A DNA stretch of 64,000 nt from an uncultured Clostridia bacterium (GTDB taxonomy: Bacteria; Bacillota; Clostridia; Oscillospirales; Acutalibacteraceae). Shown here in pieces: positions 1-64,000 of this stretch. The position numbers and the translations under genes are program-made. Positions within the stretch are counted from its first letter, which is position 1. Each line of letters starts with the position of its first letter. The DNA lies in assembly GCA_947589415.1 (NCBI GenBank), contig CANQBP010000002.1, positions 62,001 through 126,000 on the forward strand, in the 5' to 3' direction. The notes below the pieces were generated by a model. That model did no database searches. It was not told where the DNA came from and saw nothing but the letters and a program-made list of their open reading frames with translations.

Positions 1-230
1 TTATAATAACAGAAAAAAGCTGCGTTTTCAAGCATAATACTAAAATAACGGTAAAATTACACTTAACTTTTCTTATTTTAGTCTGACAACGGTTTAATGA
101 AAGATATGAGTTTGACATTATTTTGGTATATTTCAAAAAAAATTTGAAAAATAAAAAGGTGTCGGACGGTATTTTTGCGTATATTCTTATATAAGAGTTT
201 TTATATGTTGAAGCGGGGGGGGTGTACTTT

Positions 231-1232
231 ATGAATATTCGTGAGAAAAGCGAAGAAATCGAAAGGCAGATTTTGTCGCCGTGTGCCTGTCTTTCCTCGG
301 AAAGCAGAGGACGAAGCAGGGAGGAAGAAAAATGCAGCATCAGGACGGAGTTTCAGCGTGACAGGGACAGAATTATACACTGCAAGGCATTTAGAAGGCT
401 AAAGCATAAGACACAAGTATTTCTGTCGCCGGAGGGCGACCATTATCGGACGAGGCTTACGCATACGCTTGAGGTTTCGCAGATAGCACGAACAATTGCA
501 AGGGCAATGAGGCTGAACGAGGATCTTACAGAGGCTATATCACTTGCACATGACCTCGGCCATACACCGTTCGGTCATGCGGGAGAAAGAGTCCTTGATT
601 CCATAATGCCCGGCGGATTTCGTCATTACGAGCAAGGTCTGAGGGTCGTTGATATTCTTGAAAAGGACGGCATGGGACTAAATCTTACATATGAAACACG
701 GAACGGAATATTGTGTCACACGACGGGCAAGGAGGCTGATACTGCGGAGGGCAGGATAGTGCGGATAGCGGACAGAATAGCATATATCAACCATGATATT
801 GACGATGCGGTCAGGGCGGGTGTAATATCAACGGAGAGTCTGCCGAAAGATGTGGTAGAGGTTATAGGAACAACAACTTCTAAAAGGATAAATACTCTCG
901 TGATGTCCCTTATAGAAAATTCGGACGGAGAAAATCTTAAAATGGATAGCAGCGTACAGGAGGCATTTGATAATTTACATAAATTTATGTTTACAAATGT
1001 TTACAGTAACGATTATGCAAAGCGGGAAGAAAAAAAGGTGCCCGACTTTATTTCGCTGCTTTACGAATACTTTTTGAAGCACCCGCATCTTATGCATGAG
1101 GAGCTGATAAATATGACGGAGGAAGAATCGGTTGAGCGTTCTGTTTGTGATTATCTTGCGGGTATGACGGACAGATATGCAGTCGAACAGTTCAGAAAAA
1201 TTTTCATTCCGAATTCTTGGGTTGTGAGGTGA
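231..1232 (+). CDS. dgt: dGTPase-like HD-domain phosphohydrolase
   Basis: A 333-residue protein of the deoxyguanosinetriphosphate triphosphohydrolase-like family, cytoplasmic enzymes that remove tripolyphosphate from dNTPs. Visible HD-domain ligands are RLTHTLEV near residue 76, AHDLGHTPFGH near residue 107 and NHDIDDA further on. The ATG at 231 follows a run of G bases at a good ribosome-binding distance; an in-frame GTG at 222 lies too close to that run. It stands just upstream of dnaG, an arrangement common in Firmicutes. Family assignment is firm; the natural nucleotide substrate is inferred. Bases 1-230 upstream are AT-rich and hold no gene or promoter I can defend. Confidence 0.9.
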   Translation: MNIREKSEEIERQILSPCACLSSESRGRSREEEKCSIRTEFQRDRDRIIHCKAFRRLKHKTQVFLSPEGDHYRTRLTHTLEVSQIARTIARAMRLNEDLTEAISLAHDLGHTPFGHAGERVLDSIMPGGFRHYEQGLRVVDILEKDGMGLNLTYETRNGILCHTTGKEADTAEGRIVRIADRIAYINHDIDDAVRAGVISTESLPKDVVEVIGTTTSKRINTLVMSLIENSDGENLKMDSSVQEAFDNLHKFMFTNVYSNDYAKREEKKVPDFISLLYEYFLKHPHLMHEELINMTEEESVERSVCDYLAGMTDRYAVEQFRKIFIPNSWVVR

Positions 1233-1293
1233 CTTTTGGATTTTGCGGCGTATGTCATGCGGATAAAAAGCGGATTAAAAAAACAGGAAAGGA

Positions 1294-3072
1294 ATGTGTG
1301 AAAAATTGCCTATACCCGATCAATTTATACAAGAGCTTAAGTCACGCATCGCAATAGAAGATGTTATATCCGACTATGTTACTCTTAAAAAAAGGGGCAG
1401 AAGCTATATGGGACTTTGTCCGTTCCATAACGAAAAAACTCCGTCGTTCAGCGTATCGCCGGAAAACGGATTTTTCCATTGTTTCGGCTGCGGTGCGGGC
1501 GGAGATACAATAACATTTATAAGGAGAATAGAAAATCTTGATTATGTAGAGGCTGTAAAATTTCTTGCGGGAAGAGTGGGAATGACGGTGCCGGAGGACG
1601 GAAGAGATGACGGTACCGGCAGGCTTAAAACAAGAATTTATGAGGCTAACAGAGAGGCGGCAAGGTTTTATCATAAACAGCTGTACTCACCCGCAGGTCA
1701 GCAGGCACTTGATTATTTGAGAAAACGAGGGCTTACGGAAAAAACCATTATACATTTCGGACTCGGATATTCTCCGACATCAAGGTTTGAGCTTGTGAAT
1801 TATCTGAAATCCAAGGGATTTTCGGGGAGTGAGATAATATCCGCAAATCTTGCAAATCAGTCAAAAAACGGATATGCATTCGACAGATTTTCCGACAGGG
1901 TAATGTTTCCGATAATAGATTTAAGAGGAAATGTTATAGCTTTCGGAGGGAGGATAATGACGGATATCAAGCCTAAATATCTCAACACTTCGGATACACT
2001 TGTATTTAATAAGAGCAGAAATCTTTTCGCTTTGCAGTTTGCAAAAAATAAAGCGAACGGTCAGTTGATTTTGGTTGAAGGTTATATGGATGTTATAGCT
2101 TTACATCAGGCAGGTTTTGAAAATGCCGTTGCAACGCTCGGAACAGCTCTTACCAATGAGCAGGCTTTACTGATTAAGCGGTATTGTGATGAAGTAGTGA
2201 TATGTTACGATGCCGATGAGGCGGGACAAAAGGCTACAAAAAGAGCTATGGGAATATTTCGTCCGACGGGGCTGAATGTTAAGGTGCTTACAGTTCCTAA
2301 CGGTAAAGACCCCGATGAATTTATAAAATCATACGGTGAGCAGGGAAGTGCAAGGTTTAGAATGTTGCTTGAGAAATCGGGCAGCGATATAGAATATGAA
2401 ATCGGGAAGCTGAGAGCCGAATTTAATATCGAGATCGACAGCCAGAGAATTGAGTTTCTTAACAGAGCTGCTGTGATTATTTCCGAAATAGAAAATCCTG
2501 TTGAAAGGGATTTTTATATAACTAAACTTTCGGAAGAACTGAATGTTGGAAAAATGGCCTTTTCCGAACTCATTAAGGATAATTTCAAAAAGAAAAAAAG
2601 TAAGTTTAAGAGTGAAGAACAAAGGCGGGCGGCAAATCAATTATCTGCCGTTTATGACAGATTGAATACGGAAAAAAGGTTCAAGCTGAGGGCTGCATTG
2701 GCAGAGGAGGCATTGATAGCTGTTATGATATCTAATCCTGACGTTGCCGTAAAGACGGCGGCGACAATCAGTCCCGACCTTTTCCGAACGGGATTTAACC
2801 GTAGGATATATGAAATATTGTGCGAAAGGGTGAGAAATGGAAAAGAAATCGGAATAGATGATATATCGGGCGATTTTTCGGTTGACGAAATGGGAAGGAT
2901 AACAGATATGGTAGCATCACGTCCGAGAGAAAACGATCCGATGACGGCAGTCGGGGAGTATGCGGACGTTCTGAAAAATGAAAAAGAGCGTCTTACCCCG
3001 CAGCAGATAGAGCAGTCTGATCCTGAGGATCTGAACGAATATATAAAGAAGCTCGGAAAAATGAAGGACTAA
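1294..3072 (+). CDS. dnaG: DNA primase
   Basis: A 592-residue primase that makes RNA primers at the replication fork with DnaB helicase. The N-terminal CHC2 zinc finger is intact (Cys42, His45, Cys63, Cys66). The catalytic core carries the Toprim signatures [11 protein letters not shown] and CYDADEAG. The C-terminal third is the divergent helicase-binding region. The start at 1294 is preceded by AGGAAAGG at short spacing. It lies between dgt and an rpoD gene, recalling the dnaG-rpoD macromolecular-synthesis operon. Length and motifs are normal for the family. Confidence 0.97.
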
Positions 3073-3094
3073 CATTATAATGGGAGGAATTATT

Positions 3095-4183
3095 ATGAGT
3101 ACACAACAAGGCGAGAAAAAAAATGTTTTAAGTGAGCTTATTGAAATCGGAAAAGTTAAGGGAAAACTCACCAATAAGGAAATTTTTGATGCGACCGGTG
3201 AAATGGACATAGATCCCGAACAGATGGAAAAATTTTATGATATGCTGGAATCAAACGGGGTCGAAATCGTCGAGAATACCGATGATCTGATTGGTGAGGA
3301 GGATCTTGCGGATATTTCGGTAGATGACGAAACCGCAGATGCAGATATACCCGATGCTTCCGCACTGACGGACGACCCCGTTAAAATATATCTTAAAGAG
3401 ATAGGCAGAGTCCCGCTCCTTTTACCCGATGAGGAGGCGGAAATTGCAGAAAGAATATTAAAAGGCGATGAACAGGCAAGCCAGCGTCTTGTCGAGGCAA
3501 ACCTCAGACTTGTTGTAAGTATAGCCAAAAGATATTTAGGAAGAGGTATGCAGTTCCTTGATCTGATACAGGAAGGCAATCTCGGACTTATGAAGGCAGT
3601 CGAAAAATTCGACCATACAAAGGGATTTAAGTTTTCGACATACGCTACATGGTGGATACGTCAGGCAATAACACGTGCAATAGCCGATCAGGCGAGAACG
3701 ATAAGAATACCCGTGCATATGGGCGAAACAATAAATAAAATCAAGAAAGCATCGAGCCAGCTCCTGCACGAAAACGGACACGAGCCCTCCGCCGAGGAAT
3801 TGTCGGAATATCTCAATATGCCGTTGGAAAAAATATGTGAGGCATTAAGGGCATCGCAGGAGCCTGTTTCTCTTGAAACACCTATCGGTGAGGAAGAGGA
3901 CAGTCACCTCGGAGATTTTATTCCCGATGACTCTACACTTACTCCGCAGGACGCTGCCTCACAAACTATGCTTAAGGAACAGCTTTCCGATGTTCTGTCA
4001 ACACTCACTCCGAGGGAGGAAAAGGTTATACGGCTTCGTTTCGGACTCGACGACGGCAGACCGAGAACACTTGAGGAGGTCGGAGATGTTTTCAAGGTGA
4101 CAAGAGAGAGAATAAGACAGATAGAAGCAAAGGCTCTGCGTAAGCTAAGACACCCGAGCAGGAGCAAAAAACTCAAGGCATGA
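3095..4183 (+). CDS. rpoD: RNA polymerase sigma factor RpoD, first copy
   Basis: A 362-residue group 1 sigma-70 factor. In order it shows a short region 1.1, region 1.2 ([16 protein letters not shown]), regions 2.1-2.4 including [18 protein letters not shown], region 3, and region 4.2 with [19 protein letters not shown]. The start at 3095 has GGGAGG about seven bases upstream; an ATG at 3080 would place that site inside the gene. Only 22 bases separate it from dnaG, so the two are probably co-transcribed. A second nearly identical RpoD lies 950 bp downstream, so which copy is the housekeeping factor cannot be told from sequence. Confidence 0.96.
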
Positions 4184-4217
4184 TAATGATTTTTGTGATG
4201 GAGGATACTACCGGATT

Positions 4218-5051
4218 ATGAAGAACGACAGAATGAGTAACGATACTTACGGCAAGGAGGCGGAATTTCTATATAATAAGCTGATTTCCGCTGTTTCCGT
4301 TTCGGAGCAGGTGAGTCTGGACGAATTGCGGGAATTTGCGAAATGCCCTGAAATTACCGAGGATAAATTTGTTGAGATATTGCGGGAAATTCGAGATGCG
4401 GGCGTTCGGGTACTTCCTTATGAGGACTATCCGTACAGGAAAAAGGATTTTGATGAAATGCTTGAAAAAATACGGAGTGTTCAATCGGAAAACGAACGCA
4501 GCACACCTTTAAGAAAAGGAGATGACCCTATACGGCTGTACTTTAAGGAAATGGAAGAACTGCCGATACTTTCGGGGTATGATGAAAGTGATCTTATATT
4601 TGATATAGCGGACGGAGATGAAGATAAAAAAGAAAGCCTGATTGAGTATTGTATGTTTATCCCCGTTGCCGTTGCGTTCAGGTATATAGGGAAAAATCTC
4701 CTTTTTTCCGACCTTGTCCAAGAAGGGAATATGGAGCTTATGGCAGCCGCAGAGGAGTTTGATTATTCCGAAAATATCAGCTTTATTGCTTATGCCGCAT
4801 ACAGGGTGGAAAGAAAAATTATTACACTTATTGACGAACAGGGAGAAGTGGTGACACTTCCGTCCGCTGTCGCCGAAGATGCTGCAAAAATAATAGAAGA
4901 AAACAGGAAAAGTATGAAGGAAAACAACAGGGAACTGACGGATACCGAACTGTCCGAAGTGCTGAATATACCGCCGGAAAGAGTAAAAGCGGCAAAGGAG
5001 GCATTGGAACGCTGTAATTCGCTTAACAGCGGCACGGCAGCCGAAAATTGA
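4218..5051 (+). CDS. Degenerate sigma-70-like protein lacking region 4
   Basis: A 277-residue protein recognisable as a sigma-70 relative: region 1.2 (DPIRLYFKEMEELPIL), a region 2 core (LVQEGNMELMAAAEEFDY) and a weak region 3 ending in an LNIPPERV-like helix. It differs strongly from the flanking RpoD proteins. The region 2.3-2.4 tryptophan pair (ATWWIRQ in RpoD) is replaced by AYRVERK, and the chain stops before region 4, so the -35-binding helix-turn-helix is absent. By inference it cannot act as an ordinary promoter-recognising sigma. It may bind core RNA polymerase or regulatory partners, or be a decaying paralogue. The reading frame is open and codon usage looks normal. Confidence 0.8.
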   Translation: MKNDRMSNDTYGKEAEFLYNKLISAVSVSEQVSLDELREFAKCPEITEDKFVEILREIRDAGVRVLPYEDYPYRKKDFDEMLEKIRSVQSENERSTPLRKGDDPIRLYFKEMEELPILSGYDESDLIFDIADGDEDKKESLIEYCMFIPVAVAFRYIGKNLLFSDLVQEGNMELMAAAEEFDYSENISFIAYAAYRVERKIITLIDEQGEVVTLPSAVAEDAAKIIEENRKSMKENNRELTDTELSEVLNIPPERVKAAKEALERCNSLNSGTAAEN

Positions 5052-5132
5052 TCGGCTGTAAGGCAGATGCGGACTTCATACGGGTATGTTCCGTGTTACA
5101 AAGCAGGAAAGTATAATTTTTAGGAGGTTACT

Positions 5133-6233
5133 ATGATTAACGAAACACAACCTGATAAAAAGACGATATTTAAGGAACTTACGGAGCTGGGAAAAGTAAA
5201 AGGACAGCTGACCAATAAGGAAATTCTGGACGCTATTGCAGAGCTTGATATAGATGCCGAACAGATGGAAAAATTTTACGATTCACTTGAAACAAACGGG
5301 ATAGAAATAGTAGAAACCGTTGATGATATCATACTTAACGACAGCGAAATAGAGAACCTCGCCGATGATGATATTGATAATGCGGCAGAAATTTCCGAGG
5401 GGGTATCAATAGATGACCCGATAAGGCTGTACCTCAAGGAAATAGGCAGTGTGCCGCTTCTTACGAGTGAAGAAGAAACGGAACTTGCAATAAGAATTTT
5501 AAACGGAGATGAGGAAGCTAAACAGAAACTTTCGGAGGCAAATTTGAGGCTGGTCGTAAGTATAGCGAAAAGGTATCTCGGAAGAGGAATGCAGTTCCTC
5601 GATCTTATACAGGAGGGAAATCTCGGTCTTGTAAAGGCAGTCGATAAGTTTGACCATACAAAAGGCTTTAAATTCTCAACATACGCAACATGGTGGATAA
5701 GGCAGTCCATAACACGTGCGATAGCTGATCAGGCAAGAACGATAAGGATTCCCGTACATATGGTGGAAACTATCAATAAGGTTAAAAAAGCATCAAGCCA
5801 ACTTCTGCATGAAACGGGACGAGAGCCGTCTGCGGAAGAAATTGCCGAACGTTTGAATATGGCACCGTCAAAGGTGAGGGAAATAATGCAGGTAGCACAA
5901 GAACCCGTTTCTTTGGAAACACCTATCGGAGAGGAAGAGGACAGTCATCTCGGCGATTTTATCCCGGATACCGATGCCCCTGCACCGCAGGACGCCGCCT
6001 CAAGCACACTTCTAAAGGAACAGCTTACTGCTGTTCTCGGAACTCTTACGCCGAGAGAGGCAAAGGTATTAAGGCTTAGATTTGGTCTTGATGACGGCAG
6101 AGCAAGAACACTTGAAGAGGTAGGAGAAGAATTTAAGGTGACAAGAGAACGCATAAGGCAGATAGAGGCAAAGGCGCTTAGAAAATTAAGACACCCGAGC
6201 AGAAGTAAAAAACTCAAGGATTTTCTTACATGA
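5133..6233 (+). CDS. rpoD: RNA polymerase sigma factor RpoD, second copy
   Basis: A 366-residue group 1 sigma-70 factor, very like the protein at 3095-4183 along its whole length. It has the same [13 protein letters not shown] region 1.1 start, identical core residues around [17 protein letters not shown], an intact tryptophan pair, and region 4.2 [19 protein letters not shown]. The ATG at 5133 has TAGGAGG upstream at good spacing. Differences between the copies cluster in the acidic linker after region 1.1 and in region 3. It probably arose by tandem duplication (inference). Both copies look functional. Confidence 0.95.
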
Positions 6234-6260
6234 TTATGCCCCCTGCGGGGATAGGCGGAG

Positions 6261-6284
6261 ATTTTCGGGCATTTGCCCGAAAAT
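6261..6284. terminator. Perfect hairpin downstream of second rpoD
   Basis: A 10-bp perfect inverted repeat, ATTTTCGGGC and GCCCGAAAAT, around the loop ATTT, 27 bases after the rpoD stop. The A/T-rich ends are symmetrical, but no clean T tract follows on either strand. A terminator is likely from position but not proven. Confidence 0.5.
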
Positions 6285-6394
6285 AATGTATAATATTGAT
6301 GATTTGTTTGATTTTTCAGATAGGATAAGGCGGTAATTATGTCTTTTGTGTAAAATACACATAGACGTGTGCGCAAATTTATAGTATTTTTATG

Positions 6395-6424
6395 TTGACA
6401 AGTGGTATATGAATAATGTATAAT
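6395..6424 (+). promoter_or_regulatory. Sigma-70 promoter of rpsU
   Basis: TTGACA at 6395-6400 and TATAAT at 6419-6424 with an 18-base spacer, 58 bases before rpsU. Both hexamers match consensus. Confidence 0.8.
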
Positions 6425-6481
6425 AATCAAGTATCGTAATGACACAAACCCCTGCCTTATGGCGGATGGGAGGGAAGATAA

Positions 6482-6658
6482 ATGGCAGAAATCAGAATTA
6501 AGGATAATGAATCTCTTGAAAGCGCACTCAGAAGGTTTAAAAAGCAGTGCGCAAGAGCCGGCGTTATCGCTGAGGTTCGTAAGAGAGAGGCATACGAGAA
6601 GCCTTCCGTAAAGCGTAAGAAGAAATCTGAAGCTGCTCGTAAGCGCAAGTACAAATAA
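6482..6658 (+). CDS. rpsU: 30S ribosomal protein S21
   Basis: A 58-residue basic protein beginning [18 protein letters not shown] and ending in a Lys/Arg-rich tail, as in S21, a small-subunit protein near the anti-Shine-Dalgarno end of 16S rRNA. GGGAGG lies upstream of the ATG at 6482. It has its own consensus promoter and a strong terminator, so it is probably monocistronic. Its size is normal for Firmicutes. Confidence 0.96.
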
Positions 6659-6683
6659 TTACGGTTGTACACAAGAAATAAGG

Positions 6684-6748
6684 AGGATATTTCCGGAGAG
6701 TGGCTGTCTGCTTCGGCAGAGCAGGCTTTGATGGAGATATCCTTTTTT
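6684..6748 (+). terminator. Intrinsic terminator of rpsU
   Basis: An outer 11-bp stem (AGGATATTTCC with GGAGATATCCT, one G-U pair) encloses a second hairpin with a TTCG tetraloop near 6707-6720. TTTTTT follows at 6743-6748. Confidence 0.85.
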
Positions 6749-6778
6749 GTATGATAAAAAACTTTTGGAGGTGATCGG

Positions 6779-7297
6779 TTGGGAATACTTTCTCCTACCG
6801 TGGCTATGCAAAAGGTCACGGATATAACCCCCGAACTTTTACGCCGAATGAATATAGATGCGGTTTTGCTTGATGTTGACAATACACTCGCACCGCCGAC
6901 AGAAAAAAAACCGTATGAGGGTGTTGTGGAATGGATAGAAGAAATGCGTAAAGAGGGCTTTGCGATAGTTATATGCTCCAATAATTTTAATTCAAGGATA
7001 AAACCGTTTTCGGACTCCGTAGGACTCGATTGTGTTGCGATGAGTCTTAAACCGTTTCCGTTCGGGTTTAACCGTGCAAAAAAGAAACTGAAGGAAAAAC
7101 CGAAAAATGTCGTTGTTATAGGAGATCAGATATATACGGATATCTTGGGGGCAAATCTTGCGGGAATGAAATCAATACTTCTTGTCCCCCAATCCGAGGA
7201 GCACGGATTGAGTATAAAAATAAGAAGAAGTATGGAAAAGAATGTGAGAAAAAAGCTGAAAATCTTAAAGAGGGGCGAAAATTATGTCGATAAGTGA
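6779..7297 (+). CDS. yqeG: YqeG-family HAD phosphatase (subfamily IIIA)
   Basis: A 172-residue haloacid-dehalogenase phosphatase. Motif I is DVDNTLAPP, motif II lies around VICSNN, and motif III/IV is GDQIYTDILGAN. The length and the C-terminal basic tail fit the YqeG family, whose substrate is not settled. The start is TTG at 6779, with GGAGGTGATC immediately upstream. Its 3' end overlaps the next gene by 14 bases, so the pair is probably translationally coupled. Confidence 0.9.
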   Translation: MGILSPTVAMQKVTDITPELLRRMNIDAVLLDVDNTLAPPTEKKPYEGVVEWIEEMRKEGFAIVICSNNFNSRIKPFSDSVGLDCVAMSLKPFPFGFNRAKKKLKEKPKNVVVIGDQIYTDILGANLAGMKSILLVPQSEEHGLSIKIRRSMEKNVRKKLKILKRGENYVDK

Positions 7298-7640
7298 ACC
7301 TGACGTGATAGACGCCGTTGCTGTAAACGGCAGGGAATTGGTTATGCTTGTTTCCGACCATTTTACATGGTCGGTGGAACAGGTGCAGCATCTTAAATAT
7401 CTTCAAAAAAAATTGAATACATATATACGGTATATAGACAGAAAAGGCTGGAAGGAAAATTTCGGAGATATTGAATTTGACAGATACAGGATAGAGATCG
7501 TTTTTAAATATCAGTGGCATGAGTCTTTTGAGAAAATGATAGAATTAGCAAAGGATAAACTTGATGAAAAACATATAAAAATAACTTATAGGGCAGGTGC
7601 AGACAAAAATGAAAAAGATCCTTTTTATCCTGGGGCCTAA
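7284..7640 (+). CDS. DUF6572-like conserved hypothetical protein
   Basis: A 118-residue soluble protein starting MSISEPDVIDAVAVNG, with a VSDHFTW segment and an alternating alpha/beta pattern. The N-terminal DVIDA and SDHxxW features resemble DUF6572 proteins from Firmicutes, whose function is unknown. The start has GAGGGGCG upstream and overlaps yqeG; its end overlaps aroQ by 32 bases. The tight overlaps on both sides argue for a real gene in one transcription unit. No catalytic motif is visible. Confidence 0.7.
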   Translation: MSISEPDVIDAVAVNGRELVMLVSDHFTWSVEQVQHLKYLQKKLNTYIRYIDRKGWKENFGDIEFDRYRIEIVFKYQWHESFEKMIELAKDKLDEKHIKITYRAGADKNEKDPFYPGA

Positions 7641-8052
7641 TCTCAATATGGTGGGAATAAGGGATATAGGAACATATGGCAGCGAAACTGCCGAAAACAT
7701 AAATAATGATGTGCTTTCATGGGCAGGGGAAATGAATATTGATATTGAAATATATCAGTCAAATCATGAGGGCGATATTATTGACAAAATACATTCGGCA
7801 TACGGAAATAAGGACGGTATTATCATAAATGCGGGTGCGCTTACACATTACAGCTATGCGCTTGCGGACGCAATTTCATCCGTGCATATACCGACTGTTG
7901 AAACTCATATGTCAAACATCGGGGCAAGAGAGGAGTTTCGCAGAAAATCCGTTATTTCACCGGTGTGTGTCGGAACAATAGCCGGTTTCGGAAAATACAG
8001 CTACTTCCTCGCTATGAGGGCATTTTCCGAATATCTTGCGAATGACGGTTAA
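7609..8052 (+). CDS. aroQ: Type II 3-dehydroquinate dehydratase
   Basis: A 147-residue enzyme of the shikimate pathway converting 3-dehydroquinate to 3-dehydroshikimate; family members form dodecamers. Visible family motifs are GPNLNMVGIRD with the catalytic Tyr in GTYG, NAGALTHYSYALADAI, and VETHMSNIGAREEFR, which carries the catalytic His. The ATG at 7609 gives the usual MKKILFILGPN start; a GTG at 7597 would add four residues not typical of the family. The start lies inside the preceding gene. Confidence 0.94.
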   Translation: MKKILFILGPNLNMVGIRDIGTYGSETAENINNDVLSWAGEMNIDIEIYQSNHEGDIIDKIHSAYGNKDGIIINAGALTHYSYALADAISSVHIPTVETHMSNIGAREEFRRKSVISPVCVGTIAGFGKYSYFLAMRAFSEYLANDG

Positions 8053-8084
8053 AATCAATATTATTACGGAAAGGAGGAAAATTT

Positions 8085-9161
8085 ATGAATTCTTCTCTTG
8101 AACTTCTTGCAGCAATGCTGCCGGAAAAAGTTGATGCGGCTATTATAATTTCAAACGAAAACAGGAGATATTTTACACAATTCGTATCTTCCCTCGGATT
8201 TCTTATGCTTACAAGGGAGGAGGCATATCTTCTTGTCGATTTCCGCTATGCCGAAGCAGCTCAAGCTAATGCAAGCGGCTGCGTTGTGACACCCTTTGAG
8301 AAACTGTCGGACGAAATAGGAAAAATAATAAAAAGACACGGTATTCGCTCGGTCATGCTTGAAGGCTCGGCATTCACGCTTAACGATGCGGCAAAAATAG
8401 ATGCGGTTCTTTCTGATAACGGTGCGGAAAGCATACATTCCGACGAGCTTGATTTGCTTATAACAAAATTGAGGATAACTAAAACCTCGTGTGAAGTTGA
8501 TAAGATGATAAAAGCGCAGCGTATAACGGAACAGGCACTCACGGAAACCGTAAAATTGATAAAAGAGGGCGTGACCGAACAGGAGATAGCCGTCGAGCTT
8601 GAATATAAAATGCGGCGTTTGGGGGCGGACGGGGTGTCGTTTGACCTTATCGTCATAGCGGGAGAAAAAACCTCAATGCCGCACGGAACACCCGGAAACA
8701 ATAAAATAAAGTCGGGCGACTTCATAACGTTTGATATAGGCGCACTTTATGAGGGATATCATAGCGATATGACAAGAACATATGCGCTCGGTCATGTAAA
8801 CGATAAACAAAAACGTGTGTACGATACCGTGTATAAAGCGCAAAAATTGGGACTTGAAGCCGTCAAAGGCGGTGCCGTATGCAAAGATGTGGATAAAATC
8901 GTTAGGGATTTTATATATCAGGCAGGTTTCGAGGGGTGTTTCGGACATTCAACGGGACACGGAGTGGGACTTGAGATACACGAACAGCCTGCACTTTCTT
9001 CCGGCTGCGATACTGTATTGCAAAGCGGAATGGTCGTAACGGTCGAGCCGGGAATATATATTCCGGGCGAGTTCGGTGTCAGGATCGAGGACATGGTTGT
9101 TGTGACGGCGGACGGCTGTTTGAACCTTGCTGTTCTCCCTAAGGAACTTATGATATTATGA
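8085..9161 (+). CDS. pepP: Xaa-Pro aminopeptidase / M24B dipeptidase
   Basis: A 358-residue metallopeptidase with an N-terminal creatinase-like domain and a C-terminal pita-bread domain. The dinuclear metal ligands are visible: FDIGALYEGYHSDMTRT (two Asp), GHSTGHGVGLEIHE (His), VEPGIYIPG and RIEDMVVV (two Glu). It cleaves N-terminal residues before proline or X-Pro dipeptides; the two activities (PepP or PepQ) cannot be separated from sequence. GGAGG precedes the ATG. It follows aroQ by 32 bases, as in many Clostridia where elongation factor P is also nearby. Confidence 0.9.
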   Translation: MNSSLELLAAMLPEKVDAAIIISNENRRYFTQFVSSLGFLMLTREEAYLLVDFRYAEAAQANASGCVVTPFEKLSDEIGKIIKRHGIRSVMLEGSAFTLNDAAKIDAVLSDNGAESIHSDELDLLITKLRITKTSCEVDKMIKAQRITEQALTETVKLIKEGVTEQEIAVELEYKMRRLGADGVSFDLIVIAGEKTSMPHGTPGNNKIKSGDFITFDIGALYEGYHSDMTRTYALGHVNDKQKRVYDTVYKAQKLGLEAVKGGAVCKDVDKIVRDFIYQAGFEGCFGHSTGHGVGLEIHEQPALSSGCDTVLQSGMVVTVEPGIYIPGEFGVRIEDMVVVTADGCLNLAVLPKELMIL

Positions 9162-9171
9162 ATTAAATTTA

Positions 9172-9200
9172 TTGACAATACAGTATCAATATTATAAAAT
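9172..9200 (+). promoter_or_regulatory. Promoter of the DUF2185-like gene and tgt
   Basis: TTGACA at 9172-9177 and TAAAAT at 9195-9200 with a 17-base spacer. The spacer contains AGTATCAAT, also present at the same place in the infC promoter at 13891, so TTGACAAT-NN-AGTATCAAT may be a shared operator. Confidence 0.7.
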
Positions 9201-9236
9201 TAGTATATCGTTGAATTTTGAAAGGAAGATAGATTT

Positions 9237-9959
9237 ATGTACGTATTTGAAGCAGAAATAAATAATAAAAGGGTCAAACTGTATTCCAACTACCCGCTTA
9301 AAAATGCGGCGACCTCCGTATTGAGAACGCTTAGGGCAATTAGTGAAAAAACTAATATATTCAGTCCGACATTTGCGCTTAATTACGGTTGGGCAAGGTT
9401 TTATCTCAGTAAAAGAACCGAAAAAAGCAGCTCATACTATGTTGTGCAGACGGCTGATTACAGAAATGATCCTATGACTCTCAGAACAGATGATTGTTCC
9501 GATGCACTTGTTGTACAGAATATGCAGGTGGATACTAATGTCAGGGCAAAGGTGCAAAAACCCGAACCGACACTCTATTCGGATACAATACTTGTACTGA
9601 AAGAGGCAATAAATGCCGATGATGTATATCTCAATCGTACAGAACCGACTAAAGACGGGGATTCGGGTTGGTATTTCGGACTGCTCAATGACGAAAGGGA
9701 AGATCAGCACGAGCATGATGAACTTGTGACTCTAAGAACCAGTGAGCTTATAAAATTCAGACCGGAGGCATTGAGGGTTTTGCAAATGCCCGTAGGTACT
9801 TTGGCGGTGTTCAATAAAAATACAATGACCGCACTCGTAGATAAGGACGATAATCCGCTTGAATATACAACGGAAGAGGACAGGAGAAAATATATAGAGG
9901 AAAAAAGGGCTGCCCAAGCCGTTAAAAATGATAATTCCGAGGAAAAATCGGAGGAATAA
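9237..9959 (+). CDS. DUF2185/Imm33-like protein of unknown function
   Basis: A 240-residue soluble protein. The central segment, with YLNRTEPTKDGDSGWYFG near residues 130-147, resembles the DUF2185 (Imm33-like) fold, whose members carry a similar DSGW motif. The last 40 residues are charged and probably disordered. AAAGGAAG precedes the ATG, and tgt starts four bases after the stop. The promoter at 9172 probably drives both genes. Family membership is tentative. Immunity to a toxin is not implied here, because no toxin gene is adjacent. Confidence 0.6.
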   Translation: MYVFEAEINNKRVKLYSNYPLKNAATSVLRTLRAISEKTNIFSPTFALNYGWARFYLSKRTEKSSSYYVVQTADYRNDPMTLRTDDCSDALVVQNMQVDTNVRAKVQKPEPTLYSDTILVLKEAINADDVYLNRTEPTKDGDSGWYFGLLNDEREDQHEHDELVTLRTSELIKFRPEALRVLQMPVGTLAVFNKNTMTALVDKDDNPLEYTTEEDRRKYIEEKRAAQAVKNDNSEEKSEE

Positions 9960-11093
<1,134 letters not shown>

Positions 11094-11167
11094 ATTATGT
11101 CACTTGCGGTATTATTCAATGCTTGATATAATATATAATGTATGAATAATAAGAAAGGAAAAGGAAT

Positions 11168-11596
11168 ATGGATTTTTTATTTTTGGCTGAAGCAGCTTCA
11201 AATCAGGCGCAGGGAAGTCCCGGCGGTACTGCCCTGATGTTGGGTTTCTGGGTGTTGGTGTTCGTAATACTGTATTTTGTGATGATACGCCCGCAAAGAA
11301 AAAAACAGCAGGAAGAGGACGCTCTGCGCAACAGCGTTGAGGTGGGTGACGATATCACGACAATAGGCGGAATCGTCGGCAAGGTCATAGCTGTTAGAGA
11401 TGACGATGAAACCGTTGTTATTGAAACGGGAAGCGATAAGTCACGTATCCGCTTTAAAAAGTGGGCTATCAGATCCATAGATACACCCGATAAACAGATA
11501 GCCGTTGAAACAAAGAAGGAAAAGAAAGACAAAAAGAATAAAAAGAAGGTCGGCGAGGAGCCCGAAACGGAAAAAAATGAAGAAACGGAAGATTGA
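11168..11596 (+). CDS. yajC: Preprotein translocase accessory subunit YajC
   Basis: A 142-residue protein with one N-terminal membrane segment (about residues 20-40, ending in FVMIRPQRKK) and a cytosolic domain with VEVGDDITTIGGIVGKV. The tail is lysine/glutamate-rich. YajC associates with SecDF at the Sec translocon. The gene follows tgt by 74 bases with AAAGGAAAAGG upstream. Confidence 0.93.
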   Translation: MDFLFLAEAASNQAQGSPGGTALMLGFWVLVFVILYFVMIRPQRKKQQEEDALRNSVEVGDDITTIGGIVGKVIAVRDDDETVVIETGSDKSRIRFKKWAIRSIDTPDKQIAVETKKEKKDKKNKKKVGEEPETEKNEETED

Positions 11597-11662
11597 TGTC
11601 CGTGGTATTATCTGTTGTGACTGCGAATATATTTAGAATAAATTATGTTTGGAGTTGAGCAG

Positions 11663-12058
11663 ATGGGCGAAGTAAGAAAAAAAATTATTTCCGTCGTATT
11701 GGGGGCGGTATGCGGAGTTGCCGCAGCAATGCTGTCGATAGTTTTGTTTTCTTTTATTATCCTTAAAAGCGGGAACGTTAATTATTCCTTTTTAATGCCG
11801 CTCGGTATAGCGGCAGCTTGTATCGGGGCTTTTTTGGGCGGTATCGTTGCCGCAAGAATAAACGGGAGCGCAGGTATGCTGACGGGTGCGGCAGGAGGTT
11901 TCGTTATGTTTATTCTGTTGCTCGGAGCAGGTGCGGTCATGGGAGAGTTACCGGTTTGGGTCAGCTTTTTAAGACTTGTGCTGATGATTTTGTCGGGAGC
12001 CGCAGGAGGAGTATTGGGGGTAAATCATAAGAAAAAAAGAAGAAAAAGACGGATTTGA
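11663..12058 (+). CDS. TIGR04086-type four-helix membrane protein
   Basis: A 131-residue, very hydrophobic protein with four predicted membrane helices and a strongly basic C-terminus (KKKRRKRR). Size, glycine/alanine-rich helices and position next to a SCIFF gene fit the TIGR04086 membrane family of Clostridia, whose role is unknown. The ATG at 11663 has GGAG eight bases upstream; the in-frame ATG at 11645 has no ribosome-binding site. It may be co-transcribed with yajC. Confidence 0.75.
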   Translation: MGEVRKKIISVVLGAVCGVAAAMLSIVLFSFIILKSGNVNYSFLMPLGIAAACIGAFLGGIVAARINGSAGMLTGAAGGFVMFILLLGAGAVMGELPVWVSFLRLVLMILSGAAGGVLGVNHKKKRRKRRI

Positions 12059-12067
12059 TAATTTTTC

Positions 12068-12096
12068 TTGAATTTATGTCGAATATATGTTAAAAT
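12068..12096 (+). promoter_or_regulatory. Promoter of the SCIFF precursor
   Basis: TTGAAT at 12068-12073 and TAAAAT at 12091-12096, 17-base spacer, 40 bases before the peptide gene. Confidence 0.6.
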
Positions 12097-12136
12097 TAGG
12101 TACGTAAAAATTTGTTGTCCGGAAAGGGTGATATTG

Positions 12137-12286
12137 ATGGAGAATAAGCACATAAAAACTTTAAATCAGGCTAATCTTAAACAGTCTGCCGTAAAGGGCG
12201 GCTGCGGAGAGTGTCAGGCGTCCTGTCAGTCTGCGTGTAAAACATCTTGCACGGTTGCTAATCAGAAGTGTGAGAAGAAGCAGTAA
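12137..12286 (+). CDS. scfA: SCIFF ranthipeptide precursor (six Cys in forty-five residues)
   Basis: A 49-residue peptide starting MENKHIKTLNQANLK. Its C-terminal core holds six cysteines in the family pattern GGCGECQASC, then SACKTSC and a last KC. SCIFF peptides are near-universal in Clostridia; the adjacent radical-SAM enzyme cross-links Cys sulfurs to non-alpha carbons of acceptor residues (ranthipeptides, known for the family). Their biological role is unsettled. GGGTGAT lies five bases before the ATG. A hairpin pair separates it from its maturase. Confidence 0.96.
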   Translation: MENKHIKTLNQANLKQSAVKGGCGECQASCQSACKTSCTVANQKCEKKQ

Positions 12287-12302
12287 TTAAAACTTGACAG
12301 CG

Positions 12303-12346
12303 TCGGCGTGGTGACGCCGAATCGGGAGTGTCGGCTCGGCACTCCC
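12303..12346 (+). terminator. Tandem hairpins between SCIFF peptide and maturase
   Basis: Hairpin 1: TCGGCGT/ACGCCGA around GGTG (12303-12320). Hairpin 2: a 9-bp stem at 12324-12332/12338-12346 with one G-U pair. Hairpin 2 is followed by only a short broken T run, so a leaky terminator is likely. That would give much more peptide than enzyme mRNA (inference). Confidence 0.65.
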
Positions 12347-12394
12347 TTTGCGTTGTGTTTAAAAAATATATGTTTTGTTTGAGGGTGGAAAATA

Positions 12395-13804
12395 ATGATA
12401 CATAAATACAGGCTCAACGGCTATAATATATGTCTTGACGTTCATAGCGGCGCAGTACATATACTTGACGATACAGCCTATGATATACTCGATTATTGCA
12501 GCGAAAATATGGGTAAAGACGTACCCGAAAAGGTATATGAGGAACTTGGCGGCAAATACGAAAAGAAAGAAATCGAGGAAACATATGCCGCTTTGTACGA
12601 ACTTTTTGAAAATGGACAGCTCTTTTCTCCCGATGATTATGAGCAGTTTGCGGATATGATGACAAGGGCTCCGGTAAAATCAATGTGTATAAATATTTCG
12701 CATGACTGTAATCTAAGGTGCGAATACTGTTTTGCCGCTAAAGGCGACTTCGGTCAGGGAAGATGTCTTATGCCGCTTGAAACGGCAAAAAAAGCCATAG
12801 ACTTTATAATAGCTAACTCCGGTACAAGAAAAAATCTGGAGGTGGATTTTTTTGGCGGCGAACCGCTTATGAATTTTGATGTTGTGAAAAAGACCGTAGA
12901 GTATGCAAGAGGACTTGAGGATAAGTACAATAAAAAATTCAGATTTACCATTACAACAAACGGTATTTTGCTTGACGATGATAAAATGGAATTTATTAAC
13001 CGTGAGATGAATAATGTTGTACTGTCACTTGACGGAAGAAAGGAAGTCAATGACAGACTGCGTGTGACTCCGAACGGCAAGGGAAGCTATGACGCAATAG
13101 TTCCCGCCTATCAAAAGCTCGTGTCCCAAAGAACAGATAAGGATTATTACATCAGAGGTACTTTTACAAAATATAATCTTGATTTTACAAATGATGTACT
13201 TCATATGCACAGCTTGGGTTTTGACCAGCTTTCAATTGAACCCGTTGTGTCCGACCCGAAACTTGATTATTCAATTAAGTACGAAGACCTTCCCGTTGTC
13301 TTTGAGGAGTATGAAAAACTTGCGAAAACCATTATTGACTCAAGAAAAAAAGGAGATTATTATAATTTCTTCCATTTTATGATAGACCTTGATCAAGGGC
13401 CTTGTGCGATAAAGCGTTTGAGGGGCTGCGGGTGCGGAAATGAATATGTTGCGGTAACACCGCAGGGGGATATTTATCCTTGCCACCAGTTCGTCGGAAA
13501 TGAAGATTACAAGATGGGTAATCTCAATGACGGAACGTTCAATACCGATATGAAAAATATGTTTGCAATGTCAACGGTTTATACAAAAGAAAACTGCAGG
13601 GACTGTTGGGCAAAATTTTACTGTTCCGGAGGCTGTAATGCAAATAATTTCCAGTATGAGGGGGATATAAGAAAGTCACACAAAACATCGTGTGAGCTTG
13701 AGAAAAAACGTCTTGAATGTGCGATAATGATAAAGGCGGCACTTGCCGAGTCGGGTGACGAAACTGACTGCGACGGAGAGGACTGTATATGCTCCTGCCT
13801 GTAA
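12395..13804 (+). CDS. scfB: SCIFF radical-SAM maturase (SPASM family)
   Basis: A 469-residue radical S-adenosylmethionine enzyme. An N-terminal PqqD-like peptide-binding part precedes the radical-SAM core with CNLRCEYC (Cys105, Cys109, Cys112 bind the catalytic 4Fe-4S cluster) and the FFGGEPL motif. The C-terminal SPASM region has the cluster cysteines GCGCGNEY, YPCHQF and CRDCWAKFYCSGGC. It matures the SCIFF peptide encoded just upstream. The protein ends in a further Cys-rich tail (CDGEDCICSCL), which I do not recall as a fixed part of the family. GAGGGTGG precedes the ATG. Confidence 0.95.
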   Translation: MIHKYRLNGYNICLDVHSGAVHILDDTAYDILDYCSENMGKDVPEKVYEELGGKYEKKEIEETYAALYELFENGQLFSPDDYEQFADMMTRAPVKSMCINISHDCNLRCEYCFAAKGDFGQGRCLMPLETAKKAIDFIIANSGTRKNLEVDFFGGEPLMNFDVVKKTVEYARGLEDKYNKKFRFTITTNGILLDDDKMEFINREMNNVVLSLDGRKEVNDRLRVTPNGKGSYDAIVPAYQKLVSQRTDKDYYIRGTFTKYNLDFTNDVLHMHSLGFDQLSIEPVVSDPKLDYSIKYEDLPVVFEEYEKLAKTIIDSRKKGDYYNFFHFMIDLDQGPCAIKRLRGCGCGNEYVAVTPQGDIYPCHQFVGNEDYKMGNLNDGTFNTDMKNMFAMSTVYTKENCRDCWAKFYCSGGCNANNFQYEGDIRKSHKTSCELEKKRLECAIMIKAALAESGDETDCDGEDCICSCL

Positions 13805-13890
13805 CGGGGTCTGCCTGCCGTGATGAAGATTTGATGAAATACGTAAATTCGTAAATTCCGTAAATTCTCGGAAAATAAATACAAAGGGTA

Positions 13891-13919
13891 TTGACAATTG
13901 AGTATCAATGTGTTATAAT
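13891..13919 (+). promoter_or_regulatory. Consensus promoter of infC-rpmI-rplT
   Basis: TTGACA at 13891-13896 and TATAAT at 13914-13919 with exactly 17 bases between. The spacer carries AGTATCAAT, as at 9172-9200. Confidence 0.88.
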
Positions 13920-13925
13920 GTTGCG

Positions 13926-14095
13926 GTAAAACAAAGTAGAGCTTGTGCTTTCACCTGTATGGTACCGTCTGTTACGGGTCAATAGTGGTTTTAATTCCAT
14001 GTTTTATATGGGGTTGTGTTATGCTATTCGATGCACGGACGGTCAATGACGGTTCGTGCTTTATTTTTGTTATATTGTTTTGGAGGTGCTTTACA
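13926..14095 (+). promoter_or_regulatory. infC leader with attenuator (L20-leader type)
   Basis: The 170-base untranslated leader ends in an intrinsic terminator. GCACGGAC at 14033-14040 pairs with GTTCGTGC at 14052-14059, with an inner GTC/GAC stem, followed by a T-rich run to 14069. In Bacillus and relatives infC-rpmI-rplT is repressed by ribosomal protein L20 through premature termination in such a leader (known). The L20-binding fold itself was not verified here. Confidence 0.7.
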
Positions 14096-14614
14096 ATTAG
14101 CAAGCAGGAAATTCAGATAAATGACGAAATTCGTGATAAGGAGATCCGTGTTATCGGCTCGGACGGTGCGCAACTCGGTATAATGTCCTCCTCAAAGGCA
14201 CTGGGGATGGCAGAGGCGGCAAATCTTGATCTCGTGAAAATAGCCCCACAGGCTCAACCGCCTGTATGTAAGATTATGGATTACGGTAAGTATCGCTTTG
14301 AGCAGGCTAAGAGAGAAAAGGAAGCCAGAAAAAACCAAAAGGTTGTTGACATCAAGGAAGTAAGACTTTCCCTTAATATTGATACCCACGACTTTAATAC
14401 CAAGCTGAACCATACCCAGCGTTTTATTAAGGGCGGGGATAAGGTGAAGGTGTCTATACATTTCAGAGGGCGTGAAATGGGACACCCCGAACTCGGAACG
14501 GAGATCATGAATAAATTCGCAGAGGCTTGTCAGGAATTTGCGGCAGTTGAAAAGCCTGCAAAGCTCGAAGGACGTAATATGCTTATGTTCCTTGCACCGA
14601 AGCACAACAAATAA
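14096..14614 (+). CDS. infC: Translation initiation factor IF-3 (ATT start)
   Basis: A 172-residue IF-3, the 30S-bound factor that discriminates initiator tRNA and prevents subunit joining. The N-domain begins SKQEIQINDEIRDKEIRVI; the C-domain includes VRLSLNIDTHDFNTK-type sequence. The start is ATT at 14096, twelve bases after GGAGGT. No ATG, GTG or TTG in frame gives the family N-terminus, and the upstream frame runs through the attenuator. Rare AUU-type starts are a known autoregulatory feature of infC. Confidence 0.93.
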   Translation: MSKQEIQINDEIRDKEIRVIGSDGAQLGIMSSSKALGMAEAANLDLVKIAPQAQPPVCKIMDYGKYRFEQAKREKEARKNQKVVDIKEVRLSLNIDTHDFNTKLNHTQRFIKGGDKVKVSIHFRGREMGHPELGTEIMNKFAEACQEFAAVEKPAKLEGRNMLMFLAPKHNK

Positions 14615-14638
14615 AAGAAAACCAAGGAGGAATTTAAT

Positions 14639-14836
14639 ATGCCTAAGATCAAAACACATAGCGGAGCTAAGAAACGTTTCAAGCTCACAAAGGGCGGCAA
14701 GGTAATCCGCGCACACGCTAATAAGAGTCATATACTCAACAAGAAAACAACAAAGCGTAAAAGAGGTTTGAGAAAGACTACGGTTGCCGATAAGACAAAT
14801 GTGGCATCGGTAAAGAGGCTTATCCCCTACAAATAA
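14639..14836 (+). CDS. rpmI: 50S ribosomal protein L35
   Basis: A 65-residue basic protein beginning [17 protein letters not shown], typical of L35. AAGGAGG lies upstream. Second gene of the infC-rpmI-rplT operon, 24 bases after infC. Confidence 0.98.
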
Positions 14837-14886
14837 TTGTATAGGTCAATTTTGTTTATTTATTAAGATTAACGGAGGTATATAGT

Positions 14887-15240
14887 ATGGCTCGTGTAAA
14901 GGGTGCGTTGGCAACACGCAAGAGAAGAAAAAAGGTATTAAAGCTCGCTAAGGGCTATTGGGGTGCAAAAAGCAAGCACTTTAAAATGGCTAAAGAAGCC
15001 GTTATGAAAAGCGGCAACTATGCCTATATAGGAAGAAAACAGAGAAAGCGTGATTTCAGAAGATTGTGGATAACAAGAATTTCCGCAGGCTGCAAGGCTA
15101 ACGGCATAAATTATTCCAAATTTATGAACGGTCTTAAAAAGGCCGGCATAGCACTCAACAGAAAAATGCTTTCTGAAATTGCTATTGCCGATCCGGAGGC
15201 TTTTACAACCCTCGTGGAAAAGGCAAAGGCTGCACTTTGA
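14887..15240 (+). CDS. rplT: 50S ribosomal protein L20
   Basis: A 117-residue protein beginning [19 protein letters not shown] and containing the conserved [17 protein letters not shown] segment. It is needed early in 50S assembly and in Bacillus also represses its own operon through the leader RNA. ACGGAGG precedes the ATG; a strong terminator follows. Confidence 0.98.
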
Positions 15241-15251
15241 TTTTTATGTTT

Positions 15252-15282
15252 ACGCTCGGGCATTGCTCGAGCGTGATTTTTT
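15252..15282 (+). terminator. Intrinsic terminator of the infC operon
   Basis: A 10-bp stem (ACGCTCGGGC with GCTCGAGCGT, one G-U pair), loop ATT, then TTTTTT from 15277. The apical GGGCATTGCTC recurs in the terminator at 19793. Confidence 0.9.
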
Positions 15283-15301
15283 AGCAGGGGTGATAAATCA
15301 T

Positions 15302-15562
15302 ATGATGTGCGAGGAACTTCCTCAAATAATGTGGTTTGAAAATGATAACAATTATACAGAATGTGATGATTTATTCCATTACATTATACTGCCCGATACA
15401 AAGGAAAAGACAATGCTCGTAAAAATATGGCACGGAGAGTATTGCTATGAAAAAAGTACGGACATAATCGTGTCCGAGCGTACATTTATGATGACAGATG
15501 AGGGCAGAAACGAAATGATAGAGTATATACGCAGCGAAGATAGTGAATATCGAAGACAATGA
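15302..15562 (+). CDS. Small acidic protein, unrecognised
   Basis: An 86-residue soluble acidic protein beginning MMCEELPQIMWFENDNN; I recognise no family. GGGGTGAT lies seven bases before the ATG at 15302 (a second ATG follows directly). It sits just after the rplT terminator and 29 bases before a lipoprotein gene. Codon use matches its neighbours and the ribosome-binding site is good, so it is probably real. Confidence 0.65.
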   Translation: MMCEELPQIMWFENDNNYTECDDLFHYIILPDTKEKTMLVKIWHGEYCYEKSTDIIVSERTFMMTDEGRNEMIEYIRSEDSEYRRQ

Positions 15563-15591
15563 TGCCGGAAATTAACTTAGAGAGGTTTTAT

Positions 15592-16131
15592 ATGAAAAAA
15601 ATTATTGTATCCTTGCTGGCATTTATATCCGTTCTGAATTTTACGGGGTGCGGAAACCGTAATGAGGGTGAGGCTTCAAAAGAGCCTGCCGTTTCCGTAC
15701 AGTCGCAGGTATCAAATGACGGCTCCGAGAATGCTGCCGATGAAAATTCCTACTCTGAAATTTCGGAGGAGTCGATATATATAAGTGACGACCCGAACGA
15801 ATATTTGAAATATCTCGGACAGTGGCTGCACGTCGGAAGTGAAAACTGTATTATGGAGATAACCTATCCTGATGATAAGCATTACAGTATAACGATTGAC
15901 TGCAAAGCGGAAAATTTTGTTACAAAGTGGACGCTGACGGGAATATTTGAGGCGGAAAACGGCGGTATTTTCTATGAGGGTTCTATGGTTGAAAAAATGG
16001 CGGACGGAACCGAACAGACTAAAAACGATTGCAGCGGTTATATAAGACTCGGTGAGGACGGTCTTATCAAGTGGAGAGATTCAAAAGACACAAGAGGAAA
16101 AGATTTTATATTTAAAAGGACAGATACATGA
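15592..16131 (+). CDS. Putative lipoprotein, unknown function
   Basis: A 179-residue secreted protein. The N-terminus MKKIIVSLLAFISVLNFTGC is a lipoprotein signal peptide with lipobox FTGC; the mature protein would be anchored through that Cys. A Ser/Glu-rich linker follows, then a roughly 100-residue beta-rich domain beginning YLGQWLHVGSENCIMEI, which looks like a lipocalin-type barrel (inference). AGAGAGG precedes the ATG at 15592. No enzyme motif is visible. Confidence 0.78.
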   Translation: MKKIIVSLLAFISVLNFTGCGNRNEGEASKEPAVSVQSQVSNDGSENAADENSYSEISEESIYISDDPNEYLKYLGQWLHVGSENCIMEITYPDDKHYSITIDCKAENFVTKWTLTGIFEAENGGIFYEGSMVEKMADGTEQTKNDCSGYIRLGEDGLIKWRDSKDTRGKDFIFKRTDT

Positions 16132-16155
16132 TACTGACGTAAAGGGAGTGTACAA

Positions 16156-18231
16156 ATGATAAAGAAGTATGTTTTTGGAGAACCGACAGAAACCGGAGCG
16201 GTAGAGTTGGATATTGAACCTTGTGAGGGTGTTGTTGATTGCTTTAATGAGATAGAAACCGATGAGGGTTTTATTTTTAATTATACAATGAATGACGATG
16301 ATATTGTTTACGGACTCGGAGAGGCGAATAGGGGAATAAACAAGAGGGGCGGTATGTACAGGAGCTTTTGTACGGACGAGCCTAATCAGACCGAGGAAAA
16401 GCAATCACTATACGGCGCACATAATTTTATTGTAATTACGGGAATAATGAGTATAGGCGTTTTTGTTGACTGCGCGGGAGAGGTCAGCTTTGATATAGGA
16501 TATACCTCCGGGAATATGCTTAATATAAAATTGGATAGTAAGGATTTTGCACTGTATATCATAGACGGTACAAATGCTTACGATGTGGTTAAACAGTTTA
16601 GGGAAATAATAGGAAGAAGCTATATCGCTCCCCGCTGGGCATTCGGATACCAACAAAGTCGTTGGAGCTATATGAATGAGGACGAAATACGTGAGGTAGT
16701 GAAAAATCATAGGGAAAATAATATACCTCTTGATGCCGTCTACATGGATATAGACTATATGGAGAGGTATAAGGACTTTACCGTAAATGATGAGGCATTC
16801 CCCGATTTTCCGAATTTTGTGGAGGAAATGAGGGAGAACGGAATAAGACTTGTACCGATTATAGATGCGGGTGTTAAGATTGAAGAAGGCTATGATATAT
16901 ACGAGGAGGGAAAGGAAAAGGGATATTTCTGTAAAAGAAAGGACGGAAGCTGCTTTGTGGCAGCCGTGTGGCCCGGAAAAACACATTTCCCCGATTTTCT
17001 TAATCCTGCTGCAAGAAAATGGTTCGGTTCAAAATATAAGCGTCTTATTGACTGCGGAATAGAGGGTTTTTGGAATGATATGAATGAGCCTGCAATGTTC
17101 TTTACCGAAGAGGGTGAGAAAAAGGCGGAGCAGCTCGTGAAAAACTTTGATTTCGGTGCGAACAGGCAGGATAAATTTTTTGAGCTGGGCGGAACAATAA
17201 TGGGTCTTGCAAACAGGGCGGAGGATTATAAAAATTTCTATCATAACGTAAACGGAAAACAAATTCGCCATGATAAGGTGCATAATATTTTCGGGGCAAA
17301 TATGACAAGGGCAGCAGGAGAAGCATTTGAAGAAATATCACCCGATAAACGTATATTGATGTTTTCCCGTGCCTCATATATAGGCAGCCACAAATACGGC
17401 GGTATATGGACAGGTGATAATCAGTCATGGTGGAGTCATCTTCTTCTTAATATAAAGATGATGCCGTCGCTGAATATGTGCGGATTTTTATACAGCGGAG
17501 CAGATATAGGCGGTTTCGGCTGTAATACCACAAAAGATCTTCTTATGCGCTGGCTCGGTTTCGGTATATTTACCCCGCTTATGAGAAACCATTCCGCTAT
17601 GGGCACACGAAGACAGGAATGTTATAATTTCGGGGATACGGAGGATTTTGCAAATATCATTTCGATACGCTACTGCCTTATTCCGTACCTTTACAGTGAA
17701 TATATGAAGGCTTGCCTTAATAATGATATGCTTTTCAAACCGCTTGCCTTTGAATATCCTACGGACGGATTTGCAAGAAATGTTGAAGATCAGCTTATTC
17801 TTGGAGACAGCCTTATGCTTGCTCCCGTATATGAACAGAATGCGCGCGGCAGATATGTGTATCTTCCCGAAGATATGCTGCTTGTTGTATTTCGTTCCTC
17901 GTCAGTGCGAAGATATCAGGTGCTTCAAAAGGGCATACACTATATTTTTGCCGATGTGAACGAAGTGCCCGTGTTTATACGCAAGGGAAAACTCCTGCCG
18001 CTTTGCAGAACGGCACAATGTACCGATGCGCTTGATACGTCAATGTTTGAAATCATCGCATATACGGATCGTGAAACGCAGTATATGATGTATGAAGATG
18101 ACGGTATTTCTAAAGATTATGACAATGAAAATAATTACGTTCCGTTTGAAATAAAAAAGGCAGACGGCATACTTGGTGCCGTATCGCCCAAAACTATTGT
18201 AAAATTGTCATTGTTCGGACAAAATACCTGA
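16156..18231 (+). CDS. Glycoside hydrolase family 31 alpha-glucosidase
   Basis: A 691-residue enzyme with an N-terminal beta-sandwich, a TIM barrel and C-terminal beta domains. The nucleophile Asp is in GFWNDMNEPAMF (about residue 300) and the acid/base Asp in GGIWTGDNQSWW (about residue 420). There is no signal peptide, so it is likely cytoplasmic, acting on alpha-linked glucosides such as short malto-oligosaccharides; exact specificity cannot be read. GGGAG precedes the ATG. It may be co-transcribed with the lipoprotein gene 24 bases upstream. Confidence 0.93.
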   Translation: MIKKYVFGEPTETGAVELDIEPCEGVVDCFNEIETDEGFIFNYTMNDDDIVYGLGEANRGINKRGGMYRSFCTDEPNQTEEKQSLYGAHNFIVITGIMSIGVFVDCAGEVSFDIGYTSGNMLNIKLDSKDFALYIIDGTNAYDVVKQFREIIGRSYIAPRWAFGYQQSRWSYMNEDEIREVVKNHRENNIPLDAVYMDIDYMERYKDFTVNDEAFPDFPNFVEEMRENGIRLVPIIDAGVKIEEGYDIYEEGKEKGYFCKRKDGSCFVAAVWPGKTHFPDFLNPAARKWFGSKYKRLIDCGIEGFWNDMNEPAMFFTEEGEKKAEQLVKNFDFGANRQDKFFELGGTIMGLANRAEDYKNFYHNVNGKQIRHDKVHNIFGANMTRAAGEAFEEISPDKRILMFSRASYIGSHKYGGIWTGDNQSWWSHLLLNIKMMPSLNMCGFLYSGADIGGFGCNTTKDLLMRWLGFGIFTPLMRNHSAMGTRRQECYNFGDTEDFANIISIRYCLIPYLYSEYMKACLNNDMLFKPLAFEYPTDGFARNVEDQLILGDSLMLAPVYEQNARGRYVYLPEDMLLVVFRSSSVRRYQVLQKGIHYIFADVNEVPVFIRKGKLLPLCRTAQCTDALDTSMFEIIAYTDRETQYMMYEDDGISKDYDNENNYVPFEIKKADGILGAVSPKTIVKLSLFGQNT

Positions 18232-18271
18232 TAAAATTATGTAATTAAATTGATTAAATTTGTTTTTTCTA

Positions 18272-18300
18272 TTGAAAAAATTGCCAAAATAGTATAGAAT
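18272..18300 (+). promoter_or_regulatory. Promoter of the pgk leader
   Basis: TTGAAA at 18272-18277 and TAGAAT at 18295-18300, 17-base spacer. The transcript would start near 18307, leaving a leader of about 220 nt before pgk. Confidence 0.65.
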
Positions 18301-18306
18301 ATACCT

Positions 18307-18515
18307 TGTAAGCCTGCGACCAATCTCTTGAAGTGCTGCGGCGCAGGAATATGGACTCACATGAAAACGGTTTCCTTAGTGAGTGACAATCGTATATTTC
18401 AGGGCATGAGTCCCGACGGAACAATTGCTTTTTATGAATGTGTTCCGCTGCGGAACTGCCCCCGTTAAAAGAAACCGACTTCAAATTTAGTGCAGCCCCG
18501 TGCTGCCGGAAAGGG
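18307..18515 (+). ncRNA. Structured pgk leader, PGK RNA motif candidate
   Basis: About 210 nt without a gene, rich in pairing. CCTGCG pairs with CGCAGG near 18313-18352. ACTCAC pairs with GTGAGT around a GAAA-ACGG-TTTC inner hairpin (about 18355-18384). CGGAACA at 18417-18423 can pair with TGTTCCG at 18441-18447. GTTCCG at 18442-18447 can instead pair with CGGAAC at 18451-18456, so those two stems exclude each other. A PGK RNA motif has been described upstream of phosphoglycerate kinase genes in gut metagenomes, and position and size fit it; the covariance model was not run. Confidence 0.6.
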
Positions 18516-18526
18516 TGTAAAACAAA

Positions 18527-19723
18527 ATGAACTATCTTAACAAAAAAACTGTTGAGGATATTGATGTAGCAGGCAAGAGAGTGCTTGTACGCTGCGATTT
18601 CAATGTACCGTTTGACGGGGAGGGTAATATCTCTGACCCCAAGAGAATTGATGAGGCTTTAAAGACCATAAAGTATCTTATTGACCATAAGGCAAGAGTT
18701 ATTTTATGTTCTCACCTCGGTCGTCCGAAGGGTGAATTTAATCCTAAATATTCTCTCGCTCCCGTTGCAGCTTACCTCTCAAAGGCCCTCGGCTTTGAGG
18801 TTAAAATGGCATCCGATGTTGTAGGCGAAAGCGCAAAGAGTATTGCGGCTTCTCTTCAGGACGGTGAGGTAGAACTTATAGAAAATGTACGTTTCCATAA
18901 GGAAGAGGAAAAGAATGATCCGGAATTTTCAAAGCAGCTTGCTTCACTTGCGGAAATCTATGTAAACGATGCTTTCGGAACTGCTCATAGAGCTCATGCT
19001 TCGACTGCCGGTGTTGCAGATTATCTCCCTGCCGTATGCGGATACCTCATTCAGAAGGAAATAACCGTTATGGGCGGCGCACTTGAAAATCCGAAAAGAC
19101 CGTTTGTTGCAATCCTCGGCGGTGCAAAGGTTTCCGATAAGATCGGCGTTATAACAAACCTCCTTGATAAGGTTGACACACTTATCATCGGCGGCGGTAT
19201 GGCTTATACCTTTATGAAGGCTCTCGGCTATTCGACAGGTACATCTATATGCGAGCTTGATAAGGTTGAACTTGCTAAGGATATAATGACAATGGCAAAG
19301 GAAAAGGGAGTAAACTTCCTTATTCCGGAAGATACCGTTGTAGGTATGGAATATAAGCCCGATACCGAATTTAAGACCGTTCCCTCGGATCAGATCGAGG
19401 ATAATTGGATGGGTCTTGATATAGGACCTAAGACAAGAGAGAAATTCGCAAATGCTCTTACAGGTGCAGGTACTGTTGTATGGAACGGTCCGATGGGTGT
19501 TTCGGAATGGGATAATTTTGCTGCCGGAACTATTTCTGTTGCAAAAGCCGTTGCCGAAAGCGGAGCTATTTCCATAATCGGAGGCGGTGATTCTGCTGCT
19601 GCCGTTGAAAAACTCGGTTATGCCGACAGAATGACTCATATATCAACGGGCGGCGGAGCTTCTCTTGAATTTCTTGAGGGAAAGGTACTTCCCGGTATCG
19701 CAGCTCTTAATGACAAAAACTGA
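18527..19723 (+). CDS. pgk: Phosphoglycerate kinase
   Basis: A 398-residue glycolytic enzyme transferring phosphate from 1,3-bisphosphoglycerate to ADP. Signatures: [22 protein letters not shown], the hinge and nucleotide-binding [12 protein letters not shown], and the C-terminal [24 protein letters not shown] precedes the ATG. First gene of the pgk-tpiA-gpmI cluster, transcribed from a promoter with the long structured leader. Confidence 0.98.
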
Positions 19724-19792
19724 CTAATGCATAAATCATAATGCGTGATGCATAATGTTCTGCTTTATTCAGAAACACACGGTTTTTTGATG

Positions 19793-19822
19793 ACGGGGTA
19801 GGGCATTGCTCTCCCCGTTATT
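19793..19822 (+). terminator. Terminator or attenuator between pgk and tpiA
   Basis: ACGGGG-T-AGGGC pairs with GCTCTCCCCGT (one bulged T, one G-U pair) around loop ATT, followed by TATTTATC. The weak T run suggests partial termination. The 11-mer GGGCATTGCTC at its apex is shared with the rplT terminator. Confidence 0.6.
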
Positions 19823-19851
19823 TATCAATAAAAGAATAGAGGTAATTGAAA

Positions 19852-20619
19852 ATGAATAAGGAACTAAGACAGGCAGTTATTGCCGGTAACTGGAAAATGA
19901 ACAAGACCCGTCCGGAGGCTAAGGCTCTTATTGAAGAACTCAAGCCCGTTGCGGAAAAGGCAGCCTGCGGTGTTGTAATTTGCGTGCCGTTCACCAATCT
20001 CGAAACGGCAGTTGAGCTTACAAAAGGCACAAATATAAAGGTTGGAGCAGAAAATGTGCATTTTGAAAAAAGCGGCGCATTTACGGGCGAAATTTCCGCC
20101 GATATGCTTACGGAAATCGGGGTTGAATACGTTATTATCGGTCATAGCGAAAGAAGACAGTATTTCGGGGAAACCGATGAAACCGTAAATAAGAGAACAA
20201 AGGCAGCTCTTGCGGCAGGTCTTAAGCCCATCGTTTGTGTGGGTGAGCTTCTTTGCGAGCGTGAGGCAGGCATAACGGAAGAGGTTATTTCAAGACAGAT
20301 TAAGCTCGATTTTGCAGGTGTTTCGGCTGAAGATATTAAAAAGACGATCATCGCTTATGAGCCGGTATGGGCAATAGGTACGGGCAAGACCGCTACGGCA
20401 GAGCAGGCTGAAGAGGTTTGTGCATTTATACGCGGAACGCTTTCCAAACTCTACGGTCAGGCTGTTGCGGATACCGTTACCATTCAGTACGGCGGTTCAA
20501 TGAATCCGAAAAATGCTGCCGAACTGCTTGCACAAAGTGATGTAGACGGCGGACTTATAGGCGGTGCTTCTCTCAAGGCAGCGGATTTCGGCGTACTGCT
20601 TGAGGAAGCAAGCAAATAA
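19852..20619 (+). CDS. tpiA: Triosephosphate isomerase
   Basis: A 255-residue TIM-barrel enzyme interconverting dihydroxyacetone phosphate and glyceraldehyde 3-phosphate. Catalytic segments: AGNWKMNKT (Lys), IIGHSERRQYF (His), AYEPVWAIGTGKTAT (Glu and flexible loop), then QYGGSM and GGASL at the phosphate site. The ATG at 19852 follows AGAGGT; an in-frame TTG lies six bases upstream. Confidence 0.98.
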   Translation: MNKELRQAVIAGNWKMNKTRPEAKALIEELKPVAEKAACGVVICVPFTNLETAVELTKGTNIKVGAENVHFEKSGAFTGEISADMLTEIGVEYVIIGHSERRQYFGETDETVNKRTKAALAAGLKPIVCVGELLCEREAGITEEVISRQIKLDFAGVSAEDIKKTIIAYEPVWAIGTGKTATAEQAEEVCAFIRGTLSKLYGQAVADTVTIQYGGSMNPKNAAELLAQSDVDGGLIGGASLKAADFGVLLEEASK

Positions 20620-20682
20620 TACGCACGTTGAGTCTGCTGACCGCTGAGGGCGGTAAATATATTATAAAAATGAGGTATGGAA

Positions 20683-22194
20683 ATGAAAAAACCTTTAATT
20701 CTTATGATTCTTGACGGCTTCGGCATAGGTACAAACTACGGTAATGCCATACGTACCGCCAAAAAGCCTAATATGGAGCATATTTTTTCTGCAAATCCAT
20801 GGTGTCTTATAGCTGCATCGGGTATGGACGTTGGTCTTCCTGACGGTCAAATGGGAAACAGTGAGGTAGGTCATACCAATATCGGTGCCGGTCGTGTTGT
20901 TTATCAGGAGCTTTCGAGAATAACCAAAGCCATTAAGGACGGGGATATTCTTAAAAACGATGCCCTTGTCGGAGCAGTTAAAAACGCTGCCGAGGACGGA
21001 AAGGCACTCCACCTTATGGGACTGCTTTCACCGGGCGGTGTCCATAGCCATATAAATCACCTCTACGGATTGGTCGAAATGGCAAAGAAAACGGGTGTCA
21101 AGAATGTTTATGTTCATGCATTTCTTGACGGACGTGACGTGCCGCCGTCAAGTGCAAAGGAATATGTTGAAAGCTGTCAGAAAAAACTTGATGAAATAGG
21201 CGTGGGCAAGATAGCAACCGTATCAGGACGCTATTATGCTATGGATCGTGACAATAACTGGGACAGAGTAGAAAAGGCTTATGCCGCTCTCGTCTACGGA
21301 GAGGGCGTTAAGGCAGATAATGCGGTCGAGGCAGTAGAGAAATCCTATGCTGACGGTGTTACCGATGAATTTGTTCTGCCGACGGTATGTATAGACGGTG
21401 CCCGAATAAAAAGCGGAGATTCCGTAATTTTCTATAATTTCCGTCCGGACAGGGCAAGGCAGATAACCCGTGCGCTTGTTGACCCCGATTTTAAGGGATT
21501 TGAGAGAAGAAACGGTATGTTCCCGCTTAAATATGTGTGCATGACTCAATATGATGCTACAATGCCGAACGTTGAGGTCGCATTTAAACCGCAGAGCCTT
21601 GTTAATACATTCGGAGAGTATATCTCAAGAAAGGGTCTGACACAACTCAGGATAGCCGAAACCGAGAAATATGCGCACGTAACATTTTTCTTTAACGGCG
21701 GTGTTGAAACCGTGAGCGAGGGTGAGGACAGATGCCTCGTTCCGTCACCGGAGGTTGCAACTTTTGACCTCAAGCCCGAAATGAGTGCGTATGAAGTTAC
21801 CTCGAATGTGGTTGAGAGAATAGAAAGCGGAAAATATGACGTTATAATTCTCAACTTTGCCAACTGCGATATGGTAGGACATACAGGTGTCTTTGAGGCT
21901 GCCGTTAAGGCTGTTGAGGCCGTTGATGATTGCGTCGGACAGGTTATTAAGGCTATAAAGAAAATGGACGGTATAGCGCTTATAACGGCTGACCACGGTA
22001 ATGCGGATAAGATGCTCGATGAAAACGGAGAACCCTTTACGGCTCATACAACCAACCTTGTTCCGTTTGCTGTCGTAAATCACCCTTGTGAGCTTCGTGA
22101 CGGGGGCAGACTTGCAGATATAGCTCCGACCATGCTTAAACTCCTCGGACTTCCGAAGCCGGATGAAATGGACGGGGAAAGTATTATAAAATAA
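20683..22194 (+). CDS. gpmI: Phosphoglycerate mutase, cofactor-independent
   Basis: A 504-residue manganese-dependent mutase converting 3- to 2-phosphoglycerate. Alkaline-phosphatase-fold motifs: MILDGFGIG (metal), GNSEVGHTNIGAGR with the phosphorylated Ser, GRYYAMDRD, and TADHGNADKM (metal). The ATG at 20683 has GAGG eight bases upstream; an ATG at 20677 is too close to it. Last gene of the glycolytic cluster. Confidence 0.97.
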   Translation: MKKPLILMILDGFGIGTNYGNAIRTAKKPNMEHIFSANPWCLIAASGMDVGLPDGQMGNSEVGHTNIGAGRVVYQELSRITKAIKDGDILKNDALVGAVKNAAEDGKALHLMGLLSPGGVHSHINHLYGLVEMAKKTGVKNVYVHAFLDGRDVPPSSAKEYVESCQKKLDEIGVGKIATVSGRYYAMDRDNNWDRVEKAYAALVYGEGVKADNAVEAVEKSYADGVTDEFVLPTVCIDGARIKSGDSVIFYNFRPDRARQITRALVDPDFKGFERRNGMFPLKYVCMTQYDATMPNVEVAFKPQSLVNTFGEYISRKGLTQLRIAETEKYAHVTFFFNGGVETVSEGEDRCLVPSPEVATFDLKPEMSAYEVTSNVVERIESGKYDVIILNFANCDMVGHTGVFEAAVKAVEAVDDCVGQVIKAIKKMDGIALITADHGNADKMLDENGEPFTAHTTNLVPFAVVNHPCELRDGGRLADIAPTMLKLLGLPKPDEMDGESIIK

Positions 22195-22233
22195 TATTTT
22201 CATTATTTCCCAATTGAATGTAAATATAAAATC

Positions 22234-22271
22234 ATGCCCGACTGCGACATTTTGTCGATACAGTCGGGCAT
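22234..22271. terminator. Bidirectional terminator between gpmI and DUF4358 gene
   Basis: An 11-bp stem ATGCCCGACTG/CAGTCGGGCAT encloses an inner CGACA/TGTCG hairpin. A/T-rich flanks on both sides fit use by the two converging genes. Confidence 0.8.
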
Positions 22272-22292
22272 TGTATTTAAAAACTTTTAATT

Positions 22293-22829
22293 TCAGGCGG
22301 AAACATCGGACAGTAATTTTTCAAAGGCGTTTATTGCAGCCTCACTGTCGGAAGTTACGGCAACAAAAACATAGGGATATATAATATCTGTTTTCCTTGA
22401 ATTTATTATTGAATAGGTGTTGTCGCCGGACGTCTGATATGTTTTGAACTTCTCGGCAATGTGATTGTTTATAATATTCGTAAGCGTATCCCGCTTACTT
22501 TCTGATGTCAGCTTGAAGCAGGCAATTTCAGTAAAATTATCCGATCGGGTGGAAATATACAATGAACAGTCTTGAACAGTCCCGTCGGGGATATCATAAT
22601 ATTTTGATATATTGGAAGGGGATATCTCGGAAAGGTTTTCATAGTTCATTTTTTTTATCACGCCTGATGTTATTTGTGATGCGGTATATTGCGTCTTGCT
22701 GTTTCCGGAAAAACCGAACTGCATTATTGTCAAAAATGAAAATACTGCGGATATTATTAAGATTAACGCTACCATAAGGATGGTAAGTGCTATATTGTTT
22801 TGCTTTTTTCTTGTACTGCTCAAGCACAT
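22293..22829 (-). CDS. DUF4358 membrane-anchored protein
   Basis: A 178-residue protein with one N-terminal membrane helix (ALTILMVALILIISAVFSF) and an extracytoplasmic alpha/beta domain including KYYDIPDGTVQDCSLYIS and EIACFKL, features of DUF4358 proteins of Clostridia, whose function is unknown. The start is uncertain: ATG at 22829 or TTG at 22823, both just after GGGGGTGAT. It stands alone on the minus strand and converges on gpmI. Confidence 0.78.
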   Translation of the reverse strand: MCLSSTRKKQNNIALTILMVALILIISAVFSFLTIMQFGFSGNSKTQYTASQITSGVIKKMNYENLSEISPSNISKYYDIPDGTVQDCSLYISTRSDNFTEIACFKLTSESKRDTLTNIINNHIAEKFKTYQTSGDNTYSIINSRKTDIIYPYVFVAVTSDSEAAINAFEKLLSDVSA

Positions 22830-23212
22830 CACCCCCTTTGCCGAGAAACTGTACAATAATAAGTCCTATCTTTTTTGACTATTATATAATTTTTTGACTG
22901 ATATTGCAACAACAATCTTGTAATACTTATTATACCGTGTGTCCGATTACTCCCTTTGCTAAGCCTCGACAGAACGAGCACAAATCTCCGATACGCAGAG
23001 CAAAAGCTCCGGATTTTAAAAGGGCCGCCCCAAAAAGAGGGCGACCCTAAGCTATTTCTGATTTAATTCCCCCGCAGCGGATCTTCATGCGAGCCGCTTG
23101 TTAAAAATCGGTATGATAACGCTGTCTGACAAAACATTATTTTTTAAGTCATACGGCAGATCATAATACCGCCGCCCTAAATGAAACGAATATGACCTTC
23201 GGGCATTTAATA

Positions 23213-23431
23213 AAAAAGTCCGCCTAACCGTAACCGACCAATTATAACCTGCCTACTAAAAGAGCAGGTGGGTATCCTCCCCATGATTTCATACTCCCTT
23301 CGTCCGCCAAAAAGCGGGAGGTCTGAAGTCCGTCATAGGAGCCGGATTCCCGATTGAAGGGTTGTAGGGTTATATGAGGCCGCTACACGTGTCAGGCAGA
23401 CAATTTCAACAAAAATATCCGTTTCCCTCTA
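23213..23431 (-). ncRNA. ssrS: Probable 6S RNA
   Basis: A promoter-driven, gene-free transcript of about 219 nt reading toward lower coordinates. Near its 5' end TCTGCCT can pair with AGGCAGG near its 3' end, giving the closing stem expected of 6S RNA. Between them lie several internal stems, for instance around CCTCCCGC and GGCGGACGAAGGGAG, and a GGGGAGGATACCCACCTGC segment. It ends at a run of six T on the minus strand (23217-23212). 6S RNA mimics an open promoter and binds sigma-70 RNA polymerase. Assignment rests on length, context and fold, not on a model search. Confidence 0.55.
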
Positions 23432-23437
23432 TATGCC

Positions 23438-23466
23438 ATTATACAACATTCATATCGAAAAATCAA
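23438..23466 (-). promoter_or_regulatory. Promoter of the 6S-like RNA
   Basis: On the minus strand TTGATT (23466-23461) and TATAAT (23443-23438) with a 17-base spacer. The stretch from 22830 to 23212 beyond the RNA holds no gene I can support. Confidence 0.75.
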
Positions 23467-23493
23467 TAGGTTATTTTAAATATTCTACTAATA

Positions 23494-23808
23494 TTATTCG
23501 AGCATTTCATCAAAATTATCCTCGAAAATTTCGGAAATCTCATCAAGAAGGTCTTCGTCTTCTATTTCTGCAAGCTGCGGTTCGCCGTTTTCGTCCTCAA
23601 CAGCTTCAAAAATCATGTACGTGCTTCCCGACTCTATATCCTGCTCCGGAAGATCAAATGTCGGCATGAGGGCATAGTAGTGACCGTCTTTATAGTCGAT
23701 CTCGTCAAGAACCTCAAACTCATACTCATTTCCTTCCTCGTCAACCAGGGATATCAAATCAACATCGCCCATTTCCTCATCATTTTGAATTTTATCGTTT
23801 TCACTCAT
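23494..23808 (-). CDS. DUF1292 family protein
   Basis: A 104-residue, very acidic protein with VDLISLVDEEGNEYEFEVLD and YYALMPT, the hallmarks of the YrzB/DUF1292 family, whose function is not established. In other Firmicutes it often lies near yrrK/alaS; here it stands alone. GGAGATG lies eight bases before the ATG at 23808; longer upstream starts have no such site. Confidence 0.88.
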   Translation of the reverse strand: MSENDKIQNDEEMGDVDLISLVDEEGNEYEFEVLDEIDYKDGHYYALMPTFDLPEQDIESGSTYMIFEAVEDENGEPQLAEIEDEDLLDEISEIFEDNFDEMLE

Positions 23809-23972
23809 AAAAAGCATCTCCATTCTTAAAAACTTCAGTATGCCACATACACTTTGTTCAGTTTTTGTGCCAATACCGTTACAAACTATTTTATACTTAT
23901 TTTTATGATAAGTCAATAGTAAATATAATTTTATTCATATATAGATTTTTTAAAAAAAGTTCAAAAAAACTA

Positions 23973-24000
23973 TTGACATTTTACATATTTATGGTATAAT
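23973..24000 (+). promoter_or_regulatory. Consensus promoter of an unidentified RNA
   Basis: TTGACA at 23973-23978 and TATAAT at 23995-24000, 16-base spacer, with no protein gene downstream on this strand for over 2.6 kb. Confidence 0.8.
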
Positions 24001-24006
24001 GATATC

Positions 24007-24270
24007 AAGATAACAAACCGATAGGAAACTCTTAAAAGTAGGGTGCTTCGGATTGGTCTAATCCACGAAAGGAGGCAAGCTCCAATGGGCGATATAGAAC
24101 CTGTTTATTCGGCTTTTTGCAAAGCCTCTTGGTGTGAGGTCTTCCACGGAAAGAAGAAAAACTGAAGTGGAGTTTTTCGGGCGGTAGTTTTGACAGCCCC
24201 GCTTGACTTGAATGGCGGCAACGGTCAGTAACAGCCTTGAGCATTAGGTATTTAACCGTATTTTTTCGGT
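24007..24270 (+). ncRNA. Unidentified structured RNA
   Basis: About 260 nt after a consensus promoter, without a credible gene. Clear hairpins: GGCTTT-TTGC-AAAGCC (24111-24126), the 8-bp stem GAAAAACT/AGTTTTTC (24156-24178), and GGAG/CTCC near 24071-24083. GGGCGG and CCCCGC around 24178-24203 can also pair. A weak ACCG/CGGT hairpin with a T-rich loop at 24254-24270 could mark its end. I cannot name the family; the raiA-type RNA of Firmicutes is one candidate of similar size. Transcription is inferred from the promoter only. Confidence 0.55.
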
Positions 24271-24799
24271 GGTTCTTTGATTTGTGTGAAGTGTCCGACG
24301 ATGACGGTCAGCATTCCGCAGACGTTTGGTGCGGGTGCGGGGACAGCCTTTAACTGAGAAATTAAAATTGAATAAGGCACTGCGCAGTTCCACTATAAGT
24401 CTTGATAGCGTTTGTGTCGTAACCGTAATGGCACACGGTTTACCACTGTTTGGGTACGTGTTGCCGGCTGAACGAGTAGTATGTACCGTTTGTGTTTTAG
24501 TTCGCGGGAGCAGCGGAGATTGGCAGATGATTGCGGATTGGGCGAGAGTGTCTGTATCCGTTACATGGTTTGGATAGGTAGTCTTTGGTTATCTGTTGGT
24601 TTGCAGTCTGCTGTTGCGTTAGGAATACAGATAGGTTAGTCGCAAGTTTTGCTTATATAAATTATCTTATAAAGTTAGGACTGTATCCGATGTAATACTC
24701 AGCTTTAGAGCTTAGGCTCACGGTTAAATCATAGGTTAGGATTGGTTTCGATGATTTATTGATTTAGAAAATAGGTTTACTCATTTCTCCTATATTTTA
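24271..24799. other. GT-rich non-coding stretch
   Basis: About 530 bases with a visible excess of G and T over C and A on the plus strand. They are full of TAG/TTAG triplets and hold no reading frame with a ribosome-binding site or recognisable product. Recurrent short words such as ATAGGT, TAGGTTAG and TTTGG appear. It may be the 3' part of a long RNA started at the promoter at 23973, ending at the hairpin at 24800, or decayed sequence. Nothing more specific is supported. Confidence 0.5.
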
Positions 24800-24827
24800 A
24801 CCCCCGACAGCAATAACTGTCGGGGGT
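24800..24827. terminator. Strong hairpin, probable bidirectional terminator
   Basis: ACCCCCGACAG and CTGTCGGGGGT form an 11-bp perfect stem with loop CAATAA. Both flanks have short T/A runs. It lies between the non-coding region (plus) and the TSCPD gene (minus). A near-identical stem ends galU at 29831. Confidence 0.75.
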
Positions 24828-24834
24828 CAAACTT

Positions 24835-25083
24835 TTATTGTTCGACTATTTCTTCCAGTGCTCTTGCAAGCTGATCGGGACATGATGTACCCTTGCCGTT
24901 GCAGTCTATATTTCTGCAGCGCTCTATTACGTCCTCAGCTTTCATACCTTTCACAAGGGCGGCAATACCTTGTGTGTTTCCGTTGCAGCCGCCGTTAAAC
25001 TTTACGTTTTTAATGATACCGTCCTCAAGTTCGATCTCAATTGAACGTGAACAGGTACCTTTTGTTTTATATATTGTTTTCAT
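24835..25083 (-). CDS. TSCPD-domain protein (TIGR03905 type)
   Basis: An 82-residue protein whose C-terminal GKGTSCPDQLARAL motif defines the TSCPD domain, also found at the C-terminus of some ribonucleotide reductases. Further cysteines (GTCSRS, GGCNGN, CRNIDC) suggest metal binding. The function of the stand-alone form is unknown. AGGAGA lies upstream of the ATG. Confidence 0.88.
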   Translation of the reverse strand: MKTIYKTKGTCSRSIEIELEDGIIKNVKFNGGCNGNTQGIAALVKGMKAEDVIERCRNIDCNGKGTSCPDQLARALEEIVEQ

Positions 25084-25155
25084 ATCTGATGTTCTCCTGT
25101 TTATAGTGGTGTACCCGAATTTTTAATCGGGTCTGTTTTTCCCCTTAAGGCTAAA

Positions 25156-25183
25156 AGAACCGATGCTGCCCGGCATCGGTTCT
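25156..25183 (-). terminator. Intrinsic terminator of rpsF-ssb-rpsR
   Basis: AGAACCGATGC/GCATCGGTTCT, an 11-bp perfect stem with a 6-base loop, followed on the minus strand by TTTTAG. It lies nine bases after the rpsR stop. Confidence 0.88.
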
Positions 25184-25191
25184 AATAATTA

Positions 25192-25443
25192 TCAGTCGCT
25201 CGTATAGGGGAGAAGAGAAAGATATCTCGCACGCTTGATAGCAACCGTAAGCTCACGCTGATGGCAAGCACAAGTTCCGGTTACTCTGCGGGGAAGAATC
25301 TTGGCTCTCTCGGAAATAAAACGACGAAGTCTTGATATATCCTTGTAGTCGATTGCCTCTACTTTATCTACACAAAATGTGCAGACCTTTTTACGACCTT
25401 TGCGACCGCCTCTGCGGTTATCTCTTTCGACTCTTTCAGCCAT
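25192..25443 (-). CDS. rpsR: 30S ribosomal protein S18
   Basis: An 83-residue S18 with the conserved [24 protein letters not shown] core. It retains cysteines ([15 protein letters not shown]) that form the zinc site of the C+ type. AGGAGG precedes the ATG. Third gene of the rpsF-ssb-rpsR operon, where S18 pairs with S6 on the ribosome platform. Confidence 0.98.
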
Positions 25444-25468
25444 TTGAAGTTCCTCCTGTTCTTAAAAA

Positions 25469-25930
25469 TTAAAAGGGTAAATCCTCATCGGAGGGCATTT
25501 CCGTAAAATCACCCGTATCACCTTGAGAATATGCCGTGATCGGTGAATTATCGGACTGCGCTCTTGAATAGGATTGCTGACCATAGTTGCTTCCTCCGCT
25601 GTATGAGGAATCACGCTTCGGTTCACAAAACTCAACATTATCCGCATATACCTCAAAAGTATAACGCTTAGTTCCGTCCTGCGCCGTATATGAACCTGTA
25701 CGGATCGAGCCGGTAAGCGCAATTCGCTGACCTTTTGAAAAGTATTTGCATATAAACTCCGCCGTCTGTCGCCATGCAACTATATTGATAAAATCAGCCT
25801 GTCGTTCCTCGCCCGCTTTTACATACTGACGGTCTACGGCAATACTGAACCTTGTTGTTGCAATTCCCGACTGAGTATGGCGAAGTTCGGGATCTGCCGT
25901 TAGTCTGCCCAATAGGGACACATTATTCAT
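25469..25930 (-). CDS. ssb: Single-stranded DNA-binding protein
   Basis: A 153-residue SSB with an N-terminal OB fold beginning MNNVSLLGRLTADPELRHT, a Gly/Ser/Gln-rich linker, and the acidic tip MPSDEDLPF that binds replication and repair partners. AAGGAGG lies upstream. It sits between rpsF and rpsR, the standard order. Confidence 0.98.
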   Translation of the reverse strand: MNNVSLLGRLTADPELRHTQSGIATTRFSIAVDRQYVKAGEERQADFINIVAWRQTAEFICKYFSKGQRIALTGSIRTGSYTAQDGTKRYTFEVYADNVEFCEPKRDSSYSGGSNYGQQSYSRAQSDNSPITAYSQGDTGDFTEMPSDEDLPF

Positions 25931-25942
25931 ATGCTTTCCTCC

Positions 25943-26236
25943 TTAGGCTTCTTTCTTAACGATCATTGAGCGGAGAACACCGTCTGTTATCTTTGCAACT
26001 CTGTCAAGCTCTGCCGGAAAAGCAGGCTCGGATTTAAAGTTGAAGAGAACATAGTAGGCGTCGGTTTCCTTATTTATCGGATAACAAAGCCTTCTCTTTC
26101 CCCATTCGTCAACACTTTCAACGGTAGCGTTCGTCTCAATGAGAGTTTTGAACTTACTTACGGTTTCAGCTACGGCCTCTTCGCCCTGTTTTAAAGAAAC
26201 TACGAATACGGCCTCGTAAGAATTTATAACTGTCAT
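25943..26236 (-). CDS. rpsF: 30S ribosomal protein S6
   Basis: A 97-residue S6 beginning MTVINSYEAVFVV, with the conserved KRRLCYPINKETDAYYVLFNF segment. The ATG at 26236 has AAGGAGG eight bases upstream. The leader holds a small GC-rich hairpin (GCTCC/GGGAGC around 26261-26276 on the minus strand) where S6:S18 leader elements often lie; identity with that element was not verified. Confidence 0.97.
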   Translation of the reverse strand: MTVINSYEAVFVVSLKQGEEAVAETVSKFKTLIETNATVESVDEWGKRRLCYPINKETDAYYVLFNFKSEPAFPAELDRVAKITDGVLRSMIVKKEA

Positions 26237-26311
26237 CTTCTGCACCTCCTTCTGGACTTTTGGCTCCCGCAGGAGCAAGGACTGAATGTTATGTAACTAC
26301 ACAACAGCTTG

Positions 26312-26340
26312 ATTATAACACTTTTGTTTTATTAAGTCAA
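26312..26340 (-). promoter_or_regulatory. Promoter of rpsF-ssb-rpsR
   Basis: On the minus strand TTGACT (26340-26335) and TATAAT (26317-26312) with a 17-base spacer, about 75 bases before rpsF. The rest of the gap to the restriction island (26341-26602) is AT-rich, with no gene seen. Confidence 0.85.
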
Positions 26341-26602
26341 GAGTTAAATTTTGATTTGCTTGTCCGATTTCTTAACATTTTTTACGAACATTTTTTAACA
26401 ACGAAAATCAGTATTACCATGAAAGATTATTATTGTCTGTTTTTACGATGCACAACGCAGATAAGGCAGTAAGGATTTTTTCTGCAAATGCGTTGTTCCC
26501 TATATACTGCTTTATTAAAGTGCGAAATAATATTACATAGATACGGGTGTTTAGTTTTTTAAAAATAGGCACGGTTTGTATAAATTTTTAAGTAATTGAA
26601 TA

Positions 26603-26642
26603 CACTTATTGTCTGTAGACTTTTAGTAGAATTATGTATAAA
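26603..26642 (+). promoter_or_regulatory. C-box operator and promoter of the restriction genes
   Basis: CACTTATTGTC (26603-26613), TGTA, GACTTTTAGTA (26618-26628). This matches the paired GACT-N3-AGTC half-sites separated by TGTA/TGTG known for C-protein operators. A TATAAA -10 at 26637-26642 places a poor -35 (TGTAGA) inside the operator, as in other C-dependent promoters. Confidence 0.75.
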
Positions 26643-26670
26643 CTTAAATTTGTTTAAGGGGGGTGCTTTA

Positions 26671-26886
26671 ATGGACATATTAAAGGTTTTTGGCAGTAAT
26701 GTTCGCAGATATAGGACGGCACTCGGAGTTTCTCAGGAAAAATTTGCGGAAATGTGTGGATTGCATCGCACATATATAAGTGATATCGAGAGATTTCAGC
26801 GTAATATTTCATTAGATAATATACAAAAAATAGCTGATGCACTTGGTATAGAAACCTACATATTATTTCAGGAGGAGAAAATATGA
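26671..26886 (+). CDS. Restriction-modification controller protein (XRE-type HTH)
   Basis: A 71-residue protein that is almost entirely an XRE-family helix-turn-helix: NVRRYRTALGVSQEKFAEMCGLHRTYISDIERFQRNIS. Size, family and position before an endonuclease gene match C-proteins, which activate their own gene and the endonuclease after delay. The C-box at 26603 supports this. AAGGGGGG precedes the ATG at 26671. It overlaps the endonuclease gene by four bases. Confidence 0.85.
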   Translation: MDILKVFGSNVRRYRTALGVSQEKFAEMCGLHRTYISDIERFQRNISLDNIQKIADALGIETYILFQEEKI

Positions 26887-27746
26887 GAAATATTATAAAG
26901 AATATTATTATAGAAGAATTTACAAACCTCACAAAATTAATCGAAGCAGACTTCTCTCGTAATTACAAGCGTAAGGTAAATAACTTTTTGCTTAGTCAAA
27001 TGGATGAGAAAGTAACAGCCAGTATGGTATTTGTAAGTAGTTTTGAATCTAAAAGCGGGTTTGCAATTGAAACTTGTGCAAAACGAATTGCGAGATTGAC
27101 ATTTGGTGAAGATAATGTTCCGACAATAGTAAACCCACGCAACCTGGATCATAACATAGACCCCCAAACTGTATCGGGGCAAATTGTTGTTACTGATGTT
27201 GACACAAATAACGGCAATCTGCGTGGAGAAATAGCAGCATTTAGGGCAAATAACGAATCAAAAAAACGAGGAAAAGAACACATCGAAAGCAGAGTAACAC
27301 ATGAAACATGCAGAACAATTCTTCTGCCTTTATCAGAAAAATATAAGTCTGACAAGATTTGTACAAAACCGGTGGATTTAGCCTTTTTTGATGGTACTAC
27401 ATGGAATGTAATGGAATTGAAATGCGGAGGTGATTTGGACAGTTCAAATGCTCCGTCTAATGTAGAAAAGTTATTGACAATTTACGTCGATATGGGAATT
27501 GAGAACTGCAAAGCATATTTTGCAACACTTTATAATAAAAACGGCGAGGGTAATAAATGGACAGGAGCTGTTAAAAAACATTTAAACTATCCGTCTATGT
27601 TTTTAATAGGAGCAAATTTTTGGCAGAAAATATTACCAAATGGAATAACGTTTTCTGATTTTATTGAAATATATCACCAATCCTTAGAAGAAATCGATCT
27701 GAACAAACATATAAATGATATGATAAATAACTGTATTGGAGAATAA
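26883..27746 (+). CDS. Type II restriction endonuclease, TdeIII-like
   Basis: A 287-residue protein with a PD-(D/E)XK-type core: KPVDLAFFDG followed by WNVMELKCGGDLD gives Asp, Glu and Lys. The segment after the core (YFATLYNKNGEGNKW) resembles what I recall of TdeIII-family endonucleases. Recognition sequence cannot be read. It overlaps the C-protein gene and is followed after two bases by a methyltransferase. Base composition is more AT-rich than flanking genes, which suggests transfer. I am confident it is the endonuclease of this locus, less so of the TdeIII label. Confidence 0.7.
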   Translation: MRNIIKNIIIEEFTNLTKLIEADFSRNYKRKVNNFLLSQMDEKVTASMVFVSSFESKSGFAIETCAKRIARLTFGEDNVPTIVNPRNLDHNIDPQTVSGQIVVTDVDTNNGNLRGEIAAFRANNESKKRGKEHIESRVTHETCRTILLPLSEKYKSDKICTKPVDLAFFDGTTWNVMELKCGGDLDSSNAPSNVEKLLTIYVDMGIENCKAYFATLYNKNGEGNKWTGAVKKHLNYPSMFLIGANFWQKILPNGITFSDFIEIYHQSLEEIDLNKHINDMINNCIGE

Positions 27747-27748
27747 AT

Positions 27749-28444
27749 ATGCCAAAACTCATCAACAATGATTGCTTAGAATATATGAAAACACTTCCGG
27801 ATCATTGTATAGATCTGATTTTAACTGATCCACCGTATAATATAGCCAAATATTCGACAGGTAATATTGCTTTGCCGTTCAGAAAACCTCTAAATAATAA
27901 TATTGCGGATTGGGACAATGTACAAATAGATCCAAAAGATTTTTTGTGCGACTTTAAACGAATTATAAAGACTGATGGCAATATTTTTATATTTACAAGT
28001 TATAATTTAATCGGAAAGTGGCATGAAGTTTTTGATAGTGAATTTGATACATTTCAATTTTTTATCTGGCATAAAACGAATCCTGCACCTAAAATATATA
28101 AAAATGGTTTTTTGAACAGTTGTGAAATGATTATTTGTCTTTGGAACAAAGGACATAAATGGAACTTTTCAAAGCAGAATGAAATGCATAATTTTTTTGA
28201 ATCGCCTATTTGTATGCCTCCGGAACGTCTGCAAAATCCAAAACATCCTGCACAAAAACCGGTGAAATTACTATCTCACATAATAAAAATTGCAAGTAAT
28301 CCCGGAGATATGGTTTTTGATCCTTTTATGGGAGTAGGTTCTACAGGAGTTGCAGCAAGAAATTGTGGCAGGTGTTTTATTGGTTGTGAAATTGATAAGA
28401 TATATTATGATGCGGCATGCCTTAGAATGGGATATTACCAATAA
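27749..28444 (+). CDS. DNA methyltransferase, beta class
   Basis: A 231-residue amino-methyltransferase in beta-class order: motif IV LTDPPYN near residue 27 comes before motif I FDPFMGVGSTG near residue 190. The DPPY form favours N6-adenine, although N4-cytosine enzymes of this class exist. It is coupled to the endonuclease gene (two-base gap). It probably protects one strand or form of the recognition site; a second methyltransferase faces it 78 bases away. Confidence 0.88.
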   Translation: MPKLINNDCLEYMKTLPDHCIDLILTDPPYNIAKYSTGNIALPFRKPLNNNIADWDNVQIDPKDFLCDFKRIIKTDGNIFIFTSYNLIGKWHEVFDSEFDTFQFFIWHKTNPAPKIYKNGFLNSCEMIICLWNKGHKWNFSKQNEMHNFFESPICMPPERLQNPKHPAQKPVKLLSHIIKIASNPGDMVFDPFMGVGSTGVAARNCGRCFIGCEIDKIYYDAACLRMGYYQ

Positions 28445-28522
28445 TATAAAAAATGTAAAATTTAAAAAATGAATCAAAATGCAGTTTGATCTAAAGTGAA
28501 AATAGGTGTTGGCATAACTTTA

Positions 28523-29650
28523 TTATTTTTCCATCGAAAGATTTGTTATTATTAGATGTTCGGTATCTCGTTCATTTCTGCTTCTTACATTGTAAGTATA
28601 TTTTTTATTAAAAAAAAGAACGTTGAAATAATCTTTATATAGTGAATAAATAAAGTCTGTATTTTTAATTATCAATATAAATTTAGCTTTTATATTTTTT
28701 AGGATTTTTGCCAGTCGTCGTTGGTCGTCAGAGTTAAAACTCCTTCCTTCGTAATTTGAAAATGTAGTGTCATATGGCGGATCTAAAAAAATAAAGTCGG
28801 TTTCGACCGGGGTTATTACTGAAAACAAATCTTCAAAATCCATACAATAAATATCCGTCCCGAAAAAAGTATCTACAGTATCAGATGAAAAAATATCATC
28901 AATTTTTGATTGTAAGTCCTTACGATTGTATGACATACCTCCATATGGAATGTTAAACTCACCATTATGATTATATCTGAACATAGAACCATAACAATAC
29001 TCTCGTATAAAGTAGAAATTAGCGGCTCTAAATTCTTTTTTTTCATCTATTCTTTTCAGCATAATATCGTTATAAATATCTCTAAAATACATATAAGTTC
29101 CGCTTGTGAAGCCGGTGATGAGATTTTCTTTTAAATCTTCTTTGCTGTAGGGATTTTTTTGTTCATTTTTTATTGTTCTTTTCATTTTATCTGCTACGTT
29201 AAATTGGATATGTTCTTTAAATTTATTAACGTCAAGAATTATATTTGTTGTTTGTAGTTGTGTGATTTTGTTTGTAATTTTTTCTATTATATCCATAAAA
29301 TTTTTGGAAATACAGTCATCTGTTTTTTTATTTTTTATTTGTGAATAAATATTTAATATATCATCATAGTGTTGATCGCAAATTGAAGTAGCACCTTTAA
29401 AAAGTGTACAATAAGCATAGAGATACATTTTAAAAACAGGGTCTTGTTCCTTTATAAGAGAATAAAAGTCCATTAGATTTACAGAAATATCATTTATTAC
29501 CGCAGATTTGGGCCTTAAATGGAAAAACATAGCTCCACCGCCAAAAAACGGCTCAATATATCTGTTGAAGTCCGGTATCAAATGTTCTATGTATTTTATT
29601 TCGTTGGCTTTACCTCCCGGCCATTTTATTAGTGTTTTTATATTACCCAT
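28523..29650 (-). CDS. Dam-like (D12 class) adenine DNA methyltransferase
   Basis: A 375-residue N6-adenine methyltransferase of alpha/D12 type. The AdoMet site is KWPGGKANEI plus FFGGGAMFF, and catalytic motif IV is FLDPPYDTTF. It is longer than E. coli Dam because of a Lys-rich helical insert in the middle. AAAGGAG precedes the ATG. It has its own consensus promoter, so it can be made independently of the C-protein, as protection requires when the genes enter a new host. Very AT-rich. Confidence 0.92.
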   Translation of the reverse strand: MGNIKTLIKWPGGKANEIKYIEHLIPDFNRYIEPFFGGGAMFFHLRPKSAVINDISVNLMDFYSLIKEQDPVFKMYLYAYCTLFKGATSICDQHYDDILNIYSQIKNKKTDDCISKNFMDIIEKITNKITQLQTTNIILDVNKFKEHIQFNVADKMKRTIKNEQKNPYSKEDLKENLITGFTSGTYMYFRDIYNDIMLKRIDEKKEFRAANFYFIREYCYGSMFRYNHNGEFNIPYGGMSYNRKDLQSKIDDIFSSDTVDTFFGTDIYCMDFEDLFSVITPVETDFIFLDPPYDTTFSNYEGRSFNSDDQRRLAKILKNIKAKFILIIKNTDFIYSLYKDYFNVLFFNKKYTYNVRSRNERDTEHLIITNLSMEK

Positions 29651-29722
29651 TTATTTTGGCTCCTTTACACATTTATATGCTTAATGTGATAAAACATATT
29701 ACGTCCGTTTTACGACTTCGAT

Positions 29723-29752
29723 ATTATACATTATCGTATAATTATATGTCAA
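29723..29752 (-). promoter_or_regulatory. Promoter of the Dam-like methyltransferase
   Basis: On the minus strand TTGACA (29752-29747) and TATAAT (29728-29723), 18-base spacer. No C-box is seen near it, consistent with constitutive expression. Confidence 0.82.
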
Positions 29753-29830
29753 TACTTTAATATTCACTAAAATAATCCGAATATCTTTTGTTCCATTGTT
29801 GACAGAATAAAATCATATTTTATAAAACAA

Positions 29831-29862
29831 CCCCGACAGATCGTATAAATGACCTGTCGGGG
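29831..29862 (-). terminator. Intrinsic terminator of galU
   Basis: CCCCGACAG/CTGTCGGGG, a 9-bp stem with a 14-base loop, followed on the minus strand by TTGTTTTAT. Confidence 0.85.
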
Positions 29863-29878
29863 GCTGTAATTTTTATGT

Positions 29879-30751
29879 TCAAAGCGTTGAAACGATTGTT
29901 TTTAAATATTCCTTGAACGGTTCGCCGAGTGTGGGATTTTTAAGCGCAATTTCAACAGTTGCCTGAAGTATTCCGAGTTTGTCGCCCATATCATAACGCT
30001 TACCCGTAAAGTCAACGCCTATCATGCCGCCTCCTCGTGCGAGAGTTCTCATTGCATCTGTCAGCTGAATTTCTCCGCCGGCACCGGGCTCTGTGTTATC
30101 GAGAATATCGAAAATATCCGGTGTGAGTACACATCTTCCGAGAATTGAATAGTAGGACAGGACTTCTTCTTTTGTACGGGGTTTTTCGACCATATCGGTA
30201 CAGTTGAATATGTTGTTTTCAATAGGATCTACTTTTAGAGAGCTGTACTTTGATATGGCATCTTCCGGTACGGATTTTATACCGACAACAGATTTTCCGA
30301 ATTTTTCATAAGCCCTTATAAGCTGACCGCAGGCAGGATCATCACCGATTATAACGTCATCACCGTAAAGTACGGCAAACGGTTCGTTACCTACAAAGGA
30401 ACGTGCGCAGTTTACTGCATGACCAAGCCCCTTTGTTTCCTTTTGACGAATAAAATAGAAATTTGCCAGTCGGGAAATATCGACGACTTGATTGTACATA
30501 TCGGTTTTTCCCGTATCGGAAAGCCTTTGTTCGAGTTCGGGACTGCGGTCGAAATGATCCTCAATAATGCCCTTGCCCCTGTTAGTGATGATAAGAATAT
30601 CCGTTATGCCTGATTTCACCGCTTCTTCAACTATATATTGAATAGCAGGTTTGTCAACGATAGTGAGCATTTCTTTAGGCATGGATTTTGTGGCGGGCAG
30701 AACTCTCGTACCCAATCCGGCAGCGGGGATAACCGCTTTTGTAACTTTCAT
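29879..30751 (-). CDS. galU: UTP-glucose-1-phosphate uridylyltransferase
   Basis: A 290-residue nucleotidyltransferase making UDP-glucose from UTP and glucose 1-phosphate. Motifs: IPAAGLGTRVLPATKSMPKEML at the nucleotide site (Gly-rich loop and Lys), VLYGDDVI, and GGGMIGVDFTGKRYDMGDK near the C-terminus. GGAGG lies before the ATG. UDP-glucose feeds cell-envelope glycans and glycogen-like pathways. Confidence 0.96.
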   Translation of the reverse strand: MKVTKAVIPAAGLGTRVLPATKSMPKEMLTIVDKPAIQYIVEEAVKSGITDILIITNRGKGIIEDHFDRSPELEQRLSDTGKTDMYNQVVDISRLANFYFIRQKETKGLGHAVNCARSFVGNEPFAVLYGDDVIIGDDPACGQLIRAYEKFGKSVVGIKSVPEDAISKYSSLKVDPIENNIFNCTDMVEKPRTKEEVLSYYSILGRCVLTPDIFDILDNTEPGAGGEIQLTDAMRTLARGGGMIGVDFTGKRYDMGDKLGILQATVEIALKNPTLGEPFKEYLKTIVSTL

Positions 30752-30802
30752 AATATTCCTCCTTGTTTAAAAATAATTTATTTTACTGATATAAGTAATA
30801 AT

Positions 30803-31837
30803 CTATACAATAAAAGCTATTGTAAAAATCAGCTCGCAGGCAAGCATCATGAGGCTGAGTCCCTGATTTACGCCGCCCTTTGATTTTATTATCTCAAGTA
30901 TTTCGCTTTCACTTTTGTCATTATTTTTCTTTTTGATATTCTTTATTTTTTTAATGGCACGTTTATAGTAACTTCTGTTTGCACGAAAAGCAAGTATTAC
31001 AGTTACTACCGTACCGATAAGCGTGAGGGCAAAAGGCAGCAGCATCATCAATCCGTGGATAAAATCGCAGTTGCCGAATACCCAACCGAGATATTCCCTA
31101 TACGAAGCATATCCGCTCGAAACAACTTCCTCTTGGGCTTGAGCCCATAAATCGTTTGTTTTGAAGTAGGTAAAAGCGAAATATTGAACAGCCGAAGGTA
31201 TGACCGTGAGCAGCCCGATAATTATACCCATGAGATATTGTTTACGGTGAAAATACCATATTCCCTGAAATATAAGTGTCGAGAAATTAAATCTGCTCTG
31301 GTTTCTGTTTTTGATTGCGGAAAATATCGGGCCGTAGTATAACTCATTGCTCCCGACATATGTCATAAGCTCCTCACCCGTAACGCCGTCAAAATCATCA
31401 TCCTTTTTTACACCGATCGCAAAATCCCTTATATCTTCAAGATGTAATTTCTTTGTACGAAAAACAGGCGGTGTCATTCTAAAAGGATCACCATCGTCCT
31501 CTTCGTCGATCTCATCACCGTCTTTTACGGCATTTTCGGAGCCTGTCAGAAAATCTCCGCATTTTTCGCAGACTATACTGTCTTTTGAATTTTTATGTCC
31601 GCAATTTCCGCATACAATGAAGTCGCCGTTAATGTTTTCGCTGTCATCGTCCTCGCTTGCGTCATTTTCGTCATGCCAAGTCTGTCCGCTTTTATGCAGG
31701 TCAGGAAATATACAAGCACCTTTTAGTTGATAGCATTCCCTGTGGTAAGGTGCGCCGCATTTCGGACAAACGACAATATCATCGTCTTCCGCAAAACGTT
31801 TGGAACATACAGGGCAGCTTTTTCTTGTAAAGTCCAT
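30803..31837 (-). CDS. Prokaryotic RING-like/zinc-ribbon membrane protein
   Basis: A 344-residue protein. The N-terminus has a binuclear treble-clef pattern (CPVCSKRF, CPKCGAPYHRECY) like the prokaryotic RING family 1. It is followed by an acidic linker, a second zinc ribbon (CGNCGHKNSKDSIVCEKCG), another acidic stretch, and a C-terminal DUF2628-like part with about three membrane helices. The zinc domains would face the cytosol. GGGAG precedes the ATG at 31837. Function unknown; a role in membrane-linked protein interaction is only inference. Confidence 0.75.
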   Translation of the reverse strand: MDFTRKSCPVCSKRFAEDDDIVVCPKCGAPYHRECYQLKGACIFPDLHKSGQTWHDENDASEDDDSENINGDFIVCGNCGHKNSKDSIVCEKCGDFLTGSENAVKDGDEIDEEDDGDPFRMTPPVFRTKKLHLEDIRDFAIGVKKDDDFDGVTGEELMTYVGSNELYYGPIFSAIKNRNQSRFNFSTLIFQGIWYFHRKQYLMGIIIGLLTVIPSAVQYFAFTYFKTNDLWAQAQEEVVSSGYASYREYLGWVFGNCDFIHGLMMLLPFALTLIGTVVTVILAFRANRSYYKRAIKKIKNIKKKNNDKSESEILEIIKSKGGVNQGLSLMMLACELIFTIAFIV

Positions 31838-32105
31838 TTCTTTCTCCCGGTAAATAATAGTGTTTGTATAATTATACAATATAATTTTACGATTGGCAAG
31901 TTTAAGATAAAATAAATTTAACGAAATAGCAAAAAAGATGATGCCATATGTTTTTTCGGTATTACGGAGCTTGCGGGTAAATTCGGATTGCCTTCGATTA
32001 TACGGGGAATAATTATTGTAAAAATGGATTTTCGTACTTTACAAAGGATTTATTTTGAATTATAATATACAGGTAATAATACAAATATACGGAATGGTGG
32101 ATAGT

Positions 32106-33242
32106 ATGATACAATTTGAAGAATTAAGATTACAACTGGAAAGTCTGCACCCGGATATTCTTGACCTTGCAAATGCGCTCGGTCTTGATAAGCTGAAGAT
32201 GGAAATAGAGCAACTGGAACAAAGGGCATCGCAGCCGGGATTTTGGGACGATGTTGAAAATTCACAAAAAGTATTGCAGAAAACCGGTGCGCTTAAAAAT
32301 AAGGTTGCGGAATATGATGCGCTTGTGTCGCTTTATGAGGATACCATGTCGCTTATAGAACTGGCAGACGAGGAGGAGGATCTTTCGCTGCTTGAGGAGG
32401 CGCAGAGTGAGGTAGAAAAAGTAAAATCTGGTCTTGAAGCACAACGCTTACAGACGCTTTTAACGGGTGAATATGATTCTAAAAATGCCATACTTACATT
32501 TCATGCGGGTGCAGGCGGAACAGAGGCGCAGGATTGGGCATTGATGCTTTACAGAATGTATATACGCTGGGCGGAGAGTCATAATTTTAAGGTTAAGGAA
32601 GTTGATTATCTTGACGGTGAAGAAGCAGGCTTGAAAAGTGCCGTTTTGCTTATTGAGGGAGAGAATGCATACGGCTATTTAAAGAGTGAGTCGGGCGTGC
32701 ACAGATTGGTGAGGGTTTCACCTTTTGATTCGTCGGGACGCCGCCATACATCGTTTGCATCACTTGAGGTTATGCCGGAAATTGATAATACAATTAAAGT
32801 TGATATACGTCCCGAAGATATAAAAATGGTTGTTTACCGTGCAAGCGGTGCGGGAGGTCAGAAAGTAAACAAAACCTCATCAGCTGTTCGTCTTACTCAT
32901 GTTCCGACGGGTATAGTGGTTGCAAGCCAGGTTGAAAGAAGTCAGTATCAGAACAGAGAGGTCGCTATGAGAATGCTCAAATCAAAGCTCATAGAAATAA
33001 AGGAAAGGGAACACCTTGACAAAATAGAGGATATTAAAGGCGTACAAAAGGAAATTGCTTGGGGTGCGCAGATACGTTCTTATGTTTTCATGCCATATAC
33101 AATGGTAAAGGATCATAGAACCGGTTTTGAAACGGGAAATGTCAATGCCGTTATGGACGGAAGTATCGACGGCTTTATCAATGCGTATCTCAAGGCGGCA
33201 AGCCTTAATCAGCTGAAAGATGATTTTTCAGAGGAAATGTAA
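32106..33242 (+). CDS. prfB: Peptide chain release factor 2
   Basis: A 378-residue RF2 that ends translation at UGA and UAA. The stop-recognition tripeptide is SPF (VRVSPFDSSGRR) and the peptidyl-hydrolysis motif is GGQ (GAGGQKVNKTSS). No programmed frameshift site is present: the region before EQRASQPGFWDD is read in one continuous frame. The ATG at 32106 follows GGTGGA; an in-frame ATG at 32094 is possible. A perfect terminator follows. Confidence 0.95.
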   Translation: MIQFEELRLQLESLHPDILDLANALGLDKLKMEIEQLEQRASQPGFWDDVENSQKVLQKTGALKNKVAEYDALVSLYEDTMSLIELADEEEDLSLLEEAQSEVEKVKSGLEAQRLQTLLTGEYDSKNAILTFHAGAGGTEAQDWALMLYRMYIRWAESHNFKVKEVDYLDGEEAGLKSAVLLIEGENAYGYLKSESGVHRLVRVSPFDSSGRRHTSFASLEVMPEIDNTIKVDIRPEDIKMVVYRASGAGGQKVNKTSSAVRLTHVPTGIVVASQVERSQYQNREVAMRMLKSKLIEIKEREHLDKIEDIKGVQKEIAWGAQIRSYVFMPYTMVKDHRTGFETGNVNAVMDGSIDGFINAYLKAASLNQLKDDFSEEM

Positions 33243-33269
33243 AATAGAATGTATTATACAATAACTTGT

Positions 33270-33302
33270 ACTACGAATACTTGCGTATTCGTAGTTTTTT
33301 TT
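33270..33302 (+). terminator. Intrinsic terminator of prfB
   Basis: ACTACGAATAC/GTATTCGTAGT, an 11-bp perfect stem with loop TTGC and eight consecutive T. Confidence 0.95.
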
Positions 33303-33350
33303 GTATAATTGTCGTAAACACATATTGAGATGTTGACGGGAGGCAAAAAA

Positions 33351-36300
33351 ATGATAAAATTCATAATCGGAAGAAGCGGCAGCGGTAAAACGGAAAGAAT
33401 ACACAAGTACATAGAAGCAGAGCAGGCGGATAAAAATATTGTTTTAATAGTTCCGGAACAAAGCTCGTTTCGGAGTGAAAAGCGCATACTCGAAACAATG
33501 GGAGCAAAAAGGAGCAGGAACATAGAGGTTTTGAGTTTCAAAAGACTATGTGACAATATTTTTGATAAATATAAGGGATTAGAGGAAAAGAGAATAGATG
33601 ACGGCATAAAAGCCGTACTTATGAGTATGGCAATAGAAAATGCCCCGTCTGAAGGCGGTGAGCTGGAGCTTTACGGGACATCTGCAAAAAGTCTGAAAAA
33701 GAATATGGATCTTATAGAACTTATGCTGACGGCTGTTAATGAATATAAGATGTGTCTTATAACGCCCGAAAAATTGTTTGAGAGCGCAAGCGGGATTGAA
33801 GATAAAATACTTGCCGCAAAGCTGCGTGACAGCGCAAGAATATATGCTGCATATAATGCGCTGCTCGAAAATACCTATGCAGACCCGGACGATGACCTGA
33901 TAAAGCTGTATGATATTCTCGGAGAGCATAATTATTTTGAAAATATGTCGGTATTCATAGATTCGTTCTATGGTTTTTCGGCACAAGAAATAAAAATAGT
34001 GGAACGTATTTTTTCGCAGGCAGAAAATGTTTATATATCCGTCTGCTGCGACAGAAACGGTATTGCGGACAAAAATTCGATATTTGCAGAGCCGAACCAT
34101 ACATACAGAACACTTTTGCGTTCGGTTGAAAAGTCGGGTAAGAAATACATTGTTGAGGGAATGCCCGATGATGGGGTACGATATGCGAACGAAACACTTA
34201 AAGCATTGGAAAGAGGAATTTTTTCCGCATACAGGCATGGCGGTTTTAAATGTGAAAAACAAAAAAATGACGGAAGTGTTGTAATGTACGGTGCGGCGGA
34301 TATTTATGATGAGGCAGAATATGTCGCAAAAAGTATATTCAATTTGGTTCATAGCGGAAATTATGATTATAGTGATATTGAAATAATAGGCAGAGCCCCC
34401 GAAAATTATAGCAGCGTGTTCGCATCGGAATTTCCGAAATATGACATACCCTATTTTCTTTCGAGTCCCGAACCGCTTGAGATAAAACCGTTAATAAGAC
34501 TGATATTATCGGCATTTGAAGTGGTGCTTTCGGGTTTTGACACGGAAGCTGTTTTGAAATTGGCAAAAACCGGTTTGACACCGCTGAATGATTATGAAAC
34601 CTATGTTCTTGAAAATTATTGTTATGTATGGAATATAAGGGGAAAAAGGTGGAAACAGGAATTTACAATGTCAACCACGGGAAACAGAGAAGAAAACGGT
34701 GACGGAGAAAACGAACGTATAGAGTATGTTGAAAATATCAGGAAAAAGCTGATTATCCCTTTGACCGAGTTTGAGCATGGTATAAAAAAAGCCGAAACGG
34801 GAGCTGAAATGACCGTAAAACTTTATGAGCTGCTCGAAGTGTTCAATTGCAGGGAAAAATTCAAATACTTTATAAAAAGACTCAATAAAAACGGTAACAG
34901 CGTTAATATAGGAAGTGAAGCGGGAGTATGGGATACGGTTATGAAAATACTTGGGAATTTGTATGATGTTCTTGACGGTAAAAGCATAGACATAAAGAGA
35001 TATGCCGATCTTCTTGCAATATATATACGAAAAAGTCCCATTTCCGATATACCCCAGACGATAAACAGCGTAACAATAGGTACTGCCGGAAATATAAGGA
35101 GTCAATCTCCGAAGGTGGTTTTTGCCATTGGTGCGGTTGAAAACGTCTTTCCCGCACAAGCAGGCCCCGTGGGTATATTCACCGATAGTGAAAGAAGATA
35201 TCTTCGTGACGAACAGGGCGAGGGTACGGCACTGCCTTTGTACGACTCTGTTTTCGGTGCATCTCTTAAAGAAAAAATGAACGTATATACAACGCTCTCG
35301 GCACCGTCGGAAAAACTGTATGTCAGTTGGTACTTGCAGGATTTTGGGGGAAACGGCTGCGAACCTTCCGTAATAAAGCGTGAAATAGAATCTGTTCTTG
35401 ACGGGACGGATACATACAAAAGAACAGAGGTGACTAATGAAAATCCGACCGACGGGGAACTGTTCTTTACGGAAAGACAAGCCTTTGATGTGTGTGCGCA
35501 GCTTTGGAATACGCACGGTGTCCGATCGGGTACGCTGAAAAATTATTTTCGTGGTTCGCCCCGTTATTGTGATAGAATTTCTGCAATAGAACGTGCCGTG
35601 AAAAAGGAAAGTTTCCGTCTTAAAAATAACGGTACGATAAGAAAACTGTACGGTTCGCCGCTAAGACTTTCAAATACAAAGATAAATCTTTTCGCCAAAT
35701 GCAAGTTTTCATATTTCTGTCAATACGGACTTAAAGCATATCCTCTTAAAAAGGCTGACATGGACTCCGGTATGTACGGAAGCTCCGTGCATTACGTATT
35801 TGAAAGACTTTTCAAAAATCTCGGAACAGACACACTTATAAAGATGAATGAGGGGGAGCTTAAAGCTGCGGTAGACAATGCCGTTGATGAGTATATTTTA
35901 AAAATCGGTGACGGCTCGGAAAGAAGCAACAGGTTCAACGCAATGTGCGGAAAGATAAAAAGAAATTCCTTTAAGGTACTTATGAGAATGTGTGAGCAGT
36001 TCCGAAAAGATAAATTCCGTCCCGTGGATTTTGAAGTCAGAATAGGTGACGGCAGCGAAAACGAAAACCCGATACCGTTTTATAATCTTGATATTCCCGG
36101 AGTCGGAAAGATTTTGGTAAACGGCATTGTGGACAGAATCGATACAGCGGAAATAAACGGGAAAAAATATGTCAGAATAATAGATTACAAGACGGGAACG
36201 GATAAATTTGAATTTGATAATATAGCTAACGGGATAAACATACAGATGTTTATCTATCTCTCGGCAATACTCCGAAACGGTTCGGGAAGATACGGGGACG

Positions 36301-36794
36301 GAAAGGTACTTCTGCCTGCGGGAGTGCTTTATGTTCCGTCAACAACAATAACAGAAGAAGGCGAAGCGAACAGTAAAAGCGAAATTGAAAGAGCCGTAAA
36401 AGAACAGAACAAAGGGTTCAAAATGTCCGGACTTCTTATAGACAACGAAGATGTGTTAAATAGTATGGAGGAAGGACTGAAAGGTGAATTTATTCCTGCG
36501 CAAAAAACAAAAACGTCAGGTGTTTACAGTAAATACAGCAGCATTGTGTCGGAAGAGGAATTTGCAAAAATCCTTGACTATGTCGATGTATGCATCAAGG
36601 AAACGGGTATGGAGATTTATTCGGGAAATATAAATGCCATGCCGATAAGGAAGGCTTGTGAATATTGTGACTATTCATCTGTATGCCGTTTTGAAAAAGG
36701 CAGCGCAGTGACCGATCTGCCAAAATACGGCAAGCAGAAATTACTGAATAAAATCAATGATTATTTTGGAAAGAGTGAGGAAGAACAGAAATGA
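33351..36794 (+). CDS. addB: ATP-dependent helicase/nuclease subunit B
   Basis: A 1147-residue AddB, partner of AddA in resecting double-strand breaks to Chi. Walker A GRSGSGKT is near the N-terminus. The C-terminal nuclease domain shows IIDYKTGTDKFE, and the 4Fe-4S cysteines are FAKCKFSYFC plus CEYCDYSSVC. The ATG at 33351 has GGGAGG eight bases upstream. Its end overlaps addA by four bases (ATGA), so the subunits are translationally coupled. Confidence 0.95.
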   Translation: MIKFIIGRSGSGKTERIHKYIEAEQADKNIVLIVPEQSSFRSEKRILETMGAKRSRNIEVLSFKRLCDNIFDKYKGLEEKRIDDGIKAVLMSMAIENAPSEGGELELYGTSAKSLKKNMDLIELMLTAVNEYKMCLITPEKLFESASGIEDKILAAKLRDSARIYAAYNALLENTYADPDDDLIKLYDILGEHNYFENMSVFIDSFYGFSAQEIKIVERIFSQAENVYISVCCDRNGIADKNSIFAEPNHTYRTLLRSVEKSGKKYIVEGMPDDGVRYANETLKALERGIFSAYRHGGFKCEKQKNDGSVVMYGAADIYDEAEYVAKSIFNLVHSGNYDYSDIEIIGRAPENYSSVFASEFPKYDIPYFLSSPEPLEIKPLIRLILSAFEVVLSGFDTEAVLKLAKTGLTPLNDYETYVLENYCYVWNIRGKRWKQEFTMSTTGNREENGDGENERIEYVENIRKKLIIPLTEFEHGIKKAETGAEMTVKLYELLEVFNCREKFKYFIKRLNKNGNSVNIGSEAGVWDTVMKILGNLYDVLDGKSIDIKRYADLLAIYIRKSPISDIPQTINSVTIGTAGNIRSQSPKVVFAIGAVENVFPAQAGPVGIFTDSERRYLRDEQGEGTALPLYDSVFGASLKEKMNVYTTLSAPSEKLYVSWYLQDFGGNGCEPSVIKREIESVLDGTDTYKRTEVTNENPTDGELFFTERQAFDVCAQLWNTHGVRSGTLKNYFRGSPRYCDRISAIERAVKKESFRLKNNGTIRKLYGSPLRLSNTKINLFAKCKFSYFCQYGLKAYPLKKADMDSGMYGSSVHYVFERLFKNLGTDTLIKMNEGELKAAVDNAVDEYILKIGDGSERSNRFNAMCGKIKRNSFKVLMRMCEQFRKDKFRPVDFEVRIGDGSENENPIPFYNLDIPGVGKILVNGIVDRIDTAEINGKKYVRIIDYKTGTDKFEFDNIANGINIQMFIYLSAILRNGSGRYGDGKVLLPAGVLYVPSTTITEEGEANSKSEIERAVKEQNKGFKMSGLLIDNEDVLNSMEEGLKGEFIPAQKTKTSGVYSKYSSIVSEEEFAKILDYVDVCIKETGMEIYSGNINAMPIRKACEYCDYSSVCRFEKGSAVTDLPKYGKQKLLNKINDYFGKSEEEQK

Positions 36795-39700
36795 GTGAGA
36801 AAAAAACAGTTTTTAAACCTACGCCCGCTCAGGAAAATGCTATAAATGCTTTCGGGGGAAGTATTGTAGTATCCGCCGCTGCCGGTTCGGGAAAAACAAG
36901 AGTGCTTGTTCAAAGAGTAATTAAGCTGCTTACGGGAGAAAATCCCGTATCTGCCGATAAAATGCTTATACTTACTTTTACAAATGCGGCGGCTGTCGAA
37001 ATGAAAATGAGGATATCGCAGGAAATAGATCGTCTTATAACAGAAAATCCGGACAACAATTTCTATCGCAGACAGCAGTTGTTACTTCCGAGTGCAGATA
37101 TATGTACAATAGACAGTTTTTGCAGCAAGGTCGTAAGGGAAAATTTTTACAGACTCGGTGTCAGCAGGGATTACCGTATAGGAACGACTGCGGAGCTTTA
37201 TGAATTGAGCAGAAAAATAATGTCCGATATCATCGAGGAATATTATACGCCTCCCGAAACAGGCTGTGAAAATTATGAGGAAAAACTTGAAAGACACAAA
37301 AACTTTAATTCCTTAAGTATGCTGTTGTCCGGCCCGAAATTGGATAACGCTCTTGAGTCAAATCTTCTTAAAGTATATAACAAATATACCGCTCAGGTTT
37401 TTCCGGAAAAATGGATAAAATTCTGTGCGGAACAATATAATCCCGAAACGGCAAAAAACGGTAAATGTATATCTGTGCTTTTTGATATGATCGGGCCTGT
37501 ACTGGTCAGCCTTAGAGATTGTTACAACCGTGCCGCAGAATTTTACGGGGCAGTGGAAGAACAGAGGGATAGTGCGAAAAAATCAATTCTGACCGCACTT
37601 GAAATGTATGATTATTATGAAGCCTTTCTTGAAAATACAGAGGAGCTGTACAGAGGAGGAACAGATAATTATTTTGCGATTTCTAAACAGGTATCGGAAT
37701 TTAAGAAAAGTACCGTGAACTGCGGCAATACTAAAAACGTGGATATAAAAGCGGCTGCCTCCCTGCTTAACTCATTCGGTAATTTAGTCCAAAATGAGCT
37801 GAGAGTTTATGCCTGCTGTACGGAAGAGGATTTCAGAGAAAGCAATGAAAGACTGTATCCCGTAATGAAATGTTTGGGCGAGTTTTTGCAAAAGTTCGGT
37901 CAAAGGTATTTCGAGGCAAAGCAGGAGAGAAAAATACTTGATTTTCATGATCTCGAAAGCCTTGTCGTAAAACTGCTTTACAGATATGACGAGGAAAGTG
38001 ACGACTATGTCATTACCGATTTTGCAAGGGAAACAGCCGAAAAATACGAGCATATAATGGTTGACGAATATCAGGATACAAATGATATCCAAGAAAGCAT
38101 ATTTAAGGCTATATCAAGAAACGAAGAAAATTTATTCGTAGTTGGTGACGTGAAACAAAGTATTTACCGTTTCCGAGAGGCAAACCCGGCTTTGTTTCAG
38201 AAAAAATGCAGGAACAGTAATTATTATGATGCCGATAATCCGCTTTTCCCCGCACTTGTAGTGCTTGACAGCAATTTCAGAAGCAGAAAGGGTATTATAG
38301 ACAGCGTTAATTACATATTCGGACTTTTGATGTCTGAAAAATCCGGTGAAATCGAATATGATAAAAACCATAGGCTCAATACGGGAATTGAGGATCACGG
38401 GGAAACAATGCCGGCAGTAGAACTTCATATCATTGAACACAAAAGTCAGTCGTCCGAAGAAACATACGATGATGAATTTGAAGATGAAGACCGTGAGGAA
38501 CAGGCTAAGGAGAAAACCGAAGCTGTTTACTGCGCAAACCTCATAAAAGACATTACGGAAAGAGGAGATACCGTATATGATCCGAAATTAGGCGGACAGC
38601 GCAAAATAACATACGGTGATATCTGCATACTTATGCGCGGCGTAAAGAACACGGCGCACGTTTATTCCGCCGAACTTGAAAAATGCGGAATACCGGCATA
38701 TACGAATACCGAGTTTGACCTGTTGGAAAGATATGAGGTAAAAGCGGCATTATCATATCTCAAGATACTTAATAATCCGCTGTCCGATATTGATATGGTT
38801 GCAGCCATGATGTGCCCCGTGTTCGGTTTTACCCCCGATGAGCTTGCGCTGATTAAGAGTGTAAAGTCTAAATACTATTACGGAAAGCTGCTGAAAATAA
38901 TAAACTTAGGCACGGATAATTCGGATAACGGCGAAGAAAACGACTATGCCGACATCGGTGAGGAACTTATAGAAAAATGCAGGAATTTTACGGATACGAT
39001 GAAAAAATTCAGAGATCTTTCCGTTGCTGTTCCGACTGACAGATTACTTCGTGAATTTTTTGAGGACACGGGATTTATAGCTGTTATGAATGCCATGCCC
39101 GACGGAAATTTCCGAGTGCAAAATTTGAGAAAGCTCATGAATTTCATTTCCGAATACGAAAACAGTATTGCGGGGGGATTGATGGGATTTGTACGTCATG
39201 TAAAGTATCTTGAGGAAACGCAAAGCGGCATAAAGGTATCGGACAATACCCCCGTAAATGCCGTAAGAATTATGACCATACACCGCTCAAAGGGATTGGA
39301 ATTTCCCGTATGCATACTTGCGGGAATGCAAAGCAAAGAAAAATCGGATAAGGAAAAAATAAATTATCATAGTGAGTTAGGTATGGGCATGATGCTGACA
39401 GATACCGAAAACTTTTTGAAATTCAATACGCTGCAAAACAAAGCGGTTGAAACGGCAGGAAAGTTTGAAAGAAAAAGTGAACTGCTAAGGCTTCTTTATG
39501 TTGCGCTTACACGACCGAAGGACAGACTTATAATGCTGTCTACGGTAAAAGTAAAGACGGAAGATGACGGTAAAGCACCGAATGAAAAAGAGGGGTATTA
39601 CAGATATATAAACAGATTGGCACAAAAAATAATCTATGATGAAAAAACAGGACATATATTGCCCGATGTTGTAATGAGTTGTGAAACATTGTCGGATTGG

Positions 39701-40606
39701 GTCGTTATGTGTGCGCTGCTTAACGGCAAAATGACAGAACTGAGAAATGATGCCGGCGTTAATGTATGTGATGCAGGTATCTCCGGTCAATGTGCGATAG
39801 AACTTCCGTCACTTGAATGTGGGGCGGAATGGAAATACGTCCATGCCGAAAATGTCGAAAGAAATATAAAACAGCCCGTGTCGGTAACAAATGATAAAAC
39901 GGATATGGAGCTTGAAAAATTCCTGCAAAAGCGTTTTTCGGAAAATAAAAACGACATTAGCACAATGATACCGTCAAAAGTATCCGCTTCAATGCTTGCT
40001 CACAAGAATACGGAAATAATTTTTGCAGCATCGTCAACCCCGTCTTTTGTAAATAAAACAAAGGTATCTCCCACGGAAAGGGGAACTGCAACTCATGCAT
40101 TCCTGCAATATGCCGATATAAATATGCTTTACAAAGAAATTTCGGAAACGGGAGCTTTTGAAAATTCAAAAGCGGCGGTAGAAAAACAAAAGCTGATGTC
40201 AAAGGAGCAGATTGCACTTATATCCGATGATGACATAATTGCTTTTTCCGAAAATATACTTTTTAAGCGAATGGTAAATGCCGAAAGACTTTACAGGGAA
40301 TATCGCTTTACGGTCAGCATACCTGCCGAATTGGTTCTTAAACAACAAGAGGTTGTTTACGATAAGAGTGCGGAGGGGATAAAATCCATACTTCAGGGTG
40401 CTGTTGACTGTATAATAGAGGAAGCGGACGGACTTGTAATTGTTGATTATAAGACCGATAACGTTAAAGACCCGCAAAAGCTGAAGGATATGTACGGAAT
40501 ACAGTTGGAGCTTTATAAAGAGGCGGCAAATCAGATTTTTGACAAACCTGTCAAAGAATGTTATATCTATTCATTACATTGCGGCTGTGAGATAAGCGTC
40601 AAATGA
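36791..40606 (+). CDS. addA: ATP-dependent helicase/nuclease subunit A
   Basis: A 1271-residue UvrD-type helicase with a C-terminal RecB-like nuclease. Motif I is SAAAGSGKTRVLV, motif II is MVDEYQDTND, motif III is VGDVKQSIYRFR, motif V/VI include TIHRSKGLEFP and LYVALTRPKDRL. The nuclease has VIVDYKTDN. It forms the AddAB complex with the upstream product for recombinational repair. Length is normal for Firmicutes. Confidence 0.97.
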   Translation: MSEKKTVFKPTPAQENAINAFGGSIVVSAAAGSGKTRVLVQRVIKLLTGENPVSADKMLILTFTNAAAVEMKMRISQEIDRLITENPDNNFYRRQQLLLPSADICTIDSFCSKVVRENFYRLGVSRDYRIGTTAELYELSRKIMSDIIEEYYTPPETGCENYEEKLERHKNFNSLSMLLSGPKLDNALESNLLKVYNKYTAQVFPEKWIKFCAEQYNPETAKNGKCISVLFDMIGPVLVSLRDCYNRAAEFYGAVEEQRDSAKKSILTALEMYDYYEAFLENTEELYRGGTDNYFAISKQVSEFKKSTVNCGNTKNVDIKAAASLLNSFGNLVQNELRVYACCTEEDFRESNERLYPVMKCLGEFLQKFGQRYFEAKQERKILDFHDLESLVVKLLYRYDEESDDYVITDFARETAEKYEHIMVDEYQDTNDIQESIFKAISRNEENLFVVGDVKQSIYRFREANPALFQKKCRNSNYYDADNPLFPALVVLDSNFRSRKGIIDSVNYIFGLLMSEKSGEIEYDKNHRLNTGIEDHGETMPAVELHIIEHKSQSSEETYDDEFEDEDREEQAKEKTEAVYCANLIKDITERGDTVYDPKLGGQRKITYGDICILMRGVKNTAHVYSAELEKCGIPAYTNTEFDLLERYEVKAALSYLKILNNPLSDIDMVAAMMCPVFGFTPDELALIKSVKSKYYYGKLLKIINLGTDNSDNGEENDYADIGEELIEKCRNFTDTMKKFRDLSVAVPTDRLLREFFEDTGFIAVMNAMPDGNFRVQNLRKLMNFISEYENSIAGGLMGFVRHVKYLEETQSGIKVSDNTPVNAVRIMTIHRSKGLEFPVCILAGMQSKEKSDKEKINYHSELGMGMMLTDTENFLKFNTLQNKAVETAGKFERKSELLRLLYVALTRPKDRLIMLSTVKVKTEDDGKAPNEKEGYYRYINRLAQKIIYDEKTGHILPDVVMSCETLSDWVVMCALLNGKMTELRNDAGVNVCDAGISGQCAIELPSLECGAEWKYVHAENVERNIKQPVSVTNDKTDMELEKFLQKRFSENKNDISTMIPSKVSASMLAHKNTEIIFAASSTPSFVNKTKVSPTERGTATHAFLQYADINMLYKEISETGAFENSKAAVEKQKLMSKEQIALISDDDIIAFSENILFKRMVNAERLYREYRFTVSIPAELVLKQQEVVYDKSAEGIKSILQGAVDCIIEEADGLVIVDYKTDNVKDPQKLKDMYGIQLELYKEAANQIFDKPVKECYIYSLHCGCEISVK

Positions 40607-40679
40607 GCATGGAATGAAAATTCATACATCACACCATACAAGCATAATATATAACAGCAGAAACTGTGGGGGTGATGTT

Positions 40680-41243
40680 ATGTTGGCGGTATCGGCAGCG
40701 ATGATCGGGGCTGCTCTCGCTATGGACGCCTTTGCCGTATCGTTTGTATGCGGTTCTTCGGACAGAACAAAGCGGTTGAGATGTGCCGTTATTACGGCTG
40801 CGGTATTCGGAATATTCCAAATGGTCATGCCGATACTCGGTTGGAGTGTCGGAAAGGTCGGAAGCAGGGCAATAGAGGGTTTTGACCATATCATAGCTTT
40901 TGGAATACTTGTTTTTCTCGGAATAAAAATGATTATAGACAGCTTTGGCGATATTGTAAGCAGGACCTCGACTGCATTTGATTTCCGCTCACTTACGGTA
41001 ATGGCTCTTGCAACAAGTATTGATGCCCTTACCGTGGGAATAGTACTCCCGTCTGCTGTCGGAGCGGAGAGCTTCGGGTCGCTTATTACTGCCGTGTCAA
41101 TTATCGGCGGAGTGACTTTCCTGCTGTGTCTTGTCGGTTATCAGCTCGGCAGACGTATAAGTACGTTAAAGCCTAAGGCGGCGCAGATAATAGGCGGAGC
41201 TGTGCTTATACTGCTCGGTGTTAAATCCCTTATAACGGGTTAG
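40680..41243 (+). CDS. mntP: Manganese efflux pump MntP
   Basis: A 187-residue protein with six membrane helices in two repeats, beginning MLAVSAAMIGAALAMDAFAVS. The conserved intramembrane Asp residues are in AMDAFAVS and ATSIDALTVG. The family exports Mn(II). GGGGGTGAT lies just before the ATG. Only 73 bases separate it from addA, and no manganese riboswitch is seen there. Confidence 0.9.
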   Translation: MLAVSAAMIGAALAMDAFAVSFVCGSSDRTKRLRCAVITAAVFGIFQMVMPILGWSVGKVGSRAIEGFDHIIAFGILVFLGIKMIIDSFGDIVSRTSTAFDFRSLTVMALATSIDALTVGIVLPSAVGAESFGSLITAVSIIGGVTFLLCLVGYQLGRRISTLKPKAAQIIGGAVLILLGVKSLITG

Positions 41244-41252
41244 CAAAAAAAT

Positions 41253-41288
41253 CATCTCTGTATATTATGGTACAGGGGTGGTTTTTTT
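41253..41288 (+). terminator. Terminator overlapping the yunB start
   Basis: CATCTCTGTA/TACAGGGGTG, 10 bp with two G-U pairs, loop of 8, then seven T. The 3' arm contains the GGGGTGG ribosome-binding site of yunB, so the hairpin could also mask translation. Confidence 0.75.
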
Positions 41289-41934
41289 GTTGATCAGAAA
41301 TACGGGCAGGAGAAAAAGCAAATTCCCTAAGATTATATTTGCCGCACTTGCGGTTATACTGCTTACTGTGATTTTTCTTGAGATCCGTCTTAAACCCGTT
41401 ATACGCTCTGTGGCATCAATACAGGCGAAGAGCTTTGCCGTACTTACGATAAACGAAACCGTGACGGATATTCTTGAGGAAATGAATTTGAGCGGGGAGG
41501 AACTCGAAACCGTCACGACATCATCTGACGGAACGGTAGCCTCGATAAGTACGAATACGGCGACCGCAAACAAACTTAAAAACCTTATCACGGTACGCAC
41601 ACAAAATGCGCTGTCTAACATACAAAGCAAAAGAATTGACGTTCCTTTGGGTACAATCATCGGCGGAGAACTTTTTAACGGTATCGGTCCCGCAATTCCC
41701 GTGTATATATCAATGTCGGGTACAATAAACAGTGATTTTGAGGAGAAGTTTGAAAGCGGGGGGATAAATCAGACGGTACATAAGCTGTCGGTAAAAATAA
41801 GTGCGGAAATAAATATAATAATGCCCATGAATTCATGTACGGAAAGAGCGGAAACCGCCATGCTTGTGGGGGAAACCGTGATAGTGGGCAAAACCCCCGA
41901 CGGAATTTTACTGAACGGACAGGAACAATCGTGA
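41287..41934 (+). CDS. yunB: Sporulation protein YunB
   Basis: A 215-residue protein with one N-terminal membrane helix (IIFAALAVILLTVIFLEI) and the YunB-type body (RSVASIQAKSFAVLTINE, NTATANKLKNLI, DVPLGTIIGGELFNG). YunB is required for efficient sporulation in Bacillus. No ATG start exists. TTG at 41287 or 41290 is favoured because GGGGTGG lies 8-11 bases before; GTG at 41278 overlaps that site. Its presence suggests a spore-forming ancestry. Confidence 0.88.
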   Translation: MLIRNTGRRKSKFPKIIFAALAVILLTVIFLEIRLKPVIRSVASIQAKSFAVLTINETVTDILEEMNLSGEELETVTTSSDGTVASISTNTATANKLKNLITVRTQNALSNIQSKRIDVPLGTIIGGELFNGIGPAIPVYISMSGTINSDFEEKFESGGINQTVHKLSVKISAEINIIMPMNSCTERAETAMLVGETVIVGKTPDGILLNGQEQS

Positions 41935-42022
41935 ATTTGACGTCAATATTGCTTGAACGGGACAATAAAATATGTTATCATAGGCTTGTTGAAAATATGA
42001 TTTGTATTATGGGGGTAAAGAT

Positions 42023-43429
42023 GTGGAAAATCTTAATATAACGGAAGAAATGCCTGAAATACAGGCACAATATACGGAAATACTCAAGGACATACTTTAT
42101 ATGAGAGCAGGAAATAAACAGCCGTGCGGATATGTGCGCACATACGGTTGTCAGCAAAATGTTGCGGACAGCGAGAAAATTAAGGGAATGCTTGAAAAAA
42201 TGGGCTGTCTTATAACAGAAGAACCGGAAAGTGCGGATATAATAATATTCAACACGTGTGCGGTTCGTGAACACGCCGAGGACAGAGTATTCGGAAATGT
42301 CGGTGCGCTCAAGACTTTGAAAAAGAAAAAACCGTCCTTACTTATAGGTCTTTGCGGCTGTATGATGGAGCAGGAGCGTATCGCAGACAGGATATACAAG
42401 AGCTATCCGTATGTGGGTCTTGTTTTCGGAACTCATGTCATACACAAATTTCCCGAACTTGTTTATAATGCCGTGACAAGCGGGAAAAGGCTTATTGAAA
42501 GAGGAAATGATGACGGGAAAATTTATGAGGGACTTCCTGTTCATAGGGACGGCAGTTTCAAGGGCTGGCTTTCAATTATGTACGGTTGTGATAATTTCTG
42601 CTCATACTGTATCGTACCCTATGTAAGAGGCAGAGAAAGAAGCCGACGTCCCGATGTAATTATTGACGAGGCAAAAGCTATGGTAGAGGCAGGATATAAG
42701 GATATAACCCTGCTCGGTCAAAATGTAAATTCCTACGGAAAGGGACTTGCGGAGAAAACCGATTTTTCGGAGCTTTTGAAAAATGTTGCAAATATTGATG
42801 GGGATTTCTGGGTACGCTTTATGACCTCTCACCCGAAAGATGCATCGAAAAAACTTATTGATGTAATTGCAGAAAATGATAAAATCTGCAATCACCTGCA
42901 TCTCCCGTTTCAATGCGGGAGCAATAGGGTGCTTGACAAAATGAACCGCCGATATACAAGAGAAAAATATCTTGAAATAGCTGATTACGCAAAAAGAAAA
43001 ATTCCCGATCTGTCTTTGACAAGCGATGTTATCGTCGGATTTCCGGGGGAAACATATGAAGAATTTCAGGAAACCCTTGACCTTATAAGAGAAGTTAAAT
43101 TTACATCGTTGTTTACATTTATCTATTCACCCCGTCCCGGAACACCTGCCGCAAAACTTGACGACCCCTATACGCATGAAGAAAAGGCAAAAAGAATGTC
43201 AGAACTTCTAAAGGTGCAGGAGGAGATTGCCGCCGAAAGATGTGCAGGAATGGTCGGAAAAACCTACCGTGTTCTTGTTGAGGAGCAGGCAAGGGAGGGA
43301 GTACTTAATGCGAGGACACAAAACAATATTGTTGTTGAGCTTAATGCATCGGAAGAGCTTATCGGTACTTTTCAATATGCCGAAATAACAGAGGCAAGAA
43401 ATTGGATACTTAGGGGCAGAATTGTGTGA
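42023..43429 (+). CDS. miaB: tRNA-2-methylthio-N6-dimethylallyladenosine synthase
   Basis: A 468-residue methylthiotransferase with an N-terminal UPF0004 domain binding the auxiliary 4Fe-4S cluster (TYGCQQNVAD, NTCAVRE, GLCGCMMEQ), a radical-SAM core (CDNFCSYC) and a C-terminal TRAM domain. It adds methylthio to i6A37 of tRNAs. The start is GTG at 42023, with GGGGGT eight bases upstream; a TTG at 42002 has no such site. Confidence 0.95.
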   Translation: MENLNITEEMPEIQAQYTEILKDILYMRAGNKQPCGYVRTYGCQQNVADSEKIKGMLEKMGCLITEEPESADIIIFNTCAVREHAEDRVFGNVGALKTLKKKKPSLLIGLCGCMMEQERIADRIYKSYPYVGLVFGTHVIHKFPELVYNAVTSGKRLIERGNDDGKIYEGLPVHRDGSFKGWLSIMYGCDNFCSYCIVPYVRGRERSRRPDVIIDEAKAMVEAGYKDITLLGQNVNSYGKGLAEKTDFSELLKNVANIDGDFWVRFMTSHPKDASKKLIDVIAENDKICNHLHLPFQCGSNRVLDKMNRRYTREKYLEIADYAKRKIPDLSLTSDVIVGFPGETYEEFQETLDLIREVKFTSLFTFIYSPRPGTPAAKLDDPYTHEEKAKRMSELLKVQEEIAAERCAGMVGKTYRVLVEEQAREGVLNARTQNNIVVELNASEELIGTFQYAEITEARNWILRGRIV

Positions 43430-43542
43430 ATATAAACGTATGACATCAGCGCTTTTTTAAAAAATGCTTTACAGTAAATATTGTACGGGGTGCGGTACGA
43501 ATGTGCATATCCGTGGTTTGTGACGGTATATCATATATTGGT

Positions 43543-43571
43543 TTGACAACGCCCCTTGAATTTGATAAAAT
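43543..43571 (+). promoter_or_regulatory. Promoter of ylbF-mutS-mutL
   Basis: TTGACA at 43543-43548 and TAAAAT at 43566-43571, 17-base spacer, 46 bases before the ylbF-like gene. Confidence 0.75.
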
Positions 43572-43617
43572 ACTATTGGTTATGATATAAAAAATGAATG
43601 AGAAAAAGGAGAGCATT

Positions 43618-44037
43618 ATGGAAAATAAAGATATTATTGAAATGGCAAGAGAACTCGGCAGACAGCTTCAAAGGGAAGATGCTTATATAAAATTTAATAT
43701 GGCAAGACAGGCGGCTGACGAGAACAAAGAGCTGCAAAAGCTGATTTCGGAGTTCAGCGCAATACGTGCCGAGATGTCCGAAATGACATCAATGCCCGAT
43801 GAGGAGCGTGACCCCGATGCAGCGAAAAAGCTGGGGGAGGATATGAAAAAGGTTTATGCGGAAATTATGTCCAATGAATGTATGATAAATTATAATGCCG
43901 CTAAAGATGACTTTGATGCGGTAATGAACAGAGTTTCCGCAATAATAAGTAAATCGGCCGATGGTGAAGATCCCGATACCGCTGATTATACACCGTCGTG
44001 CAGCGGAAGTTGTGCAACCTGCGGCGGCTGCGGCTGA
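43618..44037 (+). CDS. ylbF: YlbF/YmcA-family regulator with Cys-rich tail
   Basis: A 139-residue helical protein with the Com_YlbF pattern (IIEMARELGRQLQREDAYIKF, ENKELQKLI). In Bacillus YlbF, YmcA and YaaT form an Fe-S complex that assists RNase Y. The C-terminus is CSGSCATCGGCG, five cysteines that could bind metal. AAAGGAG precedes the ATG at 43618. It lies upstream of mutS, as in several Clostridia. Confidence 0.87.
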   Translation: MENKDIIEMARELGRQLQREDAYIKFNMARQAADENKELQKLISEFSAIRAEMSEMTSMPDEERDPDAAKKLGEDMKKVYAEIMSNECMINYNAAKDDFDAVMNRVSAIISKSADGEDPDTADYTPSCSGSCATCGGCG

Positions 44038-44216
44038 TATTATAAAAAATGAACGATTTACAAAATTTACGAAGTGAACCGATAAACGGCAGATACGCAC
44101 TGAAAGTCTGTTCTTTTTATCGGTAAAACGGATAGAATGTTATACGCTGAAAAACTCATTTACCTGTGCAAAATTGCATTTGAGCCGAATGGGTCAGTAC
44201 AAGGACGGTGAATAAA

Positions 44217-46829
44217 TTGGCTGAAATTTCCCCTATGATGAAACAATATATTGAGATAAAGGAAAATTATAAGGACTGCATACTTTTCTACCGTGTGGGA
44301 GATTTCTATGAAATGTTCTTTGATGATGCGAAAACCGCATCAAGCGAATTGGAACTTACACTTACGGGGAAAGACTGCGGTCTTGAGGAACGTGCGCCGA
44401 TGTGCGGTGTTCCGTTCCATAGCTATGAGAGTTATGCCGCAAGACTTATATCAAAGGGATATAAGGTCGCTATATGCGAACAGACAGAAGACCCGTCAAA
44501 AACCAAAAAGCTCGTGAAACGTGACGTTATAAGAGTAATAACTCCGGGTACCGTTATGGAACAAAGTATGCTCGACGAGGGTAGCAATAACTTTATATGT
44601 TCCGTTTATACTCAAAAGGACAAGACGGGTATCGCATTTTGTGACGTTTCTACGGGAGAAATGTATGCAACGCTGATAAATTCACAAGACAGTGAGGGCG
44701 CTGTTAAAGACGAACTGCTTAAATATTCGCCGCGGGAACTTCTTATAGGCGGTGAAACGGTACGTTTTAAAACTCTCGGCGCATTTATAAAGGATAAACT
44801 GTCTGCCTGCGTCAATATGCTTGATGACGAAGCATTTTCATATGCCGATGCCGAAGAAACTATAAAAGAACAATTCGGGGGAAAGGATATTGAAAGCATA
44901 GGTCTTGTAAATATGCCGCAGACCGTGTCCGCTGTCGGCGCACTTATTTCTTATCTTATTAAAACACAAAAATTCGGCTTGGAGCGTATAAATAAAATTG
45001 AGCTGTATAATGAGGAACAGTATGTAAGACTTGATTATAATACAAGACGTAACCTTGAACTGGTTGAGCCGCTTAACAGCAAAAATAAGTCTGCATCATT
45101 GCTTGCCGTTCTCGACAGAACCAAAACCTCAATGGGAAAAAGACTTATTAAAAGCTATATCGAAAAACCCCTTGCCAATATAGGCGCAATAATGAAAAGA
45201 CAAAATGCCGTTTCCGAACTTTATGACAATGTTCAGATGAGAATGAACCTGCGTCAGGCACTTGTGGGAATGTTTGATATACAGCGTGTTATAACAAGAG
45301 TGGTTTACGGTTCGGCAAACGCAAGGGAACTGCGTTCCTTGTGCGGGGCATTGAAAAGACTTCCGGAAATAAAAGAAAGCGTATCCGGGGCAAAGAGCAG
45401 TCTTATCAGGGAAATGTGCGCAAATATAGATCTCCTTAATGATGTGGTCGAACTTATAGATAAAACAATTGAGGAAGAACCGCCGTTTTCTGTCCGTGAG
45501 GGCGGAATGATAAAACAGGGCTGTATTGAGGAGCTTGACAGCCTGCGTACGGATATGAAGGGCGGAACCGAGCTTATGGCTAAAATCGAAGCCGAGGAAA
45601 GGGACAAAACGGGAATACCCAAACTGAAAATAGGTTATAACAGGGTATTCGGTTATTATATTGAGGTGTCAAATTCCTACAAAAATCTTGTTCCGAAAGA
45701 GTATATCAGAAAACAAACTCTTACAGGCGGCGAAAGGTATATAACGGAGGAACTTAAAAACCTCGAAAGAAGAATACTTGGAGCAAAAGACAAGGCGAAT
45801 GAACTTGAATATGCCGTATTTGAAAAGGTGAGAAATACAACGGCGGCATCAGTGGAAAGAATTTCGTCCTCGGCATCTGCCGTTGCCGTGCTTGACGTTA
45901 TGGGGTCGTTTGCACAAGCGGCATTTGATAATAACTATTGCTGTCCCACACTAAACAATAACGGAACGATACGCATAACCGAGGGAAGACACCCCGTTGT
46001 GGAAAAGCTCGTAAGCGGTACCATGTTTGTTCCGAATGATACGATGCTCGATCTTAATGACGAAAGAGTGGCAATAATTACAGGGCCGAATATGTCGGGT
46101 AAATCTACATATATGCGTCAGACGGCACTTATTGTTCTTATGACTCAAATGGGTTCGTTTGTACCCGCAAAAAGTGCGGATATCTCTGTTGTGGACAGCG
46201 TATTTACAAGAATAGGTGCTTCCGACGACCTTTCTACGGGACAGTCAACATTTATGGTTGAAATGAATGAGGTCGCCTATATAATGAAAAAGGCAACAAG
46301 AAACAGTCTTCTTATACTCGATGAGATAGGAAGGGGTACTTCAACCTATGACGGAATGAGTATAGCAAGAGCAGTACTCGAATATGTTGCGGATACCAAA
46401 AAATTAGGTGCAAAAACTCTTTTTGCAACTCATTATCATGAACTTACGGTTTTGGAAAATAAAATTAAGGGTGTTAAAAACTACAATATAGCCGCCGTAA
46501 AACGTGGCGATGACATTACGTTTCTGCGAAGGATAATTCCCGGTGCCGCCGATGAATCCTACGGAGTAGAGGTCGCAAAGCTGGCAGGACTGCCGGAGAG
46601 CGTTATCGAAAGGGCAAAGGTGATACTTGCGGAGCTTGAAAGAAACAGCAAAAAAATGCAGAAACCGTCTAAGCGGAAAACGGAAGAACCGGAGGAGGAA
46701 ATGCAGATATCATTTGCACCGAAAGATACTCCGATAGAAAAACGACTTAGAGAGATAGATATAAATACTCTTACACCGATCGAGTCGATGAATATTTTAT
46801 TTGAGCTTGTCAAGATTCTTAAAAATTAA
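44217..46829 (+). CDS. mutS: DNA mismatch repair protein MutS
   Basis: An 870-residue mismatch sensor. The mismatch-wedge motif is GDFYEMFF near the N-terminus. The ATPase has GPNMSGKST, STFMVEMNEVAYI, LDEIGRGTSTYDG and ATHYHEL. TTG at 44217 gives the usual N-terminus MAEISPMMKQY and has GGACGGTGA upstream; GTG at 44208 lies within that site. mutL follows after 27 bases. Confidence 0.97.
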   Translation: MAEISPMMKQYIEIKENYKDCILFYRVGDFYEMFFDDAKTASSELELTLTGKDCGLEERAPMCGVPFHSYESYAARLISKGYKVAICEQTEDPSKTKKLVKRDVIRVITPGTVMEQSMLDEGSNNFICSVYTQKDKTGIAFCDVSTGEMYATLINSQDSEGAVKDELLKYSPRELLIGGETVRFKTLGAFIKDKLSACVNMLDDEAFSYADAEETIKEQFGGKDIESIGLVNMPQTVSAVGALISYLIKTQKFGLERINKIELYNEEQYVRLDYNTRRNLELVEPLNSKNKSASLLAVLDRTKTSMGKRLIKSYIEKPLANIGAIMKRQNAVSELYDNVQMRMNLRQALVGMFDIQRVITRVVYGSANARELRSLCGALKRLPEIKESVSGAKSSLIREMCANIDLLNDVVELIDKTIEEEPPFSVREGGMIKQGCIEELDSLRTDMKGGTELMAKIEAEERDKTGIPKLKIGYNRVFGYYIEVSNSYKNLVPKEYIRKQTLTGGERYITEELKNLERRILGAKDKANELEYAVFEKVRNTTAASVERISSSASAVAVLDVMGSFAQAAFDNNYCCPTLNNNGTIRITEGRHPVVEKLVSGTMFVPNDTMLDLNDERVAIITGPNMSGKSTYMRQTALIVLMTQMGSFVPAKSADISVVDSVFTRIGASDDLSTGQSTFMVEMNEVAYIMKKATRNSLLILDEIGRGTSTYDGMSIARAVLEYVADTKKLGAKTLFATHYHELTVLENKIKGVKNYNIAAVKRGDDITFLRRIIPGAADESYGVEVAKLAGLPESVIERAKVILAELERNSKKMQKPSKRKTEEPEEEMQISFAPKDTPIEKRLREIDINTLTPIESMNILFELVKILKN

Positions 46830-46856
46830 AACAGGTGCGGCAAAGGGGCGTGAAAA

Positions 46857-48860
46857 ATGGGAACTGTAAATGTATTGCCGAAGCATATAGCGGAGCTTAT
46901 TGCAGCGGGTGAGGTTATAGAAAGACCCTCTTCCGTGATAAAGGAGCTTGTCGAAAACAGTATTGATGCCGGTGCGGATTCTGTTGCCGTGGAGATACAA
47001 AGAGGCGGAATTACCTATATGCGTGTTACCGACAACGGCAGCGGAATACAGCGTGATGATGTGAAAAATGCCTTTTTGCGCCATGCAACGAGCAAGATAT
47101 GTGTGCAGGACGATTTGGACGCTATATGTACGTTGGGTTTTAGAGGTGAAGCACTTGCCTCAATATGTGCGGTTTCTAAGGTCGAGGTTATTACTAAAAA
47201 CAGCGGCGAGCAGGACGGTACACGCTATGTTATAGAGGGCGGAGAGGAAAAATCCTTTGATATAATCGGCTGCCCGCAGGGTACTACAATGATTATAAGG
47301 GATATTTTTTATAATGTGCCCGCAAGAATGAAATTCCTTAAAAAAGATGCCTCCGAGGGAAGTGCGATTTATGTTTTGCTTGAAAGAATGGCATTGTCAC
47401 ACCCGGAGATATCTTTCACGTTTATTCGTGACGGTAAGCTGATTATGAAAACACAAGGCGACGGAAATCTTGAAAATGCAATATTTCAGGTATTCGGAAA
47501 GGATTTTTGTGAGGGACTTATACCCGTATCGTATAACAGAAATAATATTACCGTCAGCGGTTATATTACTAAGCCGACATCTTCCGTGAAAGCTAACAGA
47601 ACGATGCAGATGTTCTATATAAACGGGCGTTACGTCCGTTCAAAAACTGCTGCGGCAGCACTTGAACAGGCTTATAAGGGAAGTATTATGGCAGGTAAAT
47701 ATCCGTCATGTGTTTTGATGTTAAGTATGAACTGCTCTATGCTTGACGTGAATGTTCACCCGGCAAAACTCGAAGTGCGTTTTACAAATGAACGCCCTGT
47801 TTTTGACAGTGTATATTATGCTGTCAAAAATGCAATAATGAACTTTGATACAAGAAATGTAATAAAAAAGTCGGATGAAATACGGGTGAAAAATCCCGAA
47901 CTGCTTATACCTCCCACGGATAAGGCGGCGCAGCTTAATTTTTATACGTCTAAAAGTGTGGGGGGAAATAACGGTACTTTGAACCGTTATGATGACAATG
48001 ACGAACCAGTTATAGTCGTTCCGAGGGTTTCAAATAACGATTATGCAATTCTTACCGATGAACCGGACAATGTTCCTGCCGATGTGTCGGACGAAAAGAC
48101 CGACTATGCTCGTGATTTTAATGATACGGGAATAAAAAGTCGTGAAATGACCGAAAGAAAAGAAATTTCCGTTGAAACGCAGAGCGAAAACGATCAAGAG
48201 GAAATTGTATTAAATTTTAATACCGATCAAATTAAATCGGAGGAGAAAGATATCCCCGTCACGGAAACCGAACAGGATATGATGCCGGCAGCGATAAAAT
48301 TTATCGGTGAAGTGTTCGACACATACATAATTCTTGAATACGACAGCGACAGGATAATGTTCATAGATAAACACGCGGCCCATGAAAGGCTTATATATGA
48401 AAAACTGAAAAAAGAGGACAGGGGTAAGAATACCCAGTTTCTCCTTTCTCCCGTATCACTGACCCTTGATGCGGAGGAATGTCAGATTCTGCTCGAAAAC
48501 AAGGATATGCTTTCAGATGTCGGTTTTGAGGCGGACGGGTTTGGGGAAAATACCGTGCTGATACGTTCCGCACCGGTTATGCTCCAAAATGAGGATATAA
48601 CAGAGTCATTTTGTGAAATTGCCGATTATCTTTGTAAACATAAAAAGATGAAGATATCCGAAAAAATGGAATGGATATATGCAAATACGGCTTGTCGGGC
48701 TGCCGTTAAGGCAGGAAATATAAACAGCAGGGAAGAACTCATTGAACTTGTACGCAGGCTTGAGGAAAATCCCGATGTAAGGTATTGTCCGCACGGGCGG
48801 CCGATCTATTTTTTTGTTACAAAAAAGGAAATTGAAAAATCTTTTGGCAGAATACAGTAA
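46857..48860 (+). CDS. mutL: DNA mismatch repair protein MutL
   Basis: A 667-residue GHKL ATPase with ELVENSIDAGAD, DNGSGI and GFRGEALASI in the N-terminal half. The C-terminal half carries DKHAAHERLIYE, fitting the metal-dependent nicking motif D-x-HA-x2-E-x4-E, plus ACRAAVKAG and CPHGRP. It is therefore an endonuclease-type MutL, as expected in bacteria lacking MutH. A variable acidic linker joins the halves. Confidence 0.97.
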   Translation: MGTVNVLPKHIAELIAAGEVIERPSSVIKELVENSIDAGADSVAVEIQRGGITYMRVTDNGSGIQRDDVKNAFLRHATSKICVQDDLDAICTLGFRGEALASICAVSKVEVITKNSGEQDGTRYVIEGGEEKSFDIIGCPQGTTMIIRDIFYNVPARMKFLKKDASEGSAIYVLLERMALSHPEISFTFIRDGKLIMKTQGDGNLENAIFQVFGKDFCEGLIPVSYNRNNITVSGYITKPTSSVKANRTMQMFYINGRYVRSKTAAAALEQAYKGSIMAGKYPSCVLMLSMNCSMLDVNVHPAKLEVRFTNERPVFDSVYYAVKNAIMNFDTRNVIKKSDEIRVKNPELLIPPTDKAAQLNFYTSKSVGGNNGTLNRYDDNDEPVIVVPRVSNNDYAILTDEPDNVPADVSDEKTDYARDFNDTGIKSREMTERKEISVETQSENDQEEIVLNFNTDQIKSEEKDIPVTETEQDMMPAAIKFIGEVFDTYIILEYDSDRIMFIDKHAAHERLIYEKLKKEDRGKNTQFLLSPVSLTLDAEECQILLENKDMLSDVGFEADGFGENTVLIRSAPVMLQNEDITESFCEIADYLCKHKKMKISEKMEWIYANTACRAAVKAGNINSREELIELVRRLEENPDVRYCPHGRPIYFFVTKKEIEKSFGRIQ

Positions 48861-48970
48861 GATAAAACATTATTTTTGTATAATTTTATATGATAAATCA
48901 TTATAGCAAATGTTGATTTAGGTGTTAAAATCTGATATTATAAAAGTATTAAATTTGAGGAGTGAGCTTT

Positions 48971-49678
48971 ATGTCTGATACAGAAGCTAAGGATAAGGTA
49001 GATATAATTAACGGGGAAGAAGCAGCCATAACAAATTCAAGGCTTACTCCAAAGGAGCAGATCGAGTTTCTGGAGCGTAAGCTCGAACAGGCAGAGCTTG
49101 AGGCAACCGATAAGGGTATTGCGCTTATTGAGATGACTGCCGCAAGGAATGCACTCTATAAATCACTTCAAGATGCGCAAATGCGTCTTGCGGAGGCTTT
49201 AGGTCAGCGTGAGAATGATATAGAGGCATATCAAAAGGAGCTTGATATACGACTAAGCGAAAAAAGACAGTTGCAGGAGCAGTATGACGCACTTGTAATA
49301 AAAGCTAAAAGATATGATGAACTTCAGGAAAGTATTGTTAAAATAAAGCTGAAAGCCGAAGTCAGAGCGCACGATGTTATAGATGAGGCGCAGGAAAAGG
49401 CTATGGACACGATCATGCTTATTGAGAATATAGAGAAAGAAATACAGTTATTTAAAGATGATCTTGTATATCTCAGGCGTGATATAAAAATAGGTACGGT
49501 AACGCTTGACGACAGATTGGAAAATATATATCTGCGGCTTTGCAGAAATCTTGACAGGCTTACGGAAATAAAAGAGGATTTTTATATAAAAAATTCTCTC
49601 CCGCTTAACGAACCGATATCGGTTGCACAAGGAAATGCACCCGTTATAAAATATCCCGAGCCGGAAGCTCAAGAATAA
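48971..49678 (+). CDS. Coiled-coil protein, unrecognised
   Basis: A 235-residue soluble protein that is mostly long helix. A Lys/Glu/Gln-rich coiled coil spans about residues 25-195 (LEQAELEATDKG, ELDIRLSEKRQLQEQYD), flanked by short disordered ends; there is no membrane helix. It looks like a structural or DivIVA/GpsB-like adaptor, but I see no DivIVA N-terminal signature. GGAGTGAG precedes the ATG at 48971. It lies between mutL and cwlD. Confidence 0.7.
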   Translation: MSDTEAKDKVDIINGEEAAITNSRLTPKEQIEFLERKLEQAELEATDKGIALIEMTAARNALYKSLQDAQMRLAEALGQRENDIEAYQKELDIRLSEKRQLQEQYDALVIKAKRYDELQESIVKIKLKAEVRAHDVIDEAQEKAMDTIMLIENIEKEIQLFKDDLVYLRRDIKIGTVTLDDRLENIYLRLCRNLDRLTEIKEDFYIKNSLPLNEPISVAQGNAPVIKYPEPEAQE

Positions 49679-49747
49679 GAGGATTATTACACACAACAGC
49701 TGTCGAATGTATTGTCGGGTATGCGGAAAAAAATATATTATTGCTTT

Positions 49748-49776
49748 CAGCCGAATTTTTCGGCTGACTGTTTTTT
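49748..49776 (+). terminator. Intrinsic terminator before cwlD
   Basis: CAGCCGAA/TTCGGCTG, 8-bp perfect stem with loop TTT, then TTTTTT at 49771-49776. Confidence 0.92.
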
Positions 49777-49864
49777 CTGCGGACGTACCGATATGCTTAT
49801 TTTAAAGCACCATGTAAATGTGTTATATCCTTTCGCATTATCATATATTATATGGGGTGATAAT

Positions 49865-50578
49865 GTGGAGAAGCTAAAGGTTTATTTTTACTATTCCGCC
49901 GCATTGATATGTGTGTTTCTGTTCGGGGCATTACTGTATGCCTCGGTCAATGACGAACCGGAGGTCTTGACCGTTTCCGCAAATTCCGAACCTGTTGTAG
50001 TAATAGATGCGGGACACGGCGGAGAGGACGGGGGAGCAAGCGCAAACGGAATGCTTGAAAAGGATATTAACCTTTCTATTGCACTGAAATTGAGGGATAT
50101 GCTAAAGGCTTCGGGCTATACGACGGTCATGACAAGAGAGGACGATATCTCCATATATGACAGCTCCGCATCTACGGTACACGAGAAAAAAGTATCGGAT
50201 ATGAGAAACAGAAAGGATATAATAAATAGCAACAGCAATAATATACTGATAAGCATACACCAAAATAAATTTGAACAGAGCAAGTATAGCGGTACGCAGA
50301 TATTTTATTCCAAAAATAACGGCAAAAGCGTAAAGCTCGCCGAAAATATACAGCGCTCGGTTACGGGACTTTTGCAGCCCGAAAACAAAAGAGAACTGAA
50401 ATCTGCCGACAGCTCGATATACCTGCTTAATACGGCGGAAGTACCGGCGGTAATTGTGGAATGCGGTTTTTTGTCAAATGCCGAAGAGGCTGAAAAATTA
50501 GGCTCGGAGGAGTATCAAAAACAAATGGCTTTTGCCATATTATGCGGATTTTTGGATTATGAGAAAAATGTATCGTAA
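49865..50578 (+). CDS. cwlD: N-acetylmuramoyl-L-alanine amidase, CwlD-like
   Basis: A 237-residue zinc amidase (Amidase_3). An N-terminal membrane helix (about residues 6-26) precedes the catalytic domain. VVIDAGHGGEDGGAS gives the first His, EKDINLSIAL the Glu, SIHQNKF the second His, and VIVECGFLSN the catalytic Glu. Size matches CwlD, which makes muramic lactam in the spore cortex. The start is GTG at 49865 with GGGGTGAT five bases upstream; the longer upstream frame would run through a terminator. Confidence 0.88.
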   Translation: MEKLKVYFYYSAALICVFLFGALLYASVNDEPEVLTVSANSEPVVVIDAGHGGEDGGASANGMLEKDINLSIALKLRDMLKASGYTTVMTREDDISIYDSSASTVHEKKVSDMRNRKDIINSNSNNILISIHQNKFEQSKYSGTQIFYSKNNGKSVKLAENIQRSVTGLLQPENKRELKSADSSIYLLNTAEVPAVIVECGFLSNAEEAEKLGSEEYQKQMAFAILCGFLDYEKNVS

Positions 50579-50619
50579 ATGTAATGTACGGAAAATTATG
50601 ATTTTGGAGAGGAACGAAA

Positions 50620-51999
50620 ATGGCGGATAAGATAAAAACAATGTATGTATGCTCGCAATGCGGTTACGAAAGTGCAAAGTGGTTCGGAAGGTGTCTCGGG
50701 TGCGGAGAATATAATACCGTGACCGAGGAGGTAAGGGAAACATCAAGGGGGAAAAATATTGCTTCGCCCAAAACGGTATCACAATCAAAGGCACTTCCGA
50801 TAACGGAGATAAGTACGGAGGACGAGGAAAGATATTATACGGGTTCAAAGGAACTTGACAGAGTGCTGGGCGGAGGTATAGTAAAAGGTTCGCTTGTGCT
50901 GCTCGGCGGTGATCCGGGAATAGGCAAATCCACCATATTGCTGCAAATATGTAAGCATTTGGGTAAAATACTTAAAATTTTGTATATTTCGGGCGAGGAG
51001 TCAAAAAGACAGATAAAGCTGAGGGCAGCAAGACTTGAGGTTAATTGTGAGAACTTGTATATACTTACGGAAACGAATATAGAAAACGTAAACGATCATA
51101 TACAAACCGAAAAACCCGATCTTGTTATGGTCGATTCAATTCAGACTATGAATTTCAGGGAGTTGAGTTCCTCTCCCGGAAGTGTCACGCAGGTAAGGGA
51201 ATGTACAAATATACTTATGCGTACCGCTAAATCACTTGATATTCCGTGCATAATCGTAGGTCATGTCAATAAAGACGGGGCAATAGCAGGCCCTAAGGTG
51301 CTTGAGCATATTGTTGATGCAGTACTTTATTTTGAGGGCGACAGGCAGATGTCATACCGTATCCTGCGTGCCGTTAAGAACAGATACGGCTCTACTAATG
51401 AAATCGGAGTATTTCAAATGAGTGACAGAGGACTTTCAGAAGTGGAAAACCCTTCGCTTATGCTCCTTTCGGGACGGCCGAAAAATGTGAGCGGTACGTG
51501 TGTTGCCTGTTCTATGGAGGGCAGCAGACCAATACTTGCGGAGATACAGGGGCTTGTTACAAATTCGGGCTACGGAAATGCCCGCAGAATGTCTACCGGT
51601 TTCGATTATAACAGAATGTCAATGCTCCTTGCGGTACTGGAGAAACGATGCGGATATTATTTTTCGAGTCTTGATGCTTATGTAAACGTTATAGGCGGTC
51701 TGCGTCTGGACGAACCGGCGGCAGATCTTGCGGTTGCAATAGCTCTTGTCAGCAGTCTTAAAGATATTGTCGTTTCGGAAAATCTGCTTGCTTTCGGAGA
51801 AGTCGGACTTACGGGAGAAATACGTGCCGTAAGCAATGCTGCACAGCGTGTATCGGAGGCAGCAAGGCTCGGCTTTGAAAAATGCATACTTCCTTATCAC
51901 AATCTTAAAAATATTGTGCTTCCGAAGGATATTCGGATCGAGATGATCGGTGTTCGTACAATTCAAGATGCTGTTGCCGCTCTTGTTCAACGGCACTGA
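50620..51999 (+). CDS. radA: DNA repair protein RadA
   Basis: A 459-residue RecA-like branch-migration protein. It has an N-terminal C4 zinc finger (CSQCGYESAKWFGRCLGC), Walker A GDPGIGKST, the RadA motif KNRYGSTNE, and a C-terminal Lon-like domain (LDEPAADLAVAIAL, GEVGLTGEIRAV). The last 95 bases overlap an opposite-strand gene. Confidence 0.97.
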   Translation: MADKIKTMYVCSQCGYESAKWFGRCLGCGEYNTVTEEVRETSRGKNIASPKTVSQSKALPITEISTEDEERYYTGSKELDRVLGGGIVKGSLVLLGGDPGIGKSTILLQICKHLGKILKILYISGEESKRQIKLRAARLEVNCENLYILTETNIENVNDHIQTEKPDLVMVDSIQTMNFRELSSSPGSVTQVRECTNILMRTAKSLDIPCIIVGHVNKDGAIAGPKVLEHIVDAVLYFEGDRQMSYRILRAVKNRYGSTNEIGVFQMSDRGLSEVENPSLMLLSGRPKNVSGTCVACSMEGSRPILAEIQGLVTNSGYGNARRMSTGFDYNRMSMLLAVLEKRCGYYFSSLDAYVNVIGGLRLDEPAADLAVAIALVSSLKDIVVSENLLAFGEVGLTGEIRAVSNAAQRVSEAARLGFEKCILPYHNLKNIVLPKDIRIEMIGVRTIQDAVAALVQRH

Positions 52000-52129
52000 G
52001 AAGTTCGGAGGGACGTATTCTATGCATACAGCCGCTTTCCGAACAGTTTGTCACGGCAGCGGCACATTCAAGTATGCAGTTTCCGTCACGTTGATAAATG
52101 CAATTTTCGTCACAAAATATCATACTCAT
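51905..52129 (-). CDS. Small Cys-rich protein, antisense to the radA 3' end
   Basis: A 74-residue protein starting MSMIFCDENCIYQRDGNCILE and containing CSESGCMHR. The six cysteines in the first 40 residues suggest metal binding. Similar short CxxNCIYQxDGxC proteins occur in Clostridia without known role. GGGTGAT lies before the ATG at 52129. The C-terminal third, rich in Arg/Glu/Ser, is read antisense to radA codons and may be unstructured. An inverted repeat at 52149-52188 lies just upstream. Confidence 0.6.
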   Translation of the reverse strand: MSMIFCDENCIYQRDGNCILECAAAVTNCSESGCMHRIRPSELLSAVEQERQQHLELYEHRSSRSEYPSEAQYF

Positions 52130-52148
52130 AAATATCACCCGTTGATAT

Positions 52149-52188
52149 TATCGGCATATCTTCGGAAATTTATTCTGTTATGCCGATA
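52149..52188. repeat. Inverted repeat upstream of the Cys-rich gene
   Basis: TATCGGCATA (52149-52158) and TATGCCGATA (52179-52188) are perfect 10-base complements 20 bases apart, 20 bases before the minus-strand start at 52129. It could be an operator or an mRNA hairpin. Confidence 0.6.
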
Positions 52189-52195
52189 TTATTAT

Positions 52196-52237
52196 AAAAA
52201 TTGCCGTCACACAATGCTGCGTGTGACGGCAATTTTT
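52196..52237. terminator. Bidirectional intrinsic terminator
   Basis: A 17-bp perfect stem whose core is TTGCCGTCACAC/GTGTGACGGCAA, loop of 8, with A5 and T7 ends, so it works both ways. It ends the minus-strand gene at 52246 and any radA read-through. Confidence 0.93.
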
Positions 52238-52245
52238 TTGCTGTT

Positions 52246-53409
52246 TTAACCGTTATATGTGATATTTTGTACGGAGCTGTTTTCTTCTGTATCAGCCTCT
52301 GTTTCATCATTTTCCGAATTGTCTTGTTTATCGTCATCGGATATATTATTATCAGAGGCATCGTTGTCGGCATCATCGTCAGATTCATCATCAGACTCAT
52401 CATAATCATCATCAAAAGTATCGTCGAACTCGCCGATGTCATCGTAATCTACATCGTATTCATCATAAGTATCGTCATAATCATCATTATTTGAGGTATT
52501 TATGTAAAGCGATTTGCTAAACATAGAACTGTCACTCTGATACCTGAGAAAATATAAAGGTATCACGGAACAAAGCAAAAATATCACAACGCCCGGAACT
52601 GCGCAATAGAATAACGACGACAAAAATGTTTCTACGTACGCAAATGTACTAAAATTATCCGTCAATTTCATAATCGTACAAATGATTATTGAGCCGGCGG
52701 TAAGTGCAGGTAAATGCGAGCAGCTCTTTGTCGAGGCAAGAATACCCATAACAGTCGTAAGAACGGAATTTGCGAACATGACTGACAGCAAAATTACAAA
52801 CGTTATTATATCCGCTTCGGTGCTCACATTCATTATGGAATAAATTATCGACCACATAAAGGAGGATACATTGATTATATAGGAAAGTGCGATGCAGATA
52901 TTTCTCTTTATTTTGCTTTTGCGTTCCTGTAATCTTTCCTCCTCCGATTTTCTTGTTGTATATTCGTTGATCATCTTACAGTATTTGTTCCAAGTGTACG
53001 AAATTTTATTTTTATTCTCACTGTCTGCCTTTGTTATGGCATTGGTGATACATGAATTCATTCTGTCAAACTCTTTTTCCGTACAGTCCGTCTTTGTAAA
53101 TTCATGACTTATTGCCCTGACTATTCCGAGCCAGCCTCTGTAATCTTTCGGCTTACACTCCGTGATTTTCTCATATATTCGTTCTGCCATGCGACTTTGG
53201 GCGTCTGTCTTGAGAAGTATTTCCGCATTTTTCAGTTCCGACTCGACAAATTCCTCAAGCTCATATAAAGAATTGTTTTCCGTACTCAAACCGATAGCCT
53301 GATCCTTAGAGAACCTTGAACCGCAGACTTGACATATACACCAATTATTATTTGTGTCAAGCTCAAGTTTTTTCCCGCAGGTCGTACAGATAAAGTTGAT
53401 AATTCCCAT
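52246..53409 (-). CDS. Zinc-ribbon membrane protein with acidic tail
   Basis: A 387-residue protein. An N-terminal zinc ribbon (CTTCGKKL, CICQVCGSRF) is followed by a helical domain (about residues 45-165) and four to five membrane helices (about 170-290). A very acidic Asp/Glu/Asn tail runs from about residue 310 to the end. I recognise no family. The layout (zinc ribbon, acidic stretch, membrane) recalls the RING-like protein at 30803-31837. GGAGGTG precedes the ATG. Confidence 0.7.
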   Translation of the reverse strand: MGIINFICTTCGKKLELDTNNNWCICQVCGSRFSKDQAIGLSTENNSLYELEEFVESELKNAEILLKTDAQSRMAERIYEKITECKPKDYRGWLGIVRAISHEFTKTDCTEKEFDRMNSCITNAITKADSENKNKISYTWNKYCKMINEYTTRKSEEERLQERKSKIKRNICIALSYIINVSSFMWSIIYSIMNVSTEADIITFVILLSVMFANSVLTTVMGILASTKSCSHLPALTAGSIIICTIMKLTDNFSTFAYVETFLSSLFYCAVPGVVIFLLCSVIPLYFLRYQSDSSMFSKSLYINTSNNDDYDDTYDEYDVDYDDIGEFDDTFDDDYDESDDESDDDADNDASDNNISDDDKQDNSENDETEADTEENSSVQNITYNG

Positions 53410-53513
53410 AAATTTACACCTCCGAAATTTTGATGTTTCAATTATAAATCCTATAAATTGTAAAAGTCAAGTTACAAACATGAAGTAAAAGAGTATTTTT
53501 GCCGAATGTTGTA

Positions 53514-54695
53514 TCAGGGTGCAAAAATACTTCCCTGAATTGTTTTTGAAACCTCCACCTTAACGGGTTTTTCACTTCCGTCCGTGGGGTGCATATATAC
53601 GCTTTGGACAAGCCCGACTCCGAGGTACAGACAAGCAGCCGAAGAACCTCCCGAACTGAAAAACGGCAGCGTTATGCCGACAACGGGCAGAATACCGAGT
53701 ACCATTCCCAGATTTATGGCTGCCTGCGTTATTATAAGCGAAAAAAAGCCTATACATATGTTCCGCCCCAACAGGTTACACGCCCCTCTTGAGTTTCTTA
53801 ATGTTCTGAATATAATCAGTACGAAAATCAAAAGTATAGCAACACAACCTATAAATCCCAGCTCTTCTCCGGCAACGGTAAAAATGAAGTCATTCTCCTG
53901 ATACGGAACCATATTTTTTTCAACACGAGGCCCCTCAAAAAGTCCTTTACCGTAAATGCCGCCCGAAGCTATTGATACTTTTCCCTGATATTGCTGCCAG
54001 CCGTAGGTCTGCATCATTTCGTCATCATTGGAAAATAACAGCAAAAGTCTGTTTTGTTGGTCGGCATTCATAATACGAGTCCATAAAAGCGGTGCGGCGG
54101 CAATTACCGCAACAAAAAGTGCCGCAAAGTACCGCAGCTGTACGCCTGCTGCGAATGTCATTATAAGAAACATAAACATAAAAACAAGTGCCGCCCCGTC
54201 ATCACCCTGTAAATGGATAAGACCTATCGGTATTCCGGCATGGATAATAAGTGTAAGTACGCCGGCAAAGGTATGGAGCTTATCCTTTTCGGCAAGATAG
54301 GAAAGATGTTTTGAAAAGGTTACTATAAAACATATTTTTGTAAGCTCGGAGGGTTGGAATGTTAATCCTCCGGGAAGAAGTATCCAACCGACATCATCTG
54401 TTCCCGCTATTTGTATGCCTATAAAAAATACCGCCGCCGTGAGTGCAAGTGCGACCCCGCCGATAAGCCACCAGCATTTGGCTATGAAATTATAATCCAT
54501 AAGCGAAATAATGATTGCCGCTGCGTATCCTATCCCTACTGCCATAAGTTGTGAACGGAGAAAGTTTACATCACCGCTGCGCTGCTGACTTGCGATAAGG
54601 ATACAGCCGTATATGCTTGCCGTCAAAATAATGAGCCATAGTATTACGTCCGTACGTTTGAAATAATCCGCAACAGCCGAAAAAATTCTGTTAAT
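53514..54695 (-). CDS. rodA: SEDS peptidoglycan polymerase (RodA/FtsW family), ATT start
   Basis: A 393-residue protein with about ten membrane helices. SEDS hallmarks: FQPSELTKICFIV, YQENDFIFTVAGEELGFIG, and the C-terminal LPFFSSGGSS. It polymerises glycan strands with a class B penicillin-binding protein. The first ATG/GTG/TTG in frame (TTG at 54626) would cut into membrane helix 1. Sequence coding NRIFSAVADYFKRTDVILWL lies in frame upstream back to an ATT at 54695, nine bases after GGGAGG. RodA, FtsW and SpoVE cannot be separated with certainty. Confidence 0.85.
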   Translation of the reverse strand: MNRIFSAVADYFKRTDVILWLIILTASIYGCILIASQQRSGDVNFLRSQLMAVGIGYAAAIIISLMDYNFIAKCWWLIGGVALALTAAVFFIGIQIAGTDDVGWILLPGGLTFQPSELTKICFIVTFSKHLSYLAEKDKLHTFAGVLTLIIHAGIPIGLIHLQGDDGAALVFMFMFLIMTFAAGVQLRYFAALFVAVIAAAPLLWTRIMNADQQNRLLLLFSNDDEMMQTYGWQQYQGKVSIASGGIYGKGLFEGPRVEKNMVPYQENDFIFTVAGEELGFIGCVAILLIFVLIIFRTLRNSRGACNLLGRNICIGFFSLIITQAAINLGMVLGILPVVGITLPFFSSGGSSAACLYLGVGLVQSVYMHPTDGSEKPVKVEVSKTIQGSIFAP

Positions 54696-54800
54696 AACAA
54701 ACGACCTCCCTGTTTTTGATAAATTTACAGCAATCGGTAAGCGAAACAGTCGGTTTTCGCCAAAAGACCGTTTGCAAACCGAACCGTAAAGTTTTCTTAT

Positions 54801-54829
54801 ATTATATATTTATTTTCCTGAAATTTCAA
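54801..54829 (-). promoter_or_regulatory. Promoter of the SEDS gene
   Basis: On the minus strand TTGAAA (54829-54824) and TATAAT (54806-54801), 17-base spacer. It implies a 5' leader of about 100 nt, consistent with a start near 54695. Bases 54830-55010 hold nothing else I can support. Confidence 0.72.
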
Positions 54830-55022
54830 TATTTTGCCGTTATAAAAAACATAATGGTTTTACGTTTATGAAAATAGGGGAATAGTAATTATGTGACGGT
54901 TGAAATAAACGGTTTGAAAAAAGGTGCAGATACTTAAAATTCTCCCTTGCATTAGAAATTGACGGCTGCTTATGTGAAATGATAAACATATTTATAAAGG
55001 TTAAAGAAGAAAGTGGGGGAGT

Positions 55023-55154
55023 ATGACCGAATTGCGTGATTTGATGAGATTGGAATTGTGCGCCTATGCGGTCGGGGTATTTTTTGCATTATTTGTATTA
55101 TTGGAAAAATTGCTGTTTTTTGTTACTATTGACAAATTTATTATCGTGGAGTAA
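55023..55154 (+). CDS. Small membrane protein of 43 residues
   Basis: A short frame starting MTELRDLMRLELCAYAVG, then a single hydrophobic helix (about residues 15-37: VGVFFALFVLLEKLLFF), and an Ile/Val-rich end. GGGGGAG lies five bases before the ATG, an unusually good site for a chance frame. Its last codons overlap the -35 to -10 region of the ter promoter. No homologue is known to me; it could be a small stress-membrane peptide of the downstream locus (inference). Confidence 0.5.
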   Translation: MTELRDLMRLELCAYAVGVFFALFVLLEKLLFFVTIDKFIIVE

Positions 55155-55157
55155 AAT
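55129..55157 (+). promoter_or_regulatory. Promoter of the TerD locus
   Basis: TTGACA at 55129-55134 and TAAAAT at 55152-55157, 17-base spacer. The 150-base leader to terD includes the hairpin TACAC/GTGTA (near 55164-55180) and a long-range TTCCCG/CGGGAA pairing. Confidence 0.72.
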
Positions 55158-55312
55158 GTATTTGTACACTTGAGGTGTATATCAGCTGTTCCCGAATACA
55201 TAATAACCTTTGTGCGGCAGACAAAATATGTTGTTTGAGGTTGTGTTTGAACGGGAATGAAAATGTATGCGGTCAGTCTATACTACTGCTTTGAATTGAG
55301 GAGGAAGAAAAC

Positions 55313-55921
55313 ATGAGCATAAGTTTGCAAAAAGGTCAGAAAATTAACCTTACCAAAAACGGAGGTCAGGGACTCAGAAAGGTCATGGTAGGACTCGGCT
55401 GGGACGAGGTGCAGAAAAAAAGACGGCTATTCTCAAAACAGGAGGAAGAGGATATTGACTGCGATGCATCTGCTATCTTATGCGGGGCTAACGGAAAAAT
55501 AATTCCCGGAAATGTGGAAAGCCATTGTGTTTACTTCGGAAATCTTACGCATAGCAGTGGTGCAATAGTTCATCAGGGCGATAATCTTACCGGTGCGGGT
55601 GAGGGTGATGACGAGCAGATAATGGTAAATCTTCCGCAAGTGCCGTTGAACATAGCAAAAATAGTGTTTGTTGTCAATATATATGATGCCTCTGTAAGAC
55701 ATCAGCATTTCGGAATGATAAAAAATGCGTTTATCCGTCTTGTGGATCTCGACACCAATACAGAGATATGCCGCTATGATTTGTCGAGTAATTATGATAA
55801 TATGACGGGACTTGTTGTCGGGGAAATTTACAGAAGAGATAACGAATGGAAATTCAGTGCAATAGGTCAGCCGGTACGTGAGGCAAGCAGACTTCAAAAC
55901 CTTATTCAGTTATATATATAA
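55313..55921 (+). CDS. terD: TerD-family protein, first copy
   Basis: A 202-residue TerD-domain protein beginning MSISLQKGQKINLTKN. The calcium-binding signature is IDCDASAILCG with GDNLTGAGEGDDEQ, and the end matches the family (VVGEIYRR-EWKFSAIG). It has an insertion of charged residues (about 33-47) relative to typical TerD. TerD proteins bind Ca2+ and belong to tellurite/stress response loci. GAGGAGG precedes the ATG. Confidence 0.95.
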   Translation: MSISLQKGQKINLTKNGGQGLRKVMVGLGWDEVQKKRRLFSKQEEEDIDCDASAILCGANGKIIPGNVESHCVYFGNLTHSSGAIVHQGDNLTGAGEGDDEQIMVNLPQVPLNIAKIVFVVNIYDASVRHQHFGMIKNAFIRLVDLDTNTEICRYDLSSNYDNMTGLVVGEIYRRDNEWKFSAIGQPVREASRLQNLIQLYI

Positions 55922-56147
55922 CATCTGCATTAAGTTTTCTGCCGAATAATCTGCGAATATAAAATGTGAGATTACATCGGAAACGTGAGCCGACGATACC
56001 GACTGCCCGTTTTTTGAAAATTAAAACGAGAGTTTCGGCTTTTTCGGCTTGTGGGAAATATATCGGTATTTTCCGTATAATATACGGCAAATGTTATGTT
56101 CCCGATTTACGGGAAAAATTTAATATTTTAACAGGGAGGATAAAATT

Positions 56148-56732
56148 ATGGCAATCAGTTTAGTAAAAGGACAGAAGGTATCTTTGGATAACTCTCTTAC
56201 ACACGCATTGGTGGGTCTTGGCTGGGATACAAACCGTTATGACGGCGGATACGATTTTGACCTTGATGCATCGGTATTCCTGCTCGGAGAAAACGGAAAA
56301 CTTCAGAGGGACGAGGATTTTATTTTCTACAATAACCTTAGAAGCAGAAACGATGCTGTGGTTCATACGGGAGATAACCTTACCGGTGAGGGTGAGGGAG
56401 ATGATGAGGTCATAATGATAGACTTTACCAAAATACCCGATGATGTGAAAAGAATTGCGATATGCGTAACGATTTATGAAGCTGCCGAGCGCGGACAGAA
56501 TTTCGGACAGGTTTCAAATGCCTATATACGTATAGCAAAGTTGGCAGATGAATTTGATACGGTGGGAGAAACCGTATTAAAGTTCGATCTTGAGGAGGAA
56601 TTTTCCATTGAAACCGCATTGGTTGTTGCAGAAATATACAACAAAAACGGTCAATGGAGATTTAATGCCGTTGCCGGAGGATATCAGGGAGGATTGGAAG
56701 CTATTGTGCGTTCGTTCGGCGGCAACGTATAG
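56148..56732 (+). CDS. terD: TerD-family protein, second copy
   Basis: A 194-residue canonical TerD protein: MAISLVKGQKVSLD start, FDLDASVFLLG and GDNLTGEGEGDDEVI calcium loops, ending AVAGGYQGGLEAIVRSFG. It is closer to the family consensus than the first copy. The 226-base gap before it holds the dyad CCGTATA-A-TATACGG (56073-56087) and the hairpin TTCCCG/CGGGAA (56099-56115) but no gene. GGGAGG precedes the ATG. Confidence 0.97.
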   Translation: MAISLVKGQKVSLDNSLTHALVGLGWDTNRYDGGYDFDLDASVFLLGENGKLQRDEDFIFYNNLRSRNDAVVHTGDNLTGEGEGDDEVIMIDFTKIPDDVKRIAICVTIYEAAERGQNFGQVSNAYIRIAKLADEFDTVGETVLKFDLEEEFSIETALVVAEIYNKNGQWRFNAVAGGYQGGLEAIVRSFGGNV

Positions 56733-56807
56733 GTTTGTGCAGACAGGACGGAGAAATTTCGTGAATACGTCTTATGAATCTGCACTATTTTAAAAGAGGT
56801 GTAATGC

Positions 56808-58109
56808 ATGAGAGAGTTTGTGAAGGGTCAAAAAATCAGAACACTGTCGGGCGGTGAACTTGAGGTTTTACAGAAGCTCGGAAACGGCGGTCAGGGTATA
56901 GTCTATAAGGTAAGATATAACGGAAGAGAGCTTGCACTTAAATGGTATTTTATAAATAAGCTCGGAGATCCCGATAAATTTTATCGGAACATTCAAAACA
57001 ACATAAAGCATGGCGCACCCGATAAAGCGTTTTTGTGGCCTCTTGAGATAACCGAATATTATGAGGGAAGCTACGGATATCTTATGGAATTAAGACCGCA
57101 GGAATATAAGGACTTTTCGCAATTTCTTCTTGCAAAGGAAAAATTCGGAAGTATAGGAGCTGTTATAAATGCTGCGCTTTGTATAACCAACGGCTTCCAT
57201 GAGCTGCACCGCAGCGGATTCAGCTATCAGGATCTTAATGACGGAAATTTCTTTGTTAATCCTAAGACGGGCGATGTCCTTATATGCGATAACGATAATG
57301 TTGCACCCTACGGGGAGAGCTTGGGCATCGCCGGAAAATGCAGGTACATGGCACCCGAAGTTGTAACGGGAAGAAAAAGACCCGATATACATACGGATCT
57401 TTTTTCGCTGGCAGTAGTACTGTATATGTTTTTGTTCCTCAATCACCCGCTTGAGGGAAAGAGGACGATGTGCCCGTGTCTGACGGAGGAACATGAACGC
57501 AGATTTTACGGTACGGAACCCGTATTTGTCTGGGATTCCCGTAATGATGCGAACAGACCTGTCAGGGGTGTTCATGTTAATGAAATAAAACTATGGTCGG
57601 TCTATCCCGAATTTATACGCAAAACCTTTGAAGAGGCTTTCGGAAAGGAACAGATGACGGGTACGGAAAGAGAACATAGAGTTAAGGAACGTACTTGGCA
57701 AGATGTATTTGTTGCCTTGAGAGATGTTACGGTTACTTGTCCGATATGCAGGGGCGAAACATTTGCGGATATTTCGGGAAAGCCGTACAAATGTATTAAC
57801 TGCGGGCGCAGTCTTTCGGCTGTATCCGTTATCAGGGTTAAAAATTACAATGTGGCTGCCCTGCCCGGAAAGAAGCTGTATTCATGTCATGTGATTTATG
57901 ACAGCGATGATTTTAAGGAAGTTAAGGGTGAAGTGGTTGCAAGCAGAAACGACCATTCAATAATCGGGTTGAAAAATCAGTCGGAAAATGTATGGACGGC
58001 AATATTGCCTAACGGTATGACAAAACCATATGAAACGGATAAGGTCATAAGACTCGTAAAAGGACTTAAAATAGATTTCGGACACGGCAATATCGCTGAA
58101 ATTATATGA
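56808..58109 (+). CDS. Ter-associated protein kinase with zinc ribbon
   Basis: A 433-residue Ser/Thr-kinase-like protein. The glycine loop is GNGGQGIVYKV and the ATP Lys is Lys45 (ALKWY). The catalytic loop is YQDLNDGNF (Asp142, Asn147), the metal Asp lies in ICDNDN in place of DFG, and MAPEVV is present. A C4 zinc ribbon follows (CPICRG, CINCGR, about residues 308-330), then a beta-rich C-terminal domain of unclear type. Together with the next two genes it forms the kinase/vWA/phosphatase triad known from ter loci. No membrane helix. Confidence 0.9.
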   Translation: MREFVKGQKIRTLSGGELEVLQKLGNGGQGIVYKVRYNGRELALKWYFINKLGDPDKFYRNIQNNIKHGAPDKAFLWPLEITEYYEGSYGYLMELRPQEYKDFSQFLLAKEKFGSIGAVINAALCITNGFHELHRSGFSYQDLNDGNFFVNPKTGDVLICDNDNVAPYGESLGIAGKCRYMAPEVVTGRKRPDIHTDLFSLAVVLYMFLFLNHPLEGKRTMCPCLTEEHERRFYGTEPVFVWDSRNDANRPVRGVHVNEIKLWSVYPEFIRKTFEEAFGKEQMTGTEREHRVKERTWQDVFVALRDVTVTCPICRGETFADISGKPYKCINCGRSLSAVSVIRVKNYNVAALPGKKLYSCHVIYDSDDFKEVKGEVVASRNDHSIIGLKNQSENVWTAILPNGMTKPYETDKVIRLVKGLKIDFGHGNIAEII

Positions 58110-58133
58110 ATGACGGAGAAAGAGGGATTATAA

Positions 58134-58895
58134 ATGGGATTATATGACGATGTTGTGGAAGTTCCGAGAAGAACTATGGTATTGTTTTTCGTTGTTGATA
58201 CATCGGGAAGCATGAGCGGGGAGAAAATCGGCAAGGTTAATTTTGCAATAGATGAGATTGTGCCCGAGTTGAAAAAAATCTCCGAAAATAATGCCGATGC
58301 GCAGATTAAAATTGCTACGCTTACGTTCTCCACGGGTGCAAGGTGGATAGAAACCTCACCGGTTGCGGCAGAAAATTTCAGATGGAATTATCTTGATGCG
58401 GGCGGTGTTACGGATCTTGGCGAGGCGTGTAACCAACTGAACGAAAAACTTTCAAGAAACGCTTTTATGAGTGACGCTACGGGTTCTTTTGCCCCGGCAA
58501 TATTTCTTTTGTCGGACGGTGCGCCGACTGATAATTATAAACACGGTCTTGACAAGCTGAAACAGAATAACTGGTTCAAAAAAGCAATAAAAGTTGCGAT
58601 TGCGATAGGGGAAGATGCAAATACTAATGTTCTTGCGGATTTTACCGGTAATTCGGAGGCAGTGATAACAGTTCATACTCCGGAGGCACTTAAAAAATGG
58701 ATACAGTTTGTAAGCGTTCGTGCATCCGAAATAGGAAGTAAAAGCTCAAATGCAAATATAGGACTAACTTCCGAAAAAGACGGCGATGTTTGTGTGGGTA
58801 TCGAAAGTAAGCAGGACGAATTTGTAAATGATATAAAGGCGGAGGCAGCCGAACAGGGCGATTGGGATTCTTTTGACGATAATATACAGTGGTAA
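58134..58895 (+). CDS. terY: von Willebrand factor A protein, TerY-like
   Basis: A 253-residue cytosolic vWA-domain protein. The MIDAS metal site is intact: VVDTSGSMSG (Asp22, Ser24, Ser26), Thr in GGVTDLG, and Asp in LLSDGAP. The C-terminal 45 residues are acidic and probably flexible. TerY proteins act as scaffolds with the kinase and PP2C phosphatase of the same locus (known for the triad). It lies 24 bases after the kinase gene. Confidence 0.92.
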   Translation: MGLYDDVVEVPRRTMVLFFVVDTSGSMSGEKIGKVNFAIDEIVPELKKISENNADAQIKIATLTFSTGARWIETSPVAAENFRWNYLDAGGVTDLGEACNQLNEKLSRNAFMSDATGSFAPAIFLLSDGAPTDNYKHGLDKLKQNNWFKKAIKVAIAIGEDANTNVLADFTGNSEAVITVHTPEALKKWIQFVSVRASEIGSKSSNANIGLTSEKDGDVCVGIESKQDEFVNDIKAEAAEQGDWDSFDDNIQW

Positions 58896-58912
58896 AAGGG
58901 GGAGGCATTGTT

Positions 58913-60118
58913 ATGAATGCGAGATCCTTTCATTTATCCGTGCGAGGTTCAAACCATATAAAAAAAGACAAGGAATGTCAGGATGCTTCCGCAAGCTATT
59001 ATGATGACGACTGTGCGGTTGCGGTCGTCTGTGACGGTCACGGCGGTGACGACTATATAAGAAGTGCCGCAGGTTCAAAAATAGGCTGCACCGTTGCCGA
59101 GAAAAACATAAGGGATTTTATTCGGGACGCGGATATTGATACATTCCTCTCCGCCCCCGAAAGACATTTGAAAAATCTTGAGGCGAGTATAATAAACGAC
59201 TGGAACGAGTCGGTTGCCCGTTATCACGAACAAAATCCTTTTACCGAGGCTGAATTGAGTATTATTTCCCCCAAAGCAAGAAAAAAATATGTGGAATATA
59301 AAAATATAGAAAGTGCATACGGAACAACAATGATTGCCGTTGCCATGACCCGCAGGTATTGGTTCGGAATCCATATAGGCGACGGTAAATGCGTTGCCGT
59401 AAATTATGAAAGCGAGTTCAAGCAGCCCATACCTTGGGACGATAATTGTTTTTTAAATGTGACGACATCAATATGCGACTCCGATGCAATAGACGAATTT
59501 CGTTATTTCTGTTCGGAAAAGCTCCCCGCAGCGGTTTTTGTCGGTTCTGACGGAATAGACGACTGTTTCAGTAATAACCGACAGTTGAACGGTCTTTATA
59601 AAACCGTTTTGTATTCTTTTTCGGCATCGGATTTTGATGATGCCTGTCGGGGACTTGAGGATTATCTGCCGAGATTGTCCGAAAAGGGCAGCGGTGACGA
59701 TGTGTCTGTGGCTGCAATACTTGATATGGAGCGTGTGCCGTATTTGTCTGTGGTCAAAGAGTTTGATACGGAAAAGGAAAAGGCACGTATCAGAGAGAAT
59801 GAGCGCAGGAGAAACGAAGAAAACACATCACAAAAAATCAATATTGACGGGGAAAATAAAAAAATTGACGTACAGAGCAATACGGAAAGCGCAGAATGTA
59901 AGAAAAAACCGTTGTACTGTGAAGTATGTGGAAGGCAGATTAAAAACGGCGAAAAATTCTGTACCGAATGCGGTACTAAGGTTAAATACGGTACGGAAAG
60001 TACGGACGTTCCCGAAAATATCGGTATGGCGGCAGAAAAACTGCCCGTTAAAGTAAAAAGTGATTGCCGCATTGACGCTGAAAGCAATCAGAATGTCAAA
60101 CGGGAAACGGAAACATAA
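58913..60118 (+). CDS. PP2C-type phosphatase with C-terminal zinc ribbon
   Basis: A 401-residue protein. An N-terminal PP2C domain has metal residues in CQDASA and VVCDGHGGDDY (Asp41), FVGSDGIDD and GSGDDVSVAAI. A charged helical linker (about 285-345) leads to a zinc ribbon, CEVCGRQ and CTECGTK, near residues 340-360. It probably reverses the action of the upstream kinase. The ATG at 58913 has GGGGGAGG upstream. A terminator 59 bases after the stop closes the terD-terD-kinase-vWA-PP2C unit. Confidence 0.92.
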   Translation: MNARSFHLSVRGSNHIKKDKECQDASASYYDDDCAVAVVCDGHGGDDYIRSAAGSKIGCTVAEKNIRDFIRDADIDTFLSAPERHLKNLEASIINDWNESVARYHEQNPFTEAELSIISPKARKKYVEYKNIESAYGTTMIAVAMTRRYWFGIHIGDGKCVAVNYESEFKQPIPWDDNCFLNVTTSICDSDAIDEFRYFCSEKLPAAVFVGSDGIDDCFSNNRQLNGLYKTVLYSFSASDFDDACRGLEDYLPRLSEKGSGDDVSVAAILDMERVPYLSVVKEFDTEKEKARIRENERRRNEENTSQKINIDGENKKIDVQSNTESAECKKKPLYCEVCGRQIKNGEKFCTECGTKVKYGTESTDVPENIGMAAEKLPVKVKSDCRIDAESNQNVKRETET

Positions 60119-60176
60119 ACAGAGGTGTCCCCTATACGGGGCGCAAACATATCAGACTAAGCGGTTTTCGCTGAAG

Positions 60177-60216
60177 GCAGATATATCTTGTTTTGGTGAT
60201 ATATCTGCATTTTATT
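60177..60216 (+). terminator. Intrinsic terminator after the PP2C gene
   Basis: GCAGATATATC/GATATATCTGC, an 11-bp perfect stem with a 10-base loop, then ATTTTATT. It shows that the long open frame through here is not all coding. Confidence 0.88.
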
Positions 60217-60257
60217 ATAAGGCTGTGCTGCGGCGTAAAGATGGGGGACTGCAAGCT

Positions 60258-61772
60258 GTGACGGATAATATTACAAACAGTAACGGTACAGGTTCATACG
60301 GCTGTTCGGATCCGAACGGACGTGAACAGAGCAAAAGAGATTTCCGAAATATAATTTTTAAAATAATGCGGGAATACGGCAATAATATAACGGAAGATAC
60401 CGAAAGGTTCAATGCTCTTCTTATGGACTTTGCTCCCGATATGTCAAAGGAACGTAAATTGATTATAAATGCCTTGAAAGAGGGTGTTCTGATACAGTTG
60501 AGAAGATGTATCGAAGAACACTGCGAAACGGCGGAGGAAGCGGCGGATAAATGTACCGCTATGCTTGTGTCCGAAATGTTCATTACGGAGGAGGCTGCAA
60601 GATACGCTGTCGGTATTATAGCGGACACCATGAAATTCGAGGACGGCAGCCGCAGTCGGGACGTTGATGTATGCGGCGAATGTTTGAACGGAAAACAACT
60701 GTTAAAGGGGCAAAAAATATTCGGCACGGTCGTAACCGAAAAAGATTTGAGAGAATATGACAGCATAGGATATAAAGCGTTTGCACTAAACAAAGAGCTT
60801 GAGCAGGTCAATATACCGGAGAATATTAAAAGTATTCGTCCGAAGGCTTTTTACGGCTGCCGAGCATTGAAAAGGGTGAGCATATCCGCAAAAACGGAGA
60901 AAATCGGGAGGGAAATATTTGACGGCTGTACGGCTCTTGAAAATATTGAAACGGCGGGAAACCCCAATTATTGCGTATGCGACAGTTTTTTTATTGACAG
61001 GAAGAATAAGGTGCTTATGAGATACATAAACAGCGGAGCAGAAACGGTAAGTGTTCCCGACGGTATTAAAACAATAAGCAGGAGGGCGTTTGAGGGGTCT
61101 GAACCGAAAAGCGTAAAAATCTCCGAATGTGTGGAAAAAATAGAGGATAAGGCTTTTTTTTATGCAGCGGATATCGAACGGATAGACACGGACGGCAGAA
61201 ATAAATCTTTTAGAAGTATTGACGGCGTACTGTACAGCCGTGACGGGAGGGAGCTTATATGCTATCCCGTGGGAAAGAGAGATACCGCTTATTTTGTTGA
61301 GGACGGGACGGTAAAAATCGGAAAGAGAGCTTTTGGAAATGCAGCGTTTCTTTCGGGGATAGTATTTAATAACAGTCTTAAAGAAATAGCGGAAAGTGCT
61401 TTTGAAAACTGCTGTGAGATTGAAAATATTATTTTGCCCGAAAGTGTGGAGCTTATAGGCGAGAGAGCATTTCGTTACTGCGAAAAAATGATAAGTGTTA
61501 TTTTACCGCATAATATAGTAAGAATAGGTGATTGTGCCTTTCAGGGCTGCCGCCGATTAAAGAGCATAAGTATTCCGAAAAACGTAAGGGAAATCGGTAA
61601 TATGGCTTTTATGGGCTGCGCTTCGCTTGAAAAAGCGGTTATACAGGAAAATGTTTCATTTATGGGAAATGAAGTATTTTGCGATTGCCCGAATATTGAG
61701 GTCACGGTAAAGGGAAACGAATATGCGGTCATGTATTGTAAGATGCATAAAATAAGATACAGCGTTGTGTGA
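60258..61772 (+). CDS. BspA-type leucine-rich-repeat protein with helical N-domain
   Basis: A 504-residue cytoplasmic protein. Residues 25-140 form a helical domain (FRNIIFKIMREYG, LLMDFAPDMSKERKLIINALKEG, AARYAVGIIADTM) that I have seen in front of diverse effector and scaffold domains in bacterial signalling proteins. From about residue 190 on there are roughly ten BspA/LRR_5 repeats (IPENIKSIRPKAFYGCRAL, LPESVELIGERAFRYC). There is no signal peptide, unlike most BspA proteins. GTG at 60258 is chosen because GGGGGA lies ten bases before and the upstream frame crosses the terminator. Likely a protein-binding component of the Ter system (inference). Confidence 0.82.
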   Translation: MTDNITNSNGTGSYGCSDPNGREQSKRDFRNIIFKIMREYGNNITEDTERFNALLMDFAPDMSKERKLIINALKEGVLIQLRRCIEEHCETAEEAADKCTAMLVSEMFITEEAARYAVGIIADTMKFEDGSRSRDVDVCGECLNGKQLLKGQKIFGTVVTEKDLREYDSIGYKAFALNKELEQVNIPENIKSIRPKAFYGCRALKRVSISAKTEKIGREIFDGCTALENIETAGNPNYCVCDSFFIDRKNKVLMRYINSGAETVSVPDGIKTISRRAFEGSEPKSVKISECVEKIEDKAFFYAADIERIDTDGRNKSFRSIDGVLYSRDGRELICYPVGKRDTAYFVEDGTVKIGKRAFGNAAFLSGIVFNNSLKEIAESAFENCCEIENIILPESVELIGERAFRYCEKMISVILPHNIVRIGDCAFQGCRRLKSISIPKNVREIGNMAFMGCASLEKAVIQENVSFMGNEVFCDCPNIEVTVKGNEYAVMYCKMHKIRYSVV

Positions 61773-61783
61773 ATTTATGAAAA

Positions 61784-62797
61784 ATGAGAAATGAAAGATA
61801 TTATTACAGTATTATGACTGCCGATGAGAAAAGCGCATACAGAATTATTTATGACGGTCTGAAAATGCGTTCATATAATATTTCTGCGGCTGTTCCTTTG
61901 TCACAAATTGATATGCAGGAAGTGTACCTCAAGGTGCTTTATGATAATCCGATGTTTTATTACGTAAACCAGACGGTTGTAAGAATGCGGGGAACGTTCG
62001 GTTATTGGGAACTGCTTCCCGAATATCTTTACACAAGCAGGGAAATAAGCATTATTAACAATGATATCAGGAATATTATACGTAAAATAAGAAATAAAAC
62101 GGCAGGATTTATAAATGACGAGTTTCGCCTCGAAAAATGTCTGCATGACAGTGTGGTGAGGAGTGTTGCGTATGACTACAATTCATTGAAAAAACAGGAT
62201 TCTTTCAATGCACACTCAATTGTCGGTGCATTTCTTGACAAACGTGCGGTATGTGAGGGAATAGCAAAGGCTTTTAAGCTGCTTTGCAACGAATTTGGCA
62301 TAAAATGCATTGTTGTGTTGGGAAAGGCTGATGAACGGGGTAATTTTGACGGCGGAGAGTATCATGCATGGAATTTGGTCAAGATACGAAACGAGTCATA
62401 TTATGTTGATGTTACATGGGATAATATGTACGAGGGAGAATTACAGCATATAAGCTATGATTACTTTAATGTCACGACCAAAGATATTATGCTCGATCAT
62501 CAGCCCATGGGGGATCTGCCGATATGTACCTCAACAGACCTTAATTATTTTCATTATACAAACAGTTTTGTAAGCACCTTCGGAGAACTGGAAACACTTA
62601 TAGACAAAAGACTCGGCTCGGATAAGATAATATTCAAGGCATTGAAAAATAAAGGACAGTTTATGAACCTCAAAGAATTGGAGAGAAAAACATATGAGGC
62701 TCTGATAAAAACTATGTTCAGAAGAATGTGTACAAGACCGTTTGCATTAGTTTTTAATGAAATGCATAATATTGGAAAGATATTTTTTGCAGGCTGA
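61784..62797 (+). CDS. Transglutaminase-like protease-fold protein
   Basis: A 337-residue protein with the transglutaminase-like core. The catalytic triad is visible as Cys157 (RAVCEGIAKAF), His194 (EYHAWNLVK) and Asp209 (YYVDVTWD). The N-terminal 110 residues are helical; the C-terminus (from about 260) is basic and helical. No signal peptide, so it would act in the cytosol on proteins. The start lies 11 bases after the LRR gene. Activity (protease, peptidase or cross-linker) cannot be told. Confidence 0.85.
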   Translation: MRNERYYYSIMTADEKSAYRIIYDGLKMRSYNISAAVPLSQIDMQEVYLKVLYDNPMFYYVNQTVVRMRGTFGYWELLPEYLYTSREISIINNDIRNIIRKIRNKTAGFINDEFRLEKCLHDSVVRSVAYDYNSLKKQDSFNAHSIVGAFLDKRAVCEGIAKAFKLLCNEFGIKCIVVLGKADERGNFDGGEYHAWNLVKIRNESYYVDVTWDNMYEGELQHISYDYFNVTTKDIMLDHQPMGDLPICTSTDLNYFHYTNSFVSTFGELETLIDKRLGSDKIIFKALKNKGQFMNLKELERKTYEALIKTMFRRMCTRPFALVFNEMHNIGKIFFAG

Positions 62798-62854
62798 TGA
62801 TAAGGGTAAAAAAGTAATATCGTAAGCAAAAGCTGATTTTGGGGAGTGTCGCAG

Positions 62855-63541
62855 GTGAAATTCAGAATTGTGGGAAATGTTGTTCCTGCCGTTGAGGTAC
62901 TTTTTGAACAGGCGGGAGAGGAAATGATAACCCAGTCGGGTGGTATGGCATGGATGTCGGACGGTATAACCATGACTACCGATACAAACGGCGGTGCATT
63001 GGCAGGACTCGGAAGAATGTTTGCGGGAGAAAGCATTTTTATGGCCCACTACAAAGCACAGAAGTCCGGAAGCGTGATTGCCTTTGCAGCAACAGTCCCC
63101 GGAAAAGTTGTACCCGTAAAGATGAGGGAATATCCGGGCGGTCTTATCTGCCAGAAAGGTGCATTTCTATGCTCGCAGTCGTCCGTCAGGCTTAATATAG
63201 AGTTTACAAGAAAATTATCATCGGGGCTTTTCGGCGGTGAAGGTTTTATCCTTGAAAAACTTAGCGGAAGCGGTGCGGCTTTTCTTGAGGTTGACGGTGA
63301 TGTTGTGGAAAAAACTCTCGGTGTCGGGGAGGTCATAAAGGTTGATACGGGAAATGTCGTTGCTTTCGAGAGCGGAATGAAATATGAAATTGAAACGGTA
63401 CACGGATTTAAAAATATTCTGTTCGGCGGAGAGGGATTGTTTTTAACAAGAATAACGGGACCGGGAAAGGTTATTTTACAGACACAGAATATAAGGGATT
63501 TCGCAAATTTGCTTTCGGGGATTATACCGAGGAATAATTAG
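62855..63541 (+). CDS. AIM24 family protein (TIGR00266-like)
   Basis: A 228-residue beta-rich protein with the AIM24/TIGR00266 pattern: GEEMITQSGGMAWMSDGI near residue 25, a Gly-rich GGALAGLGRMFAGES, GGLICQKGAFLCS and GGEGLFLTRITGPGKVILQT. The family is widespread, and its function is unclear. The start is GTG at 62855 with GGGGAG eight bases upstream. AIM24 proteins often occur near TerD and vWA genes. Confidence 0.9.
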   Translation: MKFRIVGNVVPAVEVLFEQAGEEMITQSGGMAWMSDGITMTTDTNGGALAGLGRMFAGESIFMAHYKAQKSGSVIAFAATVPGKVVPVKMREYPGGLICQKGAFLCSQSSVRLNIEFTRKLSSGLFGGEGFILEKLSGSGAAFLEVDGDVVEKTLGVGEVIKVDTGNVVAFESGMKYEIETVHGFKNILFGGEGLFLTRITGPGKVILQTQNIRDFANLLSGIIPRNN

Positions 63542-63554
63542 GAGTTGTGCAGAA

Positions 63555-64000
63555 TTGGATATATTTTTTTCGGATCTTGATAATACACTCATATATTCGC
63601 ATAACAGAAAAATGCTTTGTGAAAAGACGGCGGTGGAATATCTTAACGGGAGAGAACAAAGTTATATGACTTGCATGACATATAATTTTTTAAGAAATGC
63701 CGAATGGCTAAATCTTGTGCCTGTTACCGCAAGAACGGAAGAACAGTACAGGAGAATTAACTGCGCTGATGAATTGAATATAAAGTACGCCGTAATATGT
63801 AACGGCGGGAAACTGCTTGTAAACGGTAATGAGGACGAAAAATGGACGGCGGAAACACTTGAGCTTGTGTCCGAACAGCTTGGCGAATTTGAAAAGGCAG
63901 TCGATTTTTTCGGGAAAATTTGCGGAAAATCAAAAATACACAAACCGGAACCGTATATGGCATATGCTGTATCCGAAAATGCGGGTGAACTTTGCAGGAA
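63555..64000 (+). CDS. HAD-family phosphatase, cut by window end
   Basis: The first 148 codons of a haloacid-dehalogenase hydrolase that continues past the window. Motif I is DIFFSDLDNTLIYS, and motif II may be VPVTARTEEQY. The start is TTG at 63555 with AGGAG ten bases upstream, 13 bases after the AIM24 gene. HAD phosphatases belong to the nucleoside-like metabolite module described for ter loci, so PRTase, ATP-grasp or TerC genes may follow (inference). Confidence 0.82.
   Translation, partial: MDIFFSDLDNTLIYSHNRKMLCEKTAVEYLNGREQSYMTCMTYNFLRNAEWLNLVPVTARTEEQYRRINCADELNIKYAVICNGGKLLVNGNEDEKWTAETLELVSEQLGEFEKAVDFFGKICGKSKIHKPEPYMAYAVSENAGELCR

Follow-up and report, generated by a model that had tools for sequence, protein, structure and literature searches.

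An LRR protein and a transglutaminase-like protein (TG) form a pair that is conserved with the TerY-P triad (kinase-TerY-PP2C) in several bacterial families. In the window, by which we mean the whole stretch of 64,000 nucleotides that was analysed, this pair lies with an AIM24 gene inside a 12-gene Ter operon, enclosed by the triad on the 5′ side and by HAD, C-C lyase, PRTase and StiP genes on the 3′ side. Judging from sequence and neighbourhood, the two proteins may act as sensor and effector under the TerY-P switch, here within a full Ter operon, a proposal to which we give slightly less than an even chance.

Layout of the operon and its relation to known Ter systems

All features given with coordinates lie on the + strand. 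Two TerD-domain proteins (55313..55921, PF02342 E 7e-70; 56148..56732, PF02342 E 5e-73) are followed by a Ser/Thr protein kinase with C-terminal CxxC pairs (56808..58109; Pkinase E 4e-16, YQDLNDGN, two CxxC), a TerY-like vWA protein with the MIDAS motif DTSGS (58134..58895; VWA E 4e-7) and a PP2C phosphatase with a C-terminal zinc ribbon (58913..60118; PP2C_2 E 9e-29, Zn_Ribbon_1 E 8e-6, DGHGG and GDD motifs). The presence of two TerD-domain proteins and the joint encoding of kinase, TerY vWA protein and PP2C place the locus among the Ter/TerY-P systems. A promoter-like site 5′ of the first terD (TTGACA-17-TAAAAT, 55129..55157) is a consensus match only, at 11 of 12 positions, and the promoter scan, with 54 sites against a mean of 34 in shuffles, was uninformative.

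Three intact, closely spaced ORFs come after the triad, as the first-pass annotation had it, and all of them are real; the gaps measure 139 nt (PP2C-LRR), 11 nt (LRR-TG) and 57 nt (TG-AIM24). They encode a BspA-type LRR protein (60258..61772; LRR_5 E 4e-56) with a GTG start preceded by GGGGGA, the TG (61784..62797; PF01841, Transglut_core, E 4e-10) and an AIM24/TIGR00266 protein (62846..63541), the start of which is more likely, by inspection, the GTG at 62855, 8 nt past GGGGAG. The AIM24 assignment follows from PF01987 (E 3e-66) and from TIGR00266 (119 bits, cut-off 96.6). A HAD-family phosphatase gene begins 13 nt further on (63555..64000) and extends beyond the window; C-C_Bond_Lyase, PRTase_2-TRSP and StiP-PELOTA follow in this order, all outside the window. 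LRR, TG and AIM24 as a module closing the operon was consequently rejected, since these genes continue it. The Ter biosynthetic genes HAD, PF15617, PRTase_2/TRSP and StiP/PELOTA are present.

The Pfam families TerY_C and ATPgrasp_Ter are named after the Ter system. In the searchable text of papers citing the Ter analysis of Anantharaman, Iyer and Aravind (2012), namely PMC5822837, PMC11090510 and PMC7824862, this system is described with TerD, kinase-TerY-PP2C, PRTase, HAD and AIM24, all of which the window's operon shares. Unlike the Ter system described there, it carries the LRR-TG pair and a conserved hairpin between the triad and the biosynthetic genes; such a pair with a hairpin was not found for Ter operons in the searchable texts, a set that lies apart from the original 2012 analysis. 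A TerY-P system gave P. aeruginosa PAO1 protection against phages (PMC10889362, in the portion available), and the window's operon has kinase, TerY and PP2C in common with such stand-alone anti-phage systems, yet these comprise three genes only, with neither LRR nor TG named in that portion. The window's kinase matched the PADLOC defence-kinase models mad6 (E 2e-14) and PD-T4-6 (E 1e-12), the match spanning the kinase domain only.

The LRR protein and the thiol enzyme

The LRR protein carries LRR_5 repeats, as BspA-type LRR surface proteins do, and both superfamilies are common in relatives (some TG-superfamily match in 56 of 60, and many LRR matches). One could therefore suppose that both are exposed on the surface or secreted, as many BspA-LRR and transglutaminase-like proteins of these gut bacteria are, and that chance placed them in the operon. 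We find this hardly credible. The maximum 19-residue hydropathy was 0.96 for LRR, 1.29 for TG and 1.17 for AIM24, against 2.73 for a lipoprotein paralogue; because these maxima are low, this crude test gives no sign of a signal peptide or membrane helix in any of the three, and the products look cytosolic. The HupY model gave the LRR protein 75 bits against a cut-off of 1250, which does not identify it as a surface adhesin. Moreover, the Ter-type TG was found only in G021 and G024 among the 60 relatives (585 and 612 bits, against 99 for the match that ranked next), and the neighbourhood data given below contradict a chance placement.

The adaptor-like N-terminal domain of the LRR protein (60339..60638, about 100 residues, without a confident Pfam match) recurs at other triads, which is new here. 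It was also found away from triads, and the idea that it is exclusive to them was rejected. In most relatives a CxxC..CxxC zinc ribbon precedes the domain, and this ribbon is degenerate in the window's LRR protein. Since a weak match of the domain profile in G644 (E 3e-4) resembles RecX by eye, the profile is not fully specific. The only strong match to a solved structure, E 4e-10 over 44 positions, was to 4rzp, an engineered helical protein, and says little on the kinship of the domain.

TG belongs to the transglutaminase-like superfamily by its Transglut_core score (40.5 bits, cut-off 23) and its Cys-His-Asp triad. The catalytic triad had been called intact, and this is borne out: Cys157, His194 and Asp209 are among the 107 invariant columns in an alignment of 15 sequences. 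A profile match to PDB 9crn_A, a transglutaminase-like domain protein, covers residues 4-268 (E 2e-24), and the Cys, His and Asp of both proteins align. The Ter-type TG was found neither in phages (best full match 31% identity, 14 records) nor on plasmids (28%, 6 records).

The pair, the hairpin and AIM24 across 15 loci

A scan with TG only gave 14 loci. Every one of them has an LRR orthologue on the TG contig, placed 5′ of TG and in two cases separated from it by an inserted cassette; the triad and TerD were visible in 12, the remaining two contigs being too short. Altogether, all 15 loci have the LRR orthologue and TG together on a single contig, and 13 of them show TerD as well; the other two contigs begin too near the LRR gene. 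G021 has the same 12-gene order as the window, and G024 has this order plus an ATP-grasp gene. The distances of LRR and TG correlate at 0.94, which supports the pair, though such a correlation also follows from plain operon descent. A chance neighbourhood of the two genes was rejected on the conserved linkage and on the distant relatives.

The trio of LRR, TG and AIM24 had been expected to co-occur with TerD in other genomes. This holds for LRR and TG and fails for AIM24, which adjoins TG in 6 of the 15 loci and is absent in another 6, while the contig ends in 3. Of 20 Ter (StiP) loci that were fetched, 6 also have AIM24, with neither LRR nor TG found there; the trio as a unit was thus rejected. 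AIM24 is an optional Ter partner that has already been reported, its place beside TerD being known through the searchable text of papers citing the 2012 study (PMC5822837, PMC11090510, PMC7824862), and with the HAD, lyase, PRTase and StiP genes it probably forms a separate, known Ter layer.

In the gap between PP2C and LRR, the alignment and a covariance model support a hairpin followed by a T-rich run, attenuator- or terminator-like in form (60176..60213). This conserved hairpin 5′ of the LRR gene is new here. An alignment of 12 loci has 142 of its 144 pair cells formed, with modest covariation, and the covariance model recovers the hairpin with its T-run in 14 of 15 loci, two of these lying outside the model-building set. 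Its standing as a unique element is weakened by a 32-bit match elsewhere in the window's genome that looks like an ordinary terminator. An Rfam scan of 55-64 kb returned a single match, below gathering (E 0.98).

Distant relatives and a possible role of the pair

Among 144 genomes we found four new distant TGs, three within TerY-P triads and the fourth by a T7SS cassette, and these settings are new here. Two of them stand behind BrxL in the order LRR-kinase-TerY-PP2C-TerY_C-TG. In G885, a complete type 1 BREX operon of six genes, all matched (BrxA, BrxB, BrxC, PglX, PglZ and BrxL), continues on the same strand into the LRR-TerY-P-TG cassette. Since identity between the two BrxL-linked modules is 98% for the kinase, 93% for LRR and 81% for TG, they are related and count as nearly one event. 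The window's operon is unlike BREX in that no Brx/Pgl match was seen among 10 of its 12 proteins (second TerD and StiP left out) except kinase-PglW at E 0.08. The main text of a 2026 BREX survey (PMC12839542) gave no match for TerY, LRR, PP2C or transglutaminase.

The pair also occurs in distant relatives with the triad and without TerD. In a metabolic interpretation, TG could be a processing enzyme of the Ter metabolite pathway, trimming or transferring an amide-linked peptide that the ATP-grasp, PRTase, lyase and StiP enzymes produce, with LRR as a pathway scaffold; in 5 of 15 loci the Ter ATP-grasp gene does come directly after TG, and biosynthetic genes follow at the window's locus. However, no match to TerD or biosynthetic genes was found at the BrxL-linked modules within the stretches read, no Ter ATP-grasp was found in the window's genome, and StiP was found in only 7 of the 15 genomes with the pair, several of them incomplete MAGs. 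We regard this role as clearly improbable.

At locus L132, a DUF4011 helicase with a REase domain neighbours kinase (263 bits), TerY, PP2C and TG, which are accompanied by a protein carrying the adaptor-like domain; this protein counts here as an adaptor-domain protein and not as an LRR protein. Transglutaminase-like peptidases fused to MTES_1575-type REase-helicases have been predicted to cleave proteins in defence (PMC3710099, in part), and L132 is alike in linking a transglutaminase-like enzyme to a DUF4011/MTES_1575 helicase-nuclease, as neighbours, whereas the MTES_1575 type is one giant HEPN fusion protein, with no TerY-P triad described in the accessible part of that source. According to the part of PMC7159879 available, vWA-MoxR systems have such peptidases as effectors in rare cases. 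At the fourth distant TG, 36.9 kb of sequence contain no triad. In CoCoNuT and T7SSc loci, a TerY-P-like triad forms a module joined to a different conflict or secretion system, LRR and TG not being named as its partners in the available text (PMC11090510, PMC11217815); similarly, two of the 15 loci here carry an inserted FtsK/WXG100 cassette. When 391 genomes were searched with the kinase, five other triads were found, and TG was present at none of them, profile search included; it is therefore not a general TerY-P effector, and a universal one was rejected.

A metal or protein-damage stress response without a role in defence, in which LRR-TG would remove or mark damaged cytosolic proteins under a metal-sensing triad, is unlikely but carries appreciable weight. 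TerD, TerY and the zinc-binding motifs in several components suit it, as do the P-type-ATPase-like gene that 9 of the 15 loci, the window's not among them, have upstream of terD and the description of TerY-P as a metal-sensing switch in the available text of PMC11090510; the adjacency of the pair's distant relatives to BREX, REase-helicase and T7SS speaks against it.

Since the pair travels with a kinase-phosphatase switch and follows a BREX operon in a relative, it may consist of a switch-controlled sensor and its effector. The best reading, for defence or for stress, is that an LRR sensor would feed the TerY-P switch, which in turn would control a thiol enzyme of the cytosol. The first-pass annotation had placed AIM24 in the sensor-effector set as well; the BREX-, nuclease- and T7SS-linked relatives support the putative role for LRR and TG, and AIM24 is not a member. 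In such a scheme, the LRR array and the adaptor-like domain would recognise a danger state, perhaps a phage product or a damaged or metal-loaded protein, and the LRR protein would dock on the kinase-TerY-PP2C unit. A change in phosphorylation could then release or retarget TG, which would cleave, deamidate or cross-link a cytosolic protein, while the hairpin may hold LRR-TG expression low. Perhaps the whole is a portable immune cassette, with the adaptor-LRR protein as sensor, TerY-P as phospho-switch and the cytosolic transglutaminase-like enzyme as executioner. Bacteria would add it to Ter, BREX and T7SS operons, its Ter form would be expressed via a conserved attenuator, and it would broadly correspond, in bacteria, to LRR-receptor/kinase/protease signalling; this wider picture is doubtful and is offered tentatively.

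To our knowledge, the mechanism of Ter systems has long been unclear. The LRR-TG pair, tied to the triad and standing behind BREX in relatives, would provide a specific candidate for the effector, one that has a single catalytic cysteine. With a putative regulatory RNA element and a TG cysteine that can be mutated, the target of the TerY-P switch may become testable.

The Ter operon and its proteins

The window carries, all on the + strand, intact genes for a BspA-type leucine-rich repeat protein (LRR, 60258-61772), a transglutaminase-like protein (TG, 61784-62797) and an AIM24 protein (62846-63541), as the first-pass annotation had observed. It had placed them as a module directly after the kinase-TerY-PP2C triad; this position is correct, yet the operon does not end there but goes on with HAD to StiP-PELOTA. 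In fact, when the DNA past the end of the window is included, twelve genes run on the same strand (TerD, TerD, kinase, TerY, PP2C, LRR, TG, AIM24, HAD, C-C_Bond_Lyase, PRTase_2-TRSP and StiP-PELOTA) with intergenic gaps of 0-75 nt, except TerD-TerD (226 nt) and PP2C-LRR (139 nt). Thus, the three genes sit within a full Ter operon and not behind one.

At the 3′ side of the operon (stretch L005, 14576-19018) lie genes for a zinc-ribbon protein, a DUF3592-like protein, an acidic repeat protein and a transglutaminase-like lipoprotein, the last of which has matches behind the operon in the close relatives G021 and G024 as well. The same genome has a second Ter locus (L006 3381-10920, G000:C10) with YceG, TelA, TerD, a TerD-like protein and, by eye, a P-type-ATPase-like gene on one strand; P-type-ATPase-like genes are also found 5′ of terD in 9 of 15 operon loci, the window operon having none. 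At 26001-30000 of the window, G+C falls to 0.30-0.34 versus about 0.39-0.46 over most of the window, with an altered skew.

By hydropathy, a hydrophobic segment is apparent in none of LRR, TG and AIM24, in agreement with the cytosolic character proposed for LRR and TG. The Cys-His-Asp catalytic residues of TG, claimed to be intact, are present (Cys157, His194, Asp209) and invariant in an alignment of 15 sequences, the other 14 being 50-79% identical to the window's; as 104 further columns are invariant, invariance alone does not single them out. The N-terminal ~100 residues of LRR (60339-60638), here called the adaptor-like domain, gave a confident Pfam match in none of 17 members (best E 0.01). 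A CxxC..CxxC zinc ribbon precedes this domain in 9 of 13 aligned LRR proteins; L090 has no such ribbon, and that of the window and its two nearest relatives is degenerate. CxxC pairs are also found at the C-terminus of the kinase and PP2C. These two proteins have the expected active-site motifs, and TerY has a MIDAS motif. Among PADLOC models, those of the defence kinases mad6 and PD-T4-6 show similarity to the kinase domain.

Conservation of the LRR-TG pair

Scanning contigs with the TG alignment alone returned 14 loci (15 with the window), from G021 and G024, Lachnospiraceae MAGs, Ruminococcus MAGs, a Clostridia MAG and [Eubacterium] yurii. In all 15 an LRR gene lies 5′ of TG, adjacent or one gene apart in 13 and separated by an inserted T7SS cassette of 9.8 or 11.5 kb in two (L079/L092, L080/L091). 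A TerY_C-like gene, assigned by a Pfam check on one copy, stands between LRR and TG in nine loci and at another place in a tenth. Kinase, TerY, PP2C and TerD are visible in 13 loci; in the remaining two (L085, L088) the contigs start 236 and 680 nt upstream of LRR. The predicted company of LRR and TG with TerD was therefore found, but the proposed trio held in part only: AIM24 is near TG in six loci and absent in six, contig ends leaving three undecided. The supposed trio is a conserved LRR-TG pair with an optional, already known partner, AIM24 beside TerD being on record in the available part of PMC5822837.

Among the six loci, AIM24 lies between LRR and TG in L084, and an ATP-grasp gene intervenes before it in three others. 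The Ter ATP-grasp has a strong match in 5 of the 15 genomes and none of any kind in the window's; it is kept in the sister G024, and G021 holds a short remnant with a stop (in L078, between TG and AIM24, G467:C5:14922-15005). StiP occurs in 7 of the 15 genomes bearing the pair and in 21 of 398 genomes of the phylum. None of 20 fetched StiP stretches other than the window's contained LRR or TG of Ter type, and six contained AIM24, one weakly (36 bits, L075).

The T7SS cassettes of the two Lachnospiraceae Ter operons lie between LRR and TerY_C/TG (L092 9056-18772; L091 16784-20000 plus L080 1-9904) and encode an FtsK-type ATPase and WXG100-like proteins. In L092, one WXG100-like protein has a papain-fold glutamine-deamidase toxin-like domain, and a Sel1 protein has the adaptor-like domain.

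Pairwise distances of kinase, TerY, LRR, TG and TerD over 13 loci correlate at 0.75-0.96 (LRR-TG 0.94), as high a value being reached in 0 of 2000 permutations for any pair. Such correlations fit inheritance as a block, and they cannot tell co-evolution apart from common descent. Relative to their counterparts in the window, the second TerD proteins are 80-98% identical, the TG proteins 50-79% and the LRR proteins 30-58%. The TG tree places [Eubacterium] yurii beside two MAGs of Lachnospiraceae at modest support (83/84), which hints at between-family transfer.

A hairpin conserved in the PP2C-LRR gap

In the PP2C-LRR gap, GCAGATATATC, a 10-nt loop and the complement of GCAGATATATC are followed by T-rich sequence (60176-60213); a comparable match was found in 0 of 100 shuffles. 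Across 12 aligned loci, pairing holds in 142 of 144 pair cells; one-sided changes, all giving G-U pairs, account for 15 cells and two-sided changes for 3. The covariation score and percentage paired were reached by 8 of 500 shuffles, and measures counting pairs and types by 356 and 323 of them; slid versions pair 15-68%. A covariance model places the hairpin at the same position in 14 of 15 loci, two of these outside its building set; the exception is L090, where the PP2C and LRR ORFs overlap. At E up to 1 the model had no match in the 20 StiP stretches or at five other triads, nor at that place in the stretches of four distant TGs (best E 0.006, elsewhere in L133), and its two matches at chance level (E near 0.6) are in L083 and in another part of the window. 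The entire gap in L091 is 57 nt, leaving no room for a promoter behind the hairpin, so that LRR must be read through it. We read the hairpin as a putative attenuator or partial terminator; a role in RNA processing or stabilising is possible.

Distant relatives and a possible role in defence

As an independent test, the TG profile was run against 144 genomes around G455 (cut 1e-50) and matched six, two already known and four new (L129-L132); each of these four distant TGs has Cys, His and Asp at the aligned positions. L130 and L131 share the order BrxL, LRR, a 168-aa gene, kinase, TerY, PP2C, TerY_C and TG on one strand, TerD having no match in either. Their high identity (BrxL and kinase 98%, LRR 93%, TG 81%) means that the two modules count nearly as one event. 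TG is their most diverged part (L130 4887-5963, L131 9700-10785; 81% versus 93-98% elsewhere), which, in this one pair, would fit a faster-changing effector. At the 5′ side of the L131 cassette (L134), PADLOC models identify BrxA, BrxB, BrxC, PglX and PglZ on the same strand, and the cassette thus continues a complete BREX operon, which has the type 1 gene set. The L130 contig ends near BrxL, and its TG is followed by an AAA_5 protein that also matches a restriction enzyme. A gene of ~170 aa starting MGLLxxLFG, with no Pfam match, recurs by eye in the BrxL-linked and T7SS cassettes (L130 9365-9868; L131 14151-14657; L092 15980-16501). In L132, kinase, TerY, PP2C and TG form one row, preceded by an adaptor-like-domain protein (E 3e-7) and by a DUF4011 helicase that bears a nuclease domain of MTES_1575 type. 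The TG of L129 has FtsK and WXG100 genes beside it, followed by a recombinase-like gene, and the 36.9 kb read there contain no triad.

With L130-L132 kept out of its building set, the adaptor-like profile picks out the LRR proteins of L130 (E 2e-10) and L131 (E 3e-10) when run against the ORFs of 13 loci. Of 391 genomes of the class, six were positive in a kinase search, the window's included; the other five loci are all complete triads, none with TG, profile search included. Three of these five triads adjoin an adaptor-domain protein, the domain being joined to LRR in L101 and, by eye, to Sel1-like repeats in L100 and to transmembrane tails in two proteins of L099. The profile matched 6 of the 391 genomes, four of them among the six kinase-positive ones, but the profile itself contained rows from these four. 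Other matches are to proteins for which the stretch read shows no triad (L113, L114, L115), and a weak one resembles RecX. The adaptor-like domain is a wider one, often used by triad loci. The L113 protein (1-1417, G000:C37) is a second zinc-ribbon and adaptor-like protein of the window's genome, with a repetitive acidic tail; no triad was found in the 12 kb read around it.

TerY-P systems with FtsK/WXG100 are already on record (PMC11090510), as is a vWA-kinase-phosphatase set in T7SSc (PMC11217815), both in the parts available. PMC3710099, in which at least three of TerD, TerY, transglutaminase, leucine-rich repeat and AIM24 are mentioned, does not join TerY to transglutaminase or LRR in its available part; there, proteins with a transglutaminase-like peptidase are of the same MTES_1575 nuclease type as the L132 helicase. 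The pair is likewise absent from the available parts of the BREX and TerY literature (PMC11090510, PMC12458937, PMC10889362), and papers on BREX and transglutaminase were unrelated among the matches listed. The LRR-TG pair thus seems new within the TerY-P world, although the 2012 Ter paper may mention it.

The LRR protein would most likely be the recognition or scaffold part, the triad most likely a switch, and TG most likely an enzyme acting on a protein. LRR may act as a sensor, and TG may be the output, controlled by phosphorylation. Defence may be the aim, because the TG neighbours in relatives are BREX, restriction endonuclease-helicase and T7SS genes, and because, in the parts of the papers available, anti-phage activity of TerY-P systems is reported (PMC10889362; PMC11090510) and transglutaminase-like peptidases are predicted to be defence effectors (PMC3710099; PMC7159879). 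For the conserved LRR-TG pair, these links to defence are suggestive.
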